The notes under the pieces are model-generated. The model was not told where the DNA came from. It saw only the letters and a program-made list of their open reading frames with translations, and did not search any database. Shown here in pieces: positions 1-45,144 of a stretch of 45,144 bases of DNA (position 1 is the stretch's first letter; each line of letters begins with the position of its first letter). Both the position numbers and the translations under genes were made by a program. The DNA comes from Deltaproteobacteria bacterium. GTDB taxonomy: Bacteria; Desulfobacterota; Desulfomonilia; UBA1062. The DNA lies in contig JAKLDU010000007.1 in NCBI GenBank assembly GCA_022703355.1, positions 1-45,144 on the forward strand, read 5' to 3'.

Positions 1-57
1 CGTCTGCCCGGCCTGGTAGGCAGGCATGACGACGACCACCTTCCTGTCCTTGTACAC
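1..57 (-). CDS. Glycosyltransferase family 2, N-terminal fragment (runs off the left edge)
   Basis: Read leftward, the first 57 bases give a short N-terminus with a run of valines followed by M-P-A-Y-Q-A-G-Q-T. That is the usual first beta strand and nucleotide-binding start of family 2 glycosyltransferases (commonly VVVMPAYNAG). Only about 19 codons lie in the window, so sugar and acceptor cannot be told. The GTG at 57 is the likely start; no ATG or GTG was found upstream in frame nearby, and a purine-rich AGGGGG lies about 11 bases upstream. The family call rests on one motif. Confidence 0.5.
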   Translation of the reverse strand, partial: MYKDRKVVVVMPAYQAGQT

Positions 58-70
58 TTCCCCGGTTTCC

Positions 71-136
71 CCCTGTTCTCTGTAATGATGTGTATATAAC
101 GAAGCGGCCCTGGTTTTCCGTGATGATGCATATATC
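71..136. repeat. Two-copy diverged direct repeat, period about 38 bp
   Basis: A unit beginning CCCTG and ending TGATGTGTATATAAC (71-100) recurs at 108-137 as CCCTG...TGATGCATATATCAC with one indel. It lies in the 192-base stretch between the glycosyltransferase start and tRNA-Leu. The second copy is also partly self-complementary (GTGAT...ATCAC). No gene is visible in 58-249. Confidence 0.45.
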
Positions 137-249
137 ACCAGGCGACGGTAATATCATCATCATATAATTCACGACAGGTGCGTCATGGGCCTGCAGACTG
201 CAGGCATCTGTCCTGCGGCATGGCTGTGGGGGAGGGCATGGTGAGAAAA

Positions 250-336
250 TGGTGCCGGGAACAGGACTTGAACCTGCACGAGCGTACGCCCACTAGCTCC
301 TGAAGCTAGCGCGTCTGCCAATTCCGCCATCCCGGC
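250..336 (-). tRNA. tRNA-Leu (anticodon CAG)
   Basis: Reading leftward from 336, the acceptor arm GCCGGGA pairs with TCCCGGC. The anticodon stem CTAGC/GCTAG encloses the loop TTCAGGA, giving anticodon CAG. There is a long variable arm, as in class II leucine tRNAs, and a T arm with GTTCAAGTC. The CCA end is encoded (250-252). The length of 87 fits tRNA-Leu. The gene is divergent from ribF and has its own sigma-70-like promoter at 369-396. Confidence 0.95.
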
Positions 337-368
337 ACTCTGGCCTTGAATTCGCAAGGTGAATCTCA

Positions 369-396
369 TATATAGTCTTGCACCATTCCTTGTCAA
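369..396 (-). promoter_or_regulatory. Sigma-70-type promoter of tRNA-Leu
   Basis: On the minus strand a perfect TTGACA (391-396) is followed after 16 bases by TATATA (369-374), about 32 bases before the tRNA 5' end. The -35 box abuts the ribF ribosome binding site on the other strand (AAGGA, about 396-400). Confidence 0.75.
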
Positions 397-407
397 GGAA
401 GTATCGC

Positions 408-1361
408 ATGGACGTGATCCGGAATAACGAAGACCTTCGGCCCGAAAGATTTGTCCGGCCGGTGATGACCATCGGCAACTTCGACGGCTGCCACATCGGG
501 CACCGGGAGATCTTCCGGAGGGTCAAGGCCCATGCGGCAAAAGTGGCGGGGACGTCCGTGGCGTACACCTTCGACCCGCACCCCGCTTCCATCATCAAAG
601 GTGTCACCCCGCAGCTCATCTTCACCCTCGAGGAAAAGATCGAGGCCGTGCGCTGCCTGGGCATGGACTGCCTGGTCGTGGCCCCCTTCACCTGGGAGGT
701 CGCGGACACCGACCCAAAGCGGTTCGTCGAAGACACCATCGTGGACAGGATCGGCGCCCTGGGAGTGGTCGTGGGGCACGACTTCTCCTTCGGCAGGAAG
801 GCCACGGGCGATATCCCCTTCCTGGAGCGCATGGGGGAGGAGAAAGGGTTCTTCGTCGAGTGCGTCGAGCCGGTGAGGCACGACGGGAACGTGGTGTCGA
901 GCACCCTCATCCGCAAGATGATCCTCTCGGGCGACGTGGGCGGGGCGGCCAGGCTCATGAAGTTCCCCTTCCGCATCCGCGGGCCGGTGGTCCACGGCAG
1001 GGCCCGGGGCAGGGGTCTGGGCTTCCCCACGGCCAACGTGACTTCCGACAAGGAGCTCATCCCCGCCTACGGGGTGTACGCCGTCTGGCTTTGCCTCGGT
1101 GACCGGCAGCTCCCGGGCGTGGTGAACATCGGCAACAACCCCACCTTCGGCGATGTGGGCACCTCCATCGAGGCCTTCATCTTCGACCTGGACGAGGACA
1201 TCTACGGCAAGGAGCTCACCGTGGAGTTCGTGGAGCACCTCCGCGGCGAGATAAAGTTCGCGGACAAACAGTATCTCATCGACCAGATCGACGCCGACTG
1301 CAGGCTGGCCCGGGAGATTCTCGCACAAAGGAAACCCGGTGAGGATCTTCGGCCTGTCTGA
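408..1361 (+). CDS. ribF: Bifunctional riboflavin kinase / FAD synthetase
   Basis: RibF phosphorylates riboflavin to FMN and adenylates FMN to FAD in the cytoplasm. The N-terminal nucleotidyltransferase domain shows TIGNFDG followed by an HxGH motif (residues 29-32). The C-terminal flavokinase domain begins near residue 190 with GRGLGFPTANV and continues through GVVNIGNNPTFG. The length of 317 aa is normal. The ATG at 408 is chosen because AAGGA lies 8-12 bases upstream; the longer frame from 378 has no ribosome binding site and would cross the tRNA promoter. The last 23 bases overlap the next gene, which implies coupled translation. No FMN riboswitch is visible upstream. Confidence 0.95.
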   Translation: MDVIRNNEDLRPERFVRPVMTIGNFDGCHIGHREIFRRVKAHAAKVAGTSVAYTFDPHPASIIKGVTPQLIFTLEEKIEAVRCLGMDCLVVAPFTWEVADTDPKRFVEDTIVDRIGALGVVVGHDFSFGRKATGDIPFLERMGEEKGFFVECVEPVRHDGNVVSSTLIRKMILSGDVGGAARLMKFPFRIRGPVVHGRARGRGLGFPTANVTSDKELIPAYGVYAVWLCLGDRQLPGVVNIGNNPTFGDVGTSIEAFIFDLDEDIYGKELTVEFVEHLRGEIKFADKQYLIDQIDADCRLAREILAQRKPGEDLRPV

Positions 1362-2046
1362 CCTCCACCTGTCGTTCCAGGCGGACAAGCCCATGGACGT
1401 CTTTGGCCCCGTCTGGCAGAACCATGCCCAAAAGATCAGGGAGGCCTGGCTCCAGACCGTGGGCGCCGACGATGTGGTTCTCGTGCCCGGCGACATCTCC
1501 TGGGCCATGAGGCTGGGCGATGCCCGGGAGGACTTCGCCTTCCTCGGGGGCCTGCCGGGCGCCAAGGTCGTCATCAAGGGCAACCACGACTACTGGTGGG
1601 CGAGCCTGAGCAAGGTGCGGGAATCGGTCCCCCCATCGGTCGTGCCCCTGCAGAACTCATCGACCGTGTTCGACGGCATCGGGGTCGCGGGTTCGCGCCT
1701 CTGGCTCGACCCGGACTTGAAGCTGGAAAGCACAACGCCTGAAGACATGAAAATATGGGAACGGGAGCTCGACCGGCTGGCGCTGTCGCTGAAGACGCTC
1801 CCCGCCGGGCTGAGAACGCGGATCGTCATGACGCACTTCCCGCCCATCTCGCTCGACGGCAGGCCGGGCAGGGCAGTGGAGATTGCCCGGGACGCCGGGT
1901 GCGACATCTGGGTCTTCGGGCACATGCACCTCGGGAGCCTTGATTACGGTGGATTCAACCGGACCGTGGACGGCATCAGGTTCGAGTTCGTGTCGGCGGA
2001 CTACCTGGATTTCCGGCCGAAGCTCATCCTCGACCCGGGGCTGTAA
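1339..2046 (+). CDS. Calcineurin-like metallophosphoesterase
   Basis: This 235-aa cytoplasmic phosphoesterase has the full two-metal motif set: D8-x-H10, GD at 51-52, GNHD at 81-84, a TH pair at 165-166 and GHMH at 194-197. The substrate cannot be told from sequence. Similar proteins in anaerobes are usually annotated only as metallophosphoesterases. The GTG start at 1339 lies inside ribF and has AAAGGA 6 bases upstream, so the two genes are probably translated together. There is no signal peptide or membrane segment. Confidence 0.9.
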   Translation: MRIFGLSDLHLSFQADKPMDVFGPVWQNHAQKIREAWLQTVGADDVVLVPGDISWAMRLGDAREDFAFLGGLPGAKVVIKGNHDYWWASLSKVRESVPPSVVPLQNSSTVFDGIGVAGSRLWLDPDLKLESTTPEDMKIWERELDRLALSLKTLPAGLRTRIVMTHFPPISLDGRPGRAVEIARDAGCDIWVFGHMHLGSLDYGGFNRTVDGIRFEFVSADYLDFRPKLILDPGL

Positions 2047-2133
2047 CACTTATTTTACTTGATATGAACGGCAGAGGGCGTGTACCTTAAGCTTGTATAT
2101 TTATAATACTTTGTGTATGAGGAGGTAGAGGCT

Positions 2134-2889
2134 GTGATCATTATGAAGAAAACCAAGTTCCCAGGTCTGTCCAGAATCGAGAAGTCCCCGGACATACCGA
2201 CCCTGGTGATGAACCAGGTCATCGAGCTCATTTCCCAGGGCAAACTCAAGATCGGGGAGAAGCTCCCCTCGGAGCAGGAGATGACCGGGCTCTTCGGCAT
2301 CAGCCGGATCTCCCTGCGGGAGGCGATGAAGCTCCTCGAGGCGAAGGGCTACATCGAGTCCCGGGACAGGAAGGGCAAGTACGTCCGGTCGCTCACGGAC
2401 AACGTGAAGTCTTCCATTGAAGATCTCATCTCGGTCGATCACGAGAAGATCTGGGAACTCCTGGCCGTCAGAAGGCTCATCGATTCCGAGGCGGCGTACC
2501 TCGCGGCACGCAACGTCTCGAAGGAGCAGAAAAAGCGCTTCACCACGCTCATCGAGAGAATCGAGGCCATCGGGTCCGAAAACGTCCTCACCTCGAAGGA
2601 AGGCGGCAAGCTCTACTCCGACTTCTTCGACATCCTCGCGGACTCCACCAGGAACACCATCTTCGTGCACCTGCGGGAAACCATCGCGCACGTGCTCACC
2701 GGGGCCTTCCCCTACAGCAGGAAGAAGCTCTCCCGCGTGGACAACACCTCGAACCAGATCGTATCTCAGCTCGCGAAGATCATCGAGGCCGTGGACAGGC
2801 GGGACGCGGACGCGGCCAAGGCACTGACCATCGAGCACATCGACTTCATCGAAAAGTCCCTCAGGCGGGCGCTCAAAGAGGAAGAATGA
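2134..2889 (+). CDS. FadR/GntR-family transcriptional regulator
   Basis: A winged helix-turn-helix of the GntR type occupies about residues 20-95, with KIGEKLPSEQEM and SRISLREAMKLLEAKGYI. An all-helical FCD effector domain follows (about 105-240). In this subfamily (FadR, PdhR, LldR) the effector is often a carboxylic acid or acyl-CoA, but the ligand here is unknown. The GTG at 2134 is chosen because AGGAGG lies 8 bases upstream; GTG 2113 and ATG 2143 have poorer spacing. The gene stands alone and ends in a strong terminator. Enzymes of acyl-CoA metabolism elsewhere in the window are conceivable targets, but that is inference. Confidence 0.88.
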   Translation: MIIMKKTKFPGLSRIEKSPDIPTLVMNQVIELISQGKLKIGEKLPSEQEMTGLFGISRISLREAMKLLEAKGYIESRDRKGKYVRSLTDNVKSSIEDLISVDHEKIWELLAVRRLIDSEAAYLAARNVSKEQKKRFTTLIERIEAIGSENVLTSKEGGKLYSDFFDILADSTRNTIFVHLRETIAHVLTGAFPYSRKKLSRVDNTSNQIVSQLAKIIEAVDRRDADAAKALTIEHIDFIEKSLRRALKEEE

Positions 2890-2895
2890 AGACCT

Positions 2896-2925
2896 GTCCC
2901 CTCCCTTCCGGGGGAGGGGAATTTT
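2896..2925 (+). terminator. Rho-independent terminator after the GntR gene
   Basis: CCCCTCCC (2898-2905) pairs with GGGAGGGG (2912-2919) around a short TTCCGG loop and is followed by AATTTT. It starts 7 bases after the stop codon. Confidence 0.8.
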
Positions 2926-2926
2926 G

Positions 2927-3097
2927 CATTCACTCGTCCCGGTTGAAGAAAATTGAGTTCATTGGTCCGGTCCGGAGGTCATATCCGGGGAAAGGTGCAT
3001 TCCCTCGCCTCGGTCGATGAACGTTTGAGAGGCAGCGGCGGTTGGGCTCGGGTATCTTTGAGTAATCTTACATTGCCTCGTCCCAGTCGATGAGGGA
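2927..3097. repeat. Three-copy tandem repeat (71 and 73 bp); third copy is the 3' end of the HAD gene
   Basis: Segments starting at 2927, 2998 and 3071 share the core CATTxxCTCGxCxCxGTxGA. Over 27 bases, neighbouring copies match at 20 positions. The copy at 3071 is the true 3' end of the leftward HAD-family gene (stop at 3068-3070); the other two lie beyond its stop. See the findings for the window-wide pattern. Confidence 0.75.
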
Positions 3098-3652
3098 AGC
3101 GATCTCCTCCCAGCTCCTCACCACCGTGAAGGGGTGGCTCGTCCTGTTCCAGGGCTGGTCGTAGATGATGGGCGTGATGCCCTCGGCCGCGAGCAGGTGG
3201 CAGGTGTCGAGCCGGTCTTCCACAAAGAATTCCGTGCCCTGGCTTTTGAGTATCTCGAGCTTTGCGGTGCTCACCCCGGTGGCGGTCACCCTGACGGAGG
3301 CCGGGGCAAGCGCGGGAATGTGCTTTTCGAACCACCGCTCGACGGGCTCCTTCACGGGCCGGGCCGTGACCACGGAGAGCGGGGGGGTGTTCCTGCCGAT
3401 TTTCGTCAAAACCTCGGAGGCCCCGGTGTTGGGTAAAAGGCCCAGCTCGTGGATGCGGTGCGTCAGGGTCTCGAAGATCTCGGCCACATAACGGGTTTCC
3501 AGCTTCACCACCCGCATGAAGTCGTACTCGGTGATCTCTTCGTAGTCGATGTCCACATCGAAGTCCTGTTTGGCGATCTGGACGAACAGCCTGAAGGTGT
3601 CCGCCACGACCCCGTCGAAGTCGAAAGCGATCTCATGTGTCTTGATGCCCAT
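3068..3652 (-). CDS. HAD-superfamily hydrolase, 5'(3')-deoxyribonucleotidase-like
   Basis: A 194-aa cytoplasmic phosphatase of the haloacid dehalogenase superfamily. Motif I is DFDGVVADT near the N-terminus (nucleophile and acid/base aspartates), motif II SVVTARP, motif III the lysine in STAKLEIL, and motif IV FFVEDRLDTC. This arrangement and length resemble the NT5C nucleotidase branch, but the substrate is not proven. The ATG at 3652 is preceded on the minus strand by AAAGGA at good spacing; the longer frame to 3739 has no such site. Its 3' end is the last unit of a tandem repeat that continues past the stop codon. Confidence 0.82.
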   Translation of the reverse strand: MGIKTHEIAFDFDGVVADTFRLFVQIAKQDFDVDIDYEEITEYDFMRVVKLETRYVAEIFETLTHRIHELGLLPNTGASEVLTKIGRNTPPLSVVTARPVKEPVERWFEKHIPALAPASVRVTATGVSTAKLEILKSQGTEFFVEDRLDTCHLLAAEGITPIIYDQPWNRTSHPFTVVRSWEEIASLIDWDEAM

Positions 3653-3785
3653 GGACAAATCCTTTTCCCGGGTTGGATGCCGCCCCTTGTAGCACATCGG
3701 CCGCCCCGGTGGAAGGGCCATCGGAAGCCCGGGAATCATTCAGGAAAGAAATGAGCAGGCCGGCCGCTGGACTGCGAAAAAGCAA

Positions 3786-3813
3786 TTGACAAAGGCGCGG
3801 CATACAGGATAAC
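3786..3813 (+). promoter_or_regulatory. Promoter of tRNA-Val
   Basis: A perfect TTGACA (3786-3791), a 16-base spacer and GATAAC (3808-3813) place a start site about 8 bases before the tRNA. Confidence 0.7.
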
Positions 3814-3827
3814 GGAATGGCAGTTGC

Positions 3828-3902
3828 AGGCGCGTAGCTCAGTGGGAGAGCACCACCTTGACACGGTGGGGGTCCGGGGTTCAAATCCCCGCGCGCCTAC
3901 CA
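3828..3902 (+). tRNA. tRNA-Val (anticodon GAC)
   Basis: The acceptor AGGCGCG pairs with CGCGCCT, the D arm carries GCTCAGTGGGAGAGC, the anticodon stem CCACC/GGTGG encloses TTGACAC (anticodon GAC), and the T arm CGGGG/CCCCG carries TTCAAAT. The CCA end is encoded (3900-3902). The length is 75. Confidence 0.96.
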
Positions 3903-4195
3903 ATAACTCCTTGGATTTAATTTGTTAATCCGTACCCAAAATTGTGTACCGAGAGTCGAATATTTACCGATCACGGTGACTTGGTTGCTGCTGAGATAAG
4001 ATGACTGTGACGGATAAAGTGAAGAGCACGTAGAATTTTATTTTGTTACCGCTTGATCTGATGGAAGAGCGGTGAAAAGAATTGTTATGATGCACTTGCT
4101 TCTGCAAGCAATATTGGACATCAATATTTGTAATATTATCAAGATATAATAATAAGGGATGTTGCGTGCTGTCACGCTATGAAGGGCAGAGAATC

Positions 4196-4267
4196 ATGCT
4201 TGGAATTATGTATAAGGGCATAAACACTTTTTTTCTTGTTGCGGTAACCATCATTAGTCTATCCTGA
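4196..4267 (+). CDS. Possible small hydrophobic peptide (23 aa)
   Basis: An ATG-started frame encodes a 23-residue peptide with a lysine near the start and then an unbroken hydrophobic stretch (TFFLVAVTIISLS), like a single membrane span. A weak purine-rich GAAGGGCAGAG precedes it. Size and character resemble type I toxin peptides or leader peptides, but no antisense RNA or partner was found. It may be chance in AT-rich DNA. Confidence 0.2.
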   Translation: MLGIMYKGINTFFLVAVTIISLS

Positions 4268-4348
4268 AGAACCCGGTTTTTCTAAACAGGCAAGAGGATT
4301 GTCGATTTCAAGATATCAGGAAGCCAATAAAGAATGGGGGCAAGAAAT

Positions 4349-4392
4349 CGGGCGCTGGCACGGAGTCACCGCCCGGTTCTCCTTGGCCGTGC
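4349..4392 (+). other. Potential H-type RNA pseudoknot
   Basis: CGGGCG (4349-4354) can pair with CGCCCG (4370-4375), while GCACGG (4358-4363) can pair with CCGTGC (4387-4392). The stems interleave with connecting loops of 3, 6 and 11 bases, which is feasible for a pseudoknot. No known riboswitch consensus fits. The island is GC-rich within AT-rich DNA. Confidence 0.3.
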
Positions 4393-4397
4393 GGCTA

Positions 4398-4427
4398 TTT
4401 ACTATAATGAATATTTGATCTTATAAT
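4398..4427 (+). promoter_or_regulatory. Putative promoter of the AidB-like acyl-CoA dehydrogenase
   Basis: TTTACT (4398-4403), an 18-base spacer and a perfect TATAAT (4422-4427) lie 41 bases before the start codon. A second TATAAT at 4403-4408 lacks a good -35 box. Confidence 0.45.
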
Positions 4428-4467
4428 ACCAAAACTTTGAAAAACCTAATCTGAAGGGAGTTCCGGC

Positions 4468-6063
4468 ATGTCTGGACCGAACAGGAACAATCCATACAGT
4501 TTCGACGAGTTTCTCGCGTGGCGGCAGGGAATAAACTACTATAGCGACGATCTCTTCTTCCAGAAGGTCCTCCAGCACTTTTGCGGCAGCGAGTGGGACG
4601 CCATAAACGACAGCCTTCTGAGGATGTCCGAGAAGGTATCCTACCGATGGCGTGACTTCGCAGACAAGATCGCCCAGCCCGAGCACCGGCCCTACATGAA
4701 ACATTTCGACGGCCACAACCACCGCATCGACCGGATCGTCCGGCCTGTCGAGACCGAGATCATGGAGAAGGAGATCTTCTCCGAGGCGTTCTTCTCGGAC
4801 AGGACTTCTCCCTGGCTCAGGCTTGCCAAGATGTACCTCATCTACCAGAACGGGGAGGCGTGCGTCGCCTGCCCCATGACCTGCACCGAAGGGCTCGTGG
4901 CCCTTCTGGATAAGTATGCCGACTCCCCGGAAACCAGGCACATCCTCCGGCACTGCAAGGAGGGGATCGACGGCGACTTCGCCATCGGGGCCCAGTACCT
5001 CTCCGAGATACAGGGCGGCTCGGACGTCCCTGCCAACGTGCTCGAGGCAATGGAAGAGGGTGGCACCTGGCGTCTGTATGGAACGAAATTCTTCTGTTCC
5101 GCCACCCATGCGGACTACGCGGTGGTGACGGCAAAGCCTGTCGGGTCCGAAGAGGTCGCCCTCTTCGTGGTGCCTTCGTGGCTGCCTGGCAACAAGCAAA
5201 GGGAGGTGCGCAACGGCTACACCATCGACCGCATCAAGTGGAAGATGGGGACCTCGGAGCTCACCACGGCCGAGCTCACCTTCAATGGATCCGTTGCCTA
5301 CCCGGTAGGCCCGCTCAACCGGGGTGTGGCGAACGTGGTGGGTATCGTACTCACCTATTCGAGGCTCACCGTGGGCCTGTCCGCTGCCTCCTCGATGGCC
5401 AGGGCGGCACGTGAGGCGAGGGCGTATGCGAAATTCAGGACAGCCTTCGGCCCGCGCATCGACCAGTTCCCCCTGCTCGAGGGACAGCTCCGGAAGATCG
5501 AGCACTACTGGAAAAGGACGCTCGCCGCAGCCTTCAAGCTTTACAGCGAGTTTCTCGGGCTGCCGGGGGGACTCAAAGGCGGGCTGATGACCGACGAGAC
5601 TGAAGATCTCAAGAAAAAGCGCTTCGAGACGCGTGAACTCATCATGCTCCAGAAGATTACCGGCTCCTGGGACTGCACCGACATCCTCAGGCTCGCCATG
5701 TCGGTCTTCGGCGGCCATGGGGTCATGGAAGACTTCTCGTCCCTGCCCAGGCTGTACCGCGACGCTGCCATCAACGAGCTCTGGGAAGGGCCCCGCAACG
5801 TCCTGCTCACCCAGATGCACCGCGACTTCCAGCGCGTCTCCTCCTGGTACAAGCCCTCCGAGTTCGTCAGGAACATCCTCGGGCGAACCGATGAAGGCAC
5901 GGTAACCAAGCTCGGAGCAGAGATGGAGGAGTTCATTGCCTATCCGAACCTGTTCGGGATGGACGATACGACCATCGAAGTCTGCAGACGGTGGGACGCC
6001 TTCTGCCACGATCTCTTCCACGCTTACCAGGATTCGTCTCTCCGGGACGTGGAGAAGGAATAG
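4468..6063 (+). CDS. Acyl-CoA dehydrogenase, AidB-like
   Basis: A 531-aa flavoprotein of the acyl-CoA dehydrogenase fold. The signature LSEIQGGSD (near residue 175) and the C-terminal LPRLYRDAAINELWEGPRN match the AidB/long acyl-CoA dehydrogenase branch, which is about 540 aa, well above the 380-400 aa of ordinary members. AidB in E. coli is linked to alkylation response, but members in anaerobic acid degraders are commonly assumed to oxidise acyl-CoAs, so the true role is open. GAAGGGAG sits 8-15 bases before the ATG. It stands alone between spacers. Confidence 0.88.
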   Translation: MSGPNRNNPYSFDEFLAWRQGINYYSDDLFFQKVLQHFCGSEWDAINDSLLRMSEKVSYRWRDFADKIAQPEHRPYMKHFDGHNHRIDRIVRPVETEIMEKEIFSEAFFSDRTSPWLRLAKMYLIYQNGEACVACPMTCTEGLVALLDKYADSPETRHILRHCKEGIDGDFAIGAQYLSEIQGGSDVPANVLEAMEEGGTWRLYGTKFFCSATHADYAVVTAKPVGSEEVALFVVPSWLPGNKQREVRNGYTIDRIKWKMGTSELTTAELTFNGSVAYPVGPLNRGVANVVGIVLTYSRLTVGLSAASSMARAAREARAYAKFRTAFGPRIDQFPLLEGQLRKIEHYWKRTLAAAFKLYSEFLGLPGGLKGGLMTDETEDLKKKRFETRELIMLQKITGSWDCTDILRLAMSVFGGHGVMEDFSSLPRLYRDAAINELWEGPRNVLLTQMHRDFQRVSSWYKPSEFVRNILGRTDEGTVTKLGAEMEEFIAYPNLFGMDDTTIEVCRRWDAFCHDLFHAYQDSSLRDVEKE

Positions 6064-6217
6064 ACTGCCAAGGGCAATGAACAGCTGTGCGTCTGGATCT
6101 CGTATGGGGCATATCCATAAAAGGTGTCAATCTGTCCAACGGGATGAATGGGATCCCGTTCCTCGAAGGCGAGGGTCGCTTGGTTATTGATGTGTCCTTT
6201 ATCTCAGGGGTGATGTG

Positions 6218-8449
6218 ATGATGAAGAAACTAACGGCGCCTACCACTGCTTGCGGAATCCTGTTCATCCTGACGATCGTTTTCTTTGCCAAGAACCTGTT
6301 TTTTTCTCCCGGGACCTTCATTGGCGGGGTAGATGTCATCGGGTCTTTTTACTGGAACGAAATGTTCGTCAAGGAGTCGTTCCTGTCGGGAAGCATTCCA
6401 CTCTGGAACCCTTATTACTATTGCGGCCACCCTTTCCTGGCCAATCCGTCCCCATTTACCTTCTACCCTGCAACATTATTTTATGTGTTCCTGCCTTTGC
6501 CTTTGGCGTTCAGCATAGACACAGTTCTCCATGTATTCGCAGCCGCCATGGGCATGTTCTTCTTTGTCAGAACCGTCACAAGCTCCACAAAGGCCGGGTT
6601 GGCCTCTGCCATCGTATACAGCCTCAGCGGGTATTTCATGGAAAGGATAGCTGCAGGGCATGTTCCCTTGATACACGCGGCTGCGCTCGTCCCATGGATT
6701 TTTTATTTCACAGAAAAAGCACTCAAAGCCGACCGGGTGAGAAATTTAGTATTGGCAGGCATCTTCCTTGGCTTGCAGATACTCGGTGGAGATCCGCACA
6801 TCAGTTACCTCACCTCACTGTTCCTGGCTTTATACTTTCTCTTGAGGGTGATGCTTGATCAAAGGCCCGTGCCTATGAATGGGCGAATGAAGGGGTTATC
6901 ATTTTTCCTCCTCATACCCCTCATTGCATTCGGTATCAGCGCAATCCAGGTACTGCCTTCAATGGAATTCAGGTCACTGAGCGACAGGACGAGCAATACT
7001 TTTGAATTCGTATCCCAGGGATCTTTTTCACCTGCACAGTTTTTCTTACTGCTGGTTCCCAAGCCCATGACATCGATGCTGGCCTCTGATTGGGAGACTG
7101 CGTGCTACGTGGGGATCCTGTCGCTCTTCCTCGCATTCATTGGGTTGTTTTTCTCAAGAAACAAAAAATATGCCCTGTGCACAGGAATCATGCTGTTCAT
7201 TGCGATCACCTTCATCCTGGGAAGCTATACCCCGCTGTATTACCTGTACTACAAACTTCTGCCCATGCTGTCGACATTTCGCATCCCGGCAAGGGCCACG
7301 GTAATCGTTGATTTCCTCATGTCTCTCCTCGCAGGCCTGGGCCTTTGCCATATTGCTGAGTATTCCTTGAGTCGGGCGCAGAAATCAATTATCGTGGGCA
7401 GTTGTGCAGTAGTTTTCTGCATCCTGTTCCTTGGGGCCTGGAAAATGCGGATCCCCTTGAGTTCCAAGGAGATGATCAGCGCGATCCTGTTTCTGGTCTG
7501 CAGCCTTGCCCTGCTCAGCACCCTTTTCTCAGTGAAAAATAAAGAATCCATTGCCAGGCTGTTCATAGCCTTTTTGTTCATCGACCTATACCTTGTTTAT
7601 TCACCGCTCATTCCCCGCTTGAGCGAAAAAAGTCTTTTAAAAGAGATGCCATTCGAGCAGGTTTTCAAGGAGGATCCCGGACAATACAGGGTCGCCGTGC
7701 CCGGCTACGGGCCGGGCCAATACGGCCTGCCCTCAAGAGGGGTGAAAGGTCATTATCATGGGATTAACGGAAGCACACCAATAATACTGAAAGACTACTT
7801 TGACTTTATATACGGCATGGCAACAATCACTCCGCCGGAGTTGTTCCGGCACACGTTTGCACAGGATCTGTTTCAAAATAACGGTGCGGCTTTCAGTTCC
7901 AAGATCCTGGGTGTCAAGTATGCAATAGTGGAGACCCCATCAGGTTATCTCATGACCAGGGCTGACTGGCATATGCCCCGAGCAGCACTGGTGGAAAACT
8001 CCATCATATCTCCCAGGAAAGAAGATCATCTCGCATACATGAAAGATCCACAATTCGACCCGTTGAAGACGATTATTCTGGAAAAGGGCATAAGACCATA
8101 CACACAAGAACTCACATCAGAGAATGGGAAACCCCATGCAGGGGAAACGGTCCGGATCAGGAACTACGAGCCCAACAGGATAGACTTGGAAGTTCGCTCT
8201 CCGTCCCACGCCTTCTTGCTTTTGAGCGAGCTTTACTGTCCCGGATGGAAGGCCTATGTGGATGGAAAGAAAGAGGAGGTCCTGAGGGCAGACTATGTCC
8301 TCAGGGCGGTCCGTGTGCCCACAGGTGAGCATTCCGTATCATTTGTGTATCGGCCGGGGAGTTTCTTCCAGGGCCTTGCATTAACACTGATTACACTCTT
8401 TTCCCTTCCGGTTCTCTGGCTTGTGTATTATAAGAGGAAAGGTGCCTGA
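6218..8449 (+). CDS. YfhO-family multi-pass membrane protein
   Basis: A 743-aa polytopic membrane protein with about a dozen hydrophobic segments. After the first segment come a GGVD motif and SGSIPLWNPYYYCGHP, characteristic of the YfhO family and of GT-C-like lipid-linked glycosyl enzymes. The C-terminus has the beta-rich ELYCPGWKAYVDG segment also seen in YfhO proteins, then a final membrane helix. Such proteins act in glycosylation of envelope polymers. ATG 6218 is chosen because AGGGG ends 7 bases upstream; the adjacent GTG 6215 and ATG 6221 are alternatives. It opens a polysaccharide gene block that is visibly AT-richer than its flanks, suggesting transfer. Confidence 0.85.
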   Translation: MMKKLTAPTTACGILFILTIVFFAKNLFFSPGTFIGGVDVIGSFYWNEMFVKESFLSGSIPLWNPYYYCGHPFLANPSPFTFYPATLFYVFLPLPLAFSIDTVLHVFAAAMGMFFFVRTVTSSTKAGLASAIVYSLSGYFMERIAAGHVPLIHAAALVPWIFYFTEKALKADRVRNLVLAGIFLGLQILGGDPHISYLTSLFLALYFLLRVMLDQRPVPMNGRMKGLSFFLLIPLIAFGISAIQVLPSMEFRSLSDRTSNTFEFVSQGSFSPAQFFLLLVPKPMTSMLASDWETACYVGILSLFLAFIGLFFSRNKKYALCTGIMLFIAITFILGSYTPLYYLYYKLLPMLSTFRIPARATVIVDFLMSLLAGLGLCHIAEYSLSRAQKSIIVGSCAVVFCILFLGAWKMRIPLSSKEMISAILFLVCSLALLSTLFSVKNKESIARLFIAFLFIDLYLVYSPLIPRLSEKSLLKEMPFEQVFKEDPGQYRVAVPGYGPGQYGLPSRGVKGHYHGINGSTPIILKDYFDFIYGMATITPPELFRHTFAQDLFQNNGAAFSSKILGVKYAIVETPSGYLMTRADWHMPRAALVENSIISPRKEDHLAYMKDPQFDPLKTIILEKGIRPYTQELTSENGKPHAGETVRIRNYEPNRIDLEVRSPSHAFLLLSELYCPGWKAYVDGKKEEVLRADYVLRAVRVPTGEHSVSFVYRPGSFFQGLALTLITLFSLPVLWLVYYKRKGA

Positions 8450-8479
8450 CGGCGTTAGAGAATTTTTGGAGGACAGCTT

Positions 8480-9676
8480 GTGAAAAACAACGAATATGAC
8501 ATTTGCATTGTGGGCGGGTTAGGCCACATTGGTCTGCCTTTGGGGATTTCATTTGCAGCGGCTGGAAAGAAGGTTGTGTTGTATGATATCAATAAAGACT
8601 CGCTGGCAACTGTCAGTGAAGGGAAAATGCCTTTTCAGGAAACTGGTGCCGAGAGCGTTCTCAAAAAAGTCATCAACAAGAACCTTTTCTTGTCTCATGA
8701 AAGAGCATCCATCTCGAAGGCGCATTTTGTTGTTGTGGTAATAGGCACGCCGGTTGATAAGCATTTGAATCCTGATTTCACCGTATTCATAAATTTCTTT
8801 GATGACATATTGGACTCCATCGACAACAGCCAGCATGTGCTCTTGAGGAGCACGGTCCTGCCCGGCACTACTGACAGGGTCAGAAGATACCTGCAGTCAA
8901 AGGGAAAGAACGTGAAATTATCCTTCTGCCCCGAGCGGATTGCCGAAGGGAAGGCAATGGAAGAACTTCACGTTCTCCCGCAGATAGTTTCGGCATTTGA
9001 CGAGACATCTTTCGAAGAGGCAAGGGAACTGTTTCTGTGCCTGACGGACGAGGTAATATTTCTAAGCCCCAAGGAGGCAGAATTAGCGAAGTTGTTCACG
9101 AACGTCTGGAGGTACATCCAGTTCGCTACCGCCAACCAGTTTTATCAGATTGCAACCCAGGAGGGACTTGATTTTTATAAGATATATTCCGCCGTCACGC
9201 AAAACTATCCGAGGGCCCAGAACTTCCCGGCTGCAGGCCTGGCCGCAGGTCCATGCCTGTTCAAGGACACCATGCAGCTTGCATCCTTCAGCAACAACAG
9301 TTTCTTCCTGGGCCACGCGGCAATGCTCATCAATGAAGGCCTGCCCAACTTTATTGTTGAGAAGCTGAAGGTAAAGTATAGTCTTATCGAGAAAACGGTG
9401 GGCATTCTCGGTATGGCCTTCAAGGCGAACAGTGATGACAAGAGAGAGTCACTTTCATACAAACTGAAGAAACTCCTTGAAGTCGAGTCGAAGAAGGTGC
9501 TCTGTACCGACATCTATATAAAGGAAAAAGGATTTGTGTCTGCTGAAAGACTCGTCAAGGATTCTGACATCATAATTTTGGCTGCACCGCACAGGGAATA
9601 CAAGGACCTCACCATCAATAAGCGAAAGCCGATCATCGATATCTGGAATTTCTATGGCAGGGGAGGTCAGATCTGA
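8480..9676 (+). CDS. Nucleotide-sugar dehydrogenase (UDP-glucose/UDP-ManNAc dehydrogenase family)
   Basis: A 398-aa NAD-dependent four-electron dehydrogenase that would oxidise a UDP- or GDP-sugar to the uronic acid. The N-terminal Rossmann motif is IVGGLGHIGLPLG. The central domain has SFCPERIAEGKA, and the catalytic cysteine is probably Cys259 in GLAAGPCLFKDT. The C-terminal UDP-binding domain has ILGMAFKANSDDKRES. Wording around the catalytic site is divergent from the usual GxGGxC, so the sugar is uncertain. The GTG start has GGAGGA 6 bases upstream. Its stop abuts the next gene's ATG, so the two enzymes are probably made together. Confidence 0.88.
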   Translation: MKNNEYDICIVGGLGHIGLPLGISFAAAGKKVVLYDINKDSLATVSEGKMPFQETGAESVLKKVINKNLFLSHERASISKAHFVVVVIGTPVDKHLNPDFTVFINFFDDILDSIDNSQHVLLRSTVLPGTTDRVRRYLQSKGKNVKLSFCPERIAEGKAMEELHVLPQIVSAFDETSFEEARELFLCLTDEVIFLSPKEAELAKLFTNVWRYIQFATANQFYQIATQEGLDFYKIYSAVTQNYPRAQNFPAAGLAAGPCLFKDTMQLASFSNNSFFLGHAAMLINEGLPNFIVEKLKVKYSLIEKTVGILGMAFKANSDDKRESLSYKLKKLLEVESKKVLCTDIYIKEKGFVSAERLVKDSDIIILAAPHREYKDLTINKRKPIIDIWNFYGRGGQI

Positions 9677-10696
9677 ATGAAGATTCTCGTAACCGGTTCG
9701 GCAGGATTCATTGGCGGGTACGTCGTTCAGGAACTCCTGGATCATGATCATGAAGTGGTGGGGATCGACAATTTCTCCAAATACGGGAAGTCGGAAAAGA
9801 GCTACGACAAGCACCCAGGGTACAGATTCGTCGAGGGGGACGCCAAGGATACCGGTCTGCTCAAGGATTTGTTGGCTGATTGCGATCAGATACTTGCCGG
9901 TGCCGCAATGATCGGGGGTATATCCTACTTTCACGAATTCGCTTATGACCTGTTGGCCGAGAATGAGAGGATCCTTGCCTCGACATTCGATGCGGCCATA
10001 TCGGCGTTTAAGGATATGAGGCTCCGGAAGATCAACGTGATGTCTTCTTCGATGGTGTTCGAAAGCACGGCTGTCTACCCAACGCCAGAAGGAGAGCAAT
10101 TCCGCTGCCCGCCGCCCCTTTCCACGTACGGTTTCCAGAAGCTCGCATGTGAGTACTATGCAAAGGGGGCATGGGAGCAATACCGCATGCCCTATACTAT
10201 CATAAGGCCGTTCAACTGCGTAGGCATCGGTGAAAAGAGGGCGCTCTGCGACAAGGTGGTATTGTCCGGAAATGTCAAACTGGCAATGAGCCATGTGGTC
10301 CCTGACCTCGCGCAGAAGGTTCTGAAAGGGCAGGACCCGCTGCATATCCTGGGGAATGGAAGCCAGATACGGCATTACACCTACGGGGGGGATCTGGCCG
10401 AAGGCATCAGGCTGTGTATCGAATCGGACAAGGCTTACAATGAAGATTTTAACCTCTCTACGCCGGTATCGACGACAGTGCTCGAACTGGCGGAGACGAT
10501 CTGGAAGAAGGTCAATGTGGATAGGCCCTTCCGGTACGTTTCGGATGATCCTTTTGAATACGATGTTCAGAAGCGCGTCCCCTCTGTCGATAAGGCAAAA
10601 CGAATCCTGGGTTTCGAGGCAAAAACTACCATTTCCTCTGCCCTTGATGAAATCATTCCATGGGTAGAAAAGCAGATCGAGATAGGAGGGATCTGA
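9677..10696 (+). CDS. NAD-dependent epimerase/dehydratase (extended SDR)
   Basis: A 339-aa extended short-chain dehydrogenase that would epimerise or dehydrate a nucleotide sugar. It starts with the TGSAGFIGGYV nucleotide-binding motif. The catalytic serine is in VMSSSMVF and the Y-x-x-x-K pair is Tyr151/Lys155 in TYGFQKLA. The C-terminal half carries IIRPFNCVG and GSQIRHYTYGGDLAEGI, typical of UDP-glucose 4-epimerase-like enzymes. Exact substrate unknown. It begins on the base after the dehydrogenase stop codon. Confidence 0.88.
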   Translation: MKILVTGSAGFIGGYVVQELLDHDHEVVGIDNFSKYGKSEKSYDKHPGYRFVEGDAKDTGLLKDLLADCDQILAGAAMIGGISYFHEFAYDLLAENERILASTFDAAISAFKDMRLRKINVMSSSMVFESTAVYPTPEGEQFRCPPPLSTYGFQKLACEYYAKGAWEQYRMPYTIIRPFNCVGIGEKRALCDKVVLSGNVKLAMSHVVPDLAQKVLKGQDPLHILGNGSQIRHYTYGGDLAEGIRLCIESDKAYNEDFNLSTPVSTTVLELAETIWKKVNVDRPFRYVSDDPFEYDVQKRVPSVDKAKRILGFEAKTTISSALDEIIPWVEKQIEIGGI

Positions 10697-10724
10697 TATC
10701 CTGACTGTACAGCAGTCATTTCTT

Positions 10725-10969
10725 ATGAACTTAACCGAGCTTTATGACAACAGGTTCAGTGAAAGAGAAATCAGAGAAAGAACGCCTTGTGGAAAGTCCT
10801 CTGTTCTTCTTCTCTTCAGCAGTATATTCCGGAGCAGGCTTGTGTGCTTGATATCGGGGCCGGCTTCTGCGAATTCATAAACAACATCAAGTGCACAGAG
10901 AAGTATCCAGTAGATATGAATAAGGATCTGTTATCGTCTACTTTCGTCATAGGAAGGAAACATGCATGA
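10725..10969 (+). pseudogene. Remnant of a SAM-dependent methyltransferase (frameshifted and truncated)
   Basis: From ATG 10725 the frame reads MNLTELYDNRFSEREIRERT, a plausible methyltransferase N-terminus, then loses sense near 10783. Moving one base restores a continuation (WKVLCSS...) containing VLDIGAGFCEFI, the SAM-binding motif I, and a second motif ending in VDMNKDL. After this about 12 more codons run to a stop at 10969, overlapping the next gene, so the rest of the domain (roughly 150 residues or more) is missing. The gene therefore has a one-base loss and a 3' deletion. Confidence 0.65.
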
Positions 10970-11678
10970 CAACTTGAGCATCCTCATACCCGTATACAAT
11001 GAAGCAGAGACGATTTCATCAACCCTGTCCGAGATCGAGGCAAAGATCAGAACTCCCCACGAAATAATGATCGTGTACGATTCTGAACAGGATACAACCC
11101 TCCCTGTTGCACGCAAGCATATGGAAGAATATCTGAATATTCGTCTTGCGAGGAATAAATATGGGCGGGGTGTACTGAACGCGATAAAGAGCGGCTTTGA
11201 AGATGCAGCCAACAGCGTGGTCCTGGTAGTGATGGCTGACCTTTCTGATGACCTCGGACAGGTGGACGGCATGTTTGCCAAGATCAACGAGGGTTGCGAC
11301 ATCGTCTGCGGTTCACGCTACATGAAAGGAGGAAAACAGATAGGAGGCCCATGGTTCAAGAAAGCGCTTTCGAGGATGGCAGGGGTCTCGCTTCACTATT
11401 TGATCGGCATACCCACCCACGACGTCACCAACAGTTTCAAGATGTACACCAAAAACATTCTCGACAATATCACCATCGAGAGCGGTGGCGGGTTCGAACT
11501 CGGTATGGAGATCACCATAAAGGCATACCTGAAAGGCTATAAAATATCTGAGGTTCCCAGTACATGGAGGGACAGGACTGCAGGCAAGTCCAATTTCAGA
11601 TTATGGAATTGGCTGCCAAGGTACTTCTCCTGGTATCTCTACGCTTTAAAGGGAAGATATATCACCCGCGTACAATAG
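10962..11678 (+). CDS. Glycosyltransferase family 2 (dolichol-phosphate-mannose-synthase-like)
   Basis: A 238-aa GT-A fold transferase. It opens with SILIPVYNEAETI, has the nucleotide-sugar region MIVYDSEQDTT, and an acidic motif MADLSDDL near residue 95 in place of the commoner DADxxh. KYGRGVLNAIKSGF and GSRYMKGGKQIGG match the DPM1-like branch, which moves a sugar from a nucleotide to polyprenyl phosphate. No membrane helix is evident apart from a hydrophobic patch in the middle. AAGGAA precedes the ATG. It follows the methyltransferase remnant and closes the polysaccharide block. Confidence 0.85.
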   Translation: MHDNLSILIPVYNEAETISSTLSEIEAKIRTPHEIMIVYDSEQDTTLPVARKHMEEYLNIRLARNKYGRGVLNAIKSGFEDAANSVVLVVMADLSDDLGQVDGMFAKINEGCDIVCGSRYMKGGKQIGGPWFKKALSRMAGVSLHYLIGIPTHDVTNSFKMYTKNILDNITIESGGGFELGMEITIKAYLKGYKISEVPSTWRDRTAGKSNFRLWNWLPRYFSWYLYALKGRYITRVQ

Positions 11679-11770
11679 TCATTGATTGATCACCCATCTG
11701 GTCTTACATTTACAGCGTTATTCAGTCGCCACTGAAAAAGCCCCACACGCATGGAAAAAGGAGCACTTGC

Positions 11771-11875
11771 ATGATGGCTTCTCCTGTGTTAATCAGGCTT
11801 CGTGGCACGTGGGCCGCTTCGGTGGAGGCCCCGCGTGCTCATAATTTTTTTGTGGAGCGGATATGTCTCAGGTGA
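11771..11875 (+). CDS. Putative thrS leader ORF (34 codons)
   Basis: ATGATG at 11771 follows AAGGAG (11758-11763) at an ideal 7-base spacing, a better start signal than that of thrS itself. The frame runs through the terminator-like hairpin at 11805-11851 and stops at 11873-11875, 13 bases inside thrS in another frame. It contains a single threonine codon (ACG 11807-11809), at the base of the hairpin's 5' arm. The arrangement would let ribosomes affect hairpin folding or couple to thrS. No known leader peptide family was recognised. Confidence 0.4.
11805..11851 (+). terminator. Terminator-like hairpin immediately before thrS (possible attenuator)
   Basis: GCACG-T-GGGCC (11805-11815) pairs with GGCCC-CG-CGTGC (11827-11838), about 10 base pairs, and is followed 7 bases later by seven T residues (11845-11851). 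The thrS ribosome binding site begins right after, so any thrS transcript must read through it. Confidence 0.6.
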
Positions 11876-13743
11876 CAGTGGACGGCAGGGCCATCACAAC
11901 GGAAGGCTCGATACTGAAGGACGTCATAAAAAACAGGCGCGCGGTTGCGGCGCGGGTGGATGGGGTCCTTGTGGACCTGTCCTCACCGCTCAAGGAAGGG
12001 CAGGTGATGGAAACCGTCGACATGGACTCGAAGGAGGGCCTGGCCATCATCCGCCATTCCGCCTCCCACGTCATGGCCGAGGCCGTCAAGCAGCTCTTCC
12101 CCGGCGCAAAACCCACCATCGGGCCGTCCACCGAGGACGGGTACTATTACGACTTCGACTACGGCCAGAGTTTCTCTCCCGAAGACCTCGAGAAGATCGA
12201 AAAGAAAATGGAAGAGATCGCGAAGGAGGACCAGCCCTTCGTGCGCAGGGAAGTGAGCCGGGAAGAGGCGCTCGACATCTTCACGAAGAAGGGCGAGCCC
12301 TACAAGGTCGAGATCATCAACGACCTGCCTGCCGGCGTCGAGAGCGTGTCCCTCTACGAGCTGGGCTCCTTCCTCGACCTGTGCAGGGGCCCCCACGTGC
12401 CTTCCTCGGGCTTCGTGAAGGCCTTCAAGCTCATGTCCGTGGCGGGGGCCTACTGGCGGGGCGACGAAAAGAACAAAATGCTCCAGCGCATCTACGGCAC
12501 GGCCTTCGCCTCGCCCAAGGATCTCAAGGAGTACCTCACCCTACTGGAGGAGGCGAAGAAGCGCGACCACCGCAAGCTTGGCCGCGAGCTCGAGCTGTTC
12601 ATGTTCTCCGAGGACGCGGGGCCGGGGCTCGTCATCTACATGCCCAAGGGCGGCATGCTGCGCTCCCTCATTGAGGAGTTCGAGAAGAAGCTTCACTTCC
12701 GCAAGGGCTACGACATCGTCTACGGGCCGGCGATCCTGAGGGGCAGGCTCTGGGAGATCTCGGGCCACATGGACAACTACCGGGAGAACATGTACTTCAC
12801 CGAGCTCGACGAGCAGGTCTACGGCATCAAGCCCATGAACTGCCTTTCCCACATCCTCATTTACAAGTCCAAGGTCAGGAGCTACCGCGACCTGCCGCTG
12901 CGGTACTTCGAGCTGGGCAACGTCACGCGGAACGAGAAGTCCGGCGTGATCCACGGCCTGCTCAGGACCCGCCAGTTCACCCAGGACGACGCGCACATCT
13001 TCTGCCGCCCGGACCAGCTCATCGACGAGATCACCGCCATCATCGACATGGTGGCCGAGGTCATGGCGGTCTTCGGGTTTACCTACAGCATGGAGGTTTC
13101 CACCCGCCCCGAGCAGTCCATGGGGTCTGTCGAGATGTGGGACCTGGCCACCAAGGCGCTGACGGACGCCCTGGAGAAGAAGGGCCTGCCCTACGAGATC
13201 AACGAGGGCGACGGCGCGTTCTACGGCCCGAAGATCGACGTGAAGATCAAGGACGCCATCGGCCGCGAGTGGCAGTGCGCCACGATCCAGTGCGATTTCA
13301 ACCTCCCCGAGCGCTTCGATATCCACTACGTGGGCGCAGACGGCGAGAAGCACCGGCCGGTCATGCTCCACCGGGTCATCCTGGGCTCGCTGGAGCGCTT
13401 CATCGGCGTGCTCATCGAGCACTTCGCCGGCGCGTTCCCGGTGTGGATTGCTCCCGTGCAGGCGGTAGTCATGAATATCACGGACGCGCAGGGCGACTAT
13501 GCCGCCGGGGTGACGGCGAAGCTGAGGGCGAGCGATGTCCGCGTGGAGTTCGATTCGCGCAATGAAAAGATAGGCTTCAAGATCCGGGAGGCAAGGCTCC
13601 AGAAGGTCCCGTACATGCTCGTGATCGGCGACCGGGAGAAGGAGGAGGGGACCGTCACCGTCCGCGACCGGGGCGGTGAGCAGAAGGCCATGACGACAGA
13701 TGAGTTCATTCAGATGGTGAAAAGCGCACAGCCCGCGGTGTAA
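11863..13743 (+). CDS. thrS: Threonyl-tRNA synthetase
   Basis: ThrRS charges tRNA-Thr in the cytoplasm. The 626 aa cover an N-terminal TGS domain (about 1-62), the editing domain with the HxxxH pair His65/His69 and YYYDFDYG, and the class II catalytic core: motif 2 [13 protein letters not shown] and motif 3 [14 protein letters not shown]. An anticodon-binding domain is at the C-terminus. The zinc-ligand motif reads MNCLSH rather than the widespread MNCPGH; Cys and His are kept. GGAGCGG lies just upstream of the ATG. It heads thrS-infC-rpmI-rplT-pheS-pheT and follows a possible attenuator with its own small ORF. Confidence 0.97.
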
Positions 13744-13750
13744 TCCATTA

Positions 13751-13780
13751 TTGACAACCGATCCATCTGTAGGTTACAAA
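13751..13780 (+). promoter_or_regulatory. Putative internal promoter for infC
   Basis: TTGACA (13751-13756), an 18-base spacer and TACAAA (13775-13780) lie in the 68-base gap between thrS and infC. This would let infC and the ribosomal protein genes be made independently of thrS. Confidence 0.5.
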
Positions 13781-13811
13781 GGCGCGTAATTTTAAAAATA
13801 TGGAGGGTGTT

Positions 13812-14351
13812 ATAGCTAAAGACGGCTTTAAAAGACCGGGGAAAGACAAGGATTCCATCAGGATCAATAACGCGATAAACGCCGAGAGCGTGCGTGTTAT
13901 CTCGCCCGATGGTGAGCAGTTGGGAATCATGACTGTCCCTGCGGCGCTCGACAGGGCGAGGGATTACACGATGGACCTCGTTGAAATCGCCCCGAAGGCC
14001 ACTCCCCCCGTATGCCGCATCATGGAGTACGGGAAGTTCAAGTACGAGAAGGCCAAGCGGGAAAGCGCCGCAAAGAAGAAGCAGACGGTCGTCGTCATCA
14101 AGGAAATAAAATTCAGGCCCAAGACCGACGAACATGACTACCTGTTCAAGCTGAACCACATCAGGCGGTTCTTGATGGCCAAGAACAAAGTAAAAGTAGT
14201 GGTACGCTTCCGGGGACGGGAGATCATACACATGGACAAGGGCATGGAAATGCTCGAGCGGATCAAGGTGGACGTGGTCGATCTGGCTACAGTGGAGTCG
14301 GACGCCAGGTCCGAAGGCCGCACCCTGATCATGATGCTTTCCCCGAAGTAG
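13812..14351 (+). CDS. infC: Translation initiation factor IF-3
   Basis: IF-3 binds the 30S subunit and checks the start codon. The sequence shows the N domain (SIRINNAINAESVRVI...GEQLGIMTV, LVEIAPKATPPVCRIMEYGKF) and the C domain (KEIKFRPKTDEHDY, VVVRFRGREIIHMDKG). The start is taken as ATA at 13812: GGAGG lies 5 bases upstream, and family alignment begins here. An ATG at 13800 in the same frame has no ribosome binding site and would itself be part of that GGAGG. Rare start codons (AUU, AUA) are a known device by which IF-3 limits its own synthesis. 179 aa from ATA. Confidence 0.95.
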   Translation: MAKDGFKRPGKDKDSIRINNAINAESVRVISPDGEQLGIMTVPAALDRARDYTMDLVEIAPKATPPVCRIMEYGKFKYEKAKRESAAKKKQTVVVIKEIKFRPKTDEHDYLFKLNHIRRFLMAKNKVKVVVRFRGREIIHMDKGMEMLERIKVDVVDLATVESDARSEGRTLIMMLSPK

Positions 14352-14366
14352 AAAGAGGAGCATGAG

Positions 14367-14561
14367 ATGAAGCTGAAAACAAACAGGAGCGCGGCAAAGA
14401 GGTTCACCTCAACCGGGAGCGGCAAGGTGAAAAGGAGCAAGGCGTATGCGAGCCACCTGCTCTCATCGAAGACCAGGAAGAGGAAACGCAACTTGAGAAA
14501 ATCGACACTCGTGGACTCCGCGAATCTCGGCGGCGTCAAGCGGATGTTGCCCTATATCTAA
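14367..14561 (+). CDS. rpmI: Large-subunit ribosomal protein bL35
   Basis: A 64-aa very basic protein starting MKLKTNRSAAKRF, with LRKSTLVDSANLGGVKRMLPY at the end, matching bL35 over its full length. AGAGGAG precedes the ATG. It lies 15 bases after infC and 12 before rplT, the universal order of this operon. Confidence 0.97.
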   Translation: MKLKTNRSAAKRFTSTGSGKVKRSKAYASHLLSSKTRKRKRNLRKSTLVDSANLGGVKRMLPYI

Positions 14562-14573
14562 GAGGACAGAGAA

Positions 14574-14921
14574 ATGCGAGTAAAACGCGGCAAGATCGGA
14601 GTCAGGAAGAAAAGGAAGCTCCACAGGCTGACCAAAGGCTTCGTGGGCGGCAGGAGAAATCTCCTCAGGGCGGCCAAGGAAACCCTGGACAAGGGACTGG
14701 CCTACGCCTATCGCGACCGGCGCCAGAAGAAGCGCGAGTTCCGCCGCCTGTGGATCGCGCGCATCAACGCGGCAGTCAGGGCGAGGGGCTTCACCTACTC
14801 GCGGTTCATCCACGCCCTCGACCTCAAAGGCGTGAACATCGACCGGAAGGTGCTCGCGGACATCGCCGTCACCGACCCGAAGGGATTTTCCTACATCGTG
14901 GAGAATGTGATTCAGGCCTAG
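14574..14921 (+). CDS. rplT: Large-subunit ribosomal protein bL20
   Basis: A 115-aa basic RNA-binding protein needed for 50S assembly. It shows the long N-terminal basic extension with KRKLHRLTKGFVGGRRN, then RDRRQKKREFRRLWIARINAAVR and the globular C-terminus FIHALDLKGVNIDRKVLADIA (partial quote). In E. coli bL20 represses this operon; no clear operator copy was recognised here. AGAGGA precedes the ATG and the stop is one base from pheS. Confidence 0.97.
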   Translation: MRVKRGKIGVRKKRKLHRLTKGFVGGRRNLLRAAKETLDKGLAYAYRDRRQKKREFRRLWIARINAAVRARGFTYSRFIHALDLKGVNIDRKVLADIAVTDPKGFSYIVENVIQA

Positions 14922-14922
14922 G

Positions 14923-15927
14923 ATGGAAAGCCAGCTCGAAGCCTTAAAGCAGTCCTTTTGCGAAGAACTCGGCCAGGCGCGCACAACAGATGATCTCGAG
15001 CCCATGCGGGTGAAATACCTCGGGCGGAAGGGGCTTCTCACCTCCATCCTCCGCCAGATGGGGTCCATCTCTGCCGAGGAGCGCCCGCGCATGGGAGCCC
15101 TCTCGAACGCTCTGAAGACCTTCATGGAAGAGGCGTTCGCGTCGAAGACCGGGGAGCTCGAGCTCTCGTCGGGCCCGGCGGGCATCGACGTGACGCTACC
15201 CGGCAGGGCACTGCGCAAAGGCGGGATCCACATCATCAACTCCGTCATCCGCGAGCTCGAGGACATCTTCCTCGGCCTCGGCTTCACCGTGGCCTCCGGA
15301 CCCGAGGTGGAGGACGACTACCATAACTTCCAGGCCCTCAACATCCCCGAACACCACCCCGCCCGGGACATGCAGGACACCTTCTATTTCCAGCAGGGCA
15401 TCCTGCTGCGCACCCACACCTCGCCCGTGCAGATCCGGGTCATGGAGAAGAGCGGCCCGCCCGTGCGGATCATCGCGCCGGGCAGGGTCTACCGGTGCGA
15501 CTCCGACGTGAGCCATACCCCCATGTTCCACCAGATCGAAGGCCTCTGGGTGGAAGAGGGCATCACCTTCGCCCACCTGAAGGGCGTGCTCTACGAGTTC
15601 ATCCACCGGCTCTTCGGCAAGGACGTGGTGCTCCGCTTCCGTCCCTCGTTCTTCTCCTTCACCGAGCCCTCCGCCGAGGTGGACATCTCCTGCATCATGT
15701 GCGGGGGCAAGGGCTGCCGGGTGTGCAAGGGGTCGGGCTGGATGGAGATCCTGGGCTGCGGCATGGTGGACCCGGAGGTCTACAAGTACGTGAACATCGA
15801 CCCCGAGACCGTGACGGGGTTCGCCTTTGGCCTGGGCATCGAGCGCATCGCCATGCTCAAGTACGGCGTGGGCGACATCCGGATGTACTTCGAGAACGAC
15901 CTGCGGTTCCTCGCGCAGTTCGCCTGA
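14923..15927 (+). CDS. pheS: Phenylalanyl-tRNA synthetase alpha subunit
   Basis: The catalytic alpha subunit of the (alpha-beta)2 enzyme. An N-terminal coiled-coil region (1-85) contacts tRNA-Phe. The class II core follows: motif 1 HIINSVIRELEDIF, motif 2 RVYRCDSDVSHTPMFHQIEG and motif 3 FAFGLGIERIAMLKYG. A four-cysteine insert (CIMCGGKGCRVCKGSG) before GWMEILGCGMV is common in PheS. Length 334 aa is normal. The ATG follows the rplT stop by one base, implying coupling. Confidence 0.97.
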   Translation: MESQLEALKQSFCEELGQARTTDDLEPMRVKYLGRKGLLTSILRQMGSISAEERPRMGALSNALKTFMEEAFASKTGELELSSGPAGIDVTLPGRALRKGGIHIINSVIRELEDIFLGLGFTVASGPEVEDDYHNFQALNIPEHHPARDMQDTFYFQQGILLRTHTSPVQIRVMEKSGPPVRIIAPGRVYRCDSDVSHTPMFHQIEGLWVEEGITFAHLKGVLYEFIHRLFGKDVVLRFRPSFFSFTEPSAEVDISCIMCGGKGCRVCKGSGWMEILGCGMVDPEVYKYVNIDPETVTGFAFGLGIERIAMLKYGVGDIRMYFENDLRFLAQFA

Positions 15928-15939
15928 CAAAGGGGCGCC

Positions 15940-18294
15940 ATGAAGCTCGGCTACAAGTGGATCAGAGAGTTCGTGAAGGTCGACCGCGGCGCGGATGAGG
16001 TCGCGAAGGCCCTCACCATGAGCGGCACCGAGGTGGAGGAGATCGTCCACGAGGCCATCCCCCGCTCGGTCATCGCCGCCCGCATCGTCGAAGTGAAGCC
16101 CCACCCCGATGCTGACAAGCTCAAGATCTGCATGACAGACACCGGCTCCGGGATCCTCCAGGTGGTCTGTGGCGCGCCCAACTGTCGCGACGGCATGATC
16201 AGCGCGTTCGCCCCCATCGGCACGGACCTGGGCGGGGGCATGGTGGTGAAGAAGGCCAGGATCAGGGGCGTCGAGTCCTTCGGCGTCCTCCTCTCCGAGC
16301 GCGAGCTCGGCCTCACCGACGACCACACGGGCATCATGGAGATCGAGGCCGACCTCAAGCCCGGGGACGTGCTCATCGATGCCCTGAACCTCGAAGACTG
16401 GGTCTTTGGCATCAACATCACGCCCAACCGCGGAGACGAACTCTCGGTCATCGGCATCGCCCGGGAGCTCTCCGCCCTCTTCGGCGCCGAGCTCAAGCTG
16501 CCCGGGAACCCTCTGAGCGAAGACGAAGCGCCCGCACGTGACGTCCTTTCGGTGGAGATCCTCGCACCCGAGGGCTGCCCGCGGTACGCGGCCCGGGTCA
16601 TCGAGGACGCGCACATCGGCAAGAGCCCCTTCGTCATGCGCAGGAGGCTGTTCCAGGCGGGCGTGCGCGCCATCAACAACATCGTGGACATCACCAACTA
16701 CGTCATGCTCGAATACGGCCAGCCCCTCCACGCTTTCGACTACACCTTCCTCGCGGGCAGGGGGATCGTGGTGAGAAAGGCGATCCCGGGCGAACGCTTC
16801 ACCACGCTGGACTCGGTGGAGCGGACGCTGGGGGCCGACGACCTGCTCATCTGCGACAAGGAAAAGCCCGTGGCCCTGGCGGGCGTCATGGGCGGAGAAA
16901 ACTCGGAGGTCCTCGACACCACGAAGACCATCGCCCTGGAGAGCGCGTTCTTCGACCCCATCGGCATCCGGAAAACCTCGAAGGGCCTGGGTCTTGCCAC
17001 CGAGGCCTCCTACCGCTTCGAGCGCGGCATCGACCCCGCGGTCCAGGCCGATGCGGCCACCCGCGCCGCATGCCTCATGCAGCAGCTCGCGGGCGCCCGG
17101 GTGCTCAAGGGCGTCATCGACGTGAACACGTACGGCTACGCCGCGGTCCCCATCACCCTGCGGCGGAGCTATATCGAAAAGGTCCTGGGGATAAACTCCT
17201 TCAAGGATGCGGACGTGGAGGCCATCCTCACCAGGCTTGGCTTCTCCCTGGAAAAGACGGACGGGGGCTGGAAGGTTTTGCGGCCGGCGCTCAGGCACGA
17301 CGCGACCCGGGAGATCGACCTCGTGGAGGAGTTCATCCGGGTCTACGGCATGGACAAGATCGAGCCCGAGCTCCCCACCTTCAAGCCGGCGGCGCTCCAC
17401 ACGCAGGCCGCGAACCTCAACGACCTGAGGCTTGCGCTGGCCTCCATGGGCTTGACCGAGGTGGTGAACTACTCGTTCATCTCGCCCCGCTGGAAGCCGT
17501 TCTTCGGGGCAGACGCCCTCGAACTCCTCAACCCCATCTCCGACGAGATGAAGGTCATGCGCACCTCCCTCATCCCCGGGCTCGCCGCCACCGTGGCCAG
17601 GAACAAGCACCTCCAGCGCAGGGACATGAGCATCTTCGAGACGGGGATCTGCTTTTTCCCCACGGGCACCGGGAAGCTCCCGGACGAGAGGCAGAAGCTG
17701 GGCATCGCCGTTTCCGGGCAGCGCGAGGACGCCCACTGGTCCACCCGCCCCCGTGAGGTCGACTTCTACGACATCAAGGGCATCGTGGAGGCTCTCCTGC
17801 CTGAGATGACCGTCAGGCCGTCGGGGCACGCCTTCTACAAGCCGGGCCAGCAGGCCGACATCCTCCTGGGTCCCGCCACGGTAGGTCACCTGGGCGCCCT
17901 CTCGGCCGATATCCTCCAGATGATCGACGTCACCGACGAGGTCTATGCCGCGGAGCTCCCGGTGGACGCCCTGCTGGGCAGAAAGTGGAAGGGCGTCTCC
18001 GAGATCCCGAAGTTCCCCATGACCTGGCGTGACCTCTCCCTCGTGGCGGACGAAGGCGTAGCTTACGCAGGGATCGTCGGTGTCATCGAAGGGCTGGGCA
18101 TCGGGGAGCTGCGCTCCGTGGCGCCTGTGGACCTCTACACCGGGGACAAGCTCCCCTTCGGGAAAAAGGGGATCACCGTCAGGCTCACCTACCAGTCCGA
18201 CACCCGGACCCTGGAAGACTCCATCATAAACACATGGCAGGACCGCATCATACAATCCCTTCAGAAAGAGCTCGGCATCTCGCTCAGGCAGTGA
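15940..18294 (+). CDS. pheT: Phenylalanyl-tRNA synthetase beta subunit
   Basis: The 784-aa beta subunit partners PheS. Domains in order: B1, a tRNA-binding OB fold (about 40-150, with KPHPDADKLKIC and VVCGAPN); the B3/B4 editing domain (about 210-390, with GVRAINNIVDITNYVMLEYGQPLHAFD and GVMGGENSEV in short); B5 DNA-binding-like (about 400-470, RHDATREIDLVEEFIRVYG); a catalytic-like domain; and a C-terminal FDX-ACB anticodon-binding domain (about 690-780, FPMTWRDLSLV). The end overlaps the next gene's GTG start by four bases (GTGA). Confidence 0.97.
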   Translation: MKLGYKWIREFVKVDRGADEVAKALTMSGTEVEEIVHEAIPRSVIAARIVEVKPHPDADKLKICMTDTGSGILQVVCGAPNCRDGMISAFAPIGTDLGGGMVVKKARIRGVESFGVLLSERELGLTDDHTGIMEIEADLKPGDVLIDALNLEDWVFGINITPNRGDELSVIGIARELSALFGAELKLPGNPLSEDEAPARDVLSVEILAPEGCPRYAARVIEDAHIGKSPFVMRRRLFQAGVRAINNIVDITNYVMLEYGQPLHAFDYTFLAGRGIVVRKAIPGERFTTLDSVERTLGADDLLICDKEKPVALAGVMGGENSEVLDTTKTIALESAFFDPIGIRKTSKGLGLATEASYRFERGIDPAVQADAATRAACLMQQLAGARVLKGVIDVNTYGYAAVPITLRRSYIEKVLGINSFKDADVEAILTRLGFSLEKTDGGWKVLRPALRHDATREIDLVEEFIRVYGMDKIEPELPTFKPAALHTQAANLNDLRLALASMGLTEVVNYSFISPRWKPFFGADALELLNPISDEMKVMRTSLIPGLAATVARNKHLQRRDMSIFETGICFFPTGTGKLPDERQKLGIAVSGQREDAHWSTRPREVDFYDIKGIVEALLPEMTVRPSGHAFYKPGQQADILLGPATVGHLGALSADILQMIDVTDEVYAAELPVDALLGRKWKGVSEIPKFPMTWRDLSLVADEGVAYAGIVGVIEGLGIGELRSVAPVDLYTGDKLPFGKKGITVRLTYQSDTRTLEDSIINTWQDRIIQSLQKELGISLRQ

Positions 18295-18944
18295 TCTTCT
18301 CCCTGGGCCTGCTCCTGGCCGTCCTGTCCGCCTCCCCGCTGCGGGCCGGCTACCTCGTCACCCTCATCGACGGCACGACCGTCGAGGTTCCGGCCTACTG
18401 GGTCCAGGGGGGCAGGCTGTACCACTCCGAAGGCCTCGCGGACCTGGATGCCTACCGCGTCAGGTCCGTCAAGGCGGAGAACCTCACGGAGCAGGACGTC
18501 AAGGCGCACGAGGCCGCCATGGAGGCGTTCCGCTCGCAGGTGTCCCTCCTCCTGGAAAGGGAAGGGGAGCTCGTCTCTGTTCAGGTAGGCATGCTGAAGA
18601 AGCTCTCAGAATTCCCGGCGGGGAGGAAAAACGCCGTGCCCCGGAAGGAGAAGAAGGCCCTCCAGGCGGCTATCGGCGCGGAGACGGACAGGGCGAAGGC
18701 ACTCCTGGAAGACTGGAAGGCATTGAAGCTGCCGGACTTTTCCCTCATCAGGTTGCGCGACGTGAAGGTGGTTCAGCTCCTCTCCCTGGAGGCCTCCCTC
18801 GATCAGGCCGGGAGGTTTGTCTCGGGTGGCGACCCGTCCCCCCTGGCCTATGCCCGGGCGAACCTCGATCAGTACGCGTCCTTTGATGCCGCCCTCCGGG
18901 ATGCCCTCCCCCGGGAAGAGCCTTCTGGAAATCCCTTGGACTGA
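18291..18944 (+). CDS. Exported protein of unknown function
   Basis: Not recognised. From the GTG at 18291 the protein has a clean signal peptide (IFSLGLLLAVLSASPLRAG), followed by a short beta segment YLVTLIDGTTVEVPAYWVQG like those of small secreted domains that carry a Gly-rich turn. The middle (about 80-160) is helical and charged and could form a coiled coil. The start shares GTGA with the pheT stop, so translation is probably coupled; the ATG at 18234 would bury the signal peptide inside. 217 aa. It lies in the envelope, probably periplasm. There is no operon logic linking it to translation. Confidence 0.7.
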   Translation: MIFSLGLLLAVLSASPLRAGYLVTLIDGTTVEVPAYWVQGGRLYHSEGLADLDAYRVRSVKAENLTEQDVKAHEAAMEAFRSQVSLLLEREGELVSVQVGMLKKLSEFPAGRKNAVPRKEKKALQAAIGAETDRAKALLEDWKALKLPDFSLIRLRDVKVVQLLSLEASLDQAGRFVSGGDPSPLAYARANLDQYASFDAALRDALPREEPSGNPLD

Positions 18945-18962
18945 CGTGCTATACTGCACGCC

Positions 18963-19373
18963 ATGAAATGCCCCGCGTGCAGAGGCACGCTCATCACCCT
19001 CGAGTTCAACGCCGTCGAGATCGATCACTGCGGAACGTGCGGGGGCGTCTGGCTGGACTCGGGCGAGCTCGAGTCGCTGTTGAGCCGGGAGGAGGGGAGC
19101 GACTCCCTCCTCGCCACCATGAGGCCAGGCAGGGGTAAAGAATGGAAGCGCAGGTGTCCGATATGTTCCAAGGGCATGAAAAAGACCTCCATCGGCAACG
19201 CGGCACCCGTCGTTGTCGACCGGTGCGTGGAGCACGGGCTGTGGTTCGACCGCGGTGAGCTGAACAAGGTCTTTTCCGCCGGCTGCGTCGACAGCCACCG
19301 GGGGGCCGGCACCAGCGGGCTCCTGGCGATCCTCGACGAGGTCTTCGCCCCGGAAACGAAAGACACACCATAA
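18963..19373 (+). CDS. Zinc-finger protein with two zf-TFIIB-type ribbons
   Basis: A 136-aa protein containing two copies of the small zinc ribbon known as zf-TFIIB. The first is CPACRGTL...IDHCGTCGGVWLDSGELE; the second is CPICSKGM...VDRCVEHGLWFDRGELNK, where the third and fourth ligands read C..H rather than C..C. The role of these proteins is unknown; they may bind nucleic acid or protein. It is followed after 14 bases by LemA and then an M48 protease that itself ends in zinc ribbons, so the three may act together. Confidence 0.85.
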   Translation: MKCPACRGTLITLEFNAVEIDHCGTCGGVWLDSGELESLLSREEGSDSLLATMRPGRGKEWKRRCPICSKGMKKTSIGNAAPVVVDRCVEHGLWFDRGELNKVFSAGCVDSHRGAGTSGLLAILDEVFAPETKDTP

Positions 19374-19387
19374 GGGAGGGTTCTTCC

Positions 19388-19957
19388 ATGTCGACCGGCA
19401 CGATGGTGCTCCTGGCGCTGCTGATTCTTCTCGCAGCCCTTTTCCTCTTCGGCGCAGCCGCTTATAATTCCCTGGTTTCCTTGAGAAACGGGATCAGGAA
19501 CGCGTGGTCCCAGATCGACGTGCAGCTCAAGCGCCGCCACGACCTCGTCCCCAACCTGGTGGAGGCGGTCAAGGGGTATGCGGCCCACGAGAAGGGCACC
19601 CTCGACGCGGTCACCCAGGCCCGCTCGAAGGCTGCGGGGGCGCGCTCCCTGGCCGACATCTCGAAGGCCGAGACCGAGCTCACCGGCGTTCTGGGCCGGT
19701 TCATGGCCGTGATGGAAAGCTACCCCGAGCTCAAGGCCGACGGGAGCTTCCTGGCCCTCCAGGAAGAGCTTGCCTCCACGGAGAACAGGATCTCCTTCGC
19801 CCGCCAGGCCTACAACGACCAGGTGCTTTTCCTGAACAACAAGGTGCAGATGTTCCCGTCGAACATCGTCGCGGGCATGTTCGCCTTCCGCCGGGAGGGG
19901 TACTTCGAGCTCGAGGACAAGACCCAGCGCGATCCCGTCAAGGTGAACCTCGGCTGA
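19388..19957 (+). CDS. lemA: LemA family membrane protein
   Basis: A 189-aa protein with one N-terminal membrane helix (about 7-27) and a long helical cytoplasmic or periplasmic domain. Family marks are AYNSLVSLRNGIRNAWSQIDVQLKRRHDLVPNL (in part), VTQARSKA and ISFARQAYNDQVLFLN, ending in YFELEDKTQRDPVKVNL. LemA function is unsettled, but in many bacteria the gene sits beside an M48 or TPM-type protease, as here. GGAGGG precedes the ATG, and the protease starts 4 bases after its stop. Confidence 0.93.
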   Translation: MSTGTMVLLALLILLAALFLFGAAAYNSLVSLRNGIRNAWSQIDVQLKRRHDLVPNLVEAVKGYAAHEKGTLDAVTQARSKAAGARSLADISKAETELTGVLGRFMAVMESYPELKADGSFLALQEELASTENRISFARQAYNDQVLFLNNKVQMFPSNIVAGMFAFRREGYFELEDKTQRDPVKVNLG

Positions 19958-19961
19958 AGAG

Positions 19962-21413
19962 ATGTTCTGGTCGGTCATCCAAGCCAACAGGAGAAAGACC
20001 CTTCTGCTCATCGTCCTGATGGGGTTCTTCCTCATCCTGACCGGGGCCGTCATCGGCATGTCCTTTGCCGGCGGCAGGCTCCTCGAGGGCGGCCTGGCCG
20101 GAGCCGGAATCGCCGCGCTGGTCTGGGCGGCACTGCTCCTTTTGAGCCTGTACGCCTCCGACGAGGTGCTCCTCGAGGTCTCCCGCGCCCGGGAGGTGAG
20201 CAGGGAGACCTACCCCCAGCTCTTCAACGTGGTGGAGGAGATGGTCATCGCGGGCTCCCTGCCCGCCGTGCCCCGGGTGTACGTGGTGGGAGACCCCGCG
20301 CCCAACGCCTTCGCCCTGGGCAAGTCGCCGGAGAAGAGCCATCTCTGCGTCACCGCGGGCCTGCTGGCCCTGTGCGGCAGGGACGAGCTCCAGGGGGTCG
20401 TGGCGCACGAGCTCGGGCACATCATGAACCGCGACGTGCTCTACCTGACCGTCGCCGCCTCCATGCTGGGCTCCCTGCTCCTGCTCTCGGACTTCTTCCT
20501 GCGGATGTTCAAGTACTCGGCCATCCGGTTCACCGCCCGGTCGCGCAAGGCCGGGCCGGCGGCGGGCGTGCTCATCCTCCTGTCGCTCCTCCTTGCGGTC
20601 CTCGGCCCCGTGCTGGCGCGGATCTTCTACTTTTCCCTGTCCCGCAGGCGGGAGTACCTGGCCGACGCCACGAGCGCCCGGCTCACCCGCTACCCCGAGG
20701 GACTGGCCTCCGCCCTGGAAAAGATCGGGTCATACCCGGGAGCGCACAGCGCCGCCCCGGCCGTGACGAGCCCCTTCTACCTCGTGAACCCCGGCAGGCA
20801 GGGCCTGGCGGGCGGGGCGTTCGCCACGCACCCGCCCCTGGCGAGCCGCATCAGGGTCTTGAGGGCCATGACCCAGGGCGCAGGCTACATGGAGTACCTG
20901 AAGGCCTACCTCACGGCGACGCACGGCCGCGCGACGCTCATCGCCCGGGAGGACCTGCGCGATGCGGACAGGGTGGAGATCCGCCCCCCCTCGGGCGGAG
21001 CCCCGGCCCCCTCGACAAGCGACGTGAGGAGGAGGGCAGGGGAGATCATCAGGGCCATCAACGACTTCATCTTCATCACCTGCCCCTGCGGAATGAAGCT
21101 GAAGCTCCCTCCCGAGTTCGCCGGGAAGCAGGTTACGTGCCCGCGCTGCAAAAGGGAGCACGAGGCGAAGAAGCCCGACGCGGGGAGCTTCAGCGGCGCC
21201 CTTCGAACACAAGCCGCCATGGACAGGGACGTGCCGGGCCCAACCCGCGGTCAGGACGTGCGCTACGAGCCGGGGAAGTGGCAGAATTTCAGCTGCGCCC
21301 GGTGTGGGCACCCCTACGAGATCTCTCCTAGTTTCGGCGGCAGCAGGCTCACCTGTTCGAGCTGCGGCTCGATCATCAGGTTTGCGCCCGGGCCCCGGGC
21401 GATCACTAGCTGA
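19962..21413 (+). CDS. M48-family membrane metalloprotease with C-terminal zinc ribbons
   Basis: A 483-aa peptidase. Two N-terminal membrane helices (about 14-32 and 40-65) precede the M48 domain with the zinc site H149-E-L-G-H153 and the downstream Glu in SRRREYLADATSA. Two more membrane helices lie between these. Beyond the usual end near residue 330 come two four-cysteine ribbons, about 372-400 (CPCGMKL...CPRCKRE) and 443-475 (CARCGHPY...CSSCGSII). The ribbons are an unusual addition to HtpX-like enzymes and may recognise substrate or regulate activity. It follows LemA by four bases. Likely a membrane quality-control protease. Confidence 0.88.
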   Translation: MFWSVIQANRRKTLLLIVLMGFFLILTGAVIGMSFAGGRLLEGGLAGAGIAALVWAALLLLSLYASDEVLLEVSRAREVSRETYPQLFNVVEEMVIAGSLPAVPRVYVVGDPAPNAFALGKSPEKSHLCVTAGLLALCGRDELQGVVAHELGHIMNRDVLYLTVAASMLGSLLLLSDFFLRMFKYSAIRFTARSRKAGPAAGVLILLSLLLAVLGPVLARIFYFSLSRRREYLADATSARLTRYPEGLASALEKIGSYPGAHSAAPAVTSPFYLVNPGRQGLAGGAFATHPPLASRIRVLRAMTQGAGYMEYLKAYLTATHGRATLIAREDLRDADRVEIRPPSGGAPAPSTSDVRRRAGEIIRAINDFIFITCPCGMKLKLPPEFAGKQVTCPRCKREHEAKKPDAGSFSGALRTQAAMDRDVPGPTRGQDVRYEPGKWQNFSCARCGHPYEISPSFGGSRLTCSSCGSIIRFAPGPRAITS

Positions 21414-21448
21414 GGCCGTACCGGCGCTTCCTGAGCCTTTGATGACGA

Positions 21449-21473
21449 GGGGCGGGGAGTGGAGCCCCGCCCC
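21449..21473. terminator. Terminator hairpin between the converging M48 and prpE genes
   Basis: GGGGCGGGG (21449-21457) pairs perfectly with CCCCGCCCC (21465-21473). It could serve both converging transcripts, though neither side has a strong T tract. Confidence 0.6.
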
Positions 21474-21487
21474 GGTCTTGCGTGAGC

Positions 21488-23389
21488 TCAGCTCAACTTG
21501 GGGTAGCCGATGCCCTTGAGGGCCTCCTCGATCTCGCCCAGCACCGCGGGGTCCTCGATGGTCGAGGGGACCTGGAACTTCTGGCCGTCCGCGATCTTGC
21601 GCATGGTGGCCCTCAGGATCTTGCCGCTCCTGGTCTTGGGCAGCCGTTTGACCACCTGGATGTCCTTGAGGCACGCGAGCGCCCCGATCTCCGAGCGGAC
21701 CATGCCCACGACCTCCTTCTGGACGTCGTCTTCACGCTTCGACACCCCGGCCTTGAGCACGACGAACCCCACGGGCACCTGGCCCTTGAGCTGGTCCTCG
21801 ACGCCGATGACCGCGCACTCGGCCACGTCGGGGTGCCTGGCCACGACCTCTTCCATGCCGCCGGTGGAGAGCCGGTGCCCCGCCACGTTGATGATGTCGT
21901 CGACGCGGCCCATGATGTAGAGGTAGCCGTCGGCGTCCTTGTAGCCGCCGTCGCCGGTGGCGTAGAAGCCCGGGAAGTCGCTCACGTACGACGTGATGTA
22001 CGCGTCGTCCTTTTGCCAGAGGGTGGGGAGGCAGCCGGGGGGAAGCGGGAGCCTGATGCCGATGATGCCCTCGGTGCCGTCGGGCAGCTCCTCGCCCTGG
22101 TCGTTCAGGATCCGCACATCATAGCCGGGCACGGGCTTGGTGGGGGAGCCCGCCTTGATGGGCAGCTCCTCGATGCCCATGCAGTTGGCCGCGATGGGCC
22201 AGCCGGTCTCCGTCTGCCACCAGTGGTCCACCACGGGGATCTTGAGCATGTCGCTCGCCCAGTGATAGGTGTCCGGGTCGAGCCGCTCGCCCGCGAGGAA
22301 GAGGTACTTCAGGCAGGAGATGTCGTGCTTCCCGATATAGGCGCCCGTGGGGTCTTCCTTCTTGATGGCCCGGAATGCGGTGGGGGCCGTGAAGAGGACC
22401 TTGACGCCGTGCTGGTTGATCACCCGCCAGAACGCGCCCGGGTCAGGGGTGCCCACGGGTTTGCCCTCGTACATGACGGTGGTGGCGCCGTAGAGCAGGG
22501 GGGCATAGATGATGTAGGAGTGCCCCACGACCCAACCCACGTCGGAGGCGGCCCAGAACACGTCGCCGGGTTCGATGCCGTAGATGTGCTTCATGGTCCA
22601 CTTGAGCGCCACCGCGTGACCGCCGTTGTCCCTCACCACGCCCTTGGGGATGCCCGTGGTGCCCGAGGTGTAGAGGATGTACAGCGGGTCAGTGGCCTCC
22701 ACGGTGACGCACCCCGCCGGGGTGGCGCCCTCGAGGGCGGCCGCCCAGTCGACGTCCCGGCCCGGGACGAGCCCGGCCTCGACCTGGGGGCGCTGGAAGA
22801 TGACGCACTTCTCGGGCTTGTGGCTCGAGAGCTCGATGGCCTTGTCCAGCAGGGGCTTGTAGGGGATGGCGCCCTTGGGCTCGATGCCGCAGGATGCCGA
22901 CAGCATGACCTTGGGCTTGGCGTCCTCGATCCGCACCGCAAGCTCGTTGGGTGCGAACCCGCCGAACACCAGGGAGTGGATGGCGCCGATGCGGGCGCAG
23001 GCGAACATGGCCACCGCGGCCTCCGGGATCATGGGCATGTAGATCACGACCCGGTCGCCCTTCTGCACGCCCAGGGACTTGAGCACGCCGGCGAACAGGG
23101 AAACCTGTTCCAGGAGCTCCCCGTAGGTGATCTTCCGGACCGTGCCCGTCACCGGGCTGTCATAGATGATGGCAACCTGGTTTCTGCGGCCGTTTTCCAC
23201 GTGCCAGTCGATGGCGTTGTAGCAGGTGTTCAGCCTGCCGCCGGTAAACCACCGGTAGATGGGGGCCTTCGACTCGTCGAGGACCCTGTCCCACTTCTTC
23301 TCCCACTGGATGGCGCCTGCCGCGATGCTCCAGAAGCCCTCCCGGTCTTCGAGAGAGCGCTTGTAGGCATCTTCATACGATTTGAACAT
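21488..23389 (-). CDS. prpE: Propionyl-CoA synthetase (PrpE-type acyl-CoA synthetase)
   Basis: A 633-aa AMP-forming synthetase that activates propionate (or acetate) to the CoA thioester. Motifs: ILYTSGTTGIPKGVV (ATP loop), DVGWVVGHSYIIYAPLLYG, WWQTETGWP, YATGDGGY and the C-terminal catalytic lysine in TRSGKILRATMRKIADG. Phrases such as YEGKPVGTPDPGAFWRVI are typical of PrpE/ACSS3 rather than Acs, and the length fits PrpE (about 630). Substrate preference is inferred. AGGAGG lies 8 bases before the ATG. It is a single-gene leftward unit. Confidence 0.88.
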   Translation of the reverse strand: MFKSYEDAYKRSLEDREGFWSIAAGAIQWEKKWDRVLDESKAPIYRWFTGGRLNTCYNAIDWHVENGRRNQVAIIYDSPVTGTVRKITYGELLEQVSLFAGVLKSLGVQKGDRVVIYMPMIPEAAVAMFACARIGAIHSLVFGGFAPNELAVRIEDAKPKVMLSASCGIEPKGAIPYKPLLDKAIELSSHKPEKCVIFQRPQVEAGLVPGRDVDWAAALEGATPAGCVTVEATDPLYILYTSGTTGIPKGVVRDNGGHAVALKWTMKHIYGIEPGDVFWAASDVGWVVGHSYIIYAPLLYGATTVMYEGKPVGTPDPGAFWRVINQHGVKVLFTAPTAFRAIKKEDPTGAYIGKHDISCLKYLFLAGERLDPDTYHWASDMLKIPVVDHWWQTETGWPIAANCMGIEELPIKAGSPTKPVPGYDVRILNDQGEELPDGTEGIIGIRLPLPPGCLPTLWQKDDAYITSYVSDFPGFYATGDGGYKDADGYLYIMGRVDDIINVAGHRLSTGGMEEVVARHPDVAECAVIGVEDQLKGQVPVGFVVLKAGVSKREDDVQKEVVGMVRSEIGALACLKDIQVVKRLPKTRSGKILRATMRKIADGQKFQVPSTIEDPAVLGEIEEALKGIGYPKLS

Positions 23390-23653
23390 GCGTGAAACCT
23401 CCTGACTTGAAATTGTTTAGGCCCGGAGCCGGCTGTCAGTGTCCGCCTGCATATGGGTGACGGTGAATACCCTGCGCACCCTCTCTGCCGGTTCTTCGTG
23501 ACCGCCTACAGAGGAGCAATGGTCATGCCAGGCAAGAAGGTTACGTGATTACAGTGGATTAAGAATTTGCCTGAAGGCGGCTGGTGTCCGGAAAACAGGA
23601 CAGTGTCAGATATTATGGACAGGCAGGCAAATGAATGACCAGACAGGCTGTGT
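23390..23653. repeat. 264-base spacer with a two-copy 59-bp direct repeat
   Basis: No gene is visible. A segment starting GCCGGCTGTCAGTG at 23428 recurs at 23487 (21 of 30 bases match), period 59 bp. The second copy runs into AGAGGAGCA followed by an ATG that opens only nine codons. Confidence 0.45.
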
Positions 23654-25948
23654 CTATCCTTTATGACTCTTTAATAACTCGATCACCTCGGCTCTATCCC
23701 GTACATTAGCCAGGTCAGGGTCCTTCCTGATGAGATCCCAGTCGCTGAAGCCCATATCCACGGCTTTTCTCAGATACTTGATGGACTCATCGGCATGGTT
23801 GCCCTTCGAATAGACGCAGGCAAGATTATAGTAGGTTTCCGGATTGTCCGGCTGAAGGGTCTGGATTTCCTGCATGACTTTCATTGCTTCGGCATAATCC
23901 TGTTTGCGTGAAAAAGAATGCACAAGCCCGTAGCGTGCTTCCACCGAAGCCTGATTAAGCGAGACAGCCTTGGAGTAATTCCTGATGGCTGCGTCCGTAT
24001 CGCCTTTCTGGAGGTGCAGCCCTGCAAGCTTAATGAAAAGAGCAGGGTTTCCAGGATCAGCCTGGAGGGCTTTCTCAATATTTGCAATGACTGTCACCGT
24101 ATCTTCCGGTTCTGTCCGCAACCTTCCCAGATTCTGCTTGGCTTCAACATAGTCAGGTCTTATCTGAAGAGCACGCTGGAAGTTCTCACGGGCTTGCCGG
24201 GGGTCTTTCCTGATCGCGTAGATAGTACCAAGATTGTTATAGGCTTCAGCGCACGCAGGATCATTGCGGATCGCTTCCTGGTAATAGGACAATGCCTCAT
24301 CCATGTGGCCGGTTCTGAACATCGCATTGCCAAGATTCATGTACGCTTCTATCTCCCTGGGCGCCTTTGCCGCAGCCTCCTTGAAATGAGCGATTCCCTC
24401 GTTCATTCTCCCCATATCAACAAGAATATTGCCTATGAAATTGTACGAACCTGCATCGTTGCTGTTGATCTGCAGAGCCTGTCTGAAATACTGCAGCGCC
24501 CGTTCGTTGTTCTTGATCCGGTAATAAGCCATCCCCAGGTTGAAGCAGGCATCTTCAGAGGGCTTCATGCGCAGTGATTCCTGGAAGTGGGGGATGGCCT
24601 TCTGGATTTCCCCCAGGTTGAGCAACTCGGCACCGAGGTTGCCATGTGCAGGCGCGTTCTCGGGATTGATCGACAGGACATGCCTGAAAAGGGTGACGCT
24701 GTCTTTCCAGTACCCTGTCTGATGCCAGGTCGCGGCTGTCAAGGCGCAGACGATGATGCCCGACAGCACATAGGAGGAATATGTCAGCGCTTTTGATCGT
24801 AAGGAGGATACAAGGGCATGGGCTCCCCACGTGAGAACGATGAAAATTCCTATGAAGGGAAGATAGGCATAGCGGTCAGCCATCTCCGGCCACAAACCGG
24901 ACTGAACAATGCCGAGGAAAGGTACGAGCATTCCGAGAAACCAGAGCCAGCCCGTGATGAAGTAGGGGAACTTTTTGGACGACCGCAATGCCAGGCAGGT
25001 GATGACCAGAAGGCATAGCACCGCACCTGCCGTTTCCAGGGGGGGGATAGCCTTCGGATAGGGATACAGCAACCCCAGATCGTGGGGCCAGAACAGCTTG
25101 CCCAGATATTTCAAATACGTGACAAGTGCATTACTGATGCGGAGGCTCATCGGTGCAGTAGTGAACGTGGTGAATTGAGTATGCGCGGGCTGCATCAACA
25201 GGCCGGAGGTCAAGGAAATCAGGGAAAGGCAAAACAGAGGCAGCTTTTCTCCGATGAGTCTCATGATGGGTACACCCTGCAGGCGGAAGCCTTTGCCGAA
25301 AGAAACCCTTTCGAAACCCAGCCTCTTCAAAGGCCAGTAATCGAGGAGAAGCAACAGGAAAGGCACGGTCATCAGAACGGATTTCGAAAGCAGCCCCAGC
25401 TCGAAAATCACCACGAGAAGAAGATATCTCTTGTAATCAGGCTTCTCCGTGTAGAAATGATAGACCAGAACGGTGAGGGCGAAGAAGAGCCCGCTCAATA
25501 CATTGTTCACCTCGGCTATCCAGGCCACTGATTCCACATTTATGGGATGCACGGCAAAAAGGATGGAGACCATGAAGCTCCGATAGTATGCTCCTGTTAT
25601 CCTCCGGAGTGCATGGAAAAGCACGAGGCTTGCGGAAATATGCAGCAGCAGGCTGATTGCGTGGAACGGCCCCGGGTTCAACCCGAAAACTGAATGCGCC
25701 GCTGCGTAGACAAGCCAGGTCAGAGGAGAACAGGGAGACTCGAAACTGAAGGCCCAGATGATGTTTTTCCAGGTTATCCCGGTCAGGACAGTCCTGTTGG
25801 CGGTGAGCTGGAGGGGGTCGTCCAGGTTCACGAAGCTGTTCTGCAATATCTGATGATAGGCTATGAACGTGATGAGGGCCAGAACAATGTACCCTGCAGC
25901 TTCTCCTTTCTGCCCGAGTATTCCTCTTGTCTCAGCCCCTTTTCCCAT
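23654..25948 (-). CDS. TPR-repeat polytopic membrane protein (TMTC-like)
   Basis: A 764-aa protein. The first 430 residues have about ten membrane segments and, after the first helix, an acidic FVNLDDPLQLTAN motif like the DD motif of GT-C glycosyltransferases; AVHPINVESVAWIAE is also typical of this family. The rest is a run of about nine tetratricopeptide repeats (for example AEAYNNLGTIYAIRKDPRQA). The layout matches bacterial TMTC-like proteins and suggests an envelope glycosyltransferase with a protein-binding tail, but activity is not proven. The ribosome binding site is weak (GGAG 13 bases upstream). Confidence 0.85.
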   Translation of the reverse strand: MGKGAETRGILGQKGEAAGYIVLALITFIAYHQILQNSFVNLDDPLQLTANRTVLTGITWKNIIWAFSFESPCSPLTWLVYAAAHSVFGLNPGPFHAISLLLHISASLVLFHALRRITGAYYRSFMVSILFAVHPINVESVAWIAEVNNVLSGLFFALTVLVYHFYTEKPDYKRYLLLVVIFELGLLSKSVLMTVPFLLLLLDYWPLKRLGFERVSFGKGFRLQGVPIMRLIGEKLPLFCLSLISLTSGLLMQPAHTQFTTFTTAPMSLRISNALVTYLKYLGKLFWPHDLGLLYPYPKAIPPLETAGAVLCLLVITCLALRSSKKFPYFITGWLWFLGMLVPFLGIVQSGLWPEMADRYAYLPFIGIFIVLTWGAHALVSSLRSKALTYSSYVLSGIIVCALTAATWHQTGYWKDSVTLFRHVLSINPENAPAHGNLGAELLNLGEIQKAIPHFQESLRMKPSEDACFNLGMAYYRIKNNERALQYFRQALQINSNDAGSYNFIGNILVDMGRMNEGIAHFKEAAAKAPREIEAYMNLGNAMFRTGHMDEALSYYQEAIRNDPACAEAYNNLGTIYAIRKDPRQARENFQRALQIRPDYVEAKQNLGRLRTEPEDTVTVIANIEKALQADPGNPALFIKLAGLHLQKGDTDAAIRNYSKAVSLNQASVEARYGLVHSFSRKQDYAEAMKVMQEIQTLQPDNPETYYNLACVYSKGNHADESIKYLRKAVDMGFSDWDLIRKDPDLANVRDRAEVIELLKSHKG

Positions 25949-26216
25949 GTAGATTTTATACTCCGGAGAAGCCTTTATGAATATTCTTTCTTTTCATACG
26001 TTCACTGCAGAAAATTAGCAAAAGCCCTGAGAAGTGTAAAGGTCTTATGCTCAAGAGATCAATTTATCAGAAACAATTGAGATTGTCTTAGCATCAAAAG
26101 GAGTTTCGTTCATCCTCGGGTTCAGGCATGGCAGGAGGGTGCCTGTAAACTTCCTGTCTTGACAGAAGCAGGGGGTTACGTCCAAAATCGAAGGATCGAA
26201 ACTACAGGAGAAGCAT
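25949..26216. other. 268-base divergent intergenic region
   Basis: It separates the leftward TPR gene from rightward htpX. The left half is AT-rich. No gene, clear repeat or confident promoter was found. AGGAGAAG near 26206 is the htpX ribosome binding site. Confidence 0.5.
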
Positions 26217-27083
26217 ATGCCCAAAAGGATCTTTCTCTTCATATTGACGAACATCCTCGTGATGGTCACGGTTTCGGTCATCGTGAACCTGCTGGGGCTC
26301 AACCACTACCTGACGCGCTACGGCATGAACTGGGTTGCCCTGGCGCTCTTCTGCGGGGTCTGGGGCATGGCGGGCGCCTTCATCTCGCTGGCCATGTCGC
26401 GGTTCATCGCCAAGAGGGCCATGGGGGTGCAGGTCATCGACCCCAACTCTGGCCACCAGCTCGTCCTCATGGTCGCCGGGCTCTGCCAGAAGGCAGGCCT
26501 CCCCATGCCCGAGGTGGGGATATACCAGTCCCCCGAGATCAACGCCTTCGCCACGGGCCCCACGAAAAAGAGGAGCCTCGTTGCCGTGTCCTCGGGCCTG
26601 CTTCAGAGCATGGGCAGGGACGAGGTGGAGGGCGTGCTGGCCCACGAGGTGAGCCACATCGCCAACGGCGACATGGTCACCATGACCCTCATCGCGGGCG
26701 TGGTGAACGCCTTTGCCATGTTCCTCTCCCGGGTGATCAGCTACTTCGTGAGCCTGTCGGTGAAGGAGGACATGGCCTATCTCGTGAGGATCGTGCTCAC
26801 CATCGCCCTGGACATCTTCTTCAGCATCCTGGGCTCCATCGTGGTGGCCGCTTTCTCCCGGGCGCGGGAGTTCAGGGCCGACAGCGGGGGCGCCACGCTC
26901 GCGGGCAGGGAAAAGATGATCGCCGCCCTCGAGAGCCTGAAGCGCAACTTCGAGCCCGTCGACCACCGGGGCCCGGCCCTCGACACCCTCAAGGTCGCGG
27001 GCAAGGGCGGCTTCATGGCCCTGTTCTCCACCCACCCGGCGCTCGACAGGAGGATCGCGGCGCTCAGGGCGCAAAACGCATAG
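26217..27083 (+). CDS. htpX: Protease HtpX (M48 family)
   Basis: A 288-aa inner-membrane zinc metalloprotease for membrane protein quality control. It has two N-terminal helices (about 5-23 and 35-55), then GVQVIDP and PEINAFATGPTKKRSLVAVSSGLL, the zinc site H143-E-V-S-H147, two further helices and the third ligand Glu218 in AREFRADSGGA. It ends THPALDRRIAAL. All fits classical HtpX in length and order. Its last codons take part in a 10-12 base inverted repeat with DNA just past the stop codon (see findings). Confidence 0.95.
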   Translation: MPKRIFLFILTNILVMVTVSVIVNLLGLNHYLTRYGMNWVALALFCGVWGMAGAFISLAMSRFIAKRAMGVQVIDPNSGHQLVLMVAGLCQKAGLPMPEVGIYQSPEINAFATGPTKKRSLVAVSSGLLQSMGRDEVEGVLAHEVSHIANGDMVTMTLIAGVVNAFAMFLSRVISYFVSLSVKEDMAYLVRIVLTIALDIFFSILGSIVVAAFSRAREFRADSGGATLAGREKMIAALESLKRNFEPVDHRGPALDTLKVAGKGGFMALFSTHPALDRRIAALRAQNA

Positions 27084-27092
27084 TCGCACGAA

Positions 27093-27132
27093 GGGGCCGG
27101 GAACGTTTTGCGCCCCCGGCCCCTTTCCCTTT
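27093..27132 (+). terminator. Terminator after htpX
   Basis: GGGGCCGGG (27093-27101) pairs with CCCGGCCCC (27115-27123), followed by TTTCCCTTTC. A competing inverted repeat (GCGCAAAACG 27069-27078 with CGTTTTGCGC 27104-27113) shares its loop. Confidence 0.7.
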
Positions 27133-27344
27133 CAAACCTCACCCTCGCATCCTGCGCATCTCAAGAAGCAGGCGCGGACATCGAAGGGTCCATTCGAACC
27201 TTCGCATCTTCTCCCTGCCCGCCCTGTTCATCTCAAGAAGCGAGCGCGGACATCGAGGGGTCTATCCGAACCCTCGCATCTTCTCACTGCCCGTCCTGTG
27301 CATCTCAAGAAGCGGGCGCGGACATCGAGGGTTCACCCGGGCCC

Positions 27345-28883
<1,539 letters not shown>

Positions 28884-28994
28884 GGCAAAACCGTCCTCGA
28901 TAACAAGATGATACAGATAGCTCTTCATATACCATTCCCGGCCCGAATTGAAGATTGAAAACGGTGTTGGGCCTGCCCGGGGCTCCACGAAAGA

Positions 28995-29023
28995 TTGACA
29001 GCCCGGCGGAAAGCACATAGTAT
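28995..29023 (+). promoter_or_regulatory. Putative promoter of the thiolase-like gene
   Basis: TTGACA (28995-29000), 17 bases, TAGTAT (29018-29023). The expected start site near 29030 is only about two bases before the ATG at 29032, so the transcript could be nearly leaderless. Confidence 0.45.
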
Positions 29024-29031
29024 CGGGAGCA

Positions 29032-30531
29032 ATGGCAGGCACTTATACACCCATCATTGCAGGGGTTTCCCAGTTCACGCAGCGCAAGGGCGCGGAAAAG
29101 CCCCTCGACCCCCTGGGCATCATGGAGAAGGTCTGCCGTGGGGCGCTCCTGGACGCGGGGAGCGAACGGATAAAGGATGCGGTGGACTCCCTGCAGGTGG
29201 TCAACCTCTTCCAGTGGCCCTACCGGGACGCCCCGGGCATGCTCGCCCGGAGGCTGGGCCTCGGTCCGGGCGAGCGGCGCTACACGCCCATCGGAGGCAA
29301 CACGCCCCAGCTCCTCGTGAACAGGGCCTGCCGGGCCCTGGCGGCGGGGAAAGCGCGGGCGGTGCTTCTCACCGGGGCGGAGGCGATCTACTCCCTCAGG
29401 AGGGCGCTCAAGGGCGAGATCGCCCTCGACTGGCCTTCGAGCGAGTCCCCGGCCCGCATCGACGGCGAGGAGCGCCCGGGTGCGAGCGAACTCGAGGGCG
29501 CCTACGACCTGTTCTTCCCCGCCACCATGTACCCCCTGGTCGAGACCGCCATCCGGGCCGCTTCCGGAAGGACCCCGGAGAATCACCGGCTCTACATGGC
29601 AGGGCTCTGGGAGCGTTTCTCGATGGTCGCCCCCCGCAACCCCCATGCCTGGACACGGAAGGCCCTGAGTGCCCGGGATATCGGGACGGTCACCCCGGAA
29701 AACCGCTACATCTCCTACCCCTACACCAGGCACATGGTCGCGAACATCAACGTGGACCAGGGCGCGGCCGTGCTGCTGACCACCACCGCGGAAGCCGACC
29801 GGCTCGGCATCGACCGTCACAGGAGGGTGTTCCCCCTGGGAGGCGCGGACTTCCACGACGTCTGGCACGTGACGCAGCGGCCCGCCCTCGACCGGTCGCC
29901 GGCCATCGGGCACGCGTCCCGGATCGCGCTGGAGCAGGCTGGCCTGGAGATGGGCGACATCGACCTCTTCGACCTCTACAGCTGCTTTCCTTCGGCCGTG
30001 GAGATCGCCATGAGGGAGATGGGCATCGGTGACGCGGACCCCCGGCCCATCAGCCTCACCGGGGGGCTCGCCTTTTTCGGGGGGCCGGGGAACAACTACT
30101 CCCTGCACGCCATCGCCCAGGCAGCAGAAGAAATCAGGCGTGACAGGGCACAGAAGGCGCTCATCAACGCCAACGGCTGGTACGTCACCAAGCACTCCGT
30201 GGGGGTCTACGGCGGGGAGCCCTCCGGCCACCCCTGGGGGGAGCGGGACGACTCCGCTGTCCAGCGCTCCATCGACGCGGAAACCCTGCCCTGCCCGACG
30301 GTGCGGGCGCAGGGCGCACTCCGGGTGGCGGCCTACGTGATCAGGCACGACCGGGGCGGGGAGCCGGTGCTGGGCACGGTTCTGGGAAGGCTCCCGGACG
30401 GCACGCGGGCGCTGGCCCACATCCGGGCGGACCGGGAAGAGCTTTTGGAGATGGAGCGCACGGAGCTCGTGGGCAGGGAAGGCCGGGTCGGGCATTCCGA
30501 AGACAGCGGCCACAACGTTGTCCGGTTCTGA
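29032..30531 (+). CDS. Thiolase-like protein (acetyl-CoA acetyltransferase family, SCP-x-like)
   Basis: A 499-aa thiolase-fold protein. It shows IAGVSQFTQRKG at the start, NVDQGAAVLLTT in the middle, and IDLFDLYSCFPSAVEIA and LTGGLAFFGGPGNNYSLHAIAQ, then ANGWYVTKHSVGVYGG. No cysteine lies where the nucleophile of classical thiolases sits (the loop reads TPIGGNTPQLLV), so it may not perform ordinary thiolysis. A C-terminal extension (about 400-490) looks like the OB-type domain common in this branch. It is divergent from the sigma-54 activator. GGGAGC precedes the ATG. Confidence 0.8.
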   Translation: MAGTYTPIIAGVSQFTQRKGAEKPLDPLGIMEKVCRGALLDAGSERIKDAVDSLQVVNLFQWPYRDAPGMLARRLGLGPGERRYTPIGGNTPQLLVNRACRALAAGKARAVLLTGAEAIYSLRRALKGEIALDWPSSESPARIDGEERPGASELEGAYDLFFPATMYPLVETAIRAASGRTPENHRLYMAGLWERFSMVAPRNPHAWTRKALSARDIGTVTPENRYISYPYTRHMVANINVDQGAAVLLTTTAEADRLGIDRHRRVFPLGGADFHDVWHVTQRPALDRSPAIGHASRIALEQAGLEMGDIDLFDLYSCFPSAVEIAMREMGIGDADPRPISLTGGLAFFGGPGNNYSLHAIAQAAEEIRRDRAQKALINANGWYVTKHSVGVYGGEPSGHPWGERDDSAVQRSIDAETLPCPTVRAQGALRVAAYVIRHDRGGEPVLGTVLGRLPDGTRALAHIRADREELLEMERTELVGREGRVGHSEDSGHNVVRF

Positions 30532-30550
30532 GAGGACAGGCCTGCGGGAC

Positions 30551-30750
30551 GAAGGAAGGGTGATGAAACCCCGGCAAACAGTCCTGGCAGCGACTGACAC
30601 CTGGCGCCTTCGCGTACTTGAACGGGAAGACGATGAACCCCTGGCAAACAACCCTGGCAGCGACTGACCCCTGGCCGCCTCCGCATTCTTGAACGGGAAG
30701 ACGATGAACCCCTGGAAAACAGCTCTGGCAGCGACTGTCGCGCTCCTGCT
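30551..30750. repeat. Tandem repeat, 70/71 bp; last copy is the 5' end of the TssJ-like gene
   Basis: The core around ATGAAnCCC...CTGGCAGCGACTG has its ATG at 30563, 30633 and 30704. The second and third copies match at 43 of 47 bases. The ATG at 30704 is the real gene start; the others are duplicated start regions that open only short frames (20 and about 34 codons). Confidence 0.85.
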
Positions 30751-31243
30751 CCTTTTCTCGTGCATGGGCGGGCTTCCCCGGCTGTCCACGGGGCAAGGGG
30801 CAGTGAACCTGGTCTTCGAGGCGGACGCGATGCTCAACGCCCGCGGCGGCGAGCCGCACCCCGTGTCCGTGTGCGTGTACCAGCTCCGGGAGCCGGACGC
30901 CTTTACGGCCCTGGCCCGGACGGAGGACGGGATCTACAAGCTCCTCGAGTGCTCCCCCTTCGATCCCGGAGTCGCCGACGTGAAGCGCTGCGTCGTGCAG
31001 CCGGGCACGGTCCGCAGGGTCTCCCTGGGCAAGGCAGAAGGCGCCCGGTTCGTGGGCCTTGTGGCCGGCTACTACGCGGTGGACAGGAGCAGGAACGTCC
31101 GCATCTTCAGCCTGCCCGGCCGGACAGGAGGGATCCTGTCCGGGGGCCCCCGGGCCGTGCCCCTCGACGTCACCCTCAGGCTCGGGCCCCGGGGCATTGT
31201 CCCTTTCCCCGCGAAGCCTGAGGAGCCAGGCACGTCGCCATGA
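30704..31243 (+). CDS. TssJ-like (type VI secretion) lipoprotein, orphan
   Basis: A 179-aa lipoprotein: a basic start, a hydrophobic stretch and the lipobox LLFSC place the lipidated Cys near residue 20. The mature part, with VSVCVYQLREPDAF, a mid-region ending in CVVQPGTVRRVSLGKAEGARFVGLVAGYY (in part), matches the TssJ/VasD family, which anchors the type VI membrane complex at the outer membrane. No other type VI gene is in the window, so it may be a stray or repurposed member. Its 5' end, including the start codon, is duplicated twice upstream. Confidence 0.78.
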   Translation: MNPWKTALAATVALLLLFSCMGGLPRLSTGQGAVNLVFEADAMLNARGGEPHPVSVCVYQLREPDAFTALARTEDGIYKLLECSPFDPGVADVKRCVVQPGTVRRVSLGKAEGARFVGLVAGYYAVDRSRNVRIFSLPGRTGGILSGGPRAVPLDVTLRLGPRGIVPFPAKPEEPGTSP

Positions 31244-31400
31244 AGAAGGGAGACCTCACCCGCTCCCCCGGTTATGCCCGGGAGAGCGGAGCGCCGAGTT
31301 CGTGCCCCTGCCGGAGTGCCGGGGAGAATCCCTGGTCACGCGGGAGGCAGGCCACGGGACACACGCCTGGCCGCGTCCCGAGCCTTTTCCCGCGTGAGGG

Positions 31401-31522
31401 CGGTGTCCCGTAAGGCCCCGGAAGAGAGATGTCGACAACCTCATCAACCGGCTCCGGTACGCGGTGCCCCGTAAGGCCCTGAAAGAGAATTCCCTTCACA
31501 TTGCCCGGCCGTGGTACTATAG
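31401..31522. repeat. Two-copy direct repeat, period 61 bp
   Basis: CGGTGTCCCGTAAGGCCCCG at 31401 recurs at 31462 as CGGTGCCCCGTAAGGCCCTG, and similarity continues weakly to GGTAC. The second copy contains the promoter of the kinase gene. Confidence 0.65.
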
Positions 31523-31523
31523 T
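31495..31523 (+). promoter_or_regulatory. Promoter of the PAS histidine kinase
   Basis: TTCACA (31495-31500), a 17-base spacer and TATAGT (31518-31523), each five of six to consensus. It implies a leader of about 170 bases with a hairpin. Confidence 0.65.
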
Positions 31524-31700
31524 ATCGTTGCTCGATAATCCGCCCGAACCGGAGGCATCTTTTGCCGTCCATGCCTGCCTCTGCAGGGAGAAGACCTCCT
31601 GCAGGCCGATGGGGGACGGACCGGGACAGGTGCCGGGCGCATGGATCACGTTTTTGCTCCTTGGTGGAACCTCCGCGTGGACCGCGGGAGGAGACGCATC

Positions 31701-33455
31701 ATGGAAGACGAACGGGAAAAGGTTCGAAAGCTCGAAGACGAGCTCGAAGAAACCCGCCTTCGCGTAAGGGAGCTCGAAGAGGCCCTTGCCCGTCGGCAGC
31801 GGACGGTGGACGCGCTGAGGGAGGATGACGAGAAGTACCGGTTCCACTTCCTGCTGGCCAACGACGTCATGTTCTCCTATGACGACCAGTTCAAGGTCCT
31901 GAGCGTCTCGCCCAACGTGGAGAGGATCCTCGGGTACAAGCCCGAGGAGTTCATCGGCAAGACCTTCTACGAGGCCGGCGTGCTGGACCCCGAATTCATG
32001 AACCAGGCCGTGGCCAACGCGCTGCGGGTCCTTTCCGGGGAGACGGTGTTCGGCTCCGTCTACCGTTTTCTCCCCCGGGACGGCTCGGTGCGCTATGGTG
32101 AGATCAGCGGCGTGCCGATCATCCACGACGGCAAGGTGGTCAAGGTCGTCACCGTGGCCCGGGACATCACGGCGCGCATCTCCATGGAGGACACCCTGAG
32201 GGCGAGCGAAGAGCGGTACCGCACAACACTCGAGGGCCTGCCCGACGCCGTGAGCATCCTCGCCGTCGAAAACTGCCGGTACCTCTACGTGAACGAGGCG
32301 TTTTCCCGGATCACGGGCTGGCCTGCCGCCGAGGCGGTGGGGAAGTCGCCCGTGGAGCTCGACCTGGCTGAAAATGAACGGGATCTGGAGGAGTTCCTGG
32401 CCCTCGTCCGCGAGGCCGTGCCCGTGGACGGCCTCGAGTGCCGGTGCCGGAGCAGGCGGGGCGATGTCCTCGACACCTTCGTCTCGGCCAGGCCCGTGGA
32501 GTACGACGGCCAGGGGTGCATGGTCGTGGTCATGACCGACGTCACCGCGGTGAGGAGGATCGAGGAGGAAAAGAAGCTCATGGAGATCCAGTCCCAGAAA
32601 TTCGAGTCTCTGGGGACGCTAGCCCGGGGCATAGCCCATGACTTCAACAACATCCTGACCACCATCATCGGCTACACCAGGATGTCCATCAAGGACATCC
32701 TGGCCAGGACCGCAGGCGAGGACGAATTCGCCTCGGTGCGCGGCGACCTCGAAGAGGTGAGGAGGTCCGCGCTGCGCGCCCGGGACCTCGTGGAACAGAT
32801 CCTCCTCTTCAGCAGGCACACGGAGAAGCCCCTCGTGCCCCTCGACCTGGGCGAGGCGGTGCGGGACTCCCTCAAGATCCTGCGGCCCATCCTGCCGGGC
32901 ACGGTCGAGCTCGTCCAGACGACGGACGTGCCCGGCCTGATCATGGGAGACCCCCGGCAGATCCACCAGGTGGTCACGAACCTCTGCACCAACGCAGTCC
33001 ACGCCATGAGGGACACCAGGGGGAGGCTCGAGGTGGGCCTCGCGCGGGTGAACGTGGACGACACGTTCAGGCCGGATGCCGGTCTTCCCCGGGGCCCCTG
33101 CCTGAAGCTGACGGTGAGCGACACGGGCACGGGCATGACGGAGGGGACCCTCTCCCGGATCTTCGACCCCTATTTCAGCACCAGGGGCAAGGAGCACGGG
33201 ACCGGCCTCGGGCTGTCGGTGGTCAACGGGATCGTCAGAAGTCACGGGGGCTGCATCTTCTGCACGAGCGAGCCAGGGCAGGGGACCACCTTTGAAATCT
33301 TCTTCCCCGAAGCGGCCCCGCGGGCAGACGATGAGGCCGCCCGGACGCATGTGGAGCGAATGCCCCGGCCGAGAAAGCCAGCCCCCGATGGGGTTGGCGG
33401 GGTGGCCGGACCCGTACGGGACGGGGTCCCGGCGTCCCCTGAAAAGGAGCACTGA
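31701..33455 (+). CDS. PAS-domain hybrid-type sensor histidine kinase (no receiver)
   Basis: A 584-aa soluble sensor kinase. A short coiled coil (1-40, KVRKLEDELEETRLRVREL) leads into two PAS domains (about 45-165 and 170-290). The HisKA H-box is GTLARGIAHDFNNIL (phosphorylated His), and the HATPase domain has NLCTNAVHAM (N box), DTGTGM (G1) and GTGLGLSVV (G2). It ends in a Pro/Arg-rich tail. No membrane helix, so it senses a cytoplasmic signal. The ATG at 31701 has GGGAGGAGA upstream. No response regulator is adjacent; its partner is unknown. Confidence 0.9.
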   Translation: MEDEREKVRKLEDELEETRLRVRELEEALARRQRTVDALREDDEKYRFHFLLANDVMFSYDDQFKVLSVSPNVERILGYKPEEFIGKTFYEAGVLDPEFMNQAVANALRVLSGETVFGSVYRFLPRDGSVRYGEISGVPIIHDGKVVKVVTVARDITARISMEDTLRASEERYRTTLEGLPDAVSILAVENCRYLYVNEAFSRITGWPAAEAVGKSPVELDLAENERDLEEFLALVREAVPVDGLECRCRSRRGDVLDTFVSARPVEYDGQGCMVVVMTDVTAVRRIEEEKKLMEIQSQKFESLGTLARGIAHDFNNILTTIIGYTRMSIKDILARTAGEDEFASVRGDLEEVRRSALRARDLVEQILLFSRHTEKPLVPLDLGEAVRDSLKILRPILPGTVELVQTTDVPGLIMGDPRQIHQVVTNLCTNAVHAMRDTRGRLEVGLARVNVDDTFRPDAGLPRGPCLKLTVSDTGTGMTEGTLSRIFDPYFSTRGKEHGTGLGLSVVNGIVRSHGGCIFCTSEPGQGTTFEIFFPEAAPRADDEAARTHVERMPRPRKPAPDGVGGVAGPVRDGVPASPEKEH

Positions 33456-33462
33456 GCTCGTG

Positions 33463-33508
33463 GACCGGTATTCCCGGTGGCGCCAGGGGTAGGCGGGAAT
33501 GCCCGGTC
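33463..33508 (+). terminator. Hairpin after the PAS kinase
   Basis: GACCGG-T-ATTCCC (33463-33475) can pair with GGGAAT-GC-CCGGTC (33495-33508). No T tract follows, so it may be a weak terminator or an RNA-stabilising structure. The rest of the spacer to 33644 holds nothing recognised. Confidence 0.4.
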
Positions 33509-33644
33509 CCCTGCAATGATGTGAGCGCGATGAAATCGATAGGGCGTTTCTTCGCAGACTTTCCGTTGGGTTCAAACGAAAAGCAGTGAGGGTAGGGCCC
33601 CGGGCGCTGGACATTGAATAGAATACTTTTCATGGGGGGTTTTC

Positions 33645-34655
33645 ATGAAGGAAGACATCCTCGCGTTCTGCCAGGAGGTCAATGAGGCGCGCTACCGCGG
33701 CCAGGCGGAGGGCCACTACGAAAGCTTTTTCCTGCGTGCGAACCATCCGGAGCGCCCCCTGGCGTTCTGGATCAGGTACACGATCTTCAGCCCGAAAGCA
33801 CACCCGGAGAAGGCCCAGGGCGAGCTCTGGGCGGTATTCTTCAACGGGGAGACCGGCAGACACTCGGCCGTGAAGCGGGAGCTCCCCTTCAGGGAATGTC
33901 TCTTCGACAACGCGAAGTTCCACGTCCGGGTGGGCGATGCCTGGCTCACCTCCCGCGGCCTCTACGGCGCCGTGTACGGGGAGGCCCACGCCCTGTCGTG
34001 GGACCTGTCCTACGAGGGGGGGGACAAGCCCCTCCTGCTGTTCCCCTACAAGCTCTACTTCACGAAGATCCCGGCCGCCAAGAGCCTCGTGCCCCTCCCC
34101 ATGGCGCGGTTCCGGGGCAAGCTGCAGGTGGACGGGGAAACGGTCGACGTCGCCGACTGGATCGGGAGCCAGAATCACAACTGGGGGTCCCGGCACACGG
34201 ACCTCTATGCCTGGGGCCAGGTGGCGGGCTTCGACACCCACCCGGAAAGCTTTCTCGAGCTCGCCACGGGCAGGCTCAGGATCGGCCCCTTCTGGTCGCC
34301 CGCCGTCACCCCCATCGTGCTGAGGCACCGGGGCCGGGAGTACGCGGCGAACAGCCTGCTCCAGTCAGTGAAGGCCCACGGGTCCTTCGGCTATTTTTCC
34401 TGGGAGTTCAGCTCGAAGACCCCGCTTTTCGAGCTGAGCGGCACCATGACCGCGGCGCGCGAAGACTTCGTGGGGTTGAGCTACCGCAACCCGCCGGGGT
34501 CATCGAAACACTGCCTGAACTCCAAGATCGCCTCCTGCAGTCTGCGCTTGACCGACCTGAAGGAAGGGACCTCGGATATCCTCGAAACCCGGAACCGCGC
34601 CGCCTTCGAGATCCTCACCGACGACGGCGGCCACGGCGTTCCCATCCGGGCGTAG
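33645..34655 (+). CDS. CrtC/AttH lipocalin-like family protein
   Basis: A 336-aa protein with no signal peptide and a beta-rich sequence. The central motif GSQNHNWGSRHTDLYAWGQV and the N-terminal FFLRANHPERPLAFWIRYT match the lipocalin-like family that includes hydroxyneurosporene synthase (CrtC) and AttH proteins. Those that are characterised hydrate carotenoids, but many relatives occur in bacteria without carotenoids, and no carotenoid gene is nearby, so no reaction is assigned. GGGGGG precedes the ATG. It stands alone. Confidence 0.75.
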   Translation: MKEDILAFCQEVNEARYRGQAEGHYESFFLRANHPERPLAFWIRYTIFSPKAHPEKAQGELWAVFFNGETGRHSAVKRELPFRECLFDNAKFHVRVGDAWLTSRGLYGAVYGEAHALSWDLSYEGGDKPLLLFPYKLYFTKIPAAKSLVPLPMARFRGKLQVDGETVDVADWIGSQNHNWGSRHTDLYAWGQVAGFDTHPESFLELATGRLRIGPFWSPAVTPIVLRHRGREYAANSLLQSVKAHGSFGYFSWEFSSKTPLFELSGTMTAAREDFVGLSYRNPPGSSKHCLNSKIASCSLRLTDLKEGTSDILETRNRAAFEILTDDGGHGVPIRA

Positions 34656-34689
34656 GGCACTGTTCGGCCTTTCCGCCCCGAGCTTCCCA

Positions 34690-34717
34690 TTGACCGGTGA
34701 GGGGCAAAGCGATAATA
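34690..34717 (+). promoter_or_regulatory. Putative promoter of rmuC
   Basis: TTGACC (34690-34695), a 16-base spacer and ATAATA (34712-34717), about 60 bases before the rmuC start. Confidence 0.45.
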
Positions 34718-34778
34718 CAGGGGTGTGCGGGGCGGTTCCCGCCGGTGCGCCTGGTGAAAGGGGTGGTGAAGGAAGGGC

Positions 34779-36173
34779 ATGATGAGTACCGTTCTCCTGG
34801 GAGCTGTTCTGGTCCTCGCGGGGATTGATTTTCTCCTCGGGGTCGTCCTGCTTTTCAGAAAGCCCGCGGTGGACACGGGCCCCTTCGAAGAGGCGGTCAG
34901 GTCCATGGAAAAGGCCTACGAGCGCACCGAGCGCCTCCTCCAGGCCGATGCCGCCCGGGGCCGGGAAGAGGTGGGCGGCGCCCTGCGCCAGTCCCGTGAA
35001 GAGCTCGCGGCTTCCCTGAAGAACATGGGCGACACGCTCCACCAGCAGCTCGCCTCCCTCCTCCAGACCAACGGCCAGCAGCTCGAGCGCGTACGCGGTA
35101 CCGTCGAGCAGAGGCTCGCCGCCTTCGGCGAGCAGCTCGAGAAGCTCACCCGGAGCAACGAGGCGAAGCTCGACGTGCTCAGGGGTGCAGTCGAGGACAG
35201 GCTCCGGGCGATCCAGGAGGACAACTCCAGGCAGCTCGAGAACATGCGGGCCACGGTGGACGAGAAGCTCCAGGGCACTCTCGAGAAGCGCCTGGGCGAA
35301 TCCTTCAAGCAGGTGAGCGACCGGCTTGAGCAGGTCTACAAGGGTCTGGGAGAGATGCAGGCCCTGGCGACCGGCGTGGGCGACCTCAAGAAGGTGCTCA
35401 CCAACGTCAAGACCCGGGGCACCTGGGGCGAGGTTCAGCTCTGGGCCATGCTCGAGCAGGTCCTCAACCCTGACCAGTACCAGTCGAACGTGGCGACGAA
35501 GGGCGGCGCGGAGCGGGTGGAGTTCGCCATCAGGCTCCCGGGCAGGGGGAGCGATCCCGACGACGTGGTGTGGCTCCCCATCGACGCCAAGTTCCCGGTG
35601 GAAGACTACCAGCGCCTCGTGGAGGCACAGGAGCGGGCGGACGCCGAGGGGGCCGAGGCCGCCTCGAAGGGTCTCGAAACCAGGATCAAGCAGTGCGCCT
35701 GGGACATCTGCGACAAGTACCTGAGCCCTCCCCTGACCACGGATTTCGGCATCCTCTTCCTGCCCATCGAGGGCCTGTTTGCCGAGGTGATCCGCAGGCC
35801 CGGCCTGGCCGATTACGTGCAGCGGGAGTGCAAGGTGGTCCTCGCCGGGCCCACTACGCTCTGGTCCCTCCTCAACAGCCTGCAGATGGGCTTCAGGACG
35901 CTGGCCATCGAGCAGCGCTCCAGCGAGGTGTGGAACCTGCTGGCCGCGGTGAAGACCGAGTGGACCAAGTACGGGGAGGTGCTGGCCAAGGTGCAGAAGA
36001 AGCTCCACGAGGCATCGGACACCCTGGACAGGGCCCAGGTTCGCACGCGGGCCATCGGCAGGAAGCTCAAGGACGTGCAGGAGCTCCCCGCGGCCGAGGC
36101 CAGGGGGCTGCTCATGGTGAAAACCGGGCTCGCCGGCCCGGGGGAAGACGAGTCGGAAGAATTGATGCCATGA
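34779..36173 (+). CDS. rmuC: DNA recombination protein RmuC
   Basis: A 464-aa protein with an N-terminal membrane anchor (about 4-26), a long coiled coil (40-200), and the RmuC nuclease-like domain with VLTNVKTRGTWGEVQLWAMLEQVL (in part), PIDAKFPVEDYQRL, TTDFGILFLPIEGLFAEV and AGPTTLWSLLNSLQMGF. RmuC limits inversions between short repeats in E. coli. Its presence is of interest in a region full of short duplications, but no link is shown. GAAGG precedes the ATG. Confidence 0.93.
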   Translation: MMSTVLLGAVLVLAGIDFLLGVVLLFRKPAVDTGPFEEAVRSMEKAYERTERLLQADAARGREEVGGALRQSREELAASLKNMGDTLHQQLASLLQTNGQQLERVRGTVEQRLAAFGEQLEKLTRSNEAKLDVLRGAVEDRLRAIQEDNSRQLENMRATVDEKLQGTLEKRLGESFKQVSDRLEQVYKGLGEMQALATGVGDLKKVLTNVKTRGTWGEVQLWAMLEQVLNPDQYQSNVATKGGAERVEFAIRLPGRGSDPDDVVWLPIDAKFPVEDYQRLVEAQERADAEGAEAASKGLETRIKQCAWDICDKYLSPPLTTDFGILFLPIEGLFAEVIRRPGLADYVQRECKVVLAGPTTLWSLLNSLQMGFRTLAIEQRSSEVWNLLAAVKTEWTKYGEVLAKVQKKLHEASDTLDRAQVRTRAIGRKLKDVQELPAAEARGLLMVKTGLAGPGEDESEELMP

Positions 36174-36197
36174 ATTGAGCGTGAAAGGGAGGGGGCA

Positions 36198-36710
36198 ATG
36201 AGCAGGGTCTTCACCGCCCGCGGCGTGCTGTTCGGTTTTCTGCTGGTCGCATTCATTATCGTGTTCGAGATCATCCTCGCGCGTCTGGGCCTTCCGGCCT
36301 GGCCTGCCTTCATGGCCATGATATTCTTCTTCGTGGCGCACGAGGACGTCTCCGCAGTACCCCCCATCCTCATCGGAGGTCTCGCGGGGATCGCCTGCGC
36401 CTTCCTCGTCGAGGAGTTCATTGCCGCCCTGGGGCCGGTCCTGGGGGATGAGGCGGCGAAGCTCACCTTCATCGGACTCTTCGTGTACTCCATCGTGCTC
36501 CTCAAGGACACCATCCCCTCCGTCTTCAACAGCTATGCCTTCATGTTCTTCCTGGTAGGGGCGCTGGCCCGGAAGGCCTCGCCGCAGAGCCCCTTCGTCT
36601 GGATGGGCGTGGAGCTCTTCTTCGGCGGGATCTTCATCGCGGGCGTGGTGGGCATCTCCCGGATCGTGGACAAGGTGCTCGGACCGGCCCAGGGAACAGT
36701 TTCCCATTGA
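36198..36710 (+). CDS. Small multi-pass membrane protein, unknown function
   Basis: Not recognised. 170 aa with five likely membrane helices (about 9-28, 32-48, 55-85, 90-112, 115-155). A HED near residue 50 (FVAHEDVSAVPPILIGGLAG) follows the second helix and might be functional. It resembles small DUF1097-type permease-like proteins in size and topology only. GAGGGGG precedes the ATG; it lies 24 bases after rmuC and may be co-transcribed. Its 3' end, with the codons for LGPAQGTVSH, is duplicated 71 bp downstream. Confidence 0.7.
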   Translation: MSRVFTARGVLFGFLLVAFIIVFEIILARLGLPAWPAFMAMIFFFVAHEDVSAVPPILIGGLAGIACAFLVEEFIAALGPVLGDEAAKLTFIGLFVYSIVLLKDTIPSVFNSYAFMFFLVGALARKASPQSPFVWMGVELFFGGIFIAGVVGISRIVDKVLGPAQGTVSH

Positions 36711-36782
36711 GAGGCGTGCGGATCAAGCACGACCAGCCCAAGAAGGCGCTCGGGCCGGCCCAGGGCACGGTTTCCCATTGAG
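36672..36782. repeat. Two-copy direct repeat, period 71 bp; first copy is the gene's 3' end
   Basis: GGTGCTCGGACCGGCCCAGG at 36674, running on to TTTCCCATTGAG, recurs at 36745 with 34 of 38 bases matching. The first copy contains the stop codon of the membrane protein; the second lies wholly in the spacer and keeps the same TGA. No gene is visible between 36711 and 36985. Confidence 0.8.
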
Positions 36783-36985
36783 GGGGACCCTGTTGCCACG
36801 ATTCGTCGGATGAGGCACGCAGCAGAGATGCCCTCGGCAATCCGACCATCGAATGGACCCCAGTGTCCTGTTTCGGGCGGTTCCCGGTTGCTTTTGCCCC
36901 TGGTTCTCCTGTATGGGACATGGGTAAGCCGAGCGGCAAAATGCTTCCGCCGGGTTGTGCCGGGCAGATCAGCGAGGAGGTTGTC

Positions 36986-37429
36986 ATGAGCATCGTGAGA
37001 ACAGCGGTCGTCCTTGTCGGGGCGCTGCTCCTCTCTTTGCCCGTTCTTGCGGCGGACGCCCTTCGGACAGGGGACATCGCCCTGGTCATCACCGGGTTCA
37101 AGAATGGCAAAGGCATGGCCAGGATTCAGGTCATGGACTCGGAGCAGGCCTACACGAACGAATCGAAGGCCCTGTGCCTGATCAGGTCCCGGATAATCAA
37201 CGGGAAGGTGCAGCTTACCCTGAAGGGCCTGCCCTACGGCCGGTATGCGGTGGCCGTGTTCCATGACGAGAACGGCAACGGTGTGCTCGACAAGAAGCTC
37301 ATGGGCCTGCCGAAGGAGGCCTACGGGACCTCCAACAACGCGAGGGGCAGGTTCGGGCCGCCGGATTATCACCGGATCAGCTTCGACCTCAATGCCCCTG
37401 AGGTCGTCCAGGAGATCGCTGTCCGGTAG
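36986..37429 (+). CDS. Exported DUF2141-family protein
   Basis: 147 aa with a clear signal peptide (SIVRTAVVLVGALLLSLPVLAADA), then a beta-sandwich-like domain with LPYGRYAVAVFHDENGNGVLDKK and GLPKEAYGTSNNARGRFGPPDY (in part), the hallmark of DUF2141. Function unknown; periplasmic. The Asp/Asn-rich loop resembles a calcium site. GAGGAGG lies 5 bases before the ATG at 36986; the longer frame to 36863 is not supported. Confidence 0.82.
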   Translation: MSIVRTAVVLVGALLLSLPVLAADALRTGDIALVITGFKNGKGMARIQVMDSEQAYTNESKALCLIRSRIINGKVQLTLKGLPYGRYAVAVFHDENGNGVLDKKLMGLPKEAYGTSNNARGRFGPPDYHRISFDLNAPEVVQEIAVR

Positions 37430-37470
37430 GGAAGGGGAAAGGCCCGGGCCGTGGGCCCCGAGGTGGTCAG

Positions 37471-38244
37471 GTGTTCCTGCTGAAGAAAATCGTCTCCGGC
37501 ATGCTCATGCCCGTTCCCCTCGTGCTGGAGCTGCTCATTGCCGGAGTCCTGCTCCTCTGGTTCACCCGGCGCCAGGTCCTGGCGAAGGCACTCGTCACCG
37601 CCGGCACACTCCTGCTCCTCCTCGAGGGCTTCGGCGTTTTGTCCCAGTTCGCCCTCTCACGTCTCGAAGGCATGTACTCCCCCGTTGGCATCCAGGAAGC
37701 CCGCGATGCGGGCGTGAAATGGGTCGTGGTCCTGGCCGGGGGCTCGTCGGAAAGCGAGGCGCTTCCCGTTACCAGCCAGCTCGCGCCGGAAACCCAGGTG
37801 CGGATGAACGAGGGGATCAGAATCCTGAGGGGTCTGTCCGGTGCCCGCCTCATCGTGTCCGGGGGGAGGGTTTTCGGCACGGTGCCAACCGCGGAGCTCA
37901 TGGAAAGGCTCGCCGTGGAGCTCGGGGTGAGCCCGAACGCCGTCGTGCGGGAGGACAGGTCCAGGGACACGGGCGAGCAGGCCGGGTACATCGGGCCCCT
38001 GGTGAAGGGCGAGCCCTTCGTCCTCGTCACCTCCGCATACCACATGCCCCGTGCGATGGCCCTGTTCAAGGCCCGGGGCATGAGCCCCATACCGGCACCC
38101 ACGGGGCACTATGCCGCCTCGCCGGACGGCCTGGACGCCTTTGACTTCTTCCCCCGGGCGGACCGGCTCTCCCTTTCCGAGATCGTGCTGCACGAACTCC
38201 TGGGACTCCTCGCCTTCCAGCTGGGAGAGGCCCTGACTTCCTGA
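37471..38244 (+). CDS. ElyC/SanA/YdcF-type DUF218 envelope protein
   Basis: 257 aa. Two membrane helices at the N-terminus (about 12-30 and 37-62) precede the DUF218 domain: VVVLAGGSSES, IVSGGRVFG, EDRSRDTGEQA and LVTSAYHMPRAMALF. This matches ElyC, which takes part in peptidoglycan and lipid-carrier homeostasis at the inner membrane. The GTG start has GAGGTGG upstream. It follows the DUF2141 gene by 41 bases. A 71-bp direct duplication lies just after its stop. Confidence 0.85.
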   Translation: MFLLKKIVSGMLMPVPLVLELLIAGVLLLWFTRRQVLAKALVTAGTLLLLLEGFGVLSQFALSRLEGMYSPVGIQEARDAGVKWVVVLAGGSSESEALPVTSQLAPETQVRMNEGIRILRGLSGARLIVSGGRVFGTVPTAELMERLAVELGVSPNAVVREDRSRDTGEQAGYIGPLVKGEPFVLVTSAYHMPRAMALFKARGMSPIPAPTGHYAASPDGLDAFDFFPRADRLSLSEIVLHELLGLLAFQLGEALTS

Positions 38245-38256
38245 GTGCACGCCCGG

Positions 38257-38365
38257 GGCACGGGCGAAGGGGATTTCGCTTGAGCAGGACACGCCGTGAC
38301 GAGATCGCCCTGCCGCACCGCCTCCCAGGCACGGGCGAAGGGGCATTTGCTTGAGCGGGACACGG
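38257..38365. repeat. Two-copy direct repeat, period 71 bp, after the ElyC-like gene
   Basis: GGCACGGGCGAAGGGG at 38257, continuing to GGACACG, recurs at 38328 with 33 of 37 bases matching. Weak similarity to the gene's own last codons (GAGATCG...CTGC at 38179) appears at 38301. Confidence 0.75.
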
Positions 38366-38404
38366 CACACCCCGGAGATCCATGCCGGGATTGTCACCAA
38401 TTCA

Positions 38405-38433
38405 TTGAACGGGCATGCGCCGTATGTTACATA
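38405..38433 (+). promoter_or_regulatory. Putative promoter of the acetoacetate-decarboxylase-like gene
   Basis: TTGAAC (38405-38410), 17 bases, TACATA (38428-38433); the boxes are moderate. A small palindrome GTTACATAAC overlaps the -10 region. Confidence 0.35.
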
Positions 38434-38466
38434 ACAAGCGTTATAGACCAACAAAGGAGGTTGCCC

Positions 38467-39258
38467 ATGGGATTCGTGAAGACATATGAGGAAATCCTGG
38501 CCAGCACCAGGGAAACGGCCGACTTCTACGATGCGGAGATGCTCACCGTGTTCTGGGAAACCAGGCCGGAGACGGTCGCGAGGCTGCTTCCCGCACCCCT
38601 CGAGCCCACGGCAGACCCCGTCGCCATGGCGTTCGTGGCCTGGTACCCGCGGACCAATTTCGACGTCACCTACCATGAGACCGCGCTGTTTCTCCGGGCG
38701 TCGTTCAACGGCGAAGAGGGGCTCTACTGCCTTGCCATGCCCGTGACCAGCGACATGGCCATGATCGGGGGCCGCGAGGTGTACGGGTTCCCCAAGAAGA
38801 TCGCGAACATCCACATGTTCAAGGACGGCGACGTGGTGGGGGGATGGTCCGAGCGCAGGGGGGTCCGGTTCATGGAGCTCGAGGCGAAGCTCACGGGCTC
38901 GTTCAACGATTCCGCTGCCCAGGAAAAGATCATGGGCATGGCCTCGGCGGATGGGAAGATGAGGGGCCTCTCTTACAACTTCAAGTATTTCCCGGCCCCG
39001 GAGGGGGGAGGGATGGATTACAACCCCCGGCTCGTCAGGCAGGAGACGATCCTGGGGCCGAAGACCCTCCGGTTCGGCGAGGCGTCGGTGACGCTCACCC
39101 CTTCTGACTACGACCCCTGGGCGGAGGTGGAGGTGGTGAAGGTGCTGGGCGCGATCTACTCCGTGGGCGACAACTCCATGCTCAAGGGCTCGGTGGTGGC
39201 GGAGGTCGACTTTCTCAAGTTCGCACCGTACGCCTTCCTGAAGTACGACATGAAATAG
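38467..39258 (+). CDS. Acetoacetate decarboxylase family protein
   Basis: 263 aa of the acetoacetate decarboxylase (ADC) fold. The key segment GREVYGFPKKIANI holds the paired lysines (Lys110/Lys111) that form and tune the Schiff base in ADC. The N-terminal YPRTNFDVTYHETALFL and C-terminal SMLKGSVVAEVDFLKFAPYA also fit. It could decarboxylate acetoacetate or a related 3-keto acid; many relatives do other aldol or dehydration chemistry. AGGAGG lies 6 bases before the ATG. The next gene is an acyl-CoA dehydrogenase, consistent with short-chain acid metabolism. Confidence 0.85.
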   Translation: MGFVKTYEEILASTRETADFYDAEMLTVFWETRPETVARLLPAPLEPTADPVAMAFVAWYPRTNFDVTYHETALFLRASFNGEEGLYCLAMPVTSDMAMIGGREVYGFPKKIANIHMFKDGDVVGGWSERRGVRFMELEAKLTGSFNDSAAQEKIMGMASADGKMRGLSYNFKYFPAPEGGGMDYNPRLVRQETILGPKTLRFGEASVTLTPSDYDPWAEVEVVKVLGAIYSVGDNSMLKGSVVAEVDFLKFAPYAFLKYDMK

Positions 39259-39266
39259 CAGGGCAA

Positions 39267-39378
39267 GCGCAGCCTGCGGGAGCGCGGCTAGGAAAGCCGC
39301 AGGCCTCTGCCGCATTCGTCACCGGTGAGCGAGGCGCAGCCTGCTGGTGTGCGGCGGGGAAAGCCGGTGGCAGATGCC
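39267..39378. repeat. Two-copy direct repeat, period 67 bp
   Basis: GCGCAGCCTGCGGGAGCGCG at 39267, through GGAAAGCCG, recurs at 39334 (35 of 45 bases match). It begins 8 bases after the ADC-like stop codon. A shorter GGCGAAGGGGG at 39399 recurs at 39445, where it forms the next gene's ribosome binding site. Confidence 0.65.
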
Positions 39379-39465
39379 CCGGGGTTTCCCCCCTTCCCGG
39401 CGAAGGGGGTGAGGAGGGCGGGCATCGTGATGCTTTCATTCCATGGCGAAGGGGGAGGGCAAGAC

Positions 39466-40686
39466 ATGGAGTACACCGAGATCGATCTGAACGTGAGCGA
39501 CGAGACGAAGTCCATGCTCGATCAGGTGAGGCGGTACGCGATGGAGGTGGTGCGGCCCGCGGGCATCGCGCTGGACAGGCTCCACGACCCCGCTGACGTC
39601 ATCGCGGGAGGCTCCCTGCTGTGGGACGTGGTGAAGGGCTTCCGCGAGCTGGGCCTGCACACCATGCAGATCCCCAGAGCCTGCGGGGGCGTGGCGTACG
39701 AGCACGAGCCCATGGCGGGCATCCTCATCGCCGAGCTCCTGGGCTACGCCGACGCGGGGCTCGCCATCAGCATGGGCGTGTCCTGCCTGCCGTTCAACAT
39801 GGCGTCCCTGTTCCCCGTGCCGGAGATGCAGCAGCTGGCGCGGGATTTCTGCGAGGACCGGGAAGGCCGGATGATCGGCTGCTGGGCCATTACCGAGCCT
39901 GATCACGGCTCGGACTGGAGCCTGGGCGGCGCGGACCCGAAGTGCGGCCCTTCGGTGAAGGCGGTGCTCAAGGGCGACGAGTACATCGTGAACGGCGAAA
40001 AATCTTCCTGGGTATCGAACGGGTCCATCGCCACCCATGCCATCCTCCACGTGTCCCTCGACCCCTCCCGGGGGATGCAGGGCCAGGGCCTCGCCATCAT
40101 CCCCCTGGACCTCCCGGGCATCTCCCGGGGCAAACCCCTGGACAAGATGGGCCAGCGCCCCCTGAACCAGGGGTCCCTCGTCTTCGAGGATGCACGGATC
40201 CCCAGAAACTGCATGGTCGTCCCGGACCCCGACTTCATCACCGCCACGGGCGGCCAGGGCCTGGCCACGGTGAACGGAGGCATGGCCATCGTCTTCGCCG
40301 GGCTCGCCAAGGCGGCCTTCGACGAGGCCTTCAGGTACTCCCGGGAGAGGGTCCAGGGCGGCATGCCCTTGTGCGAACACCCCACCATCAGGCTCAAGCT
40401 CATGAAGATGTTCTCCCTAATGGAGGCCGCCCGGGCGAACGCCCGCAGGATGGCCCTGTACAACTTTGTCAATCCGTTCGCTCCTTCGGTGGTCCATGCC
40501 GTGGCGGCCAAGTGCCTGTCCACCGAGACAGCCACGCACGTTGCCTCCGAGGCCATGCAGATTTTCGGGGGCTACGGCCTGGCGAAGGAGTTCGTCATCG
40601 AGAAGATGTACCGGGACGCCCGGGCGAGCATGATCGAGGACGGGGTGAACGAGGCCCTCGCCCTGAAGGCCACTGAGTACTGGTGA
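39466..40686 (+). CDS. Acyl-CoA dehydrogenase
   Basis: 406-aa FAD-dependent dehydrogenase of normal length. Marks: CWAITEPDHGSDW (FAD/substrate loop), GEKSSWVSNGSIATHAILHV, GLATVNGGMAIVFAGLAKAAFDEA, the C-terminal EAMQIFGGYGLAKEFVIEKMYRDARA (in part) and then the catalytic region MIEDGVNEALAL. The acyl chain specificity is unknown; EDGVNE in place of the common YEGTNE hints at an unusual substrate. The ATG at 39466 follows GGGGGAGGG by 6 bases; the frame open to 39325 crosses repeat DNA. The ADC-like gene upstream suggests one catabolic unit. Confidence 0.9.
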   Translation: MEYTEIDLNVSDETKSMLDQVRRYAMEVVRPAGIALDRLHDPADVIAGGSLLWDVVKGFRELGLHTMQIPRACGGVAYEHEPMAGILIAELLGYADAGLAISMGVSCLPFNMASLFPVPEMQQLARDFCEDREGRMIGCWAITEPDHGSDWSLGGADPKCGPSVKAVLKGDEYIVNGEKSSWVSNGSIATHAILHVSLDPSRGMQGQGLAIIPLDLPGISRGKPLDKMGQRPLNQGSLVFEDARIPRNCMVVPDPDFITATGGQGLATVNGGMAIVFAGLAKAAFDEAFRYSRERVQGGMPLCEHPTIRLKLMKMFSLMEAARANARRMALYNFVNPFAPSVVHAVAAKCLSTETATHVASEAMQIFGGYGLAKEFVIEKMYRDARASMIEDGVNEALALKATEYW

Positions 40687-40699
40687 CGAACGGCGGCCG

Positions 40700-40726
40700 T
40701 CCGGGAGGTTCTCCCCGGATGGCTTT
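40700..40726 (+). terminator. Terminator after the acyl-CoA dehydrogenase
   Basis: TCCGGGAG (40700-40707) pairs with CTCCCCGGA (40711-40719, one bulge) and is followed by TGGCTTTT. Confidence 0.6.
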
Positions 40727-40771
40727 TGCGGAAACGGCCTTCGGGACGGAAGGAAACCGGGTCTGAATATG

Positions 40772-40823
40772 AAAAAAGGCCCCTGCGCCGGGATGGAAGC
40801 TCGCCGATCCCGGAACGGGGCCT
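40772..40823 (-). terminator. Strong terminator of the sigma factor gene
   Basis: On the minus strand GGCCCCGTTCCGGGAT folds with ATCCCGGCGCAGGGGCC around a 12-base loop (with an internal loop), followed directly by TTTTTT. Confidence 0.85.
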
Positions 40824-40839
40824 TCGCCTTGTTTCTCCT

Positions 40840-41613
40840 TCAGCCGGCGAGCTTGAGGTCTCCCGGGTTTTCCCTGCAGGCGGGGCTCGAGGGTCTGGAT
40901 TCCATGAAGTCGTCTTTTTCCAGGGAGTACTCTCTCCTGATGTGATTGCGTATCTTGGCCAGGGAGCTGTTTTCTATCTGCCGGATGCGCTCCCGGGTGA
41001 TGTTGAGGTTCTGGGAAAGCTGGCCCAGCGTCGGGCGGGGGTCCTCGAAGAACCGTCGCGTGAGGATGTATTTCTCCCGGGTGTTCAAAGGCCCGTTCTC
41101 GGCGGAGAGGACCTGCGAGATGACGCCGGCCTTCTGCCGCGCGAAGTACTCGTCCTCCTGGCCCGGTCCGTCGTCCGGGAGGTGGTCGATGAAGCACTCC
41201 TCGGCGTTCTCGTGGTCGGACAGCGTGGAGTCGAGGGAGAGGAGGGTCGAGGAATACCCCAGGGTACCCCTGGAGCTCTTGTAGATGAACTTCTTGATGT
41301 GGGCGTGGACCCACCAGACCGCATAGCTGAAAAACCGGATGTTCCTCTCGGGCTCGAACATGGTGAGCGCCTTGACGAGCCCCATGTTCGCCTCCTGGAC
41401 GATTTCCAGGGGGTTGTGGCCATGGTGAAAATATGCCCTGCTGATTTTCAGGGCCAGGCGAAGGTTGGCGTTGATGACCGCCTGTCCCGCTTCCGTGTCG
41501 CCTTCCCGGTACCTTCTGGCGAGCGCCAGCTCCTCGTCCAGGGTGAGGTTCCCGAACTCGTTTATCCTCTTTGCATACAAAGCCAGTTCATACGGTTGGT
41601 GCCTGCTCTTCAT
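40840..41613 (-). CDS. RNA polymerase sigma-70 family factor, RpoH-like
   Basis: 257 aa. Region 1.2/2 shows LTLDEELALARRYREGD, NLRLALKISRAYFHHGHNPLEIVQEANMGL (in part), and the -10-binding RFFSYAVWWVHAHIKKFI. Region 4 has TLGQLSQNLNITRERIRQIENSSLAKIR. Length and lack of region 1.1 fit a group 3 heat-shock-type sigma. ATG 41613 is chosen because a run of G lies 4-9 bases upstream; ATG 41658 has no such site. A near-perfect 27-base inverted repeat (41769-41795) lies in the 205-base upstream region. Confidence 0.85.
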   Translation of the reverse strand: MKSRHQPYELALYAKRINEFGNLTLDEELALARRYREGDTEAGQAVINANLRLALKISRAYFHHGHNPLEIVQEANMGLVKALTMFEPERNIRFFSYAVWWVHAHIKKFIYKSSRGTLGYSSTLLSLDSTLSDHENAEECFIDHLPDDGPGQEDEYFARQKAGVISQVLSAENGPLNTREKYILTRRFFEDPRPTLGQLSQNLNITRERIRQIENSSLAKIRNHIRREYSLEKDDFMESRPSSPACRENPGDLKLAG

Positions 41614-41768
41614 GATCCCCCCGATCAGATTCCCCTGTTCATGCTGAATAGCAACCATTTGTCCAAAAATTCCACGCCCTGTCTTCAGGCTCTTCGTGCA
41701 ACGCGGCCGGCAGGTCCCGGCCTCTCAGGAGTATCTGATGATAGACGAGTAATCCCGGGAAGGAAATT

Positions 41769-41795
41769 GGACCTTGGTCCATTGGACCAAAGTCC
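41769..41795. repeat. 27-base inverted repeat (operator-like) upstream of the sigma gene
   Basis: GGACCTTGGTCCA (41769-41781), one central base, and TGGACCAAAGTCC (41783-41795) are complementary except at one pair. The inner TTGGTCCA/TGGACCAA is perfect. It could be a dimer binding site or a weak terminator of the response regulator gene, whose stop lies 24 bases away. Confidence 0.6.
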
Positions 41796-41818
41796 CATGA
41801 CGGGTGAGCTTCAGGGTT

Positions 41819-42190
41819 TCAGGCGGCACAGAGCGAGTCTATGACGGAAATGAGCTCCCCCTCCTCGAAGGGCTTGTGGAGGAAGGCCGCCCACTCGTGC
41901 CGCATCTCCCGGGCCCGGGCGAGCTGTTCGTCGTGGGCGGAGATGAGGATGATGGGCATGCTGCTGCCCGCGCTGCGCAGGTTCTCGATGAGCTCTATAC
42001 CGCTCATGCCCGGCAGCTGCAGGTCGAGGATCATGATGGCGCAGGGGTCCGGGGACGCTTCCGTGATGAAGTCCTCGGCGGAGGAATAGGTGCGCACATC
42101 CTGGTAGCCCGTGGATCTCAGCAGCCGGGCAAGGGCCCGGCACAGGGACAGGTCGTCGTCGATGATGAAAATGGTGCAGTCCTGGTTCAT
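41819..42190 (-). CDS. Single-domain response regulator
   Basis: 123-aa receiver domain only. The acid pocket is IIDDDLSL (Asp11-13), the phosphorylated residue Asp56 in ILDLQLPGMSG, the switch serine in ILISAHD and the lysine in FLHKPF. No output domain, so it acts through protein contact or phosphate transfer, probably within the adjacent kinase system. The ATG at 42190 has GGGAAG upstream. 151 bases separate it from the FixJ-type regulator; no promoter is certain there. Confidence 0.9.
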   Translation of the reverse strand: MNQDCTIFIIDDDLSLCRALARLLRSTGYQDVRTYSSAEDFITEASPDPCAIMILDLQLPGMSGIELIENLRSAGSSMPIILISAHDEQLARAREMRHEWAAFLHKPFEEGELISVIDSLCAA

Positions 42191-42341
42191 CAAGGCTCAC
42201 TTCCCACGGGCCGTTTTCATCTGTCGCAGGCGCAGCGTGAGGTTAAAATTCTTGATACCGGGGGAGGGTGAAAAATCAAGGGGCGTACGAAGGCGCCTGG
42301 AAGAATTCCCACACGGAAAACCCGCTCCGGAGGGCCCTCGC

Positions 42342-42953
42342 TCACTTCATTTTCTCGGCCATGCGCACGAGGTCAGCCAGGGAGCCTGCCTGCATCTTTT
42401 CCATCACCCGGCCCCGGTGCACCTTGACGGTCTTCTCCGCGGTGCCGAGCTCGGAAGCGATCTGCTTGTTGAGCATGCCCGCGACCACGAGGGCGAAGAC
42501 CTCCCGCTCCCTTTTCGTGAGCCCGGAGTAGCGCTGGAGGATCTCCCTGGCCTCGAGCTGCCGTGCCAGGCTTTTGCGGCCGCTTTCCATGGCCCGGGAG
42601 ATGGCCTGGATGAGGTCCTGCTCTTCGAAGGGCTTTTCGAGAAAGTCCAGGGCGCCCGCTTTCATGGCCTTCACGCTCATGGGCACGGTGCCGTGGCCGG
42701 TGATGAAGACGACGGGAAAATGCAGGCCGCGCCGGGTGAGCTCCTCCTGCAGGTCCATCCCGTTCATGCCCGGCATCTTGACATCCAGGAGCAGGCAGCC
42801 GACGGCGTCGGCGGGGAACTGGGCCTCCAGGAGCTCGGCGGCGGAGGAGAACACCCTGGTCCTGAACCCCACGGTCATGAGAAGCCTCTTGAGGGCGTTT
42901 CTCATGGACGGGTCGTCGTCGACGATGAAGACTTCGACCTCGGGGTTCGTCAT
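42342..42953 (-). CDS. FixJ/NarL-type response regulator
   Basis: 203 aa. Receiver domain (1-120) with VDDDPSM and Asp57 in [12 protein letters not shown]; linker; LuxR-type helix-turn-helix (about 140-200) with [35 protein letters not shown] (in part). It is the typical DNA-binding partner of a PAS kinase of the FixL/TtrS/DctB type. Its ATG overlaps the kinase gene's stop (42950-42953), so kinase and regulator are one unit. Confidence 0.92.
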
Positions 42954-44218
42954 CGTGCGCTCCCTTGGGCGGCCTGGAGGGTGAAGGAGAACACCGCGCC
43001 GCCCCGGGGGTTCGGGCGGACGAACAGCTTGCCCCCGTGGGCCTCGACGATGGACCTGCTGATGGAGAGTCCCAGCCCCAGGCCCCCCTGCTTGGTGGTG
43101 TAGAAAGGCTCGAAAAGCTGGGCAGCCTCCTCCGGGGCGATCCCCTTGCCGGTGTCCTCGACGGCAACGACGACCCTGCCCTCGTCGTTCATGGCGCTGC
43201 GCACCGTTATGCCCCGGTCCGGTCCGCCGTCGGCCATGGCCTCCATGGCGTTGAACAGGAGGTTGATGAGCACCTGCTGGATCTGGATCCGGTCCACGAC
43301 CACCTGGGGCAGCGAGGGGTCGCTCTCCATCCTGATGCCGACGTTCCTGATGAAGGCCTCCTTTTCCACGAGCCTTACCGTTTCCTGGATCAGGCCGGCG
43401 ATCTCCATCCTCTCGAAGGCCCCGCCGTCTTTCTTCATGATCCCCCTGACCCTCTGCACCACCTCCCGCGCCCGCTTGTCGTCGCTGATGATGTCGTCGA
43501 GCGTCTCCCGCAGCTCCGCGAGGTCTGGCCTGGGCTCGTCGATCATGTGCCGCGCGGCCTGGGCGTTGGCGAGGATGGCGGCCAGGGGCTGGTTGATCTC
43601 GTGGGCCAGGGTGGTGGTGAGCTCCCCAGCCGTGGACAGCTGCGACACCTGCGCCAGCGACTGGCGGAGCTTGTGCTGCTCGTTTTCCGCCGCCTTGCGC
43701 CGGGTGATGTCCTGCACGATCCCCGTGCCCGTGAGCGGGGACCCGTCCGGGGAGAAGTCCACCTCGGCCTTCTCCCTCACCCACTTCACCGCCCCGTCCA
43801 CGAGGATGCGGTGCTCGATGTCGTAGGGCACACCCCCGAGGGCCAGTCTCCAGCTCCTCTTCACCAGGTCCCGGTCGTCGGGGTGGACCGCCTCGAGGAA
43901 GCTCCCGTAATGCAGGTCCTCGTCCCGGGGCATGCCGAAGATGTCGTATACGGCATCCGACCAGGTGAGGACGTCGCCCGGTATGTCGAGCTTCCAGCTC
44001 CCGATTGCGGCCACATCCTGGGCGCGCTTGAGGTCGGCCTCGCTCTCGGCCAGGGCCTCCTGGGCAGTCCTCCTCCGGTCGATCTCCTCTTCGAGGGCGC
44101 GGCGGGAACGGCCCAGGTCCTCCTCAGCGAGCTTGCGCTCGGTGATGTCCCGGTTGCTGGCGCGGTAGCCGGAGAACGTGCCGGAGGCGTCCTTGACGGG
44201 CACGCACGTATGGTCGAT
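42950..44218 (-). CDS. Sensor histidine kinase, C-terminal part (after an in-frame TGA)
   Basis: In frame with the upstream sensor part and separated from it only by a TGA at 44219-44221. Contents: end of a PAS domain with its PAC motif ([13 protein letters not shown]), a coiled coil, a second PAS/PAC ([14 protein letters not shown]...[11 protein letters not shown]), H-box [19 protein letters not shown] box [11 protein letters not shown]1 VEDTGKGI and G2 [10 protein letters not shown]. If not read through, a GTG at 44203 could start a 417-aa soluble kinase, but with half a PAS domain. The stop overlaps the FixJ-type regulator start. See findings. Confidence 0.85.
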
Positions 44219-45144
44219 TCAGCGGACCTCGCCGTCCTTTCTGCGGATCCGGAACTGGGCCGACCTGAGCACGAGCATCTTCGTTTCCTCGTGGAGGTGA
44301 CGTTCCCATTTCTCCTGGTCTTCGGGGATGATGAGCTTCCTGCGCAGGCCGGGGTCGCGGGCGAAGTCGTCCGGGGTATAGCCCGTGACCCGTTCGCAGG
44401 AAGGCGAGTTGTATCGAAACACGCCCCTGGGGTCTATCCAGTATTCCCAGTCGTAGGTGAAGTCGGCGACGGTCCGGTAGCGCACCTCCGACTCCCGCAG
44501 ATTTTTCTCCATCCGCTTCCTTTTCCTGATGCTCAGGAGGAGGATCGCGATGAGCACGAGCTGGGCAACGGAAAAGGCCGCCATCCCCATGATGAACCGC
44601 CGGTCCTTCTCCCAGAAGGTGAGCTTCCGGTACCTGATGTTGCTCCCCGGCGGGAGATTCTTTTCCGGGATGTGCCAGCGTCTCAGCTCACGCCAGTCGA
44701 AGAGCGGGGCGGCGTTCCCGATGACCTCGGGCCTGATGTCCCCGGGTTTCTCACCGTTCATGATCCGCAGCGCCATCCAGGCCGCCCGTGCCCCGAGGAA
44801 CTCGTAGTTGATCATGCGCCCGCCCACGCACCCGTTCCCGAGGTGGGAGTCGGAGATGCCGTAAACCGGGGCGTTGGCGCTGTGGGACACCAGCTTCAGG
44901 GCCTCGACGGGGACGAAGCGCCTGCCCGTCCCGTCCCGGTAGAACGGCAGAAAGAGTATGGCCGTCGATCTGGGCAGAGCGCTCACCCTGCCCAGGAGCT
45001 CGTCCATGGGCAGGCCCGCCAGGTCGATGATCTCCAGTCCTTTGAAATCGGCCTGGAGAGTTTTGCGGGCCAGATCGGCGACGTGCTGGTCCGTTTCGCC
45101 CGCGCCGGCCACGACGGCGACCCTCTTCAGGCCCGGCTGGGCGT
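44219..45144 (-). CDS. Sensor histidine kinase, N-terminal sensor part (partial, runs off the right edge)
   Basis: Open from the window edge to TGA 44219. The outer part (to about 44640) looks like an ABC-type substrate-binding fold: VAVVAGAGETDQ, STAILFLPFYRDGTG, APVYGISDSHLGNGCVGG. One membrane helix (GMAAFSVAQLVLIAILLLSI) follows, then a PAS domain (YRTVADFTYDWEYWIDPRGVF) whose PAC part breaks at RRKDGEVR-stop. Such sensors bind a periplasmic ligand. The next codon would be expected to be Trp. Confidence 0.85.
   Translation of the reverse strand, partial: AQPGLKRVAVVAGAGETDQHVADLARKTLQADFKGLEIIDLAGLPMDELLGRVSALPRSTAILFLPFYRDGTGRRFVPVEALKLVSHSANAPVYGISDSHLGNGCVGGRMINYEFLGARAAWMALRIMNGEKPGDIRPEVIGNAAPLFDWRELRRWHIPEKNLPPGSNIRYRKLTFWEKDRRFIMGMAAFSVAQLVLIAILLLSIRKRKRMEKNLRESEVRYRTVADFTYDWEYWIDPRGVFRYNSPSCERVTGYTPDDFARDPGLRRKLIIPEDQEKWERHLHEETKMLVLRSAQFRIRRKDGEVR

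Follow-up and report, generated by a model that had tools for sequence, protein, structure and literature searches.

Three start regions of a tssJ gene belong to a genome-wide set of short, fixed-length units at gene ends and in gene gaps

The 5' end of a tssJ gene in the 45,144-nucleotide stretch of DNA analysed here (the window) raises the question of why one coding sequence should be preceded by two further copies of its own beginning. The three start copies described in an earlier note on this DNA, with ATGs at 30563, 30633 and 30704 and spacings of 70 and 71 bp, were confirmed by sequence comparison, and no such pair was seen in shuffled sequence. The core common to the three copies, of ~35 bp (30562-30596, GATGAA...GCGACTG), begins 1 base 5' of the ATG. 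The match between copies 1 and 2 spans 30562-30605, while copies 2 and 3 are identical at 56 of 62 bases (30605-30666 versus 30676-30737). The locus displays the layout repeat(35)-insert(35)-repeat(35)-insert(36)-repeat(35), in which inserts 1 and 2 are homologous (Table 1). A signal peptide with a lipobox, followed by TssJ, is readable from ATG 30704 only (Pfam T6SS-SciN, E=1.9e-19). As the note had proposed, the upstream copies open short frames, of 34 and 19 residues for copies 1 and 2, respectively, and both end before tssJ. Its description of copies 2 and 3 as near-identical also stands, but the purine-rich stretch that it counted as part of the duplicated start is insert sequence, and the Shine-Dalgarno site of copy 1 is different and stronger. 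Similarly, the start is indeed present three times, as expected if duplicated twice, but not through simple tandem duplication; rather, tssJ carries two units of fixed length, each composed of an unrelated insert and a copy of the target.

Table 1. Features of the tssJ start region and sister sites in the window.
Feature	Position	Strand	Remarks
Three copies at the 3' terminus of an NT5C-like gene (- strand)	2916..3094		two different inserts
71/72-bp class array at the 3' end of a sigma-54 regulator (- strand)	27151..27376		at least 3 copies; regulator stop at 27345
Thiolase-like gene upstream of tssJ	29032..30531	+	ends 31 bp 5' of copy 1; probably co-transcribed
Native Shine-Dalgarno site of tssJ (AGGAAGG), now 5' of copy 1	30553..30559	+	anti-SD duplex -8.9 kcal/mol; outside repeated segment
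Repeat copy 1, 35 bp	30562..30596	+	begins 1 bp before ATG 30563; sequence self-comparison
Short frame 1, 34 aa, MKPRQTVLAATDTWRLRVLEREDDEPLANNPGSD	30563..30667	+	opened by copy 1
Insert 1, 35 bp	30597..30631	+	no genome match elsewhere except insert 2
Repeat copy 2, ATG 30633	30632..30666	+	sequence self-comparison
Short frame 2, 19 aa, MNPWQTTLAATDPWPPPHS	30633..30692	+	stop 11 nt 5' of ATG 30704
Insert 2, 36 bp, homologous to insert 1	30667..30702	+	source of the weak Shine-Dalgarno now 5' of tssJ
Repeat copy 3, genuine tssJ 5' end	30703..30737	+	
tssJ, type VI secretion lipoprotein, 179 aa	30704..31243	+	Pfam PF12790, E=1.9e-19
61-bp class site downstream of tssJ	31400..31488		28-bp repeat, 33-bp insert, 28-bp repeat
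71-bp class site spanning the stop codon of a DUF1097 gene	36672..36785		
71-bp class site	38257..38364		13 bp past a DUF218 gene
67-bp site	39267..39378		9 bp past an acetoacetate-decarboxylase gene

Co-transcription of the upstream copies with tssJ is probable, because 31 bp lie between the end of the co-directional thiolase-like gene and copy 1, and a promoter search of this interval gave no sigma-70-like element. The computed Shine-Dalgarno duplex amounts to -8.9 kcal/mol before decoy ATG 1 versus -4.3 kcal/mol before the real ATG; the strong site was kept by copy 1, while the weaker one that now precedes tssJ derives from the insert. Judged from the sequence, it is plausible that the decoy ATGs alter tssJ translation: the native Shine-Dalgarno site would recruit ribosomes onto the 34-residue frame, and tssJ would rely on the weaker site or on re-initiation following frame 2. 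The gene adjoins thiolase-like and histidine kinase genes (29032-33455), and no other type VI secretion genes were seen among the window proteins scanned. A TssJ protein search of the genome contigs revealed no related loci, a phage search with tssJ DNA gave no match, and for the window gene tried for orthologues only distant ones exist.

Comparison of the window with itself at every lag revealed pairs at 61, 67, 70, 71 and 72 bp in unrelated places (2916, 27151, 31400, 36672, 38257 and 39267), and shuffled sequence gave none. The view that tssJ is a 5' version of a pattern of 3' ends was thus upheld, as the spacing recurs at six more window sites and at ~60 outside the window in the sampled genome. 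In the metagenome-assembled genome (MAG, 80% complete; 1.33 Mb sampled for pair lags), 58 of 65 out-of-frame direct repeat pairs lie at a lag of 61-62 or 67-74 bp; five coding-sequence loci with in-frame pairs were set aside as protein repeats. No pairs at these lags were found outside arrays in 10 relatives (0.66 Mb unmasked; seven of the same genus and three of the same family), and no out-of-frame pairs at 59-75 bp in other species (80 loci, 1.26 Mb). The first 984 kb contains 63 placed loci, of which 37 are intergenic, 18 lie over a stop codon, three over a start codon and five in coding sequence, compared with random expectations of 12%, 4.4%, 7% and 76%, respectively; these counts are approximate, because gene calls came from a simple codon-usage script. 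The tssJ triplication exemplifies a process that has acted across the genome at dozens of scattered sites, and literature searches returned no report of such sites in any native genome. The site at 2916-3094, alone in having two distinct inserts, is the nearest here to a miniature CRISPR array, made from host sequence.

A typical site comprises 23-43 bp repeated with sharp edges and flanking an unrelated insert of 26-44 bp. Two classes were distinguished, one with a mean repeat of 28.8 bp (about 28), an insert of 32-33 bp and a lag of 61.0 bp (sd 0.5), the other with a mean repeat of 36.0 bp, an insert of 35 bp and a lag of 70.8 bp (sd 2.0). Within a class, the unit varies less in length than the repeat does, and in the 71-bp class repeat and insert lengths are correlated at -0.93 while repeat length is independent of the lag. 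At young sites, whose repeats are identical at 34 of 35 or 35 of 35 positions, the insert resembles either flank at background level only. The youngest-looking site, L121:18077-18172 (35/35 identical, lag 61, insert of 26 bp), departs most clearly from a constant 28-bp repeat. A few sites, including tssJ, have gained a further unit that shares the insert of the first, an outcome expected of unequal recombination between repeats. Repeat-edge bases show a weak preference for G in the 71-bp class only, and a de novo motif search in the targets gave nothing significant. Sites do not match one another and share no conserved element sequence. The inserts likewise matched nothing in their own genome (50 compared with the sampled 44%, 22 with the whole MAG), and 19 young inserts gave no match to phages.

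Two sites distinguish insertion from a change in place. At L073:8767-8872 (G000:C198) the upstream gene ends in one copy of the repeat and the downstream gene begins in the other, and removal of the 74-bp unit leaves the two genes with the usual -4 GTGA overlap. At L267:7533 the repeat contains the ends of two convergent genes, one per copy, and with the unit taken out the converging stops are 3 bp apart. Insertion with duplication of the target site is therefore demonstrated at L073:8767 and L267:7533; it is strongly suggested at the remaining sites, for all of which we infer a common origin. At L073:8767 the unit also constitutes a short frame, overlapping the genes on either side with its start and stop, and translational coupling may therefore be kept.

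These two junctions bear directly on in-place templated overwriting, in which a patch would have been copied 61 or 71 bp away without insertion, the apparent insert being original sequence. Such a process accounts for the constant distance, the free patch length and inserts that match nothing anywhere, but at both sites the copies serve different genes and removal of the unit restores a normal junction, and at tssJ the stronger Shine-Dalgarno site was left at copy 1. On the evidence of L073:8767 and L267:7533, overwriting was rejected as a reading of the pairs, and we regard it as unlikely overall. Whole-unit tandem duplication was rejected for the pairs because of their sharp repeat edges. 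Ordinary tandem duplication through slippage during replication, with the redundant parts decaying afterwards, could be read into the arrays in which the repeat extends over the whole unit (window 27151, window 30562, L121:10930 and L141:13840), yet near-identical repeats (34/35, 35/35) have sharp edges and inserts with only background similarity to the flanks. Slippage would also give no fixed period of 61 or 71 bp and would occur in relatives, where 0.66 Mb contained no such pair outside arrays, and it appears highly improbable. Equally remote is a regulatory design in which the tandem starts were retained to control TssJ translation. The decoy ATGs, the difference in Shine-Dalgarno strength and short frames ending just 5' of tssJ would suit this reading, but units of the same length recur at ~60 unrelated places, most of them in gene gaps or across stop codons.

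Off-target insertion by a Cas1-Cas2-type CRISPR adaptation integrase is, in our tentative judgement, the best explanation, because the mean unit geometry matches that of CRISPR units in the genus. Fragments inserted by Cas1-Cas2 integrases measure ~30-40 bp, and their insertion duplicates the repeat, the length of which is fixed by the integrase in CRISPR arrays. Integration by Cas1-Cas2 at non-array sites has been described in vitro (PMC6895254, PMC8047081) and, when the proteins are overexpressed, in vivo (PMC11788318). True arrays in the genus are of type I-E (29-bp repeat, period 61) or have a 35-bp repeat and a period of 70-76, so the unit lengths of the two classes equal those found in the lineage (61; 70-76). 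We infer both the identity of the enzyme and a foreign source for the inserts. In this view, 61-bp or ~71-bp units, consisting of short unrelated DNA and a copy of a 23-43-bp target, would be added at scattered sites, and selection would retain those in gaps and over gene ends. Two systems would have operated, one with I-E geometry (28+33) and one of ~36+35. At tssJ the target would start 1 base before the ATG, with the first unit later doubled, probably via recombination between the repeats. Although cas1 was found in most of the genus, the assembled 80% of this genome contained no cas1, I-E cas1, cas2, cas5 or cse1, no CRISPR repeat of the genus and no array. The 61-bp class targets resemble I-E repeats (z of 4.7 versus dinucleotide shuffles), with scrambled palindromic controls reaching 4.6, and the 71-bp class targets do not (z of 0.5). 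The latter also display no resemblance to the 35-bp repeat of the genus.

Insertion that duplicates a target of repeat length, as an adaptation integrase would perform, was observed directly at two sites. In contrast, the repeat length is not constant as in CRISPR arrays; it ranges from 23 to 43 bp and is anticorrelated with insert length in the 71-bp class. Insertion is thus regarded as established at the two sites and as strongly suggested elsewhere, and Cas1-Cas2 only as the likeliest of several agents, because no cas genes or genus repeat and no source of the inserts were found in the sequence searched and the unit is tighter than the repeat. For the same reasons of repeat length and enzyme, the sites were not filed as off-target spacer integration. 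The geometry works like that process, with considerable room for an undescribed integrase. An unfamiliar integrase or repair process that adds units of constant overall length (61 or 71 bp) across the genome, each joining a captured fragment to a target copy of variable length, and so remodels gene ends, is a possible, if doubtful, alternative. Such a process agrees with a unit length that is tighter than, and independent of, repeat length, with a difference of about one DNA helical turn between the classes, and with the lack of cas1 in the assembled 80% of the MAG. Against it, the average lengths of repeat and insert agree with those of two CRISPR types in the genus, and to our knowledge no enzyme inserts units of fixed total length with a variable target copy.

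The nearest described counterpart of the proposed Cas1-Cas2 insertions is 'neo-CRISPR', the non-canonical spacer integration of Nivala, Shipman and Church (2018), as presented where it is cited in PMC11788318 and PMC9456107. In these accounts, as here, short DNA enters non-array sites and a target of repeat length is duplicated, giving a repeat-spacer-repeat of CRISPR unit length; those insertions accompanied overexpression of Cas1-Cas2 (PMC11788318), whereas the present genome holds dozens of native, partly decayed sites with variable repeat length and no cas genes seen in the 80%-complete MAG. The type I-E and 35-bp-repeat arrays of the genus (G004, G006, G001) share the periods of 61 and 70-76 bp, but they present one repeat many times beside cas genes, while each site here has its own repeat, usually in two copies. 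The sites thus lack the single repeat in at least three copies, the distinct spacers and the adjacent cas genes that define a CRISPR array, window 2916 being the exception in its two distinct inserts. Mycobacterial interspersed repetitive units (MIRUs) lie in gene gaps and share a conserved sequence; in some of them, start and stop overlaps at the two ends provide a small frame that couples the neighbours. The position in gene gaps and the frame overlapping both neighbours at L073:8767 recall MIRUs, but the units described here have length alone in common and no conserved element. Variable-number and slippage tandem repeats also present direct repeats in intergenic DNA, but here two fixed spacings and an unrelated insert between near-identical copies replace a wholly repeated unit of variable period.

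If CRISPR adaptation is the cause, the sites provide native, genome-wide evidence of off-target insertions that alter gene ends and starts, and the cost of such insertions could help to explain CRISPR loss. If it is not, an insertion machine with a length ruler exists that has yet to be described. With either agent, natural off-target rates, target rules and consequences become measurable from sequence. A start codon was also found within a second such site, L030:11632-11721 (G000:C1), where the ATG and the first signal peptide codons are repeated 60 bp upstream and in frame; on sequence grounds, this duplicated start could add a 20-residue N-terminal extension.
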